From: Polyangium sp. 15x6
GTDB taxonomy: Bacteria > Myxococcota_A > Polyangia > Polyangiales > Polyangiaceae
Reading direction: 5' to 3'
Length of the DNA stretch: 45,681 bases
Assembly: GCF_029960785.1 (NCBI RefSeq)
Contig: NZ_JASBQE010000094.1
Location: 1-45,681 of the forward strand
Below the pieces are notes generated by a model. That model saw nothing but the letters and a program-made list of their open reading frames with translations. It had not been told where the DNA came from and searched no databases. A program made the position numbers and the translations under genes. Shown here piece after piece: positions 1 to 45,681 of this stretch (position 1 is its first letter; each line of letters begins with the position of its first letter).

Positions 1-126
1 ATCCCCCCTCCCTCATCCCCCCTCCCTCATCCCCCCTCCCTCATCCCCCCTCCCTCATCCCCCCTCCCTCATCCCCCCTCCCTCATCCCCCCTCCCTCAT
101 CCCCCCTCCCTCATCCCCCCTCCCTC
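1..126. repeat. 14-bp tandem repeat, 9 perfect copies (VNTR-like)
   Basis: Nine exact head-to-tail copies of ATCCCCCCTCCCTC run from the window edge to base 126, so the array may continue to the left. The last copy overlaps the TGA stop (125-127, minus strand) of the membrane glycosyltransferase-like gene. On the minus strand the unit is G-rich with runs of 3 and 6 G, so G-quadruplex formation is plausible. Each unit also carries an ATG and, 15 bases later, an in-frame TGA. The array is too short and spacerless to be a CRISPR. Confidence 0.97.
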
Positions 127-2047
127 ACCTCCCCCGCCACCGAAACACCACCGTATTGTCCTGACGAACACCCATCCCGACGAATTCCCATTCTTCGTTT
201 CGGGATTCGATCGCCGCCCTCGCCTGGCTCTTCGCGCCGACGACGACCCACGTGGGCCGGAGCTCCGCGAGCCGCGTGAGGAAAACGTCACGCCCCTCCC
301 AGCGCAGGTATTTCAGATGGTTCGACATCGCGTCGTTCCATAACGCGCCGAGAAAGGCGGAATCGTCGCTGAACACGACGAGGCTGCCCGGACCGAGCTC
401 GCGCTCGCGTTTTTGCGCGACGTCCGGCGGCAGATGGTACCCGCCCGAGTATGCGCACGCGCGCTCCGCAGGCGACATGCGCACGAGCGCCGACAGCTTT
501 CCGGGCATGGGCTCGAGGCCGAAGAACCACGCGTACCAGGCCCACGGGACGAGCGAGAGGACGAGCGCCGAGGCGACGGCCGCCTCGTGCAGGCGCGCGG
601 ACTTCGAGGCGCGCGCCACGAGCCACGCGATACACGCGACGGCGAGCGCGACGATGTGGACGTTGAAACGGGCAATGTTGAGATTCGGGGTGAGACGAAG
701 GAAAACGGCGCCGAGGGCGACGAGGACGAGCACGCGCTCGGCGCCGGCGTCGGGCTTCTTCGACAGACGCCCGCGAACGGCGATGAATGCCGCGACGAGC
801 GCCGCGATCGAGGCGAGCGGGACGACGACCCAGGGGACGGCATAACCATAATCGCGCGCGATGATGTCCGCGACGCCGCCCGTCGGGTGGTGATACTTGG
901 TGCGCGCGATCGTCGCGAGCGGCGGCTCCGGGCTGAGCTGCGCGAGGGTCCCGACGCCGCGGAAATGAAGGCCGAGCCGCGAGATGACGTGATCGACCGG
1001 CCAGAGCGGATTGCCGAAGGCGAGCCAGTTGCGGCCGAACGTGAGCGCAGCGACGCCCGTGAACGAGACCAGGCTCGTGACGAGGACGAGCGCCGTCGCG
1101 CGCGGACGCGCCTTCGCGTGGCGGCGCAGGAGATTCACGCCGGCGACGAGGGCCATGGGCGGCGCCCAGAAGAGCGAGGCGCTCTTCGAGGCGAGCACGA
1201 GCACGAGGCAGCCGGCAGTGATGACGGCGTCGCGCATGCGCGCCTCCGGCTTCGTCGCAAAATGGAGGGCGGCGAGCAAAAAAGCCCCGACGACGACATC
1301 GATCATCGACGTCCGGAGCTGGCTCGTCGTGGCGGGCATCAGCAGAATGATCGCGGCCCAGCCCATGCAAGGGACGGGATCGGGGGCGAATCGGCGCGCG
1401 AGGAGAAAGACGCCCAGGGCGAGGGCCGGCGCTGCCAGGGTATTGCCGATCTCGATGAAGGTTTTTCCGGTAAAAGCGACGAAGAAGAGCGCGAACGCCT
1501 CGACGCCGCGGGGGTATCCATTGGTCGCCTGCACGACCAGGGTCCGTGGCAGGTCGACCATCTGGAAGCCGTGGTTCTGGAGGGCAAACCCGATCATCGG
1601 CTCGTGATAAAAGAAGCCGTCCCACGACTCGGAGGGCGCGAGGTAGGTGATCCACGCGGATCCGACGATGGCGAATGCGGCGGCGAGCAGGCCGAGGACC
1701 ACGGAGCTTTGCGCGCGCCACGCGAGCACGAGCGCGTCCCAGGGCAGCCGCGCGAGCGAGACGCCGGCGCGCGCGATTTCACGCACGAACGCGCGAGGCG
1801 CGCGCCCACGAAGAGACGCCGCGAAGGTCGCTCCGGACACGACGAAAGAGAGCAGCGCGAGCCCGCCAGGCGTCAATCGATTCGTGTACCCGAGCGCGAA
1901 GACGGGGGCGATGATCAATCCAAAAAACACCGTGGAGGCGAGCAGGCCGAGCTCGGCGCGGCCTTCGGGTTCCGCGCGGAGGGCGACGCCGAGCGACGCG
2001 AATGCGGCGAACGAGAGGAGCACGCAGAGGAGCAACGACGAGGCCAC
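125..2047 (-). CDS. Polytopic membrane protein, GT-C/ArnT-like glycosyltransferase fold
   Basis: A 640-residue protein with about 11-13 hydrophobic segments spread over the first 500 residues and a soluble C-terminal domain of about 120 residues. The first large loop carries an acidic-aromatic patch, WDGFFYHEP at residues 142-150. Such a patch is where GT-C enzymes that use polyprenyl-phosphate sugars place their catalytic Asp or Glu. I infer an inner-membrane transferase acting on lipid-linked sugars at the periplasmic face. The acceptor is unknown, and no O-antigen or glycan operon lies beside it. The start gives an immediate hydrophobic helix (MASSLLLCVLL). The stop codon overlaps the 14-bp repeat array, so changes in repeat number would alter the 3' untranslated region but not the protein. 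The family call is by topology and motif only; a PMT/GT39 or GT87 relative is equally possible. Confidence 0.6.
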   Translation of the reverse strand: MASSLLLCVLLSFAAFASLGVALRAEPEGRAELGLLASTVFFGLIIAPVFALGYTNRLTPGGLALLSFVVSGATFAASLRGRAPRAFVREIARAGVSLARLPWDALVLAWRAQSSVVLGLLAAAFAIVGSAWITYLAPSESWDGFFYHEPMIGFALQNHGFQMVDLPRTLVVQATNGYPRGVEAFALFFVAFTGKTFIEIGNTLAAPALALGVFLLARRFAPDPVPCMGWAAIILLMPATTSQLRTSMIDVVVGAFLLAALHFATKPEARMRDAVITAGCLVLVLASKSASLFWAPPMALVAGVNLLRRHAKARPRATALVLVTSLVSFTGVAALTFGRNWLAFGNPLWPVDHVISRLGLHFRGVGTLAQLSPEPPLATIARTKYHHPTGGVADIIARDYGYAVPWVVVPLASIAALVAAFIAVRGRLSKKPDAGAERVLVLVALGAVFLRLTPNLNIARFNVHIVALAVACIAWLVARASKSARLHEAAVASALVLSLVPWAWYAWFFGLEPMPGKLSALVRMSPAERACAYSGGYHLPPDVAQKRERELGPGSLVVFSDDSAFLGALWNDAMSNHLKYLRWEGRDVFLTRLAELRPTWVVVGAKSQARAAIESRNEEWEFVGMGVRQDNTVVFRWRGR

Positions 2048-2219
2048 GGCACGAGGGGGTTACACGAAGGAACACGCGGCGCCAAGCGCCCTGTCTGGGA
2101 GCCGACATGGGCCTGGAAATGGCAGCGCCCGGGGGCCCCGTGCGATCTCCCCTCCCCCGCTGGCACACGAGCGGGCGGGCCTTGACACGGCCGGTTCCGG
2201 TCACAAGTTCCCAGCCTGG

Positions 2220-2471
2220 ATGAGCACCAAGGCCTCCCTTCACCTCGCCCGAGCCAGCAAAGCCGCGAAGCTCTTGAAGGAGGCGACGTCGCAAGAGGAA
2301 GCCGCGCTCCTGCTCGACGCGGGCCTCAGCGAGCTGAACGCGGCCCTCGCAGCGGCGCCGAAGGCGCTCGCTGAGCGCGTGCAGCGCGTGGTCAACGACA
2401 TCGCCCGGCAAATGATGAGCGTCGTCAACGAGGACGTCCTCGCCGAGGCGGTCGAGGCGGCCCAGGCCTGA
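2220..2471 (+). CDS. Small helical protein of unknown function (83 aa)
   Basis: The frame is open further upstream, but the ATG at 2220 is the sensible start: the translation from there is a clean Ala/Glu/Leu-rich sequence with heptad-like spacing (LLKEATSQEEAALLLDAGL), predicted to be almost all alpha helix. No Shine-Dalgarno is evident. A TTGACA hexamer lies at 2182-2187, about 33 bases before the ATG, so a short-leader or leaderless message is possible, although no good -10 is visible. There is no signal peptide and no cysteine. It diverges from the membrane glycosyltransferase gene. I do not recognise the family. Confidence 0.5.
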   Translation: MSTKASLHLARASKAAKLLKEATSQEEAALLLDAGLSELNAALAAAPKALAERVQRVVNDIARQMMSVVNEDVLAEAVEAAQA

Positions 2472-2629
2472 CGGTCTGGGGGGCCTCACCCTCGGCTTCT
2501 TCCTCACCCGCCTCCTCCCAGCCAACTCCCCAGCGCCGACGCCACCGCGCGAGCCCCTGCTCCGCCCGAGCGCCTGCTACCTTCGGACGCGGTTCGCTTA
2601 CGCGCTGGCTTTCCCGATGGAGGATGGCA

Positions 2630-3722
2630 ATGAGCTTCCATACGATCCTGGAGCGATACGATTTCGACGACGTATCGCGCCGTCTTTCGGCCACGGATGG
2701 CTTCACGGACACGGACGTGGAGCGCGCGCTCGACGCGGCGCCCGGGGATCGAGGCCCGGAGGATTTTCTGGCCTTGCTCTCGGCCGCGGCGCAGCGGCGC
2801 TTGCCCGATCTCGAAACCCGCGCGCGCGCGCTCACGCGAGGTGTTCGGTTCTGGCATCGAGATGTTCGCGCCCCTCTACCTCTCGAATACTTGCAAGACG
2901 ACGTGCACGTACTGCGGGTTTGCGTACAAGAACGATATCAAGCGGAAGACATTGACGCTCGACGAGGCGGTGGCGGAAGGTCGCATCCTGCATCAGCGTG
3001 GATTCCGGCGGCTCCTGCTCCTCACCGGAGAGGATTACGTGGCAACGCCGATCGCGTATCTGGCAGACGCGTGCCGGGCGCTCGCGGGGATGTTTCCTTC
3101 CCTGAAGCTCGAGGTGTATCCGCTGGGCGAGAGCGATTACGAAGGCCTGCGTGACGCGGGCGCCACCGGCATCGTCTGTTATCAGGAGACGTACGACCGT
3201 CGGCGCTACCGGGAGGTCCACCTCCGCGGGATGAAGCGCAAGTACGATTATCGGCTCGATAGCCTCGACCGGGCTGCACGCGCGGGCATTCTCGAGCTGA
3301 GCACCGGAGCGCTGCTCGGCCTTTCGAATCCCCGGACCGATACGTTCTTCGCCGGCATGCACGCCCATTCCTTGCCGCAAACCCATCCACGCGCGAGGCT
3401 CTCCATCTCGCTCCCACGCCTGCGCCCGGCGGCGGGCTTCGAGGACGTCCCGCTCCTGCCCGATCCCGTCTACGTGCAGATGTTTCTGGCGACGCGCCTC
3501 TTCCTCCCGCGCGCGGGCTTGATCCTGTCGACCCGCGAGCCCCATGCCATGCGCATGCACCTCGCGTCGCTTTGCATCACGACCATGAGCGCGGGCGTGA
3601 GCGTGGCGCCGGGAGGTTATTCAGGCGCCGATACGACGGAGCAGTTCTCCCTCGGCGATCACAGCACGACGGCGGAGGTGGCCGAGAGCTTGAGCGCGCA
3701 CGGCCTTCACGCTTCTTTTTGA
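2630..3722 (+). pseudogene. thiH: ThiH (2-iminoacetate synthase), frame broken near 2840
   Basis: ThiH is a radical-SAM enzyme that cleaves tyrosine to dehydroglycine (2-iminoacetate) and p-cresol for the thiazole half of thiamine. The N-terminal part (MSFHTILERYDFDD, then DVERAL) reads in one frame from ATG 2630, with GGAGG at 2619-2623. The core reads in the frame one base further on, from about 2844: FGSGIEMFAPLYLSN, the cluster motif CKTTCTYCGF, LLLTGE, YQETYDR and LSISLPRLRP. The join falls at LTR / FGSG around 2838-2846 and needs one base to be skipped. With that correction the product is about 363 residues, near the 377 of E. coli ThiH, and both halves remain well conserved. A sequencing error or recent mutation is more likely than old decay. 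No thiG, thiS or other thi gene adjoins it, and no TPP riboswitch was recognised in the 158-bp leader. Confidence 0.85.
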
Positions 3723-3733
3723 GAATAAAGCGC

Positions 3734-3750
3734 TCGGGCGGCCCTCCCGA
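3734..3750 (+). terminator. Weak hairpin after thiH
   Basis: TCGGG, a 7-base loop, then CCCGA, followed by TTGTTG. The stem is only 5 bp, so termination here is tentative. Confidence 0.3.
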
Positions 3751-3791
3751 TTGTTGCCGTCCGCCCCCTCCTCCGTTACCCTCTTCCCGGA

Positions 3792-4211
3792 ATGCCCTAC
3801 GTCCGTGACGAATCGTTTGCGATCACAGAGGAGCCCGACCTCGCGATTGCGCATTACATCGGCCACGTCACCGCCGACGACGTCCGGCGGTTGACGGCCA
3901 TCCGGCTTCGTTTCTGCGAGGGCAAGCCGTACGCTTTTCTGATCATCGACCTGCACCGCATGGTTCACCTCACGCCCGAGGCGCGACGTGTCGCGGCCGA
4001 AACCTCCGGTACACCAGACGATACCGTGCGCATTCACGGAGTCGCCATCGTCGGCGCGAGTTTTCAGTTTCGTGTTCTCGGCAGCATGCTGTTCCGCGGG
4101 ATCCACCTGCTCCGCCAGACCAGCGCCTTTCCCGTGCGCTTCGTCGACACGCACGCCGAGGCTCGCGCCTGGTTCGACGAGCGGAGACGCGAGCTCGGCC
4201 TCGCACGCTGA
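3792..4211 (+). CDS. SpoIIAA/STAS-like protein
   Basis: A 139-residue soluble protein. The layout of alternating strands and helices, with a central strand AFLIIDLHRM and a later GVAIVGASFQFRVLGSMLF segment, resembles the SpoIIAA-like (STAS-related) proteins that are numerous in myxobacteria. No serine phosphorylation motif of a true anti-anti-sigma factor is obvious, so partner switching cannot be claimed. The start ATG at 3792 has only a weak purine patch upstream. It is convergent with the lipoprotein gene ending at 4248. No sigma factor or anti-sigma kinase is adjacent. The assignment rests on size and fold pattern. Confidence 0.55.
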   Translation: MPYVRDESFAITEEPDLAIAHYIGHVTADDVRRLTAIRLRFCEGKPYAFLIIDLHRMVHLTPEARRVAAETSGTPDDTVRIHGVAIVGASFQFRVLGSMLFRGIHLLRQTSAFPVRFVDTHAEARAWFDERRRELGLAR

Positions 4212-4247
4212 CGTCTCTCGCGGACCCCAGGGGCGCTGCCCTTCGCC

Positions 4248-4940
4248 CTACTTCAGCGACGGGTCGCCCCCACGCCAATCGCTGAATGCACCACGCGCGC
4301 GTCGACACTCCACGATCACGACGCGCTTGTTCGCATCGGAGGACGTTCCCCACTGCGAGGGCATGAGGAGGGCGTCGGTGCCGTCGCCGCACGCGCTCGA
4401 GATCTGCGGGCGAATCGCTTCGACTTCCTTGGGGCCCTTGGCGGCGGGCGCATCGGTGCACGGCGTGAAATACCACCCGCGCTTGGGCGTCGAGATCGTC
4501 GGGTCGGTCCAGCCCGCCGGCGTCGCGCGGCTCTCGACCGAGACCTGTCGAACGCCGCAGGCGGTGACGGTCGCCAATTCGAATTCGGTGAACCGCTTCT
4601 CGCACTGTGCCCGCATCTCGGCCGCCGAAAGCTCGCCTTTCGAGGTGGTGAGCTTCGCCTCGGGATAATCGCGGGCGAACGCCTTCCAGGCATGCGCCTC
4701 ACCCACAGGGACGTCGCCACCGCACTCCCAGAGCTTCTTCCTCGCCTCGACGCGCGCCTTCACGTCGGCCTCGGTCTGGAGATCCACCGGCGCGGTTACG
4801 CCCATGGCCTCCTCGAAGTTGGCGAGCATGACTTTCGCCATATCCGGATCCGGGGAGCGGGCGTTGCCACCCCAAAGCGCCCCGCAGCCGGTCCCGCACA
4901 AGACCAGCGCGCTCGTCGCGACCAGGAAACCAGATTTCAT
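4248..4940 (-). CDS. Predicted lipoprotein, unknown function
   Basis: Starting at ATG 4940 gives MKSGFLVATSALVLCGTGC, a signal peptide ending in a lipobox-like Cys at residue 19, and a mature protein of about 210 residues. The frame stays open upstream, but a start there would put charged residues before the signal peptide. The mature part has six further cysteines, including CGGD, CTDAP and VECRRAR, which suggests disulphides in the periplasm or at the outer membrane. I do not recognise a domain. It follows the CMGCH lipoprotein gene on the same strand after about 85 bp, so the two may be co-transcribed. Confidence 0.7.
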   Translation of the reverse strand: MKSGFLVATSALVLCGTGCGALWGGNARSPDPDMAKVMLANFEEAMGVTAPVDLQTEADVKARVEARKKLWECGGDVPVGEAHAWKAFARDYPEAKLTTSKGELSAAEMRAQCEKRFTEFELATVTACGVRQVSVESRATPAGWTDPTISTPKRGWYFTPCTDAPAAKGPKEVEAIRPQISSACGDGTDALLMPSQWGTSSDANKRVVIVECRRARGAFSDWRGGDPSLK

Positions 4941-5025
4941 GGAAACGGGGCTATGCCGGGTGTCATGCCCTGTCAAGCGCAAACGAGCAGCATTGAGGTG
5001 TGGGAGAGCGATTCCGATGGAATGT

Positions 5026-5772
5026 TCAATCGTCACCGCTTTTCGCCGGACCCAGACCGAACACACGCTCGTATCGAGCGCTCACGTGGCAACCCATGCA
5101 CGATGCGACGCGCCCCGCGGACGTCACCTCCCCCGTGGGCGTCACCGTCCCATAGACCCATCCCGCGTCCGTGCCCGGCGTTCCGGGCGCGACCTTGAGC
5201 ACGACATAGGCCCCGGCGAGCCGCGAGGCCCGGTAGACCTTCTCGCCGAGTCGTACATACGGGTTGAAATGGTCGGCCGTCGTGGGTTTTTCCTGCTCCG
5301 CGAGGTCGGCCTTGGGATCCGCTTCTTCCACGAGGTCGGGGTGATAACTCTCCTTCACGAGGATCTGCCCCACCGGCTGGGGCACGGCCGGGGCGGACGG
5401 GGTGAGCGGATATGCATGTTGCTCCTTGGCAAACACCGAATAAAGCTTGCGCGCGTGGTCGCCGTCCTCCGCGGCGCTCATACGCGCGCGGCCAGGCAGC
5501 GGCATGCGGCAAAGCCAGGGAGCCCAGCGCAGCTCGTCGTCGATGCGCCCCCAGGCCTTGTAATCGCGGAATGCGGCGGCGATGACCGGGACAAACCGAG
5601 AATCGAGCTCGGCGGCGTTCGGGGCGGATTCGGTGGCCGGCGCGGCGGAGGATATCGCCGAAGGTGCGGGGGCCGATGCTTCTTTGCTTTCGTCCGCCGC
5701 GGTGATGGGCTCGTCGAGGGGGCGGGTGCACGCGGGCGCGAGGGCGAGGAGGAGCAGCAGAAGAGGACGCAT
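5026..5772 (-). CDS. Cytochrome P460-like lipoprotein with one CxxCH haem motif
   Basis: A 248-residue protein. It has a lipoprotein signal (LALAPAC, Cys at residue 15), then a low-complexity Ala/Ser/Glu linker to about residue 55, then a globular domain. That domain contains ILVKESYHPD, AYVVLKV, GWVYGTV and, near the C terminus, CMGCH. The order of a KESY-type strand, a GW-Y strand and a terminal CxxCH is what I know from the cytochrome P460 family, where haem is bound covalently and P460 members oxidise small nitrogen compounds. I do not see enough to claim hydroxylamine chemistry, and a plain mono-haem c-type domain is the alternative. It sits 59 bp downstream of the RpoC-like gene on the same strand and upstream of another lipoprotein gene. 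Confidence 0.65.
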   Translation of the reverse strand: MRPLLLLLLALAPACTRPLDEPITAADESKEASAPAPSAISSAAPATESAPNAAELDSRFVPVIAAAFRDYKAWGRIDDELRWAPWLCRMPLPGRARMSAAEDGDHARKLYSVFAKEQHAYPLTPSAPAVPQPVGQILVKESYHPDLVEEADPKADLAEQEKPTTADHFNPYVRLGEKVYRASRLAGAYVVLKVAPGTPGTDAGWVYGTVTPTGEVTSAGRVASCMGCHVSARYERVFGLGPAKSGDD

Positions 5773-5831
5773 CAGGATCGCTCAGACGTACACGACACGC
5801 GGAAGATCTGCACCCTTCGCGCGGCGCGCCG

Positions 5832-7562
5832 TCACGCGTGGCGCACCGCGTCGGGTGCGGTGAATCGGCTGATGATGGCAGGCTCGTGGCTCACGGAGAC
5901 GATGACGATCTCTTCATCCGTGGCGATGGCGATCCGATCGGCGGCAGGACTGAACGCGGCCGCGAGGATCATCGTATCGATCCGGAACCACAGCTTCTCG
6001 CCGTCACTGACGACCCCGGTGCCGTGGAGGAAGCGAAATCGATTTTGCGGGGTCGAGCCGATCGCCGTCGCGGTTTCTCCGGCGTCGCCTTCATCACGCA
6101 CGTCGGGGGCCTCGGGAGACATGCGCACGACGGGGTCGTCTGCGTGGAACCAGGACTGCATCACGGGGTCGAGCTGCGGGATTCCCGTATCAAGGTCGAG
6201 GACGGCCGTTTCCTCCTGCTCGCCGACCCAGGCATAGCGGCCGTCTCGCGTGCTGGCCAGCATCGCGGGCCGATCCCCACCCCAGCGAAGGGGCGCAGGC
6301 CGCGGGTGCGCGGGCTGCGACGCGCCCTCCGCGACGCTGCCGACCACGAGTTCCTCGGGCTGGGCGTGCTCGAGCAAGCGCAGCGGCATGTCCGCGGGAT
6401 AGGTGTCGAGATATTCTCTCGTGTCGAGGTCGAGCACGGCCACGCTCGCGCGGCCCGATTTGGCGTCCCAATACTCGTCCTGTCCAAACCAATCCCACTC
6501 GTCTCGAATCCACTCCGTCATGCGCAGGCGCGAGCCGTGTATGCTGGTAACCATTCGACCGCACGAGGGGACGTGCGCGAGGACGTCGCCGCCGGTGGTG
6601 ACGAGCCACGATCCGTGGGGCCTCTGCACGAACAGCCGCTCGTCGTCGACGAAGAAGAGGCCCCTGACCTCGGTCCCGACATCCTCCGGCAAACGGCTCG
6701 GCGCGCCCATGAGGCGCACAGGCGACGAAATCGGCTCCGACTCGGGCCACGGGCGCGTCGCCGCGGGGGGCGACACGGTGGCTTGCACGACGACCTCGAA
6801 GAGCTCCTGGACCGTGCACTGCTGGTTCATCAGGACAATCGGCGGCGGCGAGAGCTCGACGAGCCGGAGCTGGCTCTGCGCCGCGAGCACGAGGGAGCGC
6901 CATGCCTCGTTGAGCGGGCCTATCCACGGGTCGACCATGGCCGGACCGAGATCGCCGAAGAAAGGACGCATCCCCGGCGGCGGCAGCGGGAGGGCGCGGG
7001 TGACCGCCACCGCCACGAGCGCCGGGTCGGCTCCTTTGCGGATCAATGCCGCCTCCAGCGCCGAAGGGCCCGTCGCATCGGCGTTCTCGTGCGTATCCAT
7101 TTCTTCGGCGGGGCGCACGGTGTCGCCGTCGAACCATGCTTCGCAGCGCGCGATCGCGCGAACCTGATCCGCGGACAAACCCAGCACATCGGCAACGAGG
7201 GGCACGACCGCGGGGTGCACGACGCCCGCGACGAGGACATGGCCGTATCGACGCTCGCGCAGCGCGGGCGTGGAGCAGAGGACCCCGCACTTCTTGCATG
7301 ACTCGCCGGCGTGCTCCTCCCCGCACAGCGCACCACACGCGCAGCGCAACGGGCTCACGGGCCCGAAGATCCGCTGGCAGAAAATGCCGTCGCGGGCCGG
7401 CCGCCGCCCGCTGCCCGACCAGCGCCGCATGAGCTCGATGCTGGTCACGCGCCCGTGCGAGCGCATGTCTTCGGGAGCCGCAGGATCGAGGAGGTTGGTC
7501 CGGACCCATTGAAGGTCCGCCACGACGTCCGACGGAGAAAAGAACCGATCTCGAAGAGACAT
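5832..7562 (-). CDS. RpoC N-terminal (clamp/zinc ribbon)-like domain joined to a beta-propeller-like domain
   Basis: A 576-residue protein. Residues 58-108 read like the start of RNA polymerase beta-prime: DGIFCQRIFGPV, then Cys 74, 76, 89 and 92 with the C-x-C-x12-C-x2-C spacing of the beta-prime zinc ribbon (Cys 70, 72, 85, 88 in E. coli), then RRYGH for the RRxRMGH region. Residues 191-258 match the later beta-prime segment: LPPPGMRPFF, PLNEAWRSLVL and LSPPPIVLMNQQCTVQELFEVV correspond to LPPDLRPLV, LNDLYRRVINRN and [20 protein letters not shown]. The part between is much shorter than in beta-prime. The catalytic NADFDGD region and everything after it are absent. From about residue 290 the protein is a run of short strand repeats (AVLDLDTREYLDTYP, AMLASTRDGRYAWVG, LAAAFSPAADRIAIA), like a WD40/beta-propeller. 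ATG 7562 is preferred over GTG 7589. There is no signal peptide, so it is cytoplasmic. Its function is unknown. Confidence 0.8.
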   Translation of the reverse strand: MSLRDRFFSPSDVVADLQWVRTNLLDPAAPEDMRSHGRVTSIELMRRWSGSGRRPARDGIFCQRIFGPVSPLRCACGALCGEEHAGESCKKCGVLCSTPALRERRYGHVLVAGVVHPAVVPLVADVLGLSADQVRAIARCEAWFDGDTVRPAEEMDTHENADATGPSALEAALIRKGADPALVAVAVTRALPLPPPGMRPFFGDLGPAMVDPWIGPLNEAWRSLVLAAQSQLRLVELSPPPIVLMNQQCTVQELFEVVVQATVSPPAATRPWPESEPISSPVRLMGAPSRLPEDVGTEVRGLFFVDDERLFVQRPHGSWLVTTGGDVLAHVPSCGRMVTSIHGSRLRMTEWIRDEWDWFGQDEYWDAKSGRASVAVLDLDTREYLDTYPADMPLRLLEHAQPEELVVGSVAEGASQPAHPRPAPLRWGGDRPAMLASTRDGRYAWVGEQEETAVLDLDTGIPQLDPVMQSWFHADDPVVRMSPEAPDVRDEGDAGETATAIGSTPQNRFRFLHGTGVVSDGEKLWFRIDTMILAAAFSPAADRIAIATDEEIVIVSVSHEPAIISRFTAPDAVRHA

Positions 7563-7674
7563 GGGCGCGATTTTCCCTCGGCAAACCACGATGCCGGCGA
7601 GGGATGCCCGTACGCGACCTTCTCGGCGGCGTCAATGGTAGAGCGAACGGCCTACCGCCTTGCGGTTCGAGAAT

Positions 7675-8916
7675 TCAGGGCGAGATAGTCGGCCGCCGCG
7701 TGGTGATGCTGATTTCACCCGGGCTCTCCTCCGTGAACCACGCGACCGTGGTCGCCTCGGCGGCTCCGCCGCGCACGCGGGCGACGCGAATCTCGCCGTC
7801 GATCCCACCGGCGCCGTAGGCGATCAGCGCGTCGTCGCCGCAGATGCCTGGAGCCGCGCTGATCGCCGAATGGGGGTTGGCTGCCGGGTCGATCGGGAGA
7901 GGCTCGCCCCAGCCCACGCCGGGCACGTAGCGCAGCGCGTAGACAACGCCCGTCGTCGCAGCCATGCCGACGATCACGTCGCCCGCGGGGGTCGCGGTGA
8001 GGGCGAGAACGAGGCTCTGGTCCGCCAAGGTAATGCTCTCCGGGGCCGACCAGACCCCCTCATGGAGCCTCGTCGCCGCGATCCTGGCATAGCTCTCGTA
8101 GTACACGACGACCACGTCACCGTTCGGCAACGCAACGGCGCGCGGGGGCGCGACGGGAACCTCGGCCTGGAAAACCTCGATGCCGTCGCGGCAATGCATA
8201 TCCGTCCAGCTTCCGCCGTCCGCCCAGAAGATCTCCGTGTCGCAGAGCTCGCCCTGGGGGCCCACACCGACACCGAGAACGGTGCCCGACCCTTCCCTGA
8301 TGACAGCCGCGGCCAGATCGAACGGCGCCGGATCGGGATAGGGATGCCAGTCGAGCGCGTCCGGATCGAAATAGACGAGGATCGATCCTCCGACGCCACT
8401 GCCGAGGAGCAAGGAGCGTCCTACCGTGACGGGCGGGTTCCACGGCTGCGGGAACCAGCTCTGAACATCGTGGAGGTCGAAGCCCGTGCCATCGGAGGTC
8501 GACGCGAAATGGCTCTGCGCGGTCTCATAGCTCCCCTCGATCCAGAACACGCCCAGATGATCATGGACATCCACGTACGTCGTGAGCGCAGTCGCGGCCG
8601 CCATCACATATGCGTTTTTGGTCCACGTGCCCTCGTGATCGAAGGCGACCAGGCTGGTTGAAGGGCCCATGGCCGCGACAATCGCGGCCTCACCCTGCGC
8701 GCAGGCGGGCGCGGGGAGGCTGCCGCCGCCGCTGCCGCCGCTGCCGCCGGTGGACGACGACGACACGCTCGTGTCTCCGCTCGAGGCGCTGGACGCGCTG
8801 CTCCCACCCCCCGCGCCCGGCGTCTCGATGTCGACCTCGTTCCCGCACGCCGCGAGCGCGGCCACGAACGCGCCTGCCGCGATTGCGCGCCTCCGGGCGC
8901 TCACGATCTCGAACAT
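7675..8916 (-). CDS. Secreted lipoprotein with propeller-like repeats, unknown function
   Basis: A 413-residue protein with a lipoprotein signal ending AALAAC (Cys at residue 24), an acidic/Gly-Ser linker (residues 32-70) and a mature domain of repeated four-strand-like blocks such as SLVAFDHEGTW, YVDVHDHLGVFWIEG, AVALPNGDVVVVYYE and ALTATPAGDVIVGMA. The repeats suggest a beta-propeller of the sialidase or BNR kind, although no Asp-box is clear. The start at 8916 has a good Shine-Dalgarno (GGAGGAGA in the 5' leader). It lies 112 bp upstream of the RpoC-like gene on the same strand. Lipoproteins of this build are frequent in Polyangiales and mostly uncharacterised. Confidence 0.75.
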   Translation of the reverse strand: MFEIVSARRRAIAAGAFVAALAACGNEVDIETPGAGGGSSASSASSGDTSVSSSSTGGSGGSGGGSLPAPACAQGEAAIVAAMGPSTSLVAFDHEGTWTKNAYVMAAATALTTYVDVHDHLGVFWIEGSYETAQSHFASTSDGTGFDLHDVQSWFPQPWNPPVTVGRSLLLGSGVGGSILVYFDPDALDWHPYPDPAPFDLAAAVIREGSGTVLGVGVGPQGELCDTEIFWADGGSWTDMHCRDGIEVFQAEVPVAPPRAVALPNGDVVVVYYESYARIAATRLHEGVWSAPESITLADQSLVLALTATPAGDVIVGMAATTGVVYALRYVPGVGWGEPLPIDPAANPHSAISAAPGICGDDALIAYGAGGIDGEIRVARVRGGAAEATTVAWFTEESPGEISITTRRPTISP

Positions 8917-8964
8917 GATGTCTCTCCTCCGTTCGCCCGCCCCGATCGAGCAGGCACGACGAGG

Positions 8965-8986
8965 GTGGCCGCGCGGCGTCGGCCAC
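8965..8986 (-). terminator. Hairpin downstream of the capA-like gene
   Basis: GTGGCCG, an 8-base loop, then CGGCCAC, 23 bp past the stop of the capA-like gene. There is no T-run, so it could instead be a transcript-end structure or part of the next leader. Confidence 0.3.
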
Positions 8987-9008
8987 GCACCTTAAAGCCG
9001 ATTAAATC

Positions 9009-10169
9009 TCACCTCCAGCGCAGAACGAGGGCGGAGCCCTGGTCGAGGTCCACCTGTGCGCCGAATCCCCGGCTGATTCGATGGAGGGTATCCCGCAGCC
9101 ACAGCGCCGCGCTCCGGCCGACGTGATGCAGCCTGAAACCTCGGATCTGCATCGGCGTCATGCGGAGGCTCGCGAGCTCGCCCGTCGATGGATCCACGAC
9201 GGGAAAGTACATCAGGGCGAGATCCCCACGAAAGGACGCGTGGCCCGCGATTCCCTCGTAGTCGTTGAGGAAATCGCCGCAGCCGTAAAGGATGAGCTTG
9301 TTCCTGTAGACCTCGATGGGCCGCACGTGGTGCGAGGAGTGGCCGTGGACGAGATCGATGCCTCCCTCGATCAGCGCATGCGCAAAGCGGACGTGCTCCT
9401 CCGGGACGTCATACCCCCAGTTGCTCCCCCAATGGATGGACGCGACGACGACGTCCCCTGCCCGTTTGACGTGACGAACCCGATCCCGGATCTCGAGCGC
9501 GGTCGCCTCCGACAGGTCCGCGAGCCGATCGACACCGGGCGAATCGTCGGTCGCGGCCCAGCTCGCGGGAATGCCGCTCGACGCCGTCCCGAAGGCGAAT
9601 ACGTGGAGCCTTCTTGCTCCGCCGAGCGGGAGGACCGCGGGCGCGCGCGCCGCGCTCAGGTGTTCACCCGCGCCTGCGATCCTCAGCCCCGCCTGCTTCA
9701 GCGTCGTCAGGGTTTCGAGCAGCCCCGACGCGCCGAAGTCGAGCACGTGGTTGTTCGCGAGGATGCAGACGTCGATCCCAAAAGCCGCGAGGCAAGGGGT
9801 GTTCTCCGGGTGCATCCGGTAATTGATGCCCTTGCCTTCCCAGTACGTGTCGCTTCGCGTGACGCTGGTCTCCAGATTGATGATCCGCGCCGCGGGGGCC
9901 ACACGCTCGAGCTCGGAGAGGGCGTCTCCCCAGATGGACGAGAACGCGATGGGCCGCTGGATCGGTCCGTTCGTTTCCTCCGCCATCGTGACGTAGTCCC
10001 TGGCGTCCCGTACGTACGGCTCGAAGAGCGTCGGCTCGCTCGGGTGTGGCAGCACCTGATCGATCCCTCGCCCGGTCATGACGTCTCCGCACAGGAACAA
10101 CGTGAGGAGGTCGCCCGGCAGAGAATGGCTTGGTCCGCGTAGCTCCATCCACGGCGCCGCTTGGTGCAT
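9009..10169 (-). CDS. CapA/PgsA-family metallophosphatase-like protein
   Basis: A 386-residue protein of the PGA_cap family. That family belongs to the calcineurin-like phosphoesterase superfamily and is known from poly-gamma-glutamate capsule systems and from uncharacterised bacterial proteins. Visible motifs in order: FLCGDVMTGRGID, INLETSVT, LANNHVLDFG, VVASIHWGSNWGYD, HGHSSHHVRPIEVYRNKLILYGCGDF. Their Asp, Asn and His residues correspond to the metal-binding set. ATG 10169 is preceded by GGAGGAA at good spacing and begins just before the first motif. No signal peptide or anchor helix is seen, so unlike PgsA it looks soluble. No other capsule gene adjoins it. The substrate is unknown. Confidence 0.85.
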   Translation of the reverse strand: MHQAAPWMELRGPSHSLPGDLLTLFLCGDVMTGRGIDQVLPHPSEPTLFEPYVRDARDYVTMAEETNGPIQRPIAFSSIWGDALSELERVAPAARIINLETSVTRSDTYWEGKGINYRMHPENTPCLAAFGIDVCILANNHVLDFGASGLLETLTTLKQAGLRIAGAGEHLSAARAPAVLPLGGARRLHVFAFGTASSGIPASWAATDDSPGVDRLADLSEATALEIRDRVRHVKRAGDVVVASIHWGSNWGYDVPEEHVRFAHALIEGGIDLVHGHSSHHVRPIEVYRNKLILYGCGDFLNDYEGIAGHASFRGDLALMYFPVVDPSTGELASLRMTPMQIRGFRLHHVGRSAALWLRDTLHRISRGFGAQVDLDQGSALVLRWR

Positions 10170-10386
10170 CGCGTTCCTCCCGTCCAGGGTGCCCCGCGGC
10201 GCACGACAGGACCGCTGCACGATCGCCTGCTCGCACAGTCTGCGACCTCGGCGAAAAACCAAGTCGTGCCCTTCGTCCGCCTGGGCACGTTGCCCTCGGA
10301 CGAACGCCAAATGCCGCGAATGAAAAGGGATTGCGCACGCCCGTGGCGCGCGCCCGTATCCAAGTTTTCGTGCAAGGCGACGGCGC

Positions 10387-10392
10387 TAGAAT
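10387..10392 (+). promoter_or_regulatory. Possible -10 box of the mpaB-like gene
   Basis: TAGAAT lies 51 bases before ATG 10443 in the 273-bp divergent gap. The -35 at 17-bp spacing (GTTTTC) is poor. Nothing else was recognised in this gap. Confidence 0.3.
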
Positions 10393-10442
10393 TCTCCTCC
10401 TCGCAGGCGGCGCGGCGCCGCCTCCCCAGCCCGCGAGGGAGC

Positions 10443-11774
10443 ATGCAAGGAGACCATCCCAGGGGTCGGATCCTCGCGAACATCGCGAAGCCGGCCGGTT
10501 CGTTCTGGAAGACCTCGAAGCTGACCGCGCGCATCTTGATCGGCCGGCAAGCCGAGCCCACGCAAGAGCAGTACGAGCAGTTCGTCGATCTCATGTTCGA
10601 GGGTGATCCCCTCGGCGACGCCGTCGCCGCGTGGATGCTGAAAGAAGGCGTCGGGCGCTCGATGAAGACCTTCGATCACGCGCTCCGCCACGGCATCGCG
10701 TCGATCGAGAGCCCGCCCGAGCCGCTGCGCACGCTCTTCGAACAGGTCGATCGCAGGCCCTTGTGGCTCGACAAGCAGATGCTGCTCGCAGGTCAGCGCG
10801 CGGCGCAGCGCGCCGGCGCCTTGATGCCGTACATCCTCGGAGACCTCGCGCTCGTGGGCGGCTACGTGACGATGGGCGCGATGAACAAATCGCTCGTGGC
10901 CACGGGCGCGCTCGCGCCCGGCGGCTCCGCGAGGCGGCTCTACGAAACGCTCTGCTGGTGGCTCGACGTGACGGGCGACCATGGCCTCGAGCGCTACGCG
11001 CCGGGGTTCATCTCGACCGTGAAGGTGCGCGTGATGCACGCCCTCGTGCGCATCCGGCTGAGCCGCGATCCGAGCTGGCGATTCGAAGCGTGGGGCGCGC
11101 CGCTCAGCCAGGCACACCTGGCGACGACGAACCAGGCGTTCGCCTCGGCGTACATCACGCTCGCGCGCGGCTTCGGCGTGCGGTACTCGGCCAGCGAGAT
11201 CGAGTCGATCATGCACCTCTTCCGCTACGCCGGCCTCCTCATGGGCGTGCGCGAGGAGTACTGCTGCGCGACCGTGCGCGAGGGCTTCCGCCTCATCACG
11301 ATGTCGCACGCGACCTCGCCTCCGCCGGACGAGGACGCCGTGAAGCTCGCCGAGGGCTACTTCGAAGGCGGGCTCGATTTCCGCACGCGCATGCCGAAAT
11401 GGCCGCCGATGCAGACCCTCGGCGGCGCGCTCTCCCGTCTCTTCCTCCAGTCGCGGATCGGCACGCTCCGGGCGCTCCTCGGCGAGCATGACGCCGACCT
11501 CCTGAAGATCCCTCCGGCCGGCATCTCGAAGGCGTTCCCCGCGGTGCTCCTCGGCACGACGCTCGCGGCGCAGGCGGCGACGAGCTTCCTGCCCGACGCG
11601 CGTGCGCTCCAGGCCCGCATCGGGCGTCGCATCCAGCTCGGCATCAAGGAGATGTCGCCGCTCGGCGGCGAAGGCCCGATCTCGTACCAGCCCTACGAGC
11701 ATCGCGAAGGCGCGGAGCGGCGCGCGATGCGGCCGCACGCCGTCCGCGCGGCGCCTCAGTCGAGCCAGCGGTAG
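10443..11774 (+). CDS. MpaB/latex-clearing-protein family oxygenase (DUF2236)
   Basis: A 443-residue protein. Members of this family (fungal MpaB', bacterial Lcp rubber oxygenase) carry a b-type haem and cleave C=C bonds oxidatively; many bacterial relatives have no known substrate. Visible family features are the early helix LWLDKQMLLAGQRA, a membrane-like helix around LGDLALVGGYVTMGAMNKSL, the region RLYETLCWWLDVTG and the block VRVMHALVRIRL, whose His is the likely haem ligand, followed by a downstream helical bundle. ATG 10443 is chosen because it follows the gene's leader; longer reading upstream is not family-like. It overlaps the convergent TetR gene by 19 bp at the 3' ends, and that gene probably encodes its regulator. 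Confidence 0.8.
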   Translation: MQGDHPRGRILANIAKPAGSFWKTSKLTARILIGRQAEPTQEQYEQFVDLMFEGDPLGDAVAAWMLKEGVGRSMKTFDHALRHGIASIESPPEPLRTLFEQVDRRPLWLDKQMLLAGQRAAQRAGALMPYILGDLALVGGYVTMGAMNKSLVATGALAPGGSARRLYETLCWWLDVTGDHGLERYAPGFISTVKVRVMHALVRIRLSRDPSWRFEAWGAPLSQAHLATTNQAFASAYITLARGFGVRYSASEIESIMHLFRYAGLLMGVREEYCCATVREGFRLITMSHATSPPPDEDAVKLAEGYFEGGLDFRTRMPKWPPMQTLGGALSRLFLQSRIGTLRALLGEHDADLLKIPPAGISKAFPAVLLGTTLAAQAATSFLPDARALQARIGRRIQLGIKEMSPLGGEGPISYQPYEHREGAERRAMRPHAVRAAPQSSQR

Positions 11775-12382
11775 ATGCGATCCGCGAGCGCCGAAAGGAC
11801 GGCGTCGTGGTCGATCTCGGGGCTCGGCACGAATACGAGGCCGAGCACGGTGCCGGCCGTCAGCGTCTGCATGAGGTAGAGCGACTCCGCCGTGAGCTCG
11901 CGCTCGCGATCGCGCCTCTGCCCGTACGCGTGCTTCACGAGCTCCGTGACGAGCGCGTGCGCGCCTTGCACCGAGGGCACGCTCATGATGAACGGCACCG
12001 TGAAGAGCAGCGCCGACGCGAGCTTCTCCTCCTGCTTCACCTGCTGGTGGATGAGGCGGATCCAGAAGTGGAGCATCTCGCGCAGCGGCAGGGCCATGGC
12101 CTCGTCGAGGTGTGCGCGGAACGCGGCGATGGATCGATGCACGGCGCGGTCGGCGACCTCCGCGACGATCGCGTCCTTCGTGTGGAAGTACTCGTAGAGC
12201 GAGGCGATGTTCACGCCTGCGCGCTCCGCGATCTCGTTCGTCGTGAGGCCGAGATAACCGCGCTCGGGCAAGAGCTCCTCGCACGCGAGGACGATCGCGT
12301 CGTAGGTGAGCCGCGAGCGCGACTGCTTCGGCCGCTTCTTCGGCTCAAGGATGTAGGGCGTGCTGCCGGTGGCCGGAGGCAT
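11756..12382 (-). CDS. TetR-family transcriptional regulator
   Basis: A 208-residue protein with an N-terminal TetR helix-turn-helix at about residues 30-72: ERGYLGLTTNEIAERAGVNIASLYEYFHTKDAI, written here in its two helices and the invariant YxYFxxK turn. The rest is a helical ligand-binding and dimerisation domain. TetR proteins usually repress a neighbouring enzyme or efflux gene until a hydrophobic ligand binds. Here the only close partner is the convergent MpaB-type oxygenase, whose 3' end it overlaps by 19 bp. No operator palindrome was identified in the oxygenase promoter. Confidence 0.93.
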   Translation of the reverse strand: MPPATGSTPYILEPKKRPKQSRSRLTYDAIVLACEELLPERGYLGLTTNEIAERAGVNIASLYEYFHTKDAIVAEVADRAVHRSIAAFRAHLDEAMALPLREMLHFWIRLIHQQVKQEEKLASALLFTVPFIMSVPSVQGAHALVTELVKHAYGQRRDRERELTAESLYLMQTLTAGTVLGLVFVPSPEIDHDAVLSALADRIYRWLD

Positions 12383-12486
12383 GAGGTCCCAGGACGTACG
12401 CTTGCCGCGCCCACAACGTAGCGTCCGCGGCGCAGAGGGTCTATCGAGCCATGCGGGTTCTCTCCGCTCCGCCCGAAAGACGCTGC

Positions 12487-13584
12487 ATGAATCACCCCAC
12501 GATCGACATCGACGCCATCCGTAAAAGACCGAGCATGTTCATCGGAGCAGTCGATGACGGCAGCGGCTTGACGCACATGATCTGGGAGTTGCTCGCGAAC
12601 ACGCTCGACGAGCATGTCGGCGGTACCTGTCGGGCGGTCTCGATCTCGCTCAACGAGGACGGCTCGGTCACCGTCCAGGACGACGGTCGCGGGATTCCGA
12701 CGCATGAGCTCGACGGAGTTCCCTTCGCCCAGAAAGCGCTCACGTCGTGGCATGCAACACCGACGTTCGACGGGCACGCGCCTCACGAACACGTCGGCGG
12801 CCATGGCGTCGGGATATTCGTGGTGAACGCCTTGTCCACGTGGCTCGAACTGGAGATATTTCGCGAGGGTACTCATTACAGGCAACGCTACGAGCGTGGC
12901 GTACCGTGTGGCCCCCTCGAAGCCGTCGAATCGACCCATCGAAGCGGGACGACGATCACCTTCCTTCCCGACCCTACGATTTTCTCGAACCCCTGGTTCA
13001 ACGCCGGCACCATCGCCACCCGGATGCAAGAGCTCGCATACTTCGTCCCTTCCCTGAGGCTCGCCTTCGCGGACCGGCGCAAACATGAGTTCCACGAGCC
13101 ACGCGGCCTTCGCGCGTTCCTGGAGCGGACGCCCCGTTCGGGCACGCACCTCGGTACCTTGACCGTCGAGGAGCGCGTCGGTGAAATCTTGGTCGAGGCA
13201 GCCATGAATTGGCAGGACGGTCCATGGGCTTCGTCTTCCATCGATAGCTACGCCAACATTGAACGTACGACGGACGGCGGAACGCACGTGCAAGGTCTCT
13301 TGACCGGCTTGGCGCTCGGACTCCGTGACGTCGAGGGGTCGCGCGTGCGCAAGCGACCGCTGAAGCAGCTACGCGGAATCGTCGCCCGAGGTCTCCACGC
13401 TGTCGTATGTGTACGGCTCCGCGACCCGACATTCGGCGAGCCCACGAAGAGCCGACTCATGACGCCGGCGGTCGCGAAGGCCGTTTCCGGGGTGGTGCGC
13501 CATGCATTCGTGGTCGAGCTCCAGGACAACCTGGAGCTTCGTCGGCATTGTATTCGCCTGCTCGACGGAGAGCCCACGCGCTGA
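12487..13584 (+). CDS. Stand-alone GyrB/ParE-type GHKL ATPase, no TOPRIM domain
   Basis: A 365-residue protein that covers only the ATPase and transducer half of a type IIA topoisomerase B subunit. Visible: IRKRPSMFIG near residue 11, the N-box WELLANTLDEH (Glu34, Asn38, Asp41), DDGRGIP at 65-71, the GHGVG lid with VVNALS, GGTHVQGL for GGTHxxG, and PTKSRLM in the place of the QTKxKL loop whose Lys contacts ATP phosphate. The protein stops about 40 residues later, whereas GyrB and ParE run to 630-800 residues and continue into the TOPRIM and tail that bind DNA and GyrA. ATG 12487 is used because the family sequence begins there; an in-frame ATG at 12451 is less likely. It may act as an ATP-driven dimeric clamp or regulator. 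The partner is unknown. Confidence 0.85.
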   Translation: MNHPTIDIDAIRKRPSMFIGAVDDGSGLTHMIWELLANTLDEHVGGTCRAVSISLNEDGSVTVQDDGRGIPTHELDGVPFAQKALTSWHATPTFDGHAPHEHVGGHGVGIFVVNALSTWLELEIFREGTHYRQRYERGVPCGPLEAVESTHRSGTTITFLPDPTIFSNPWFNAGTIATRMQELAYFVPSLRLAFADRRKHEFHEPRGLRAFLERTPRSGTHLGTLTVEERVGEILVEAAMNWQDGPWASSSIDSYANIERTTDGGTHVQGLLTGLALGLRDVEGSRVRKRPLKQLRGIVARGLHAVVCVRLRDPTFGEPTKSRLMTPAVAKAVSGVVRHAFVVELQDNLELRRHCIRLLDGEPTR

Positions 13585-13703
13585 GGAAAGGGCCGAGCTT
13601 CGAGAGGCACGCCTCGACAGCACCTTGGCGTCCGGCGCCGCACGCCCAATGGAGCAGGTGCGCGAAAGCGGTTCGGTTCGCGAACGACCCGGAGGGCAAG
13701 GGT

Positions 13704-14090
13704 ATGCGTTTTCCCATGAAGATCCGCGGGGCGATGGCTCTTTCTACTTCTCTCGCGCTTGCCGGCTGCATGGCCCAGGAGAGCGACGTGCCGCCAGGGG
13801 AGCCCGCGGGTGAGGCGGAGCAGGCGCTCGACATCGCGACCGGGGACGTGATCTGCAACAGCGGCTGGCCTGGAACGCGGGGCTGCAGTGCGCGGTTCGG
13901 CGATGGGAGGGAAATCCTGCCCGGGTCGATCAAGGTGAACGTCGTGGGCCACAATGGGGCCATCAGCTGGAGTGCGGAGCTCGTCGACAACAACCGCGCC
14001 ATCAACTTCACGGCGAGCATCCGCGAGGGCAATGCCTTCGGCCCAGGAGACAACACGACCCGATTCGCGCTGGCGTGGATCACCTTGTAG
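13704..14090 (+). CDS. Small predicted lipoprotein (128 aa)
   Basis: MRFPMKIRGAMALSTSLALAGC gives a lipoprotein signal with Cys at residue 22. The mature part of about 105 residues has a Cys pair (VICNSGWPGTRGC) and an all-beta look (INFTASIREGN, TTRFALAWITL), as in small sandwich domains. GGAGGG at 13691-13696 is 7 bases from ATG 13704, which fixes the start. No family was recognised. It lies just before the CBM3 lipoprotein gene but is separated from it by 234 bp containing strong hairpins, so it is probably a separate transcript. Confidence 0.7.
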   Translation: MRFPMKIRGAMALSTSLALAGCMAQESDVPPGEPAGEAEQALDIATGDVICNSGWPGTRGCSARFGDGREILPGSIKVNVVGHNGAISWSAELVDNNRAINFTASIREGNAFGPGDNTTRFALAWITL

Positions 14091-14123
14091 GAATCTGCCA
14101 GGAACCGATGTCTCGAGCACGCG

Positions 14124-14154
14124 GGCGCGCCATGCGCCCGGCGGCATGCCGCCC
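14124..14154 (+). terminator. Two adjacent GC-rich hairpins after the small lipoprotein gene
   Basis: GGGCGC-GCCAT-GCGCCC at 14124-14140 is followed directly by the perfect 14-bp palindrome GGCGGCATGCCGCC at 14141-14154. There is no T-run. It is a likely transcript end or folded spacer. Confidence 0.45.
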
Positions 14155-14233
14155 TCGCGGCGGAGGGCCACGCTGAAAGCGCCTCGCTCTGGATGCCCTA
14201 CCGACGACGCCGCGGCCCGGCGCGACGCCTCCA

Positions 14234-14247
14234 CGCAGTAAATGGCC
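14234..14247 (+). promoter_or_regulatory. CGCAGTAAATGGCC motif upstream of the CBM3 gene
   Basis: It lies 78-91 bases before ATG 14325 and matches 13 of 14 bases of the motif at 37277-37290 (minus strand), upstream of another secreted lipoprotein gene. It is a candidate activator site or non-standard -35 element. Confidence 0.4.
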
Positions 14248-14324
14248 TTTTCTAACCGTGTTTCCGATTTGTTTCGTCGGAGCAACGTGTTAGTGCCGAT
14301 CTCGTTATGCCATAGGGAGGTGTC

Positions 14325-15188
14325 ATGAATTCTCGCGCGAGCCGTGCCTTTCACGTCCTCCACTCTTCCCGGGCGAGATCGAGCATGCAATGCGTCACGC
14401 TCCTGCTGATGTCGGCGTTCCTTCTCGGGAGCTGTGCCGAGGGGCTCACCGGCGACCCCGACCAGAACACCGGTGCTGGAGCCGGGACCGGCTCCGGCGG
14501 CATGGGAGGTGCCGGTCAGGGAGGGGCGTCGAATTCGTCGAGCTCGTCCGCGTCATCGAGTTCGTCCGCGTCATCGAGCTCCTCTGCGTCATCGAGCTCC
14601 TCTGCGTCATCGAGCTCCTCCGCGTCGTCGGGCACAGGGGGTAGCGGCGGCGCTGGCGGCGCTGGCGGTTCAGGCGGCTCTGGCGGCTCTGGCGGCGGCC
14701 CGACGGGCATGATGGTTCAATACAAGGTGGAGATCAGCGCCACCGCGACGTCGGCCATCGGTTCCCAGTTCTGGATCGTCAACAACGGCAGCGACCCGGT
14801 GAACCTCGATGATCTGACGCTTCGTTATTACATGACCAATGAAGTCGCTGCGACGCTCGTCAAGACCATCAACTGGGCCAACGTCGGCGCCGTGGCCGGC
14901 CCCAGCGCGGGATTCCCCACGGGCAACATCGGCGTCAACGTGATGCCGATGGCCATGCCCGCGCCGTCTGCCGACACCTACGTGGAGTTCAGCTTCAGCG
15001 GCGGCAACAACGTGCTGGCTCCCGGCTACCGCTTGCAGTTCTCCTGGACCGTCCAGAACTTCATGTCGCAATCGTTCGATCAGCCCGGGGACTATTCGTT
15101 CAACGCCGCGGCCTCGGCGCAGACGGAGTGGCCAAACGTGGTCCTGATGTACCAGGGACAGTCGGTGGTGTGGGGCATCGAGCCCTGA
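14325..15188 (+). CDS. Lipoprotein with C-terminal CBM3 cellulose-binding-type module
   Basis: A 287-residue protein: signal and lipobox-like LLGSC, then a Gly- and Ser-rich linker to about residue 127, then a carbohydrate-binding module of family 3 at residues 129-287. The module is recognised from MVQYKVE, the strand FWIVNNGSDPVNLDDLTLRYY, the central Asp-containing ADTYVEFSF, GYRLQFSW, DYSFNAAASAQTEW and the terminal VVWGIEP, which is the usual CBM3 ending. CBM3 binds crystalline cellulose or chitin-like surfaces. No catalytic domain is attached, so the protein would tether the cell to a polysaccharide or serve as a scaffold. AGGGAGG directly before ATG 14325 fixes the start. An 18-bp repeat encodes the serine tract. 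Confidence 0.88.
   Translation: MNSRASRAFHVLHSSRARSSMQCVTLLLMSAFLLGSCAEGLTGDPDQNTGAGAGTGSGGMGGAGQGGASNSSSSSASSSSSASSSSSASSSSSASSSSSASSGTGGSGGAGGAGGSGGSGGSGGGPTGMMVQYKVEISATATSAIGSQFWIVNNGSDPVNLDDLTLRYYMTNEVAATLVKTINWANVGAVAGPSAGFPTGNIGVNVMPMAMPAPSADTYVEFSFSGGNNVLAPGYRLQFSWTVQNFMSQSFDQPGDYSFNAAASAQTEWPNVVLMYQGQSVVWGIEP
14535..14624 (+). repeat. 18-bp in-frame repeat, 5 units, serine-rich linker
   Basis: Five units resembling TCATCGAGCTCCTCTGCG encode SSSSSA; units three and four are identical. The unit length is a multiple of three, so slippage would only lengthen or shorten the linker of the CBM3 lipoprotein. Confidence 0.9.
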
Positions 15189-15211
15189 CGAACGCTCTCC
15201 AAGCCTCCGTT

Positions 15212-15260
15212 CCACGGATACCTCTTCCCCGGACGATCGACGGGGAAGAGGTATCCGTGG
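15212..15260. terminator. Perfect 20-bp-stem hairpin between convergent genes
   Basis: Bases 15212-15231 and 15241-15260 are exact reverse complements of each other (20 bp) around a 9-base loop. The hairpin sits 23 bp after the CBM3 gene stop and 16 bp after the stop of the convergent fibro-slime gene, so it can serve both strands. There is no T-run on either side. Confidence 0.85.
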
Positions 15261-15276
15261 TCGGGCCACACGTCGC

Positions 15277-16326
15277 TTACTTGGGGACTTCCGGGCCGCA
15301 ATCCACGAACGAGAGATTCGTGTCGATACGGAACGTCGACTCGGGCGTGTGCCGCTCCGCGTGGAACAGGTCGAGCGGATAGACGCTGCCTTTCACGATG
15401 CCGAGCTGCTCGGCGGACGCGTCGAGGACGACCGAGGTCGATCCTTTCGGGTGAAGCCCGCCCAGATCGACGGCGAGGTGGCCGTTGATGAAGACCCACA
15501 CATCGTCGTCCCCTTCGAACAGGAAGGTCTCGCCGCCATTGTATTGAAACCGCGTGTGCAGCTCCGTGGTGAAGCTGAAATTGCGGATGACGCCGGCCTT
15601 GTCGACGCCCGAGTTGCCCCAGCCCGCGTCGTCGAGCGGAAAGAAAGACAAACTCTGGAACGTGAAGAGCCCTCCCGGCTGTGGAGCGAGCCAGAGCTCG
15701 AGCAGGTAGGGCTTGTTCACGTTCGCCGTGTCGCGATACCACTGATCGAAGTTTGCCTTCGTCGTCGTTTCTGGCCCGAAGGGACACGTCGGCGGCGGGG
15801 CCGAGTTTCCTTCCTCGCACTTCGAGGCGTAGACGGGCTTCTCGTCGGCGCCGAGGATCGGCTCCACGAGGCCCTTCGTGATGTCGTTGCCGTACAGAGG
15901 TCCCTCGAAATCGGGGTGCCCGCCCGCCTCGCTCCTGCCTTTGAAGTCACGAACGACGGCCACCAGGACATTCCCGCACACCTCGTTGCCGCCCGGGGCT
16001 CCTCCTTCGCCGCCCGAACCCTCGCTGGTGGGCGCCCCGAGCTTGTAGCCCCCTATCTCCGTCGCGAGGAAGCCCGCGGGGAGCGTCTCGATGATACCGC
16101 CGCCGTCATCCGGTCCGGCATCGGGAATGTTGAATCCCCCCACGCCGACGGAGATATCGCCTCCAGCGCCGCCGTTACCGCCGGCGCTGCCCCCGTTACC
16201 GCCGCTGCCGCCGCCGCCCGTGTTACTGCCGCTGCCACCGACGCCGGACGCGCTACACGCAGCGCATGACAAAAGCCACGCATAGACGAGTATCCGCACG
16301 GGCAGCATACGCTTCTTCCGATCCAT
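15277..16326 (-). CDS. Fibro-slime domain lipoprotein
   Basis: A 349-residue protein with a lipoprotein signal (Cys at about residue 24), a Gly/Ser/Asn linker to about residue 75 and a fibro-slime domain, a PA14-like sandwich known from Dictyostelium prespore proteins and abundant in Fibrobacter and myxobacteria. Diagnostic segments: VAVVRDFKG, FDQWYRDTANVNKPY, ELHTRFQYNGGETFLFEGDDDVWVFING (given as the acidic DDDVWVFING core), LAVDLGGLH, LDLFHAERHTPESTFRIDT. These are thought to bind sugars through the Asp-rich loop with calcium. The closest relative in the window is the divergent gene at 16575, and the two share a 248-bp promoter region. It probably works at the cell surface. Confidence 0.88.
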   Translation of the reverse strand: MDRKKRMLPVRILVYAWLLSCAACSASGVGGSGSNTGGGGSGGNGGSAGGNGGAGGDISVGVGGFNIPDAGPDDGGGIIETLPAGFLATEIGGYKLGAPTSEGSGGEGGAPGGNEVCGNVLVAVVRDFKGRSEAGGHPDFEGPLYGNDITKGLVEPILGADEKPVYASKCEEGNSAPPPTCPFGPETTTKANFDQWYRDTANVNKPYLLELWLAPQPGGLFTFQSLSFFPLDDAGWGNSGVDKAGVIRNFSFTTELHTRFQYNGGETFLFEGDDDVWVFINGHLAVDLGGLHPKGSTSVVLDASAEQLGIVKGSVYPLDLFHAERHTPESTFRIDTNLSFVDCGPEVPK

Positions 16327-16414
16327 GGTGTGGCCCCCGATCGTATGGAGTGTTCGACGAGACCTAACAACACGAGATGGCAGCCGTGATCCATCAAATT
16401 CGTAGTCAATGGAT

Positions 16415-16425
16415 CGGTTTTACCG
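16415..16425. promoter_or_regulatory. CGGTTTTACCG dyad in the divergent fibro-slime promoter
   Basis: An 11-bp dyad 89-99 bases before the minus-strand start at 16326. Read on the minus strand it contains GGTAAAAC, related to the GTAAA sites of the other carbohydrate genes. A second dyad, GATCCAT-N14-ATGGATC, lies at 16388-16415. Confidence 0.35.
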
Positions 16426-16517
16426 CCCTGACGACCCACGATCCACCCATATGGGCTTTTTTCGCGCCGAGTCCTCGCCCAATGATGACGCAATGCGGCG
16501 CCGATGCACGAATGCAA

Positions 16518-16544
16518 CGGTAAAAATGCACACTGTACTGTGCA
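16518..16544 (+). promoter_or_regulatory. CGGTAAAAATG motif plus TGCACA-N6-TGTGCA dyad
   Basis: CGGTAAAAATG starts at 16518 and runs into the inverted repeat 16527-16544. Both are within 60 bases of ATG 16575, a position suited to an operator of the second fibro-slime gene. Confidence 0.35.
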
Positions 16545-16574
16545 CCCACCCGCCTTTGCTTCATCGTTCGAACC

Positions 16575-17567
16575 ATGCTTCGACGACCCCTCCTCTTCGC
16601 CTCTTTGGGTGTTGCGATTCTCGGCTCGATCGCTTGCAGCGCCACCTCCGCCGGCCCAGGCGGCAGTGGAGGCGGCGGCAGCGGCGGCGCATCGAGCGGA
16701 GGCTCGGGTGGCGAGGGAGGTCTCATCCTCGTCGGCAGCGGAGGGAGCGGCGGCGGTGGCGGTCCGGACAAACCTCCGGCGCAGATCGACGAGACGTTGC
16801 CTCCCGGCTTCACCGCCGAGACGACGTACGGCGGATGGAAGATCCTCGGGCCACTCGCGGATTTCAGCGAGCCGAGCGAGAACGTCTGCGCCAACGTGCT
16901 GCGCGCCATCGCGCGCGACTTCACGCAGGCGCACATCGACTTCGGCCAGGAGAAGCCGGCGTCGTGGGCCGCTCCCGGCCTCTACATGGGGCAGATCCTC
17001 CCGCTCCTGCCCGCCGACCGCAAGCCGGACGTGAACCCGTCGCGCACGCCGCTCGACGTGATCGAAGCCTTCGATGATTGGTACAGGAACATCGACGGCG
17101 TGAACGTACCTTTCGTGATCGATCTGTGGCTCGAGCCCGATCCGAACAAGGAGGGGTACTTCCTGTTCGACTCGAACAGCTTCTTCCCGCTCGACAAGTG
17201 GAACACCTCGCCGGGCGACGTGCAGATCGGCGGCAACGACGTCGGCCCCCACAACTTCCTGTTCACGATCGAGCTGCACACCGCCTTCGAGTACAAGGGC
17301 GGCGAAATCTTCAATTTCCGCGGCGACGACGACGTGTTCGTCTTCATCAACGACAAGCTCGCGGTGGACATCGGAGGCATCCACGGTCCGCTCGAGGCCA
17401 ACGTGAACCTCGACGCGCGCGCGGCCGATCTCGGGCTCACGGTGGGCAACGTCTACAAGCTCGATCTCTTCCAGGCGGAGAGAAACCCCGGCGGCTCGAA
17501 CTTCCGCATCGAAACGAGCCTCGATTTCCGGGCGTGTGGCCTCCTGCCGGAGGACGTCCCGAAGTGA
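16575..17567 (+). CDS. Fibro-slime domain lipoprotein (paralogue of 15277-16326)
   Basis: A 330-residue protein with a lipoprotein signal ending GSIAC, a Gly-rich linker to about residue 70 and a fibro-slime domain with the same landmarks as its divergent neighbour: RAIARDFTQAHIDF, FDDWYRNIDGVNVPF, FFPLDKWN, IELHTAFEYKGGEIF, DDDVFVFINDKLAVDIGGIH, KLDLFQAERNPGGSNFRIET. Even the ending (DVPK here, EVPK there) is shared, so this is a clear duplication. It lies 80 bp upstream of the ABC importer gene on the same strand. The likely role is surface sugar binding or adhesion. Confidence 0.88.
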   Translation: MLRRPLLFASLGVAILGSIACSATSAGPGGSGGGGSGGASSGGSGGEGGLILVGSGGSGGGGGPDKPPAQIDETLPPGFTAETTYGGWKILGPLADFSEPSENVCANVLRAIARDFTQAHIDFGQEKPASWAAPGLYMGQILPLLPADRKPDVNPSRTPLDVIEAFDDWYRNIDGVNVPFVIDLWLEPDPNKEGYFLFDSNSFFPLDKWNTSPGDVQIGGNDVGPHNFLFTIELHTAFEYKGGEIFNFRGDDDVFVFINDKLAVDIGGIHGPLEANVNLDARAADLGLTVGNVYKLDLFQAERNPGGSNFRIETSLDFRACGLLPEDVPK

Positions 17568-17576
17568 TCCGGTCCG

Positions 17577-17600
17577 CCGGTAAACACGCTCATTTAACCC
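17577..17600 (+). promoter_or_regulatory. GGTAAAC-N7-TTTAA site upstream of the ABC importer
   Basis: The sequence CCGGTAAACACGCTCATTTAAC is arranged like the dyad before the GH31 gene (GGTAAAC-N7-TTTAA). It lies 48-71 bases before ATG 17648, so both could be operators of the GntR-type regulator at 20966. Confidence 0.4.
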
Positions 17601-17647
17601 AGTTTTCGATTGTCTTGTCCGCCTCTGCGTGGCTAAAGTGCCGCGCC

Positions 17648-20026
17648 ATGCGCCGCTCCTGGTCGGGTCGCCTGGCGGCGCCCTTCGGCCGCGCCCCCCG
17701 GTCGAGCGGCGCTCGGTTCGGGCGAGCCCTCGCCTTCCTCCTCTCCCTCCTCGCCATTGCGCTCTCGCCTGCCGCGCGCGCAGAGGGGCAGCCTCCGCCG
17801 TCGCCCGAGGGGCGCGTGCGGGTGAGCTACTGGGAGAAATGGACGGGCATGGAGAAAGAAGCGATGGAGTCCGTCATCGACGACTTCCATCGCTCGCAAA
17901 CCAGGATCTGGGTCGAATATCAGTCGGTCTCCCAGTACCAGCACAAGACGCTGATCGCGACCGCGGGCGGCGACCCGCCGGACATCGCGGGGCTGCTCGC
18001 GGCCGACATCGCCGACTTTGCCGAAAAGAACGCGCTCGTCCCGCTCGACGAGCTCATGCGCGGCACGCACATGAGCCGGGAGAGCTTCCTTCCGGTGTAC
18101 TGGGACATGGGCGTCTATCGGGACCACGTCTGGGCCGTCGTATCCGTGCCAAACGTGGTGAGCCTGTACTGGAACAAGGACCTCTTCGCGAAAGCGGGGC
18201 TCGATCCGGATCGCCCGCCGCGCACCATCGCGGAGCTCGACGCTTTCGCAGAGAAGCTCACGGTCGTCAAAGGCGGCAGGATCGAGCAGCTCGGGTTCAT
18301 GCCGGCCGACACGAACTGGTGGCCTTATGGCTGGGGCTTCTGGTTCGGCGCGCGGCTCTGGGACGGCGGCGCGAACATCACGATCGATTCGCCGGAGAAC
18401 GTGCGGGCATTCTCCTGGTTTCAGAGCTACGGAAAGCGCCACGACCCCGGACAGCTTCAGAATTTCACGAGCTCGTTCGGCAACTTCGCCTCGGCGCAGA
18501 ACCCGTTCCTGAGCGGCAAGCTCGGTATGGTGCTCCAGGGGATCTGGATGGGCAACTTCATCCAGAAGTTCAGCCCGGATATGCGCTGGGGCGCCGCGGC
18601 CTTCCCTTCCGAGAAGGAGGGCGGGCCGCCCGTCGCCATTGCCGACGCCGACATGCTGGTGATCCCGAGCGGCGCCAGGCACCCGAACGAGGCATTCGAG
18701 TTCATCGAATACCTCACGCAACAAGGTCCCATGGAAAAGCTTTGCCTGGGACAGCGAAAACTCTCGCCGCTCCGCAGCGTGAGCCCCGCGTTTTACCGCG
18801 AGCACAAAAACCCCTTCATCGAGAGCCTGCAGGACCTCGCCGCGAGCCCGGGGGCGACGCCCCAGCCGCGGATCAGCGTCTGGAACGAGTACACCCTCGA
18901 GATTCGGAATGCCTCGCAGCGGCTCTGGCTCGGGGAGGCGACGGCCGAGCAGGCCCTCGGCGACGTCAAGCAGGTCGTCCAGAAATCGTGGGACCGCCAT
19001 CGCCATCGGCAGGAGGCCACGCCGTCGCGCTGGCTTTCCGTGCTTCCTTTCCTCCTGATCGGGCTCTTCGGAGCGGGGATCGTCGGAGCGGCTCGGCGCG
19101 AGCAGAAGAGGCTCGCCAAGGTGAGCGGCGTCGAGAAGCCGGTGCGCTCGAACGCGTCGCTCGGAAAGGGACTCGCGTTCTTTTCCCCTTGGGGCATCGG
19201 GCTCCTCGTATTCCTCGCCTATCCGGTGGCGTCGTCGATCGTGTATAGCTTCTGCGATTACTCGGTCCTGTCGCCGCCGAGGTGGATCGGGCTTCAGAAC
19301 TTCATCGATCTCTTCCAGGACGAAGTGTTCTGGATCGCGCTGAAGAACACGCTGCTTTACGTGGTGATCGCGCTCCCGCTCGGGCTCACCGTGGCGCTCT
19401 TTTTCGCGCTCCTGCTCGACGCCAAGCTGCGAGGCTCGAGCATCTACCGCACGCTCATCTTTTTGCCCACGCTCGTCCCGGTCGTCGCGGGGGCGACCAT
19501 CTGGATCTGGATGCTGAACGGCGAGTATGGCGTCATCAACCATTTCTTGCATCAGGCGAGCTTCGGGCTCTTCCCGAAGACGTCCTGGCTCGCCGAGCGG
19601 CGCTTCGCGCTGCCGTCGCTGATCCTGGTGAGCACGTGGACCGTGGGACAAACCGTCTTGACGCTGCTCGCCGCGATGCAGGACGTACCGAGATCGATCT
19701 ACGAAGCAGCCGACATCGACGGCGCAAGCTTCTGGCAAAAGATCCGCCACGTCACGATTCCCTTGATCTCTCCGGTCATCTATTTCAACGCGATCATGGG
19801 CATCATCGGCGCCCTGCAGGTGTTCGCGACGCCCTACATCATGACGGCCGGCGGCCCCGCGCGGGCGACGCTGTTTTATACGCAGCGCCTGCACGAGAAC
19901 GCGTTTTACTTCCTGCGCATGGGGTACGCCTGCGCCATGGCGTGGATCCTCTTTCTGGTCGTGCTCGGACTCACCGCGCTCGCACACCGGCTCGGACACA
20001 CCCGGGTCCACTATGGAGGGGCGTGA
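17648..20026 (+). CDS. CUT1 sugar ABC importer: binding protein fused to MalF-like permease
   Basis: A 792-residue single open frame. Residues 1-45 are a signal peptide (cut expected after AARA). Residues 50-455 are an extracellular solute-binding protein of family 1: RVSYWEKWTGMEKEAMESVI, GGDPPDIAGL, VVSLYWNKDLFAKAGLDP, a conserved MLVIPSGARHPNEAFEFIEYL. A transmembrane helix follows at 462-482 (WLSVLPFLLIGLFGAGIVGAA), then a positively charged linker. A MalF-type permease fills residues 506-792, with the ATPase-contacting EAA loop EAADIDGASFWQKI. The topology fits: binding domain outside, helix in, basic linker in the cytoplasm, then the permease helices. Normal CUT1 systems use two separate proteins. 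The MalG-like permease starts 3 bp later. The start at 17648 gives a signal peptide, and upstream codons are not protein-like. Confidence 0.92.
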   Translation: MRRSWSGRLAAPFGRAPRSSGARFGRALAFLLSLLAIALSPAARAEGQPPPSPEGRVRVSYWEKWTGMEKEAMESVIDDFHRSQTRIWVEYQSVSQYQHKTLIATAGGDPPDIAGLLAADIADFAEKNALVPLDELMRGTHMSRESFLPVYWDMGVYRDHVWAVVSVPNVVSLYWNKDLFAKAGLDPDRPPRTIAELDAFAEKLTVVKGGRIEQLGFMPADTNWWPYGWGFWFGARLWDGGANITIDSPENVRAFSWFQSYGKRHDPGQLQNFTSSFGNFASAQNPFLSGKLGMVLQGIWMGNFIQKFSPDMRWGAAAFPSEKEGGPPVAIADADMLVIPSGARHPNEAFEFIEYLTQQGPMEKLCLGQRKLSPLRSVSPAFYREHKNPFIESLQDLAASPGATPQPRISVWNEYTLEIRNASQRLWLGEATAEQALGDVKQVVQKSWDRHRHRQEATPSRWLSVLPFLLIGLFGAGIVGAARREQKRLAKVSGVEKPVRSNASLGKGLAFFSPWGIGLLVFLAYPVASSIVYSFCDYSVLSPPRWIGLQNFIDLFQDEVFWIALKNTLLYVVIALPLGLTVALFFALLLDAKLRGSSIYRTLIFLPTLVPVVAGATIWIWMLNGEYGVINHFLHQASFGLFPKTSWLAERRFALPSLILVSTWTVGQTVLTLLAAMQDVPRSIYEAADIDGASFWQKIRHVTIPLISPVIYFNAIMGIIGALQVFATPYIMTAGGPARATLFYTQRLHENAFYFLRMGYACAMAWILFLVVLGLTALAHRLGHTRVHYGGA

Positions 20027-20029
20027 TTC

Positions 20030-20896
20030 ATGGCCGCCGCAGACTCCCCCTTCAGCAGCACATTTCGCCGAAGACCGTGGTCGAGGGCCGTCGTGCACCT
20101 CTTCCTCATCGTCGGCTCGCTCGTGTTCGTCTTTCCCGTCTTGTGGATGCTCTCCACCTCGCTCAAGCCCATCGAGCAAACGCTGACGCCCGAGCCCGTG
20201 TGGATCCCGCACCCGATCGAGATCGGGAATTACGCGTCGACCATCGCGTACATCCCGTTCCTCCGCTACGCGCTCAACACGGTATTCGTCTGTGCGCTCG
20301 CGACGATCGGGACGACGCTGTCGAGCGCGCTCGTGGCGTTCAGCTTCACGCGACTGGAATGGCCGGGGCGAAACCTGCTCTTCGGCTTGACGCTGGCGAC
20401 GATGATGGTGCCGTTCCCGGTCGTCATGGTACCGCTCTATAGCGTCTACCGGACGCTCGGCTGGATTGGCAGCCTGAAGCCGCTCTGGGTGCCCACGTTC
20501 TTCGGCAGCGCGTTCAGCATCTTTCTCTTGCGGCAGTTCTTCATGCGCATTCCGAAGAGCTTGCCGGAGGCCATGACGCTCGACGGCGCCTCGGAGTTTC
20601 GAATCTTCTGGCAGTTGTACCTGCCGCTTTCCAAGGCGCCGCTCGTGGTCGTCGCGTTCTTTCAGCTCATGTACTCGTGGAACGACCTCCTCGGCCCCCT
20701 TCTGTTCCTCACCGACCAGAGCACGTTCACGCTGACGCTCGGACTTCAGGCGTACCAGAGCCAGGAAGGGGGCACCCAGTGGCACTACTTGATGGCCGCG
20801 TCGGTCATGACCACGCTGCCGATCGTCGTCCTCTTCTTCATCGTCCAGCGGGCCCTCTTTCAGGGCATGAGCTCGACGCAGAACTTCGAAGGTTGA
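20030..20896 (+). CDS. MalG-like ABC sugar permease
   Basis: A 288-residue inner-membrane permease with six predicted helices. It contains the CUT1 signature SLKPIEQTL near the first periplasmic loop and the EAA loop EAMTLDGASEFRIFWQLYLPL that docks on the MalK-type ATPase. It ends with the usual FIVQRALFQGMSSTQNFEG-type tail (a near match to KYFVKGLTAGAVKG in function, not in sequence). Only 3 bp separate it from the binding-protein/permease fusion, so the two are co-translated and should form the heterodimeric channel. The substrate is probably an alpha-glucan oligosaccharide, judging from the neighbouring GH31 and GH87 genes. Confidence 0.92.
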   Translation: MAAADSPFSSTFRRRPWSRAVVHLFLIVGSLVFVFPVLWMLSTSLKPIEQTLTPEPVWIPHPIEIGNYASTIAYIPFLRYALNTVFVCALATIGTTLSSALVAFSFTRLEWPGRNLLFGLTLATMMVPFPVVMVPLYSVYRTLGWIGSLKPLWVPTFFGSAFSIFLLRQFFMRIPKSLPEAMTLDGASEFRIFWQLYLPLSKAPLVVVAFFQLMYSWNDLLGPLLFLTDQSTFTLTLGLQAYQSQEGGTQWHYLMAASVMTTLPIVVLFFIVQRALFQGMSSTQNFEG

Positions 20897-20965
20897 ACGG
20901 GCGACGAGTGGTCACAGGAGCCTTGCCCCGCAGGATATCCGCCGTGATAGTCTCCGCGTCGGACC

Positions 20966-22036
20966 ATGCCTTCGCGAAAAGTCGAAGCCATCGCACGATT
21001 GCTCAAAGAGCAGATCCTGGCAGGGCGGTACGCGCCCGGCTCGCGGCTGCCGACGTACGACGCTTTGATGGAGCAGTTCGGCGTCACGCGGCCGACCGTC
21101 GTGCGTGTGCTCGATACACTCCGGGAGGAGGGTCTCCTCACGGTCAAGGGCCAGCGCAAAGTCTTCGTGACGCAGCGATTCCCGCATCACGACCGCTACG
21201 TCTGGGTCACGAGCGAGCAGCCGGGCTCGAACGAGTGGTCGCTTTTCCTGGCGATCACCCACGAGGTCATCGAGCGGGGCGAGACCGGAATCACCGGGCA
21301 GGTGAGCGCGCTCGTGGGCGTGGACGGTCGCGCCAACAACCCCGAGTACAAACAGCTCTGCGAGTTCGAGGCACGCGGGTCGGCGGCGGGGCTCTTGCTC
21401 GTCAACTCCGCGATGATCTATCTGCTCCCCGTGCTGCAGAAGCCCGGGCTGCCGCGCGTCGCGATCGGGGCGCCATTGCCGCACGCGAACCTGGTCGCGC
21501 TCGATTTTGCGGGGCTCATCGACCGGGCGTCGGCGCGCTTGCTCGAGAAAGGGCGGCGCATCGCGGTCATGTCACCTCACGCGCCGAAGCTCGCGGCTGC
21601 CCAGGAGTGCCTCGAGGGGTATGGTTTGCATCCCGACCGCGTGCTCACGGTGCACGCTGCGCCGATTGGGTGCGAGCGGCTCACCGAGCTGATGTTCGAC
21701 CGCCGGAGCCGCCCGGACGCGATCTTCGTCATGGACGACAACCTGGTCCCGCCGCTGCTCGCGGGGCTCGAGCGTGCGAAGGTAAAGGCCGGCGAGGATG
21801 TCTACGTGCTTGCCCATTGCAACTGGCCGAGGCCGCTCGGCATGGCGGAGGGCGTGGAGCACATTGGCTTCGACGTCCGGGAGGTCCTCTGCGCGGGCAA
21901 GGACCTCATCGACGCGCAGCGCGCGGGGGCTCCGTGTCCCTCGCGCCTCGTTCCCGCTCGTTTTCTGGGCGAGCTGACGCGCCCTCTCTCCACGGCGACG
22001 GACGCTGCCGTGGAAGAGAAAACCGTCCATCCCTGA
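20966..22036 (+). CDS. GntR-type regulator with LacI/periplasmic-binding-like sensor domain
   Basis: A 356-residue protein. Residues 1-70 form a GntR winged helix: AIARLLKEQILAGRYAPGSRLPTYDALMEQFGVTRPTVVRVLDTLREEGLL, given here by its conserved pieces GxxLPTYxxLxxxFGVTRPTV and LxxEGLL. From residue 75 on it has alternating strands and helices with a DxNLVPPLLAGL hinge, like the sugar-binding domain of LacI-family proteins; such GntR/LacI hybrids (AraR type) sense sugars. It sits inside the importer operon between permease and ATPase genes, so it most likely controls this operon and the GH31 gene. Candidate operators are the GGTAAAC dyads at 17577 and 23397. Confidence 0.88.
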   Translation: MPSRKVEAIARLLKEQILAGRYAPGSRLPTYDALMEQFGVTRPTVVRVLDTLREEGLLTVKGQRKVFVTQRFPHHDRYVWVTSEQPGSNEWSLFLAITHEVIERGETGITGQVSALVGVDGRANNPEYKQLCEFEARGSAAGLLLVNSAMIYLLPVLQKPGLPRVAIGAPLPHANLVALDFAGLIDRASARLLEKGRRIAVMSPHAPKLAAAQECLEGYGLHPDRVLTVHAAPIGCERLTELMFDRRSRPDAIFVMDDNLVPPLLAGLERAKVKAGEDVYVLAHCNWPRPLGMAEGVEHIGFDVREVLCAGKDLIDAQRAGAPCPSRLVPARFLGELTRPLSTATDAAVEEKTVHP

Positions 22037-22072
22037 CCAACGTCCTTGACAGGCGGACCCATGTCGAAGCGC

Positions 22073-22092
22073 GCTCGCGCGGCGCCGCGAGC
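22073..22092 (+). other. GC-rich hairpin between regulator and ATPase genes
   Basis: GCTCGCG, a 6-base loop, then CGCGAGC in the 106-bp gap. Without a T-run it may attenuate or stabilise the message rather than end it. Confidence 0.3.
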
Positions 22093-22142
22093 AACGCATT
22101 CGTGCGCCGAGGGACACGACGAGGAGCGGGAGCGAAGCGATC

Positions 22143-23264
22143 ATGGCCAGCGTGACACTGAAGGACGTCGTGAAGGTGTACGAGGGGGGCGTCAAGGTCG
22201 TCGACGGCTTCGACCTCGAGATTGCGGATCGCGAGTTCGTCGTGCTGGTGGGGCCCTCCGGCTGCGGCAAATCGACCACGCTGCGAATGATCGCCGGGCT
22301 CGAGGAGCTCACCTCCGGCACCATCCGGATCGGCGATCGCGTCGTGAACGACGTGCCTCCGAAGGATCGCGACATCGCGATGGTGTTCCAGAATTACGCG
22401 CTCTATCCGCACATGACCGTGTATGAGAACATGGTCTTCGCGCTCAAGCTGCGCGGTCTCGACGCGGCCGTGATTCACGAGAAGGCCATGCGTGCGGCCA
22501 GAATCCTCGGCATCGAGGGGCTACTCGACCGCAAGCCCAAGGCTCTCTCCGGCGGGCAGCGGCAGCGGGTCGCGCTGGGGCGCGCCATCGTGCGCGAGCC
22601 GAAGTGTTTTCTCTTCGACGAGCCGCTCTCCAATCTGGACGCGAAGCTTCGCGTGCAGATGCGCGCAGAGATCAAGCAGCTCCACATGAGCCTCCACGCC
22701 ACCACCGTCTACGTGACCCACGATCAGGAAGAAGCGATGACGCTCGGGGATCGCGTGGTCGTGATGAAGGACGGGGTGATTCAGCAGTGCGACGGCGCCC
22801 TCGAGATCTATCATCACCCGAAAAACCGCTTCGTCGCCGGCTTTCTCGGCAGTCCCCCCATGAATTTCTTCGAGGGACGGCTTCTGCGCGAGGGCGAGCG
22901 CTTGCTCTTCGACGAGGGGACGGCGAAGATTCCGGTGCCCGAATGGGCGCGCGCCGAGCTCGCGCCGCGCGCCGGGACGGTCGTCGTGATGGGCGTGCGG
23001 CCCGAGGCGATGTCGGACCAGGCGAGCGCTCGCTTTGCGATCGCGGACAATTCGCTTCCGATGCGCGTCACGCTCATTCAACCCCTGGGGGACAAGATGG
23101 ACGTGGTCCTCGCGACGGAGCGCCATCCGCACACGGTCGCGCACGTCGACGCGCACGCGGGCATTCGCGCGGGCGAGACAGTGCCGGTCTACATCGACAC
23201 GGAGCGAGTGCATTTTTTTGCTCCCGGCGCGGTCGGCGAGCGGATCGCGACGAAGCGTCGATAG
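22143..23264 (+). CDS. ugpC: MalK/UgpC-type ABC importer ATPase
   Basis: A 373-residue protein. Walker [10 protein letters not shown] is at residues 37-45, the Q-loop in [13 protein letters not shown], the signature LSGGQ at 135-139, Walker B FLFDE at 156-160 and the switch His in [10 protein letters not shown]. The C-terminal third is the regulatory OB-like (TOBE) domain typical of the MalK/UgpC group, with the motif GVRPEAM. It energises the importer formed by the fusion protein and the MalG-like permease. The symbol follows common usage for this subfamily and does not imply glycerol phosphate transport. Position after the regulator gene suggests one operon from 17648 onwards. Confidence 0.93.
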
Positions 23265-23396
23265 AAATCGAAAACGTGGACAGGCTCATTTCCTGACGCG
23301 GACGCGCGTCATTCACGCACATTCGCGCGTTTTCACGGCCGCGCGCGACGTTCGACCGTTCGAACTCCAAGGGCCTGCCCTCGGCCGAGAGCGCTT

Positions 23397-23416
23397 GGTA
23401 AACGATGATGTTTAAT
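23397..23416. promoter_or_regulatory. Operator-like dyad GGTAAAC-N7-TTTAA before the GH31 promoter
   Basis: TAAAC (23399-23403) and GTTTA (23410-23414) are inverted around 6 bases, ending 14 bp before the -35 box. The arrangement is shared with 17577-17600. It is a candidate binding site of the GntR-type regulator. Confidence 0.45.
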
Positions 23417-23428
23417 CATGAACCAGTC

Positions 23429-23457
23429 TTGACGTGCTTCTTGTCGAGCAATAAAAC
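23429..23457 (+). promoter_or_regulatory. Sigma-70-type promoter of the GH31 gene
   Basis: TTGACG (-35, 23429-23434), 17 bp, TAAAAC (-10, 23452-23457). Transcription would begin near 23464, after the in-frame ATG at 23458. This supports the start at 23518, which has AGAGGAG 5-12 bases upstream. Confidence 0.65.
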
Positions 23458-23517
23458 ATGAAGACTTCGCTCGACCGAGGCGCGGCCTCGAAGCCATCGA
23501 GCGAACAGAGGAGCACG

Positions 23518-26010
23518 ATGGTGCGAATGACGATCGACTGCACCGACTACGCCCCGCTGGGTGACGTCGACTGGATCGAGCAGACAGAGCGTGGCCTCCT
23601 CCTCGGCGTCGGCGAGGAGAAGGTGCGGGTCGACGTGCTCTTCCCGGACGTTCTGCGCCTGAAGATCTCGCAGGCAGGTTCTTTCGACGAGAGCCCGACG
23701 TTCGCGACGTGCTTCGAAATGCCGGCGCCGCCGCCGTTCGAGGTCCGAGACACACCCGACGAGGTCGTCGTCGAGACGGCGCGCCTCCGTCTTCACATCT
23801 CGAAGCATCCATTTGCGATGGCCGCTCATCGCGAGGACGGTTCGGTCATCTTCGAGGATGACCGCGACGAGGAGGGCAACCCGCGCGGGTATTTGCAGCT
23901 CAACGACGCGTTCGTCGTGACGCGGCGCATGGCCCCTGGCGATTCGATGTACGGACTCGGCGAAAAAACCGGCGCATTCGATCGACGGGGCCGGAACTTC
24001 GCGCTCTGGAACACGGACATCCTGCATCCGAACGTGCTCCGCCTGAACCACTTGCACGAGGCCGACCACACGCTCTCGGGTCGGAGCACGGAGTTCGATC
24101 CTTACTACACCTCGATCCCGCTCTTTTATCATTGTCGAACCACGGACGACGCGGCCATGGTCGCGGGTTTCTTCGTCGACAACGGCTACAAGGGCAATTT
24201 CGAGTTCTCCGCGGACGGGTACTACCGTTATGCGTTCGCCGGTGGGCAGTACACCGAGTACGTGTTTGCCGGTCCGGATCTGCGCGGAGCGCTTCGCGCG
24301 TATACGTTCGTCACGGGACGGATGGCGCCGCCGCCGATCTGGGCGCTCGGCCATCACCAGTGCCGATATCACGACTATACCGACGATGAGATCTTCGCCA
24401 TTGGCAAGCAATACCGAGAGCGTGACATCCCGTGCGACGTGCTCTGGCTCGACATCGGTTACATGGACGGCTACCGCGTGTTCACGTGGCATCCCACCAG
24501 GTACCCGGACGCGCCGCGCTTCATCGATGCGCTGAAGGAGAGCCGATTCCGTTTGGTCACGATCGTGGACCCGGGCGTGAAGGTCGAGCCGGGCTACCCG
24601 GTGTTCGACGAGGGTCGCGCCCAGAACGTCCTCTGCAAGACGGAGTCCGGGAACCTTTACATCGGAAAGGTTTGGCCGGGTCGATCAGCGTTTCCGGACT
24701 TCGTCAAGCCCGAGGCCCGCACCTGGTGGGCCTCGCTCATCGCTCGGCACGTCGCATCCGGCGTCGCGGGGATCTGGATCGACATGAACGAGCCCGCGAC
24801 GGGCGACATCGAGCCGTTCGCGATGCGCTTCGATCGCGACGGGGAGGATCACCCGCACGAGCGTTATCACAACCAGTTCGCGCTCCTCATGGCCAAGGCC
24901 ACGTCCGAGGGCCTCGCTGCGGCGCAGCCCGATCACCGCACGTTCGTGCTCAGTCGCGCGGGATTTGCAGGCATCCAGCGTTATGCGGCGCAGTGGCTCG
25001 GCGACAACTGTTCGAACTGGGAGCACCTCCAGATGAGCGTCCCGATGGCGCTCGCGATGGGGATCTCCGGGCAGCCCTTCATCGGCGCCGACATCCCAGG
25101 GTTCGTCTCGACGCCGAGCCCGGAGCTCGCCGCGCGCTGGGTCCAGTGTGGGGCGCTCACGCCGTTTTGCCGCTATCACAACCACTGGGGCGAGCCCGAT
25201 CAATATCCCTGGTCGTTCGGTCCGGAGGTGGAAGAGATATGCCGGAACGCGATCCAGCTCCGCTACCGCTTGCTGCCCTATCTCTACACCGCGTTCTTCC
25301 AGGCGAGCGCGTCGGGCGATCCCATTGCTCGACCGCTCGTCTACGATTTCCAGCAGGATCGTCGCGCGCGAGAGACGGAGGACGCGTATCTGCTCGGGGA
25401 AGCGCTTCTGGTCGCCCCCGTCTGCGTGTCCGGCCGCACGGAGCGCCGCGTCTACCTCCCCGAGGGGACCTGGGTGGATTGGCACACGGGCGAGCGTCAT
25501 ACGGGTGGACGGTTCATCACCGCGAAGGCGCCGCTCGATCGAATCCCGCTGTTCGCCCGCGGCGGATACATCATTCCGACCTACGCGTCGGCGCCGGAAT
25601 CGACGATGGGTCACACGCCGGAGCTCCTCGTGCTTCACGTCTTCCTCCCGGACGAGGACGGCGAGTTTTCCTCGGAGCTGCATGAAGACGACGGGCTCAC
25701 CCTGGCATTCTCACGCGGCGCCTATCATCGGACTGCATTCCGCCTCACGCGGCGCGGCGCGGCCGCCTCGATTTCCGCGGTGGTGTCGGGAGGCGGGTTT
25801 GCCGAGTTTCGCCGGCGGGCGCTGCGCCTCGTGTTCCACGGCTTCCGCGGCAAGGAGATCACCCTCGATGGCCGGGCGTTGCGCGTCGAGGACGGAGTCG
25901 TGGAATTCGAGAACCGAGCCGAAAACTTCACGCTCGAGCTCGAGCTCGACGACGCGCACCGCGTCGCGGCGAAAGGCGGAGAGCGGAAGGCTTTGCGCGA
26001 GGCGCTCTGA
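23518..26010 (+). CDS. GH31 family alpha-glucosidase (cytoplasmic)
   Basis: An 830-residue protein without signal peptide. An N-terminal beta-sandwich is followed by a TIM barrel with the GH31 landmarks: GLGEKTG, PPPIWALGHHQCRYHDY, WLDIGYMDGYRVFTW, the nucleophile in WIDMNEP (Asp422) and the acid/base in WLGDNCSNWEH (Asp496). Next come GADIPGF, FCRYHNHWGEPDQYPWSFG and a C-terminal sandwich with DAYLLGEALLVAPV. GH31 alpha-glucosidases release glucose from the non-reducing end of alpha-glucosides, and the HHQCRYHDY region is as in true alpha-glucosidases rather than alpha-xylosidases. It would finish the breakdown of imported oligosaccharides. A promoter at 23429-23457 and AGAGGAG before ATG 23518 define the start. 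It is convergent with the GH87-like gene, 9 bp apart. Confidence 0.93.
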   Translation: MVRMTIDCTDYAPLGDVDWIEQTERGLLLGVGEEKVRVDVLFPDVLRLKISQAGSFDESPTFATCFEMPAPPPFEVRDTPDEVVVETARLRLHISKHPFAMAAHREDGSVIFEDDRDEEGNPRGYLQLNDAFVVTRRMAPGDSMYGLGEKTGAFDRRGRNFALWNTDILHPNVLRLNHLHEADHTLSGRSTEFDPYYTSIPLFYHCRTTDDAAMVAGFFVDNGYKGNFEFSADGYYRYAFAGGQYTEYVFAGPDLRGALRAYTFVTGRMAPPPIWALGHHQCRYHDYTDDEIFAIGKQYRERDIPCDVLWLDIGYMDGYRVFTWHPTRYPDAPRFIDALKESRFRLVTIVDPGVKVEPGYPVFDEGRAQNVLCKTESGNLYIGKVWPGRSAFPDFVKPEARTWWASLIARHVASGVAGIWIDMNEPATGDIEPFAMRFDRDGEDHPHERYHNQFALLMAKATSEGLAAAQPDHRTFVLSRAGFAGIQRYAAQWLGDNCSNWEHLQMSVPMALAMGISGQPFIGADIPGFVSTPSPELAARWVQCGALTPFCRYHNHWGEPDQYPWSFGPEVEEICRNAIQLRYRLLPYLYTAFFQASASGDPIARPLVYDFQQDRRARETEDAYLLGEALLVAPVCVSGRTERRVYLPEGTWVDWHTGERHTGGRFITAKAPLDRIPLFARGGYIIPTYASAPESTMGHTPELLVLHVFLPDEDGEFSSELHEDDGLTLAFSRGAYHRTAFRLTRRGAAASISAVVSGGGFAEFRRRALRLVFHGFRGKEITLDGRALRVEDGVVEFENRAENFTLELELDDAHRVAAKGGERKALREAL

Positions 26011-26019
26011 GCGGGAGCG

Positions 26020-27864
26020 TTACCAGCCCGCGTTTCCGGCGCCGGGCAGGATTTTGAACTGTCCCTGCGATTGATCGTTCACGCCGACGGGGGCTTCGGT
26101 CGCCACGACGTGGGCCGCGTCCATTGCTCCGTTCGAGCCGGGGCTCAGATGGAACGCGGCGGTTCGTGGTTTCTTGATGTTGACCTTGTTGAACCAGATG
26201 CTGTCCATCGTCGCCGGACCTTCGACGTGGATGCCCGAATGGGTCGGCTCGATGATCTCGAGCTCATTCACGGTCACGTGCTGGAGCACTCCCTGGGCGG
26301 CGTGGAGCTTGAAGGCGCCATGCTCCTCGTTGTACGCGGAGCCGCCCGCGCGGATCAGCGAGTTGCGCTCGATCCGCGTCATTCCGCTGAAGGGATGCGA
26401 ATTGAACTGCCGCGCGATCAGGATGCCGGGATATTGCACGACGTCGGCGCACACGTTGTCCTCGAGGCTGATGTCCTCGCCTCCGTAGATCCCGAAGCAG
26501 TTCGCCATCCACGGCACCTGCACGAGGTTTTTCCGGAAAACATTCTTGCGGTTGAGCGCCCGGTCGGCAGGGGACCACGACGCGAAGGCATCGTCGCCCG
26601 TGTTCCGGGCATGCGTGTACTCGACGACGGAGTTGCTCGTTCCGCCGTAGAAGTTCACCGCGTCGGCGAACAGGTTGCGCATGCGACAGTTGCGGATCAC
26701 GAGCCCATTCGTGTCGGCGCCCGTCCAGTAGCCGACCTTGACGTGCTCGATCCAGATGTTCTCGAGCAGCGTGCCCGAGCTGCCGTTGCCGCTGAATGCA
26801 TTCTCGGGCGAGTCGTCCTTGCGCAGGATCGTGTCGCCGAACACGGAGAAGTCGTGGTATTTGCAGTTGTTGCCCCAGCAGTCGAAGCGCGCGAAATAAC
26901 CGGAGATGGTCGTATGCCACATGCCGGCTCCGCGGACCGTGATGTTCGATAGGCTGGGCGGTTTGCTGATGCTCCTGAACTCGCCCGGCGGCAAGTAGAG
27001 CCCGGGGTGCCCCTCGCCCTGCACGCGATCGATGCAATGCTGGAGGGCTGCGGAGTCGTCGCTTTCGTCGTTCGGCGTGGCCCCGCAATCGTCGATCAAA
27101 GAGAGATACCCTTGGGGCTTCGGGAGCGGGGGCGCGACCGCTTCCATGTCGACCAGATCGATCACGTACTCGGCAGCCGCGTCCGACGCGTCCTTTCGCA
27201 GCATGACGGTCGCGCCCGCAGGGATGTCGGAGAGGAGCGCGCGCGACTCGTCGAAGAAGTGATGCGGCACGCCGAGCCCAGGGTCGTTCTGGTCGGGTTG
27301 GTTGAAATGGTGATGGTCGCCGTAGGTCCAGGAATACCGCGAGGTCACGGGCAGCTTGTGACGGAGCTCGTCGTTCACGTACACGCTGAGCGTGCTCCAG
27401 AAATCACTTCCGCCGTCTGGAATGGAGTACCGAACGACGATCGAATTCGATGCGCTCTGATTCTCGAAGCGCACGAAGTCGCCGACCTTGGAGAGCCGGA
27501 CGGCCTGCCTGCCCGATGCCTCGGAAGCGATCTGCGTGAAAACGCGGGTCGGTTCGAGCACGACGCCGTTCGTCTCCATGACCTCGGCCTCGTATTCGAC
27601 GAACGGCGCCGCCGCGCCGCCGCCCGACGGTCCCGGAGGCTGCCCTCCCGCGCCGCCCGAGCCCACGCTTTGGCCTCCGGCGCCGGCGGAACCAGCAGTG
27701 CCGCCGGTCCCGCCGGCGCCGCCGCCGGTCCCGCCACTCCCCGTGCTCACGCCACTCCCGGCGGGGGGATCCGGGTCAGCCGAGCAAGCGGCGTTGGCGA
27801 GGAGTCCCATGCCCACCGCCACGATGAATCCGAAGTTCGACGACGAGAACGAGCGTGTTTTCAT
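26020..27864 (-). CDS. GH87-like alpha-1,3-glucanase/mycodextranase, secreted lipoprotein
   Basis: A 614-residue protein. It has a lipoprotein signal ending LLANAAC, a Gly/Ser linker to about residue 75, a beta-sandwich (VGDFVRFENQ, STLSVYVNDELRHKLP, YSWTYGD, PHHFFDESRALL) and a right-handed beta-helix from about residue 255 (LIDDCGATPNDESDDSAAL). The order and wording of VRGAGMWHTTISG, DFSVFGDT, ENIWIEHVKVGYWTG, RMRNLFADAVNFYGGTSNSVVE and NTGDDAF (Asp424, Asp425) match what I know of GH87 enzymes, which cut alpha-1,3 linkages in mycodextran, pseudonigeran or fungal cell-wall glucan; their catalytic Asp pair lies in such a GDD. ATG 27864 is chosen for its signal peptide. A pectate-lyase-like helix of other specificity is the alternative. 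Confidence 0.75.
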   Translation of the reverse strand: MKTRSFSSSNFGFIVAVGMGLLANAACSADPDPPAGSGVSTGSGGTGGGAGGTGGTAGSAGAGGQSVGSGGAGGQPPGPSGGGAAAPFVEYEAEVMETNGVVLEPTRVFTQIASEASGRQAVRLSKVGDFVRFENQSASNSIVVRYSIPDGGSDFWSTLSVYVNDELRHKLPVTSRYSWTYGDHHHFNQPDQNDPGLGVPHHFFDESRALLSDIPAGATVMLRKDASDAAAEYVIDLVDMEAVAPPLPKPQGYLSLIDDCGATPNDESDDSAALQHCIDRVQGEGHPGLYLPPGEFRSISKPPSLSNITVRGAGMWHTTISGYFARFDCWGNNCKYHDFSVFGDTILRKDDSPENAFSGNGSSGTLLENIWIEHVKVGYWTGADTNGLVIRNCRMRNLFADAVNFYGGTSNSVVEYTHARNTGDDAFASWSPADRALNRKNVFRKNLVQVPWMANCFGIYGGEDISLEDNVCADVVQYPGILIARQFNSHPFSGMTRIERNSLIRAGGSAYNEEHGAFKLHAAQGVLQHVTVNELEIIEPTHSGIHVEGPATMDSIWFNKVNIKKPRTAAFHLSPGSNGAMDAAHVVATEAPVGVNDQSQGQFKILPGAGNAGW

Positions 27865-27943
27865 GGCACCCCACCTTGCTGAAGTCAAAACGGAATTCGG
27901 CGTTTGCTGGAAGAGAGCTCAGCTTTCGTGACCCGCGCGCTCG

Positions 27944-29503
27944 TCACCACCACATGCTCCCGGAGATCGAAATCACGTCCGCGTCGGGCGTCAGCATGGG
28001 ATCGTCGACCGCGGGATAGCCGCTCCGCACGAGCGGGTTCGATCCGTAAATGAAGCGCGAGTACTGGAGGACGACCTGATTGCGTGACTGCCAGTCGGTC
28101 CGGAAGATCAGGCGCGGCGAGAGGATCGAGAACTCGCGCCCGTCGACGTTGCTGGTCGGTCGCACGTGGTCGAGCCGCAGGGAGGCGGCAAAAAAAGACG
28201 CGAGCGTGTAGGTGCCCTCGGCGCCGAACTTGACCTTGTGGTCGCCGTTGTACGCCGGATCGTCGCTCGTGACGTGCGAGTAGATCCCGAACGCCGAGAG
28301 GATGATGTCGCGGCTTTTTCCGTCGTAATCGCGCGGATGGAGACGCAGGCGGGCGAGGCTCACGCTGTACTCGGCCCCGAGGGTGACGAGCTTGCCCGTT
28401 CCGCCGCTGTTCGGGCCGAGGTAATTGCGCATCAGATCGGGACCGCCTTGCGTGTTCATGACGGAGAGGATCCGGCCGACCGAACGCGCGTCGGTGGCGT
28501 CCGTGTACGAAGCGCCGACATAGACGTGGCCGAGGTGGCTCGCGGAGAAGCGCATGTCTGCGCCGAGCACGGTGATGGTCCCGTCGGGCGTGAACGCCTG
28601 CGAGGCGCGGTTGTCCTGGCTCCACGCGCGCATGTGATGAAGGCCCAAGGTGAGCTGGCGACGGTAGGTGAGCCCGAGGTGCTCGTGCAGGACGAGGCTC
28701 GTCCCGGTGTTGGGATCGGCGAATCCATTCCAGCCGTCGGTGGTGAGCCCGATCGGCGGTTTGTCGAGCTGCGCCTGGAATCCTTGCTCGAAGGAAAGCA
28801 CCACGTTGCCGAGCGCGAGGCGCGCGACGACGTTCTCGCCCACGCCGTTCGTGCGGCCGATGATGGCCGTCCCGTAGCGGCCTTCGTCGTATTCGCCCAT
28901 CGTGCCGTATCGGTTCGAGAACGCGCCCACGTGAATCGCGAGATACGTGTTCTTGGCCAGCTTTGGGAGGTTGAACGTGATGAAGGCATCGGTGATGCCC
29001 CCCTGGAGCGTGGGGTCGAAGAAGCTCGCTGCGGTGGTGGCCGTCCACGCCTTGATGATGGCCGTACCGGTCACGATCGAATTGCCATACGAGAACGCGA
29101 GCTGCGCGTACGGCTGCGGCACGACACTCGTGCCCGCGAACGAGTCGCGGTAATCGGGGACCACGGGCGGCGCGTGGAGCACGAGGTTCTTTTGCTCGGT
29201 CGTCACGAAGCCTTCGCGCTGGTTCAGCCCGAGCCGCAGCGGCATCGTGATGAGGCCATGAAAATCGAAGCTATAATCCTGCTCGCTCGCCGGCTTCTTT
29301 CCGTACGACGGGCCGATTCCGCCGGGCAACGTGGCGACGACCGGCGTCCCGGGCGTGAGTCCCAGCCCCGTATCCGACGAGGCTGCGCTCTCCTTCTCCT
29401 TCTCCTCCTGGGCATACACGACGCTCGTGAGGAGAGGCAGGGTGCAGAGCGAAAGGAAGAGAGCGCGCGCCCCGCGTCCGCATGAACCAACGAGCTCCTT
29501 CAT
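27944..29503 (-). CDS. Outer-membrane beta-barrel protein (porin-like)
   Basis: A 519-residue protein with a signal peptide ending VVYAQ and about 400 residues of alternating amphipathic strands (GLITMPLRLGLNQREG, YAQLAFSYGNSIVTGTAIIKAW, TYLAIHVGAFSNRYG) finishing in Trp-Trp (SISGSMWW), the aromatic end used for barrel insertion. It is a paralogue of the upstream gene: both carry a GGTGKL segment, a SPRLIFRTDWQS or SPKLVFRSNWNS strand and the same ending. ATG 29503 lies just inside the preceding gene's stop (29506-29508), so the two are translationally linked. The likely role is passage of released saccharides across the outer membrane; specificity is unknown. Confidence 0.8.
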   Translation of the reverse strand: MKELVGSCGRGARALFLSLCTLPLLTSVVYAQEEKEKESAASSDTGLGLTPGTPVVATLPGGIGPSYGKKPASEQDYSFDFHGLITMPLRLGLNQREGFVTTEQKNLVLHAPPVVPDYRDSFAGTSVVPQPYAQLAFSYGNSIVTGTAIIKAWTATTAASFFDPTLQGGITDAFITFNLPKLAKNTYLAIHVGAFSNRYGTMGEYDEGRYGTAIIGRTNGVGENVVARLALGNVVLSFEQGFQAQLDKPPIGLTTDGWNGFADPNTGTSLVLHEHLGLTYRRQLTLGLHHMRAWSQDNRASQAFTPDGTITVLGADMRFSASHLGHVYVGASYTDATDARSVGRILSVMNTQGGPDLMRNYLGPNSGGTGKLVTLGAEYSVSLARLRLHPRDYDGKSRDIILSAFGIYSHVTSDDPAYNGDHKVKFGAEGTYTLASFFAASLRLDHVRPTSNVDGREFSILSPRLIFRTDWQSRNQVVLQYSRFIYGSNPLVRSGYPAVDDPMLTPDADVISISGSMWW

Positions 29504-29505
29504 GA

Positions 29506-31233
29506 TCACCACCACATCCCGAAGGTGAGGGCCAGCATCTGGTTATCGAGCTCCTCGCGCGTAAAATCGTTCGGCGCCTCCCCGTGGGAATGCGCGCCGT
29601 AAAACCAGCGCGTGTAGCTCAGCGTGACGTGCTCGTGGCTGTTCCAGTTGCTCCGGAAGACGAGCTTCGGGCTGAGGACGTGGAAGCTCTCCTCGCGATC
29701 CTTGGAGTTCGGCGACACGTAATCGTACCGGCCGGAGATCGCGAGCCACGAGAAAAAGCGATAGGTGGCCTCCGCGCCGAGCTTGTACAGCGTTCGGCCG
29801 TCGAAGCTCGGATCGCGGCTCTCGATCACGGTGCCGACATTCGCGAACACGCTCGTGATGAGATCGGGACCTTCTCCCCAGAACGCCGTCGGATGCCAGA
29901 GGAACTTCGCCCAGCTGAAATTGTATTCGAAGCCCGCGATGAGGAGCTTGCCCGTGCCTCCGCCCTGCTGACCGAGGAGCCGCTTCGTGAGCAGCTCGCC
30001 GGTGTCGGCGCCGTAGTAATTCATGCCGGTGAGCAGATGCGCGTACGACGCGTCGGCGTACGACGCCGCGACGGCGAAATTGCCGAGGTGGTTGTTGATC
30101 ATGCGAAGGTCGGCGCCGAGCACGGTCATCTTCGGGTCGGGCCGCAGGCCCTCGTCGAGGAACGGGGTCTTGGGGTCGTCGACCTGGTCGCGCTCGTCCT
30201 GCGCGAAGTTGTAGAGGTAATGCAGGCCGAGCACGAAGGGCACGTCACCCTCGATTCCCAGGCCGACGTGGGCGTGGTGGACGAGGGCCGACGGCCGCGA
30301 GGGGTTCGCGTCGTGATCGTACACGTTCGGCCCGCCGCCGAGGGGCACCTTGCCGAAGCGCCCCATCAGACCGTGCTCCGCGATGAGCGAGAGCGAGCTC
30401 GAGAGCTTGTATTTCGCGCTCAGCGTCTCGCCGACGCCGAACGGCGAGCCGACGATCGCGGCGTTGTATTGACCTGCTCCGTATTGCCCGAGCGAGCCGT
30501 ATGCGTTGCGGAATGCACCTACCGTCCAGTTCAGCGTCAGGTCCGAGGTCACGGGCGCCGTGAACAGGAGGAATGCCTCGTTCAGGAAATTTTGGCTCGT
30601 GGTTTCACGCCAGGTCTCTCCGGCCGACGGCTTCCAGGTGCTGAGCTTGACCACCGCCTTGACGTACGCATTGCCGTAATCGAACCGGAGCTCGACCCAG
30701 CTCCCCTGCGGCGCGTTCGTGCCTCGCACGGCGCCATAGAGATCGGGCGTCTGGGGCGGCGCGAGCAGCGTGGTCTCGAATTGCCGCGGCGTCGCGCGTT
30801 CGCGCTCGTCCATGGAGAGCCGGAGCGCAGCGCTCATGAAGCCGCTGAACTTGAACGTGAATTCGCTGCTCTCCTCGGCCGGCACGCTGAAGGGAATCGT
30901 CGCGCCGCCGGGCAGGGTCGGTCCGCTCGGCGCGAACGGGGAAAGCCCGAGTCCAATGGAACGGCGCGAGCCCGGGATGTACCCCTTGGGCGGCAATGCC
31001 GGAGGGATCTGCGCCCGGGGCGTGGGCGACAGCGCAGGCTTCTCTTCTTCCGCGGCGGGAGGCTTTGCCAGTGGGGCGGGCGCGTCTTTTTTCTCCGGCA
31101 CTTCGGGTGACGGAGGCGGCGCGGGAGGGGTGTCCGGATTCGCGGGCGGCGGCTCCTGCCCGAAGGCCGCCCTTTCCGTCACGATGGCACCCAGAGCCCA
31201 CACGAGCGCCAGAAGCTCGGAAAGCCTTCTCAT
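29506..31233 (-). CDS. Outer-membrane beta-barrel protein with proline-rich N-terminal extension
   Basis: A 575-residue paralogue of the barrel at 27944-29503. After the signal peptide (ending AAFGQ) it has about 75 residues rich in Pro, Ala, Lys and Glu (EPPPANPDTPPAPPP), then about 470 residues of barrel strands ending in FGMWW. Shared landmarks are GGTGKL, DLYGAVRGTNAP in the place of the partner's DYRDSFAGTSVV, VLGADLRMINNHLG against VLGADMRFSASHLG, and SPKLVFRSNWNSHEHV. The Pro-rich stretch could reach through peptidoglycan or meet a periplasmic partner. It is preceded 8 bp upstream by the CBM-like lipoprotein gene and has GAGGG before ATG 31233. Confidence 0.8.
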   Translation of the reverse strand: MRRLSELLALVWALGAIVTERAAFGQEPPPANPDTPPAPPPSPEVPEKKDAPAPLAKPPAAEEEKPALSPTPRAQIPPALPPKGYIPGSRRSIGLGLSPFAPSGPTLPGGATIPFSVPAEESSEFTFKFSGFMSAALRLSMDERERATPRQFETTLLAPPQTPDLYGAVRGTNAPQGSWVELRFDYGNAYVKAVVKLSTWKPSAGETWRETTSQNFLNEAFLLFTAPVTSDLTLNWTVGAFRNAYGSLGQYGAGQYNAAIVGSPFGVGETLSAKYKLSSSLSLIAEHGLMGRFGKVPLGGGPNVYDHDANPSRPSALVHHAHVGLGIEGDVPFVLGLHYLYNFAQDERDQVDDPKTPFLDEGLRPDPKMTVLGADLRMINNHLGNFAVAASYADASYAHLLTGMNYYGADTGELLTKRLLGQQGGGTGKLLIAGFEYNFSWAKFLWHPTAFWGEGPDLITSVFANVGTVIESRDPSFDGRTLYKLGAEATYRFFSWLAISGRYDYVSPNSKDREESFHVLSPKLVFRSNWNSHEHVTLSYTRWFYGAHSHGEAPNDFTREELDNQMLALTFGMWW

Positions 31234-31241
31234 CGGGTCCC

Positions 31242-32558
31242 TCACCGGCGGCGATAGAAGGTGACGTTGTCGATGTACACGTCCGCGAACCCGACCGGGA
31301 GTTGCAGCGCGAGCATGTTGATCGAGCGCAGATCCAGGAACGGCGCGTGCTTGGCGAACCCGACCTGGCGGAATTCGCTGAAGGGAATCACGAAGAGCTG
31401 CCAATCGGTGGTGAGACGAATGGACGCGACCCAGCCGTCGCCGCAGCGCTCCTGCTCCGCGGCGGGCGCCACGCTGCCGTAGCAATAATAGCCGGCTTGA
31501 GCACCGGAAAAATCGTAGGCCTTGCATTCGGTGCCGTCGAGATCCCGGTCGTAGTAATAATCCGGGGAACGACACGCGCTCGCGCCGCAGACGGGATAAA
31601 GCTCCTCGAGCAGCGCCGGCTCGGCGATCGGCGCCATGCCCACGGCAGGATCGAAGCAGCGGTGCGTCGGCACCGGCGCGTCGGGGTTCTCGGGCGTGCA
31701 GGGCAATCCATTCTGGCAGGCGGGGCGACAGGCCTTGATGCGACGGCAGAACGTCTGATGCTCGCGGTTGAGCGCGTCGCTCGTGTGTTTGTCGTGCAGC
31801 GCGACGAGGACGCCGGGCTGGCTGTCCGGACCGCGACGCGCCCAGAACGTGACGCCGTCATACCGGCTGAGATCCCAGTAGCGGTGCGGCTCCGGTTGCT
31901 CGAAATCATGGCCGTCGGGCCGCGTGAGCGGAAGGCCCACCGGATCGAGCGTCGCACCGGGATCAGGCGGCTGGGGGCAAAAATCGGAGCCCGAAGGACA
32001 CGCCACGATCGCGGCGAGCGGGTGCTCGAGGCCCGCGCCGAAATAATTGAAGCGCCCGCCGCGGAAGTGCAAAGCCCAGCCGTTCGGCTGGCCGTCACAG
32101 CTCGGTCCGTTCGTGATCCGATCCGCGGCAAGGCCCCATTTTTCCTTGTAGCGCCCGAAAAAACCGGGGTACCACGCCGCGTCGCCCGGCACCCGAAAGG
32201 CGCCGTACGTCTCGTCGTCGTACGCGGACCACCCCTCCGCGACGCCCACGGCGTTCGGGAGGCTGGGATCGGCCTCGAATGTCTCGATCCAGAATGGCGA
32301 GAGCTCGATACCGGACAGACCGCTGCAGTCGACCGGACGCGAGCCAGGATCCGGCGTCCCCGCGCCGATCGGCGGAAACACGGGTTCGTTCGGCGAAACC
32401 AGGGATCCGTCGGGGTTTCGCAACGGGACCGCTCCATTGGTCCAGGGCACGGCGGCCGCGAGCCCGTCAGCGAGCCACACGCGACCCGCATTCCCGTCCT
32501 GGGAGCAGGCGGCCTGGGTGCAGAGGAGAACTCCTGCCAGCCCGTATTCGACCTTCAT
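31242..32558 (-). CDS. Cysteine-rich CBM-like lipoprotein
   Basis: A 438-residue protein. The signal ends TQAAC (Cys at residue 18). The mature protein has a jelly-roll pattern also seen in the two shorter lipoproteins of this cluster: IETFEAD, YDGVTFWARRGP, RLTTDWQLFVIPFSEF and the closing VYIDNVTFYRRR, as in CBM11/CIA30-like domains. A long cysteine-rich insertion with CRRIKACRPACQNGLPC lies in the middle and is expected to be disulphide-bonded. ATG 32558 overlaps the stop of the preceding gene in an ATGA (32555-32558), so translation is coupled. The likely role is glucan capture at the cell surface next to the two barrels. Confidence 0.7.
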   Translation of the reverse strand: MKVEYGLAGVLLCTQAACSQDGNAGRVWLADGLAAAVPWTNGAVPLRNPDGSLVSPNEPVFPPIGAGTPDPGSRPVDCSGLSGIELSPFWIETFEADPSLPNAVGVAEGWSAYDDETYGAFRVPGDAAWYPGFFGRYKEKWGLAADRITNGPSCDGQPNGWALHFRGGRFNYFGAGLEHPLAAIVACPSGSDFCPQPPDPGATLDPVGLPLTRPDGHDFEQPEPHRYWDLSRYDGVTFWARRGPDSQPGVLVALHDKHTSDALNREHQTFCRRIKACRPACQNGLPCTPENPDAPVPTHRCFDPAVGMAPIAEPALLEELYPVCGASACRSPDYYYDRDLDGTECKAYDFSGAQAGYYCYGSVAPAAEQERCGDGWVASIRLTTDWQLFVIPFSEFRQVGFAKHAPFLDLRSINMLALQLPVGFADVYIDNVTFYRRR

Positions 32559-34048
32559 AATCCGCTCTGCGACTTCCGTAGGAGCTGCATGAAGTAGTCG
32601 GGGCGTTGCCACTGCCCGTGGAAGTAGTAGTCGTAGTTGCGGTGGATGCCGGTGCCTTCGCCGAGGTCGTTCCAGGTCGCGATCACGAGCAACTCCGCGT
32701 CGCGCGTCTCCTCGAGCACCCGTGAAAAAACGACCGCGTCCTTGATGATCAGGTCGGTCTGGCGGGGAAGCTTTCCTGGATGATCGCGGCCCACCGCGTC
32801 CCACTTGACCATTGCGTGATCGATGACGTGGCCCTTCAGCGTCGAACGGCTGCGGCGCTCCGGGGAATTGAACGTGAACCACTGATAACGCGCGTCCGCC
32901 ACGCGCTCCATGGCCGCGTCTTCGAAATAAGCGGAGTCCGCGTCCACGAACGGCTCCTCCTGGAAGTCCGCGGCGAACATCTCCTTGAGCCTCGTGATGA
33001 GGGCCGCGGACTTGGTGCGAGGCAGGAGCGTCCCGGCGTTGTAGAAGTAAACGAAGGGTTTGCCCTTGAAGCGATACCAGTGGCGCTTGTCCACCTGCGA
33101 GAAGAAAGGCTTCCATTTCATCTCGTAGATTCGCTTCGCCGCCGCCTCCGTATCGTCGAGGTCAGGCTTCTGCTTCCACGCCTCGGAGAAGTAGGGCTGG
33201 CCCCAGGTCCAGGTGTCGTCGAAGAACGCGATCTTGATCGGATCCTCGAGGCTCGTGAGGGCCCGCGCGAGCGGCTCGAGCTTCTTGTCCTCGATGTCCG
33301 GGCCATACGTGTTGAGCAGCAAGAAATCCAGGCCCGCGTATTTCGCATCGACGAGCTCGCGCCGCCAGAAGCCGGGGTTGCTCGGCACGTAATAGCCGGC
33401 CTTCTTCTCGCCGAAGCCGAGCAGCGGGTGCTCCTCGGCCATGCCCGGCGCGTGCGTGTTCGCCCAGTCCATCTTGCAATTGACCTCGTTCGGGCAATTG
33501 AAGAAGTACATGAACACGGCGCCGACGTCGCGCTTCACCTTCTTGACCGGAGCCCCCGTGAGCTCGGGATGGTTTTCCCAGGGATCGGAATAGGCGAGCT
33601 GGCAGATCCGCTTCTCCTCCTCGCAGATCGACCGCACGACATCGATGCGACGGGTTCTCGCTTGGGTCGAAAGCTTCTCGGCCCAGCTCCGGACGATCTC
33701 CGCGCTCGGCTCCTTGCCCGTGATCTGGCAATACGCCGCGCGCACGAAGTTCTCCGGCGCGTGCCCGAGGTTGACATCGACGACCTCCGCGCGCTGGCAC
33801 GGACCGCTCCACTCGGGCTTGAGCTTGAACGGTCCGAGGTCCTTTTCGTCGATGGCATGATGCATGGCTCGCGCTCCCGCCGCTTGGGCCACCGGCCCCG
33901 TGCCCACCGCTGCCGCCGGGCCCTGCCGCGGATTGTCGATATGGCTCACCGTCTGGTCGAAGCAGCCCGAAAGGAGGCCGAGCATCAGCGCGACCGGCCC
34001 CCTGAGGGCCGCCCACCCGAGGCCGGTCGCGACGCTTCGCGGATTCAT
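32555..34048 (-). CDS. Putative glycosidase, DUF5010/GH99-like TIM barrel, copy 1
   Basis: A 497-residue exported protein (signal region ending LLSGCFD, probably a lipoprotein). Characteristic segments: KRDVGAVFMYFFNCP, DWANTHAPGM, the GYYVPSNPGFWRREL block, FLLLNTYGPD, KIAFFDDTWTWG, KPFVYFYNAG and, near the end, VIATWNDLGEGTGIHRNYDYY. The WNDxGEGTGI strand resembles the WNExxEST-type ending of GH99/GH71-like barrels, where acidic residues act in catalysis. I therefore infer a glycoside hydrolase, but its substrate and even activity are unproven. A paralogue lies at 35035. It overlaps the neighbouring genes by 4 bp at both ends (ATGA at 34045-34048 and 32555-32558), so these three genes are one translationally coupled unit. 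Confidence 0.65.
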   Translation of the reverse strand: MNPRSVATGLGWAALRGPVALMLGLLSGCFDQTVSHIDNPRQGPAAAVGTGPVAQAAGARAMHHAIDEKDLGPFKLKPEWSGPCQRAEVVDVNLGHAPENFVRAAYCQITGKEPSAEIVRSWAEKLSTQARTRRIDVVRSICEEEKRICQLAYSDPWENHPELTGAPVKKVKRDVGAVFMYFFNCPNEVNCKMDWANTHAPGMAEEHPLLGFGEKKAGYYVPSNPGFWRRELVDAKYAGLDFLLLNTYGPDIEDKKLEPLARALTSLEDPIKIAFFDDTWTWGQPYFSEAWKQKPDLDDTEAAAKRIYEMKWKPFFSQVDKRHWYRFKGKPFVYFYNAGTLLPRTKSAALITRLKEMFAADFQEEPFVDADSAYFEDAAMERVADARYQWFTFNSPERRSRSTLKGHVIDHAMVKWDAVGRDHPGKLPRQTDLIIKDAVVFSRVLEETRDAELLVIATWNDLGEGTGIHRNYDYYFHGQWQRPDYFMQLLRKSQSGL

Positions 34049-34845
34049 TTGCCGATGGGACCGGTCGGCGCCGTGCCCGAGAACAGGGTCACCTCGTCGA
34101 TCCAGATATCGAAATCGGGGCCCGGCGTGATCCAGCTCAGGCCGAGGATGACGTCCTTGACCTGCACCGATCCTGCGAGCTCGTTCCATTTGATGGTGTA
34201 TTGCTTCCACTCCGACGTCAGCGTGATGTTCTTTCCGGGGTGGTTGTAGCAATTCGTCTCGCAGTCGCCGCCGTCCGCCTTGGCCTGCGTCGCCGGGTGC
34301 ACGGCCTGGACCCTGAGCGCGTTGTCGGCGCCGGCGGTGCCCTTCGCCCAGAACGAGATGCCGTCGAAGGCCGCAATGCCGGCACACGCCCCGTTCGCGT
34401 CTTTCAGGCCGAAGCCGAAGCCCGCGCCGAATCCGCCCTCGGTCGGCGCCTTGACGCCGGTGGCGCTCACGTGGCCGGCCATGGTCGTCGTGACGGCGCC
34501 CTCGCCTTCGCGGGCAATCTTGTCGAAGTTGACGGCGTCCGTATCCGCGAACGAGTACCAGCCGGGGAAAGCCATATCGGTCTCGAAGTCGTCCACGAAC
34601 GCATCATCGACGGTCAGCACGCGCACGTTGTCGTCGCAAACGCTGGGCGTCGACGAGCCGCCGCCACCGCCGCTGCCGCCCGCGCTGCTCGACGAGCTGC
34701 TTCCGCCGCCACTTCCGCTGCTGCTGGCGCTCCCGGCGCCTGCGCCTCCGTTGGGATCGCCGGTGCCCGACGAGCACGCCGACGCCAACGCCAAGGTGCA
34801 AACGACCGTATAGATGGACACGTGCAACGCAGGAATACGCTTCAT
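34045..34845 (-). CDS. CBM-like lipoprotein with Ser/Gly linker
   Basis: A 266-residue protein with signal ending ALASAC, a Ser/Gly linker to about residue 65 and a jelly-roll domain: DDFETDMAFPGWYSF, FDGISFWAKGTAG, a C-x3-C pair in GGDCETNCYNHPGKNI, EWKQYTIKWNEL and the closing FDIWIDEVTLF. The domain resembles CBM11/CIA30-like sugar binders; the Cys pair with a following His recurs in the lipoprotein at 36433. It is the first gene of the unit that includes the DUF5010-like gene, the Cys-rich lipoprotein and the two barrels. A GTAAA-core motif lies about 115 bases upstream. Confidence 0.75.
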   Translation of the reverse strand: MKRIPALHVSIYTVVCTLALASACSSGTGDPNGGAGAGSASSSGSGGGSSSSSSAGGSGGGGGSSTPSVCDDNVRVLTVDDAFVDDFETDMAFPGWYSFADTDAVNFDKIAREGEGAVTTTMAGHVSATGVKAPTEGGFGAGFGFGLKDANGACAGIAAFDGISFWAKGTAGADNALRVQAVHPATQAKADGGDCETNCYNHPGKNITLTSEWKQYTIKWNELAGSVQVKDVILGLSWITPGPDFDIWIDEVTLFSGTAPTGPIGK

Positions 34846-34956
34846 GGTCTCGCCCCGTTCCTTGCAAGTTTCGAGAGTTCGTCGCTGTCGTGAACAGCTC
34901 GTGTACAGATTCAGCGAACTCCGCAGGCACCGTCAATGCGAATCATGGTCAAACAT

Positions 34957-34970
34957 CAGCATTTACTCGG
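34957..34970 (-). promoter_or_regulatory. CCGAGTAAATGCTG motif (minus strand) upstream of the CBM-like lipoprotein
   Basis: It shares AGTAAATG with the motifs at 14234 and 37277 and lies 112-125 bases before the start at 34845. CGGTAAAAC occurs nearby at 34992 on the plus strand. The 189-bp gap holds no other recognised element. Confidence 0.35.
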
Positions 34971-35034
34971 GGTGCAATTCGGCTGCGCCAGCGGTAAAAC
35001 TGAAACCATGCTCGAAGTGGGCACGAGGCCACTT

Positions 35035-36429
35035 CTACGGCTCACATTGCGCGGCGCGCAAAATGCTCATGAAGGCGTGGGGCGTGAGCCACTTCCCCTG
35101 GTGGTAGTAGTCGTAGTTGCGGTGGATGCCGGTGCCCTCCCCGAGGTCGTTCCACGTGGCAAACACCGCCAGATCGGACACCGCGGAGCTTTCGAGGGCC
35201 TCTTCGAGGAGCTCCGGGCCCTTCACGAGCCGATCGGTCTGGGTCGCAAGATCGCCCGGGCGATCACGCCCCAGCGAATCCCACTTCACCATGAAGTGGT
35301 CGTGCGTCACGCCTTTGAGGTCGAAGTGGCTGTCCTCGTCACCGAACGTGTCCCAGATGAACTGCGAATCCGCGACGGCCAGTGTGCCGGGATCCAGGAA
35401 AAACGCGCGATCCACGGCGACGAACGGCTCGACGCCGAAATCCGCGGCGAAAAGCTCCTTGAGCCGAGCCAAAACGCCCGCCGCTACGCTCAGGGGCTTC
35501 AGCGTGCCCGCGTTGTAGAAATAGATGAACGGGCGATCCTCGACGAGGTACCAGTGCTCGCGCGCGATCGCCTGGAAAAACGGCTTCCACTTCGCCTGAT
35601 AGATCACCTGCGCCGCGGCGTCGGTGTCGTCGAGATTGGGGGCGACGTTCCAGGGCGGCGGCTGCTGCGGCCGCCCCCAGGACCAGGTGTCATCGAAGAG
35701 CGCAATCTGGATGCCTCCGCCCATGTCGGCGAGCGCCTCGCTCAACCTGCCGAGCCTGCCGATATCCGGTCCGTACGTATTCACGAGCAGGAACTGGAGC
35801 CCCGCCCAGCGCGCATCGTAGAGCTCGCGCTTCCAGAACCCGGCGTTGTCCGGATGGTAGTAGCCCTCCGCCGCCGCGCCGAACGCGTAGAGCCGATGGG
35901 TCGAATCCATTCCCCTCGCGTGGGTATTGGCCCAATCGAGGTCGCAATTGACGCCGCCGGGGCACTCACTGAAGAACATCAGGACCGCGCCCACATCGCG
36001 CTGCGTCTTCCGCACGCACGGCGTCGTCAGCAGCACCTGCTCCTTCCAGGGATCGGAATACGATAAAGGACACACCTTGCCCGCATCCTTGCAAAGGCGG
36101 CGCACGACGTCGATCCGCCTTACCCAGTCACGGGTCCGGAGTTCGTCGGAGAATGTCGCGATCAGCTCGGCGCTCGGCTCCGCGCCGTGAATCTGGCAGT
36201 GCGCCGCGCGGACGAACGCTTCGGGGGTGTGACCGAGGTTCACGTCGATCGTCGCTCGCGCTGCGCAGGGGCCGTCGAACTCGGCTCGAAGCTCGAAATC
36301 GACGTTCTCCGGGAGCGCCGTGGGAGGCGGGGTCGGACGGAGGTCGTCCGTGGGATCGTACGAACCCCGCCCGCAGCCGCAAAGGAGCGAAAGGAGTGCA
36401 AAGGAGCGAACGAGGGCACGGGCGCGCAT
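35035..36429 (-). CDS. Putative glycosidase, DUF5010/GH99-like TIM barrel lipoprotein, copy 2
   Basis: A 464-residue protein with a lipoprotein signal ending LLCGCGRG. It is a paralogue of 32555-34048, with the same ordered segments: FDGPCAARATIDVNLGH, KTQRDVGAVLMFFSECP, DLDWANTHARGM, YYHPDNAGFWKREL, FLLVNTYGPD, IALFDDTWSWG, FIYFYNAGTL, FATWNDLGEGTGIHRNYDYYHQGKW. The repeated CP/NC cysteines suggest disulphides. Its start lies 3 bp past the stop of the CBM-like lipoprotein gene at 36433, giving a second lipoprotein-plus-glycosidase pair with the same order as 34045/32555. This suggests duplication of the pair, not of single genes. Confidence 0.65.
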   Translation of the reverse strand: MRARALVRSFALLSLLCGCGRGSYDPTDDLRPTPPPTALPENVDFELRAEFDGPCAARATIDVNLGHTPEAFVRAAHCQIHGAEPSAELIATFSDELRTRDWVRRIDVVRRLCKDAGKVCPLSYSDPWKEQVLLTTPCVRKTQRDVGAVLMFFSECPGGVNCDLDWANTHARGMDSTHRLYAFGAAAEGYYHPDNAGFWKRELYDARWAGLQFLLVNTYGPDIGRLGRLSEALADMGGGIQIALFDDTWSWGRPQQPPPWNVAPNLDDTDAAAQVIYQAKWKPFFQAIAREHWYLVEDRPFIYFYNAGTLKPLSVAAGVLARLKELFAADFGVEPFVAVDRAFFLDPGTLAVADSQFIWDTFGDEDSHFDLKGVTHDHFMVKWDSLGRDRPGDLATQTDRLVKGPELLEEALESSAVSDLAVFATWNDLGEGTGIHRNYDYYHQGKWLTPHAFMSILRAAQCEP

Positions 36430-36432
36430 GGT

Positions 36433-37179
36433 TCACTCGATGAAGGCAACGTCATCGATCGTGAAGTCCCACGTGACCGCGTCCTTGGAAGTCCAGTTCA
36501 AGCCGACGAGCGCCTTCGTATCCAGCTTGGCCTTGTCGCCCCATCCGAGCTGCTTCAGGTCGCTCCACTTGAACTCGTAGGTCTTCATCTCCGCCGAAAG
36601 GTTGGTGATGATGACCGTGAAATGGTCGTAACATTTCTTGCAACGACCGAACTCCGGCATCGTGTCCACCGTGGCCACGAGGAACTTCATCGGCGTGGAG
36701 CCGGACGCTTTGAAACGGATGCCCTTGTACTTCGTGCCGTCCACCGGGGTGAGCAGCTGCGCGCCGCACAGGTTCGTGCCGATCCCGCCGCCCCATTCGG
36801 TATATCCCTTCCCCGTCGTGTGGATCGCCCCGTTCTCGATCGCGCTCGTGAACTCCTCGACCGAAGGCGGCTTCTTCACGCCGCCGGTCTTGTCGCTGTA
36901 CACGAACCAGCTCCCCGGCGGCTCGATCGTGGGCAGGTTCGAAATGCCGCCGCCGTCCCAGATCATGGGGCCCGTGGGCACGACGGGATCGGGGACTGGC
37001 AAGTCGCCCCGAGCCGCGGCGGGCGTCGCGTCCGAGGAGCCTGCTCCCGACGAGGAATTCTCACATGGACAAGGCGGGCACGGTTGCACGGCGCCTTGGG
37101 GACCGATACAGCCGACGGCCGGGCCGCCGGCGGCCAGCACGACGAGCACGATGGCAAGACCAGCGCGGAAGGAGCTCAT
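36433..37179 (-). CDS. CBM-like lipoprotein
   Basis: A 248-residue protein; the signal ends PAVGC, followed by a Cys/Pro-rich stretch (PCPPCPC) and a linker to about residue 70. The domain GSWFVYSDKTGG, YKGIRFKASG, the C-x2-C in GRCKKCYDHFTV, MKTYEFKWSDL and WDFTIDDVAFIE follows the jelly-roll plan of the lipoprotein at 34045. Start ATG 37179 gives the signal peptide; a longer open frame upstream is not signal-like. The promoter region holds a TATTAT (minus strand, 37262-37267) and the GTAAA motif. It is co-transcribed with the glycosidase-like gene 35035-36429. Confidence 0.7.
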   Translation of the reverse strand: MSSFRAGLAIVLVVLAAGGPAVGCIGPQGAVQPCPPCPCENSSSGAGSSDATPAAARGDLPVPDPVVPTGPMIWDGGGISNLPTIEPPGSWFVYSDKTGGVKKPPSVEEFTSAIENGAIHTTGKGYTEWGGGIGTNLCGAQLLTPVDGTKYKGIRFKASGSTPMKFLVATVDTMPEFGRCKKCYDHFTVIITNLSAEMKTYEFKWSDLKQLGWGDKAKLDTKALVGLNWTSKDAVTWDFTIDDVAFIE

Positions 37180-37276
37180 ACCCTGACTCGCGTCGCTTTG
37201 GATGGCGTTTGCGTGTACGCCCACCCTCCCTACCACGCGCGCAGGAGCGGCCCCAAGCAAAATAATAGGCAAATTG

Positions 37277-37290
37277 GGTCATTTACTGCG
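37277..37290 (-). promoter_or_regulatory. CGCAGTAAATGACC motif (minus strand) with TATTAT downstream
   Basis: The match to 14234-14247 is 13 of 14 bases. It lies 98-111 bases before ATG 37179 and 10 bp upstream of TATTAT (37262-37267), i.e. at about the -25 to -35 position of that promoter. Confidence 0.45.
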
Positions 37291-37357
37291 CGGCGTCGCC
37301 GTGGACGCGAGGCGCGCGGCCCCCGCGGATCCCCCATGTCCGCGGGGCCATTGCAGG

Positions 37358-37942
37358 TTACTCGATGCGGCAGGCCTCCTCGAAATCGAGGCGCGGATTG
37401 CGCGGGAAGAGCTTCGCCGGGTCGCCGTGGCCGAGGTTGACGAGGAGGATCGATTTCCACGGCACGTCGGCGAAAAACGCCGCGTCGACCTTCTCCCGGT
37501 CGAAGCCGGCCATCGGCCCGCAGTCGAGCCCGAGCGCGCGCGCAGCCAGGATCAAATAGCCGGCCTGGAGCGAGGCGTTTTGCAGAAGCAGAAAGTCGCG
37601 CTGCTCCTGCGGCATCGCGGCGAGGGCCTCGCCCATCGTCGGGCGCGCCGGGAAGAGCTTCGGCATCTTCTCGTGGAAGCGCGTGTCGTATGCGATGATC
37701 GCCGTGACGGGCGCGCTCATGGTCTTTTCGACGTTCCCCTCGGCGAGGCAGGGGCGCAGGCGCTCCTTCGCCTCGGGGCTCTTCACGAAGACGATCCGCG
37801 CCGGCACGCTGTTGGCCGCGGTCGGCCCGAGGCGCAGGGCCTCGTAAAGGCGGTGCAGGGTCGCGTCGTCGATGGGCTCGGCGAGCCAGCCATTGTGGGT
37901 ACGTGCTTCGACGAAAATCTGCTGGAGGAGATGGTCGCTCAT
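37358..37942 (-). CDS. rutE: RutE-like nitroreductase-family oxidoreductase (malonic semialdehyde reductase type)
   Basis: A 194-residue FMN-dependent nitroreductase-family protein that follows E. coli RutE closely: [106 protein letters not shown]. RutE reduces malonic semialdehyde to 3-hydroxypropionate in uracil breakdown. None of the other rut genes is here, so the physiological substrate may differ. It lies 38 bp downstream of the doxX-like gene and is likely controlled with it by the divergent LysR gene. Confidence 0.85.
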
Positions 37943-37980
37943 GGGGCCTCGTGGAGTGGGAGGTGGGGGACGCAGTCCAT

Positions 37981-38409
37981 TCAGATCGCGAGGGCGGGCT
38001 TGCCGATGCGGGCTTCGGCCTCGCGCTTCGCTTCGCTCGGAAGCTTGCGGCTCTCGGGGCGGAGCGCCCACGAGGCGGCGGCGACGGCGACGAGGACGAG
38101 CGGCGTGATCACCTTGCCAGCGGGATCGCCGCTCACGGCGTGAGAGAACGCGGCGCCGGTGAGATCAAAAAAGATGCCGGCGTACGCCCACTCCTTGAGG
38201 CGGGGGAAGCGGGGGGCGAGCAGCGCGACGGCGCCGAGCACCTTCCACACGCCGAGGATGGTGGCGAAGTAGGCCGGATAGCCGAGGTGCGTCATGCCCT
38301 CCAGGACCTGCGGAGACCCGGAAAAATCGGCGACGCCGCCCGCGGCGAACGCAAATCCGAGGAGACCCGTCGAGACCCAGTAACCGATCGTTCGTGCCTT
38401 GTCGTTCAT
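37981..38409 (-). CDS. DoxX-like integral membrane protein
   Basis: A 142-residue protein with four hydrophobic segments ([64 protein letters not shown]) and the GGVxxF and WKxLGAxALL motifs of the DoxX/DoxD-like family. Members are small membrane proteins linked to redox stress or quinone chemistry in some species. The gene leads a two-gene operon with the rutE-like gene and is divergent from a LysR regulator across 77 bp that contain a dyad. Confidence 0.85.
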
Positions 38410-38415
38410 GAACAG

Positions 38416-38449
38416 GCATTGTCAGTCCTGCGGGCGCCTGTAACAATGC
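38416..38449. promoter_or_regulatory. GCATTGT-N20-ACAATGC dyad between doxX-like and lysR genes
   Basis: Perfect 7-bp inverted arms (38416-38422 and 38443-38449) in the 77-bp divergent gap. The position suits a LysR-type binding site, although the spacing is longer than the usual T-N11-A core. Confidence 0.45.
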
Positions 38450-38486
38450 ATCAACAATTGGAAGCACCTGACAGGATTTGATCCAG

Positions 38487-39437
38487 ATGGACGACCCCCT
38501 CGAGACCTCCGAGCTCCTCGCCTTCTCGAAGGCCGTGGAAGCGCGATCGCTCTCCCGCGCCGCCGCCGAGCTCGGCGTCCCCCGCGCCACCATCAGCCGT
38601 CGCCTCGCGCGGCTGGAGGAGCGGCTCGGGGTGCGCCTGCTCCGCCGCACCACACGCAGCCTCGTCCTCACCGACGCGGGCGAGGCGCTCCACCGACACG
38701 CCCGCATCGTGCTCGACGCCGTCCACCACGCCGAGGCGAGCGTGCGCAAGACCGACGACGCCGTCCGCGGCGAGCTGCGCGTCTCGGTGCCGCCGATGAC
38801 CGGCACGAGCTTCAGCGCGATGATCTGCGACTTCGCGCGGCGTTACCCCGAGGTCCGGATCCACGTTCACAGCACGACCCAGCACGTCGACCTCCAGCGC
38901 GGCGGTTACGACGTGGCGCTCCGCGCCACCACCGCGCTCGAGCCCGGCCTCGTCGCCCGGACGCTCGCGCGCGAGCCCACCCTCGCGGTCGCCTCGCCCG
39001 CCTACCTCGAAGCCCACGGCACGCCGCGCAATCGCCGCGATCTCCGCCACCACCGCTGCCTCATGGGGTTTGCCCGAGGGGAGCTGCCGCAGACGCAATG
39101 GCCGTTCTCCGGCGGCAAATTCCAGGTCGAGGGCGCGCTCTTCGCGAACGACGTCTACCTGCTCTGCGACGCCGCGCTCGAAGGCCTCGGGATCGCGCTC
39201 TTGCCGCTGATACTGGCGCACCCGCACCTCGAGAGCGGCGCGCTCGTGCACGTGCTCCCGGGCGCGCTCCAGGGGGAGTCGCACATCGCGGTGGTCTATC
39301 CGGAGCGGGAATTCATGCCTCCGCAGGTGCGTGCGTTCATCGACGCATTGGTGGCATGGGCGCCGGAGCTCGTCGCGCGGACGAACGCACCGATGCCGAA
39401 GCGGGCGGTGAAGAAGCGCGTCGGCAAAAGCGCGTGA
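38487..39437 (+). CDS. LysR-family transcriptional regulator
   Basis: A 316-residue protein. The N-terminal winged helix-turn-helix is at residues 8-66: LLAFSKAVEARSLSRAAAEL, VPRATISRRLARLEERLGVRLL and RRTTRSLVLTDAGEAL. The co-inducer domain follows, with the ELRVSVPPMTG start and DVALRATTALEPGLVARTL. This resembles the CrgA/AaeR-like group of LysR proteins. ATG 38487 places the helix-turn-helix at the usual distance from the N terminus, and the in-frame TTG at 38478 is less likely. It is divergent from the doxX-like/rutE-like operon, its probable target. Confidence 0.95.
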   Translation: MDDPLETSELLAFSKAVEARSLSRAAAELGVPRATISRRLARLEERLGVRLLRRTTRSLVLTDAGEALHRHARIVLDAVHHAEASVRKTDDAVRGELRVSVPPMTGTSFSAMICDFARRYPEVRIHVHSTTQHVDLQRGGYDVALRATTALEPGLVARTLAREPTLAVASPAYLEAHGTPRNRRDLRHHRCLMGFARGELPQTQWPFSGGKFQVEGALFANDVYLLCDAALEGLGIALLPLILAHPHLESGALVHVLPGALQGESHIAVVYPEREFMPPQVRAFIDALVAWAPELVARTNAPMPKRAVKKRVGKSA

Positions 39438-39503
39438 CGGGCCGCTTTGCGGCTTCACAGTTCTTCACGCCGTGCCTCGCCTCCGTACCCTATCTTCGGG
39501 GCC

Positions 39504-39845
39504 ATGAGCCGCGAGAGCATCGACAAGGAAAAAGCGCGCCGCGCCGCCAAGCACCCCGATCGTCCCGGCGAGGAGTGCCGCGCCGAGCCTGGGCTATATA
39601 CGCCGGTCGTCGATCGAGCGAGGTGCGAGGGCAAACGTGATTGCGTGGAGGTTTGCCCGTACGGCGTCTTCGAGGTGCGGCGCATGGATGATGCGGATTT
39701 CAACGCGCTCGGGTTCTTCGCGCGTTTGAAGAGCCGCGCGCACGGCAGGCAAACCGCCTATACGCCGAACGCGGATCAGTGCAAAGCCTGCGGGCTGTGC
39801 GTGGTCGCCTGCCCCGAGAAGGCCATCGAGCTCGTTCGCAAATAG
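39504..39845 (+). CDS. Ferredoxin with two cluster motifs, one lacking a Cys
   Basis: A 113-residue protein. The C-terminal motif is complete, CKACGLCVVACP (Cys 93, 96, 99, 103). The first is CEGKRDCVEVCP (Cys 41, 47, 51): the second Cys of a standard C-x2-C-x2-C-x3-CP motif is missing, as in proteins that hold a 3Fe-4S or labile cluster, unless Cys25 helps. Between them lies an insertion of about 40 residues with basic residues (FARLKSRAHGRQ). It is a soluble electron carrier; its partner is unknown. It follows the LysR gene on the same strand after 66 bp. Confidence 0.88.
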   Translation: MSRESIDKEKARRAAKHPDRPGEECRAEPGLYTPVVDRARCEGKRDCVEVCPYGVFEVRRMDDADFNALGFFARLKSRAHGRQTAYTPNADQCKACGLCVVACPEKAIELVRK

Positions 39846-39907
39846 CCCCGGCGAGCCGCTCGCGCCAAACATGGTCCAGAGCCGTTAACAATCCCAAATG
39901 CTGCCTT

Positions 39908-39922
39908 CATGAGCGGCTCATG
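39908..39922. promoter_or_regulatory. Palindrome CATGAG-CGG-CTCATG
   Basis: A perfect 6-bp-arm dyad in the 170-bp gap between the ferredoxin gene and the Pro-rich protein gene. It could be an operator or a small hairpin. A similar GCGAG-CCG-CTCGC hairpin follows the ferredoxin stop at 39851-39863. Confidence 0.3.
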
Positions 39923-40015
39923 CCGCGGGCGCAGGCTGTGTTCGTCGGTCGAGGAGCCTGTTCGAGCAGTCCTCCGCGGCCAGGACATTGTAGCGAATCC
40001 AGATGGAGGTCGGCG

Positions 40016-40555
40016 ATGCGGCAGAAACGACGTGCCTTTGCGTGGACCACGTTGATGGCCATCGTGCCGGGGGTTGCTCTTGCGCAATCGGCTCCGCCCG
40101 CGGCAGGACAGCCGCACAAACCGGGAATCGAGGCCGCGCCCCACGGCGGGCGGGGCGGGAAGCCCGGCGAAGGTCATGATCCGACCGCGCGCAGGCCCGG
40201 AGAGCCCGCGAAGCCCGCGGAGCCGCCGGCGAAGCCCGGGGATACGCTCCGCCCTGGGCCGCCGGATGCGGGCGCGCCGCCCGCGCCTCGACGGGAGGAA
40301 GACCAAGGGCGCGCCGCCCGGCGCAAAGCCCAGGTCGACAAGGAGCGGCCCGCGGTGGAGGCGTCGCTCAAACGCCGGCCGATGGATGAAGCGCTCCAGC
40401 AGGAGATGAAGCACCACGCCGAACGTATCGCGCGGCTCGAGCGGATCCAGAAGCTCGCCGAGCAGTCCGGCGACACGGCCACGGCCGAGCGGGCGAAGAA
40501 GGTCCTGGAACAGGAAAACGCGCGTTATTCGAAGTTCATCCAGTCACGAAAGTAG
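40016..40555 (+). CDS. Exported Pro-rich protein with C-terminal coiled coil
   Basis: A 179-residue protein. GGAGGT at 40005-40010 sets the start at 40016. A signal peptide ends with GVALAQ, then follows a Pro/Gly/Ala-rich segment (residues 30-100) with repeated EPAKPAEPPAKPGD, and a charged helical tail, LQQEMKHHAERIARLERIQKLAEQ, likely to form a coiled coil (residues 120-175). It looks periplasmic. No family was recognised. It ends 7 bp before the next small lipoprotein gene, so the two form an operon. Confidence 0.7.
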   Translation: MRQKRRAFAWTTLMAIVPGVALAQSAPPAAGQPHKPGIEAAPHGGRGGKPGEGHDPTARRPGEPAKPAEPPAKPGDTLRPGPPDAGAPPAPRREEDQGRAARRKAQVDKERPAVEASLKRRPMDEALQQEMKHHAERIARLERIQKLAEQSGDTATAERAKKVLEQENARYSKFIQSRK

Positions 40556-40562
40556 GCGATTC

Positions 40563-40784
40563 ATGAAGCATCTGCTCTGGATGGGTATGTGCCTCCTCCT
40601 CGGCTGCGAGGGCGGCGCGGCAAGCCCGCACGACGCGCCCGCGAGCGCCGCCTCCCAGGCGCTCCCCGCAGGGGACACCGAGATCGCCGTCCCCGCCGAT
40701 TACGAGGACAAAGCGGCCAGCGAGATCACCACCGACAATTACAAGAAGGAGCTCGACGACATCGAACGTCAGGTCGAGAAATGA
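40563..40784 (+). CDS. Small lipoprotein (73 aa)
   Basis: MKHLLWMGMCLLLGCEGG gives a short lipoprotein signal with Cys at residue 15. The mature part of 58 residues has an Ala-rich linker and an acidic helix (DNYKKELDDIERQVEK). It may pair with the helical tail of the upstream protein. No known family. Its stop lies 16 bp from the convergent chemotaxis gene. Confidence 0.7.
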   Translation: MKHLLWMGMCLLLGCEGGAASPHDAPASAASQALPAGDTEIAVPADYEDKAASEITTDNYKKELDDIERQVEK

Positions 40785-40800
40785 ATGGGGGCGGGCCGCT

Positions 40801-42933
40801 TCATATCAGCCGCGCCACGGCCTCGAGCAGCTTGCGCTGGTCGAAGCGGCCCTTGACGATGTACTCGTCGGCCCCCGCGGCGCTCCCCTGCGCCAGATCC
40901 GTCGGCCTGTCCAGGCTGGTCACGAGGATCACGGGCAAACTCTTGAACTTCGGATGCGCGCGAATCCGTTGTGTCAGCTCCACACCATTGAGCCGCGGCA
41001 TCTGGACGTCCGAGACGACGAGATCGTAAGCGCCTCCCTGCAGCGCTTGCCACGCGGCCTCGCCGTCGTTCGCCGTGTCCACGTCGTACCCCGCGGCAGC
41101 CAGGATGTTCCGCTCCAGCGTCCGGCTCGTGAGCGAATCGTCGACCACCAGGATGCGTCGCTTCTTCATCGCCTCCGCCGCGTGAACGGTCTCCGTGCGC
41201 TCGCCGTTTCGACCACGCGCGACATCGAGCAGGCGCGGCACGTCGAGGACGACGGCCAGAACGCCACTGCCCAGGATCATCGCCCCCGCGATGCCCGGAA
41301 GGCGCGGGATGTTCCACGGGAGCCCTTTGGCGACGGACTCCACTTCACCGACGACCTCGTCCACCACGACGCCGAGGCGGGTCGCGCCGTCGGAGAGGGC
41401 AATGACGAGGAGCTTCGCCGGATCGGTTTGTCGGGGCTCCTGCATCAGCGCCGAGAGCCAGCGCAGCCGCAGAGGTTCGCCCTCGGCATCCGGCACCGCC
41501 GCGACGCCGTCGACGACCTGCACCTCGGAGGAGGCCACGCGGAACGCTCGCGCCACGTAGGCCGTCGGCAGCGCGTAGGCGGTGCGCGCCGTGCGCACGA
41601 GGAGCGCCTTCGTCGACACCACCGTCGCCGGCACCTCCATCCGGAACGTGCCGCCGCCCATCGTGGGCTCGGCGATCCGGACGTGGCCCCCGAGCTCCGA
41701 GAGGCGCTGCTTGACGATATCGAGGCCCATGCCGCGGCCACTCACGTGGCTGACCGACGACGCGGTGGAAAAACCCGCGAAAAAGACGATTTCGGCGGTC
41801 TCGGCGGCATTCATGCGCGCGAGCCGCTCCGGCGACAAGATCCCCCGCTCGACGGCGCGTCGGCCAATCTCGGTGGCATCCATGCCGCGTCCGTCGTCGG
41901 ACACCTCGAGCTCGACCATCATCCCGGGAGCGCGGGCGCGCACGCGGATCGTGCCCATGCGTGGTCTGCCCTGGCGCTCCCGGACCTCGGGCGGCTCGAT
42001 GCCGTGATCCACCGCGTTGCGCAGGAGGTGCAGCATCGGATCCCGCAGGCCGTCGAGGATCTGCCGGTCGACCTCGATGTCCCCCACGTCCGCGACGAGC
42101 CGCGCCTCGCGGCCGAGGGCATGCGCGGTCTCCGCCACCGTCCGCCTCCACTGCGGCACCGCCCCAGCGAGCGGCAGCATGCGAGCGCGTTTGACGGCGG
42201 CCGACCAGTCGCGGACGAGGTGCCCGGAGCGCTGCACGTCCTGCCGGTTCGCCTCGACCAATCCATCCAGCCTGCGGCTGACCTCGCCGAGGGCGTGTCG
42301 CAGCTCCCCCGAGGCCGCTCGTTCGATCTGCGAGAGCTCGAGGAGACATTGCTCGAGCTCGGCGTGGCGCACGTGCCTGCGCCCCTGCGCGACCAAGAAC
42401 TCCTCGGCGAATTGCATCAGATCGTCGAGGCGGCTCGCTTCGACGCGCACCGTGGTGGCGCTCGCCACGCTCGACGGGGCGCCCGGCTTCGCCGCCGGCA
42501 GAGTGTCACCCGCGGGGGCAGAATTCGCGGAGGTCGCGTGCTCGGAGGAGGAGGAGGAGGACGTCTCCGGCTCCAGGGAGGACGCGAAATCACGCGCGGC
42601 CTCGAGGGGCGCATCTCCCCCCACGAAACGCGAAATGAGGCCGATCCCGTCGCGCAGACGCGTGATCACGTCGGCGATCGGCGCGCCCTCCCGGCGATAA
42701 GCGCCGAGCGCCTCTTCGAGGCCGTGCGCGACGACCTCGACGCCCTCGCTGCCCGCGACGCGCGCCGCCCCCTTGATGTTGTGGAGGATCCGGAGCGCTC
42801 GCTCGAGCGCCCAAGCGTCGCCCAGCGTCTCCGACGCCGCGAAGCGCTCGACGACCCGCGAAAGATCCTCCAGCGCCTCCGTCGCCTCGTCGCAGAACAG
42901 CGCCCAAATGTCGTCGTTGTCGCTCTGGCTCAT
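40801..42933 (-). CDS. cheA: Hybrid chemotaxis kinase CheA with receiver domain
   Basis: A 710-residue protein. The HPt domain has phospho-acceptor His51 in ILHNIKGAARVAG. A Ser/Ala linker (about residues 120-165) replaces a P2 domain. Then come a dimerisation segment, a histidine-kinase ATPase (LHLLRNAVDHGIEPPEVR, DDGRGMD, GRGMGLDIVKQRL, GGTFRMEVP), a CheW-like domain and a C-terminal receiver (LVVDDS, VSDVQMPRLNGVEL with the phospho-Asp, YIVKGRFD). CheA-REC fusions are known from FrzE-type myxobacterial chemosensory systems. It starts 45 bp after the MCP gene stop, and it is the last gene of the operon. The output target is not visible. Confidence 0.95.
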   Translation of the reverse strand: MSQSDNDDIWALFCDEATEALEDLSRVVERFAASETLGDAWALERALRILHNIKGAARVAGSEGVEVVAHGLEEALGAYRREGAPIADVITRLRDGIGLISRFVGGDAPLEAARDFASSLEPETSSSSSSEHATSANSAPAGDTLPAAKPGAPSSVASATTVRVEASRLDDLMQFAEEFLVAQGRRHVRHAELEQCLLELSQIERAASGELRHALGEVSRRLDGLVEANRQDVQRSGHLVRDWSAAVKRARMLPLAGAVPQWRRTVAETAHALGREARLVADVGDIEVDRQILDGLRDPMLHLLRNAVDHGIEPPEVRERQGRPRMGTIRVRARAPGMMVELEVSDDGRGMDATEIGRRAVERGILSPERLARMNAAETAEIVFFAGFSTASSVSHVSGRGMGLDIVKQRLSELGGHVRIAEPTMGGGTFRMEVPATVVSTKALLVRTARTAYALPTAYVARAFRVASSEVQVVDGVAAVPDAEGEPLRLRWLSALMQEPRQTDPAKLLVIALSDGATRLGVVVDEVVGEVESVAKGLPWNIPRLPGIAGAMILGSGVLAVVLDVPRLLDVARGRNGERTETVHAAEAMKKRRILVVDDSLTSRTLERNILAAAGYDVDTANDGEAAWQALQGGAYDLVVSDVQMPRLNGVELTQRIRAHPKFKSLPVILVTSLDRPTDLAQGSAAGADEYIVKGRFDQRKLLEAVARLI

Positions 42934-42978
42934 CCCGCCTCGCTCCCGCCCTCGGCCCCACAGAGCCGCTCGGCGCGG

Positions 42979-44622
42979 CTAGAACCGATCGCTGGTCGCT
43001 TTGAGGTCGAGCGTGAGGCGCTCGATGTCGACGACCGCGCCCTCGAGCTGCCGGACGCCGGTGGCGTTGTCCCGCGCGGCCTTCGTGATGCCGCCGAGCG
43101 CCGAGGCGATCTGCGCGACGCTGGAGGCCTGTTGCGCCGACGCGCCGGCGATCTGCCGCGCCCGGGAGGCGCTGTCGCTCAGCACCACGGCGAGGCTCTC
43201 CACGATGTCGCGCACGGCCTCGACGGAGCGGCGCCCGTCGTCGCAGCGCTTCGTGCCCTCCTCGGTCGCCATCACCGCGCTCTGCGTCGCCTTCTGGATC
43301 TGCGCGAGGATGCCCCGGATCTGCTGGGTCGCGCGCTTGCTCTGCTCGGCGAGGCTACGCACCTCCGACGCGACCACGGAGAAGCCGCGGCCCTGCTCGC
43401 CGGCCTTCGCGGCCTCGATGCTCGCGTTCACCGCGAGGAGGTTGCTCTGCTCGGCCAGATCACTCACGGCGTCGACGATCGTCGCGATCTGCGAGGTCTG
43501 CTCGGAGAGCTGGAGGATCTGGGACGCGATGCCGGCGACGCGCTCGTTGATCGTCTGCATCATGGCCATCGCCTCGAAGAGTTTGTCGCGGCCGAGGTGG
43601 CCGTTCTTCGCGGCCTCGTCCGAGATCTGCGCGACCTCTCGCGCGCTCGCCGCGGCGGCCTCGCTCGTCTGCTTCATCTCCTCCACGGTCGTGCTGACCT
43701 CCGTCACCGCCGAGGCCTGCTCGGACGCCGTCCCGGCGTACTCCTTGGCGGTCGCGCTGATCTGCGTCGCGTTCGTGGAGAGCCGAGCGACGCCCTCGCG
43801 CATGCTCTTCGTCACGGTCCGCAGCCCCTCGGTCATCTCGCGCGCCGCCGTGACGAGCGTGCCGACCTCGTCGTTCGCCTGCGCGCCCCCCGTGGCGGTG
43901 TCGACCAGCTTGAGCTCGTCCGCGGCGCCCGCCGTGTCGCCCGACGCCATCCTGCGGAACACCTCGACGAGCCGCGAGATGGGCGCCGCGATCGTCCCCG
44001 ACAGCCAGAAGGCGAGCGTGACCGCCACCGCGAGCACGAACCCGATGACGAGGATCAACATGTTCCGCGCCTCGGTGTACGTGGCCTGCGCGGAACTGGC
44101 TGCGGACATCGCCTCGCGCCGGTTGTAATCGAGGAGTCCGTCGAGCGCGATGTTCGAGGCATCGTAATGCGTCTTCGCCGCGGCGAAGAAGTCCTTGCGG
44201 GCCTCCTCGTTCTCGTTTTTGCGGCTCCTCGCGAGGAGACGCGCGGCCTCCGCGAGGTGCGCCCGATGCGCGACGACGAACGTGTCGTGGAGCTTCCGCT
44301 CCTCATCGGTCGTGATGGCGCGCTCGTACTCCCGGATCCTCTTGTCGATGGACTCCTGCATCGTCTTGATCTCGACCTCGATGCGCCCCATCTCCCCCTC
44401 GTTCGTCGAGTCGATGTGGCTGAGGTAGAGCAGGCGAAGATCGGAGGTGTTCGCGTTCAACAGGCCGAGCGAATCGACGCTCGGGACGGTGTTCTCCGCG
44501 AGATCCCGGCTGACGTTGCGCAGGTTGCCCGCCTCGTACACGCTCACGATGCCGAGCACGCCCGAGAGAATCGTCACCGCGAGAAACCCTGCCAGCATCC
44601 TGCCGCGTATCGTCAAGTTCAT
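42979..44622 (-). CDS. Methyl-accepting chemotaxis protein (4HB sensor, HAMP, signalling domain)
   Basis: A 547-residue protein. TM1 is near residues 8-30 (GFLAVTILSGVLGIVSV). Then come a four-helix-bundle periplasmic domain of the 4HB_MCP kind, TM2 around residues 190-212 (MLILVIGFVLAVAVTLAF), a HAMP domain (APISRLVEVFRRMASGD) and a long signalling coiled coil whose hairpin tip reads IVDAVSDLAEQSNLLAVNASIEAAKAGEQGRGFSVVASEVR (core: EQSNLLAVNASIEAAKAGE). There is no C-terminal CheR/CheB-binding pentapeptide. GAGGAA lies before ATG 44622. The ligand is unknown; it acts through CheW and CheA of the same operon. Confidence 0.95.
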   Translation of the reverse strand: MNLTIRGRMLAGFLAVTILSGVLGIVSVYEAGNLRNVSRDLAENTVPSVDSLGLLNANTSDLRLLYLSHIDSTNEGEMGRIEVEIKTMQESIDKRIREYERAITTDEERKLHDTFVVAHRAHLAEAARLLARSRKNENEEARKDFFAAAKTHYDASNIALDGLLDYNRREAMSAASSAQATYTEARNMLILVIGFVLAVAVTLAFWLSGTIAAPISRLVEVFRRMASGDTAGAADELKLVDTATGGAQANDEVGTLVTAAREMTEGLRTVTKSMREGVARLSTNATQISATAKEYAGTASEQASAVTEVSTTVEEMKQTSEAAAASAREVAQISDEAAKNGHLGRDKLFEAMAMMQTINERVAGIASQILQLSEQTSQIATIVDAVSDLAEQSNLLAVNASIEAAKAGEQGRGFSVVASEVRSLAEQSKRATQQIRGILAQIQKATQSAVMATEEGTKRCDDGRRSVEAVRDIVESLAVVLSDSASRARQIAGASAQQASSVAQIASALGGITKAARDNATGVRQLEGAVVDIERLTLDLKATSDRF

Positions 44623-44630
44623 GTCTTTCC

Positions 44631-45170
44631 TCAATCCGTGATCGCCCGCGTCCCCGCGCGCGGACTTTCCCCCTCGCCATACGCGACGGGAAGGCGCTCG
44701 ACGTCGATGATCGCCACGAGGTCCTTGGTCATGGCCTGGATGGGACGCTGCGAATCGGCCTTCATCTGCGCCGACAGCTCGTCCTCGTAGATGTCCCGGA
44801 AGCCGAGGACGGACTCCACCGAAAGCCCGAGCGGCCCCCCCGTGCCCTGCACGACGGCCATGGCGCCCGCGCGCTCTCCGCCAGCGCCGAGGATCGACGC
44901 GAGATCGACGACGCCGACGATCTCGCCGCGCACGTGCGTGATCCCGAGAAGCCAGCGCGGCAGACCCGGCAGCGCGGTGATGTCGGGCATCGGGACGATC
45001 TCGCGCAAGACCTCGACCGGGATCCCGAGGCGCTGCGCGCCCGCGCCGACGAGCGCGACCTGGGCGGCGATCCGGCGGGGTTTGTCGTCGCTCGTCGTCG
45101 CGGCCAGGCGCTCCGCGCGCCGCGCGAGGATCTCCTCGCGCGACGTGTCGCTTTCGTGTCGTGGTTTCAT
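44631..45170 (-). CDS. cheW: CheW-like coupling protein
   Basis: A 179-residue protein with a charged N-terminal stretch of about 40 residues and a CheW domain: LVGAGAQRLGIPVEVLREIV, ITALPGLPRWLLGITHVRGEIVGVVDL (core: GITHVRGEIVGVVDL), GLSVESVLGF, KDLVAIIDVERL. CheW links receptors to CheA. ATG 45170 overlaps the stop of the upstream gene in an ATGA (45167-45170). Its own stop is 8 bp before the MCP gene. Confidence 0.9.
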   Translation of the reverse strand: MKPRHESDTSREEILARRAERLAATTSDDKPRRIAAQVALVGAGAQRLGIPVEVLREIVPMPDITALPGLPRWLLGITHVRGEIVGVVDLASILGAGGERAGAMAVVQGTGGPLGLSVESVLGFRDIYEDELSAQMKADSQRPIQAMTKDLVAIIDVERLPVAYGEGESPRAGTRAITD

Positions 45171-45681
45171 AAGAGCCCTTCCTTGACGAACCGTACGGCG
45201 TCGAGGAGCTGCCCCGCCGTGGTCTCGCCGTCCTCGAGCAGCGCGTCGGCCGCGCATTTCGCGAGCAGTGCTTCCAGCGCGCGTCCCTGCGTGATGGCCT
45301 GCCCGACCTGGCCGGCTCTCTGCAGCGCCACGACGTACCAGTAGCGCGCGAGTCGATGCTCGGGCCGCATGAACAACGTCCGACGCAGGTCCTCCACGGC
45401 GGGCTCGGGCTCACCGCGCTCCAGCGAGAGTTGTGCGCGGATCATGTATCCGATCGGCTCGGTCGTGGGCTGCTCGAGCAGCCCCTTGACGACCGCGAGC
45501 ACGGCGGCAGGCTGGCTCAGATCGGCGAGGCGCAAGGCCTCCGCTTCCGCATCACGATTCGGCGCGGGCGCAGGGGGCGCGGGCGCCGGGGTCGCTGCAG
45601 GCGGCGGGGCCGCGCGAGCCGCCGCGCGCGCCGGCCGTCCTGCCGCGCCGTGTGAGGGTCGCGCATGCGCAGCGAGGTGTG
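45167..45681 (-). CDS. C-terminal part of a CheR-like or TPR protein, cut by window edge
   Basis: The frame stays open to base 681 of the last kilobase with no stop, so the 5' part is missing. The visible 171 residues comprise a Pro/Ala-rich linker followed by TPR-like helices (ATVLAVVKGLLEQ-type spacing, LERGEPEPAVEDLRRTLFMRPEH, ARYWYVVALQRAGQVGQAI). In myxobacterial chemosensory operons, a CheR methyltransferase with a C-terminal TPR often stands before CheW; I infer that here, but the catalytic part is not in view. It overlaps cheW by 4 bp. Confidence 0.6.
   Translation of the reverse strand, partial: HLAAHARPSHGAAGRPARAAARAAPPPAATPAPAPPAPAPNRDAEAEALRLADLSQPAAVLAVVKGLLEQPTTEPIGYMIRAQLSLERGEPEPAVEDLRRTLFMRPEHRLARYWYVVALQRAGQVGQAITQGRALEALLAKCAADALLEDGETTAGQLLDAVRFVKEGLL

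Follow-up and report, generated by a model that had tools for sequence, protein, structure and literature searches.

A Polyangium gene for a catalysis-free descendant of the RNA polymerase β′ clamp, fused to a separate C-terminal domain

Introduction

What use could a bacterium have for a detached piece of its own RNA polymerase? The question is raised by a gene in the window, by which we mean the whole 45,681-nucleotide stretch of DNA analysed here (Polyangium sp. 15x6, contig NZ_JASBQE010000094.1, positions 1 to 45,681, forward strand). A first-pass annotation, made from the sequence, read its product as a fragment of the β′ (RpoC) clamp that has a zinc ribbon, lacks the catalytic part and is fused to a propeller-like domain, and suggested that it mimics or competes with β′. 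A catalysis-free clamp piece kept by selection beside the whole enzyme would show that RNA polymerase surfaces are detachable and reusable.

Results

The orphan gene and its start codon

The open reading frame covers 5832-7589 on the minus strand and could begin at GTG 7589 or at the conserved ATG 7562, the latter giving a protein of 576 aa. We consider ATG 7562 the likely start because each of the five carriers in the genus conserves the opening MSLRDRFF, and upstream of it, where the GTG lies, residues vary more. GAGGG is found 12 bases 5′ of this ATG. The features of the locus, with the basis of each in brackets, are:

5832..7562, minus strand: RpoC-clamp-derived orphan gene with a C-terminal beta-rich domain, 576 aa (ORF, homology, conserved ATG)
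7503..7562, minus strand: residues 1-20, counterpart of the β′ N-terminal helix (alignment with the genome's own RpoC; MSLRDRFF in 5/5 genomes)
7239..7397, minus strand: residues 56-108, RpoC-like DGIFCQRIFGP segment and zinc ribbon (homology; dN/dS 0.09-0.30)
7287..7343, minus strand: zinc ribbon, Cys 74/76/89/92 (sequence; all-or-none in 32 orphan rows)
7113..7268, minus strand: residues 99-150, orphan-family 'GHV...VVHPA' segment that replaces RpoC HIWFLKSLPSRIG and is slightly shorter (alignments)
6777..6998, minus strand: residues 189-262, lid and clamp helices, with A/Q/L at the positions of R275/E295/A302 (homology, residue table; dN/dS 0.27-1.0)
5835..6740, minus strand: residues 275-576, C-terminal beta-rich domain with propeller-like motifs and an unproven fold (profile and motif searches)
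7675..8916, minus strand: upstream lipoprotein-like gene, 413 aa, fast evolving (adjoins the orphan throughout the genus, on the opposite strand in G378)
5026..5772, minus strand: downstream gene, 248 aa, weak match to cytochrome P460 (retained on the downstream side in the genus, with intervening genes in two genomes)

An RpoC clamp without catalysis

Does the protein descend from RpoC? Its best match in a phmmer search of PDB was to RpoC (E=2.8e-15), with residues 53-133 corresponding to β′ 49-130, and a second, weaker segment placed residues 168-258 on β′ 222-306 (10.2 bits alone). Against the RpoC of its own genome, residues 19-144 scored 50.0 bits and residues 189-259 scored 8.3 bits, the two being collinear. 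Two controls accompany this comparison: the best of 1000 composition shuffles of the protein reached 3.0 bits, and a single one of the 383 six-frame, stop-to-stop frames of at least 60 aa in the window matched the genome's own RpoC, namely the orphan ORF. The order of the matched parts, N terminus and zinc ribbon followed by lid and clamp helices, is that of RpoC, so the later, separate β′ segment proposed in the first-pass annotation is indeed in its place, and Cys 74, 76, 89 and 92 have the exact C-x-C-x12-C-x2-C spacing that it described. Family models were matched below their cut-offs: NCBIfam rpoC models reached E=6.5e-12 but scored far too low (the two bacterial models gave 42.8 and 43.6 bits, their cut-offs being 963.5 and 1437), and Pfam Rpb1_1, with E=7e-4, fell below the Pfam cut-off. 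Read from the ATG, MSLRDRFF aligns with MRDIFSFF of the β′ N-terminal helix of the genome's own RpoC, and because the DNA from this codon reads like that helix the homology probably begins at residue 1.

The window protein thus has in common with RpoC (Pfam Rpb1 domain 1, PF04997) the N-terminal helix, DGLFC..IFGP, the zinc-ribbon spacing, the lid, the clamp helices and their order, but it ends before the active site, has the 'HP' segment where RpoC has HIWFLKSLPSRIG, is about 50 residues shorter in mid-clamp, between the two matched segments, and is fused to an extra domain. A check of the sequence confirmed that NADFDGD is absent from it and present in the genome's own RpoC, an intact frame of 1445 aa on another contig. 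None of the 36 orphan sequences examined for it has the motif, many of them stopping short of its place; three chance D.DGD strings occur elsewhere. The window protein is a descendant of the N-terminal RpoC clamp, approximately β′ 1-308, that has no catalytic part and is fused to a new C-terminal domain, and it is nearly certain that it belongs to a family of RpoC-derived orphans.

Purifying selection in a genome with an intact rpoC

The simplest way for such a gene to arise would be the truncation of a housekeeping one. Could it then be a decaying rpoC copy, or an artefact of assembly? We regard this as barely credible. The window-type gene is present in five of the six genus genomes, with long open frames, and in 8 of 98 family genomes when searched with the C-terminal domain; one carrier, Polyangium sp. 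y55x31 (L033; L073 is taken as the same gene), is an independent assembly, and the genome of the window has its intact rpoC elsewhere. The four genus relatives are about 78-90% identical to the window protein, and divergence from RpoC far exceeds this divergence within the genus. Whole-gene dN/dS was 0.21-0.37 over ten pairs, which share five genomes and so are not independent. The zinc-ribbon segment (53 codons) gave 0.09-0.30 and was lower than the whole gene in each of the ten pairs, in two of them by a narrow margin. The clamp helices (51 codons, noisy) gave 0.27-1.0, values on segments as small as these being rough, and the C-terminal domain gave 0.22-0.37 in the ten genus pairs. The neighbouring genes ranged from 0.22 (P460-like) to 0.89 (lipoprotein-like). 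Purifying selection maintains the gene in a genome that also has the whole of rpoC. Its orthologues in the genus share the architecture of zinc ribbon, clamp piece and C-terminal domain, and are not plain rpoC truncations next to a duplicated rpoB, the finding that the first-pass annotation had thought would count against it.

The C-terminal domain

The last part of the protein had been described as propeller-like. That it is a separate, fused domain stands, but the propeller fold is unproven, and we call the last ~300 residues propeller-like by motif. The motifs DRPA..A.TRDG.YAWV and AAAFSPAADRIAIAT of the window-type domain are similar to those of WD40/beta-propeller proteins, whereas none of ten members scanned had a Pfam match to a propeller family and a profile self-comparison of the domain found no significant internal repeat. 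A profile of the domain did match solved WD40 proteins in PDB (2ymu, E=5.5e-23), via one 25-residue motif worth 2-6 bits that is scored anew at each repeat; a match over one continuous stretch, to Pwp2, had E=0.0012. An AlphaFold2 model of the window protein, built on an alignment of the window protein and L033 only, had a mean pLDDT of 30 and was discarded. Searched alone, the domain was found in 11 of 377 genomes at E<=0.01, six of these being convincing (E<=1.3e-8) and five lying at 0.005-0.01.

Some members have additions of their own. L041 (8380-9900), which has no zinc ribbon, contains an RpoB-like stretch, LTPEEKLLAAIF, within its C-terminal domain, and L042 and L098 share a related helical extension with a YGTL pattern beyond the domain (all by eye). 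One member of alignment A4, in the scan of the C-terminal domain, has a weak HHH_5 match (E=0.086).

A wider myxobacterial family

Sampling covered Myxococcota genomes, together with a scan for close-relative patterns in the genome collection and in phage, plasmid and viral collections. The whole window protein had matches in 226 of 282 Myxococcota genomes, mostly to ordinary RpoC frames. The clamp profile A3, run on 183 genomes of the order, matched 16 orphans (ten of them members of the profile, six new) along almost its full length at E<1e-28, all ahead of the first RpoC; the remaining orphans score at the level of RpoC or lower. Pfam Rpb1 domain 1 is found in most scanned members, often below cut-off, and several have no match. 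In 12 of 13 A3 rows the GH[IV] motif is followed by 'HP' where RpoC has HIWFLKSLPSRIG, a feature that L080 and its type do not have, and in most members the stretch before the lid is shorter than that of RpoC.

A maximum-likelihood tree placed 29 orphan rows and 13 RpoC rows on the two sides of one branch (100/98). All rows of a 17-row clade (96/90) have some C-terminal domain, as judged by eye. Ten orphan rows are very long-branched, which calls for caution, and the tree, having no placeable root, does not assign the family to a parent RpoC lineage. Four members (L036, L037, L043 and L045), which are fragments or miss the clamp helices, were left out of the tree, L072, L093 and L100 stand outside both the residue table and the tree, and five of the 14 Myxococcota RpoC references, as well as the Phocaeicola one, were dropped for having no match to the extraction motif.

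By eye and by searches, two architectures are common:

Clamp only: L035, L039, L040, L080, L094, L095, L096, L099, L103
Clamp and C-terminal domain: the window type, L034, L041, L042, L065-L069, L091, L093, L097, L098, L101, L104

Others are patchworks. In L038 the C-terminal piece of RpoB is fused in front of the RpoC N terminus and an alpha-CTD is also present (Pfam RpoB domains 6 and 7, Rpb1 domain 1 and alpha-CTD, with E values of 3.3e-21, 3.9e-4, 4.5e-38 and 4.1e-11). L102 likewise has an RpoB C terminus in front (PDB search, E=5.4e-12) and continues in β′ past the clamp, with other sequence at the place of NADFDGD. L045 joins an alpha-CTD (Pfam, E=3.9e-13) to a zinc ribbon (PDB search, E=2.2e-16), with an RpoB-like motif seen by eye only, and L043 has its zinc ribbon within a longer protein that has no Pfam match. 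L044, a 1557-aa frame, is a member by its zinc ribbon (E=2e-7); its best PDB match reaches only 0.02 and it has no Pfam match. We take the RpoB piece in L038 and L102 as a sign of how the family arose, not of an artefact. The window protein is one branch of a sparse myxobacterial family of RNA-polymerase-derived orphans. The first-pass annotation knew of no described family with this architecture, and we too found none: neither a description of RpoC-derived orphans in the open-licence papers searched nor, when members were scanned with Pfam, NCBIfam and PADLOC, a model devoted to them.

Did these genes arrive on mobile elements? The searches gave no indication of it: in the best 20 of 28 phage records and the best 20 of 63 plasmid records, matches spanned 11-18% of the query and lay around its zinc ribbon, and among these listed matches the named annotations were RpoC, RNA polymerase or hypothetical protein, many being unannotated. 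No viral contig carried the close-relative patterns. A separate gene, L092 (4429-10872, in G409), encodes an RpoB-RpoC-like polymerase in one chain of 2147 aa, its NADFDGD intact; it is not an orphan and resembles, by eye, a mobile or phage-type RNA polymerase.

Complementary clamp surfaces in one genome

Which surfaces of the clamp have the orphans retained? The four zinc cysteines go together: of 32 orphan rows with coverage of this region, 17 have all of them and 15 have none, and the best tree needs a minimum of seven changes. A second surface concerns sigma. Substitutions of β′ R275, E295 and A302 make holoenzyme formation deficient, according to PMC8321222. PMC10216364 places the first two of these residues at the interface with sigma32 and shows sigma2 contacting the clamp helices. 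RpoC rows have R275 in 13/13, E295 in 13/13 and A302 in 12/13, and in the window type all four aligned rows from the genus read A/Q/L at these positions; the fifth genus genome (L072) has A/R/L by eye. Because the three sigma-contact residues are changed, canonical binding or sequestration of sigma by the window protein seems unlikely.

The same genome has a second RpoC-derived orphan, L080 (8507-9610, G000:C242), and its type is found as well in G292, a genome without the window type, and in G339, G368 and G377, with a match in G378 that contains a stop. This type keeps R, E and A in all three rows and has lost the zinc ribbon. The genome thus carries two orphans with complementary surfaces, because the window type has the zinc ribbon without the sigma contacts and the L080 type the reverse. 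The cellular ligand of each clamp surface thereby becomes a simple pull-down question. Since sigma2 and RfaH (the latter as modelled in PMC5995543) both use the clamp helices, the L080 type would be a better candidate than the window type for sigma or NusG-type ligands.

Could the orphans then be regulators of host transcription, internal competitors that titrate sigma, NusG-type factors or other ligands of the clamp? The retention by the L080-type paralogue of residues needed for holoenzyme formation, the sigma2 and RfaH contacts with the clamp helices and the sigma-like neighbour of L044 are all consistent with such a role. The A/Q/L of the window protein, its poorly constrained helices and a patchy occurrence that would be unusual for a core regulator speak against it, and we consider it unlikely for this protein.

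Genomic neighbourhood

Gene neighbourhoods point in no single direction. Over 29 loci, with up to two genes taken on each side, the top family recurred in 3 of 108 neighbours, and a Pfam scan of the window neighbours found no transcription genes. These neighbours look secreted, being lipoprotein-like by eye, which hardly speaks for transcription, and neither the lipoprotein-like nor the P460-like gene suggests a pathway. None of seven family members matches a PADLOC defence model, and with no recurrent neighbour either, a defence role of the window protein has no genomic support. The locus of L044 stands apart: the gene called 10 bases upstream of it is sigma70-like (Pfam regions 2 and 4; E=5e-29 to RpoD) and also matches the PADLOC MzaA model, over its sigma part. 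At this locus (4281-14560) DUF2997, DUF1257 and 4Fe-4S genes, the sigma70-like gene and the zinc-ribbon orphan are followed by an SNF2 helicase.

Do the orphans belong to a contact-dependent or type VI secretion arsenal, as effector, immunity protein or adaptor, with the polymerase piece acting in or against a rival cell? DUF2169 genes lie within about 10 kb of L065, L093, L097 and L044, and a VgrG-like gene lies at L097; for the orphan loci of genomes that carry DUF2169 this makes at least 4 of 16, against about 0.85 expected, a hand estimate made post hoc, and the link is weak. Seven of the 15 orphan-carrying genomes have no DUF2169, DUF2169 and VgrG-like genes were not seen near the window gene (Pfam) or its four orthologues (gene calls, by eye), and no type VI family recurs among immediate neighbours, which makes this arsenal a very improbable home for the window protein. 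An STM4012/STM4013-type cassette (L068, 10619-16770; L039, 12909-16036) adjoins orphans of two genomes, with STM4014/STM4015-like genes in L068; it was not seen near the window gene.

Discussion

A decoy, a sensor or a reused fold?

What, then, does the window protein do? The earlier suggestion of a β′ mimic holds in that the protein is a non-catalytic, RpoC-derived clamp piece under selection, but mimicry by the usual binding of sigma is unlikely given its A/Q/L. Our tentative preference is for a non-catalytic clamp mimic that presents the face made of the N-terminal helix and zinc ribbon to a clamp-binding protein. Being a clamp look-alike that could not transcribe, it would offer this face to a protein that normally grips it on the polymerase, and binding would either draw that protein off the polymerase, as a decoy, or be read out by the C-terminal domain, as a sensor. 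Either role would be possible because the phage protein P7, according to PMC6624301, binds the β′ N-terminal helix and would clash with movement of the zinc ribbon. Clamp inhibitors of the phage type may be the most natural partners, because the family behaves like accessory genes in its patchiness, its multiplication and its loss of surfaces, although the choice of partner is a guess. For the clamp mimic we count the homology to RpoC and its order, the separation of the family by one branch, the missing NADFDGD, selection, the all-or-none zinc cysteines, the division of clamp surfaces between the two orphans of this genome, the joining in L038 of RpoB C terminus, RpoC N terminus and alpha-CTD, the sigma70-like neighbour of L044 and the patchy occurrence of the window type (5/6 genus genomes versus 8/98 family genomes). 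Against it we count clamp-helix dN/dS values of up to 1.0, the secreted-looking neighbours and the loss of the zinc ribbon in 15 of 32 rows, and because of that loss the ribbon face cannot be what the whole family uses. A decoy role, if true, would amount to immunity that works by mimicking the transcription machine.

The main rival is reuse of the fold with no link to RNA polymerase, in which the clamp piece would be a binding or structural domain and the C-terminal domain the functional part. We rate this slightly below the clamp mimic, and several observations fit it: the sigma contacts are lost, the clamp helices are relaxed, nearly half of the rows miss the zinc ribbon, the C-terminal domain is kept in the 17-row clade, and the scanned neighbours of the window gene include no transcription gene and no recurrent one. 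It sits poorly with the zinc-ribbon segment, which in the genus is kept at least as well as the rest, with relatives that carry further polymerase pieces or, in one case, adjoin a sigma-like gene, and with RpoC-like parts that are still in RpoC order.

A broader extension of the clamp mimic, which we judge a long shot, is that myxobacteria own a 'shadow polymerase', a kit of detached RNA polymerase modules acting as baits or triggers that detect or absorb polymerase-targeting proteins. Its modules would be the clamp-only proteins, the clamps with a sensor domain and the RpoB-RpoC-alpha-CTD patchworks, each keeping a different ligand surface and one standing beside a sigma-like protein. If true, this would be a transcription-based counterpart of decoy immunity.

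Known systems that bear comparison

Archaeal TFS4 is, according to PMC5715097, a paralogue-derived inhibitor of RNA polymerase, and to that extent similar, being a paralogue of the transcription machinery turned from the role of its parent. It derives from a cleavage factor and is not a piece of the polymerase.

The window also contains a second detached piece of an essential machine. At 12487-13584, on the plus strand and 4.9 kb from the orphan gene, lies a stand-alone front part of GyrB of 365 aa, with HATPase and DNA_gyraseB domains (PDB E=5.6e-60). The PDB entry 3cwv, 'DNA gyrase, B subunit, truncated', which presumably comes from a myxobacterium, is likewise the stand-alone front part of an essential machine. 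It belongs to a different machine and GyrB keeps its ATPase domain, and there is no evidence of a pathway shared with the orphan. The GyrB front part is found again at L073 (13521-14621), where 87% of it is kept, with a dN/dS of 0.32.
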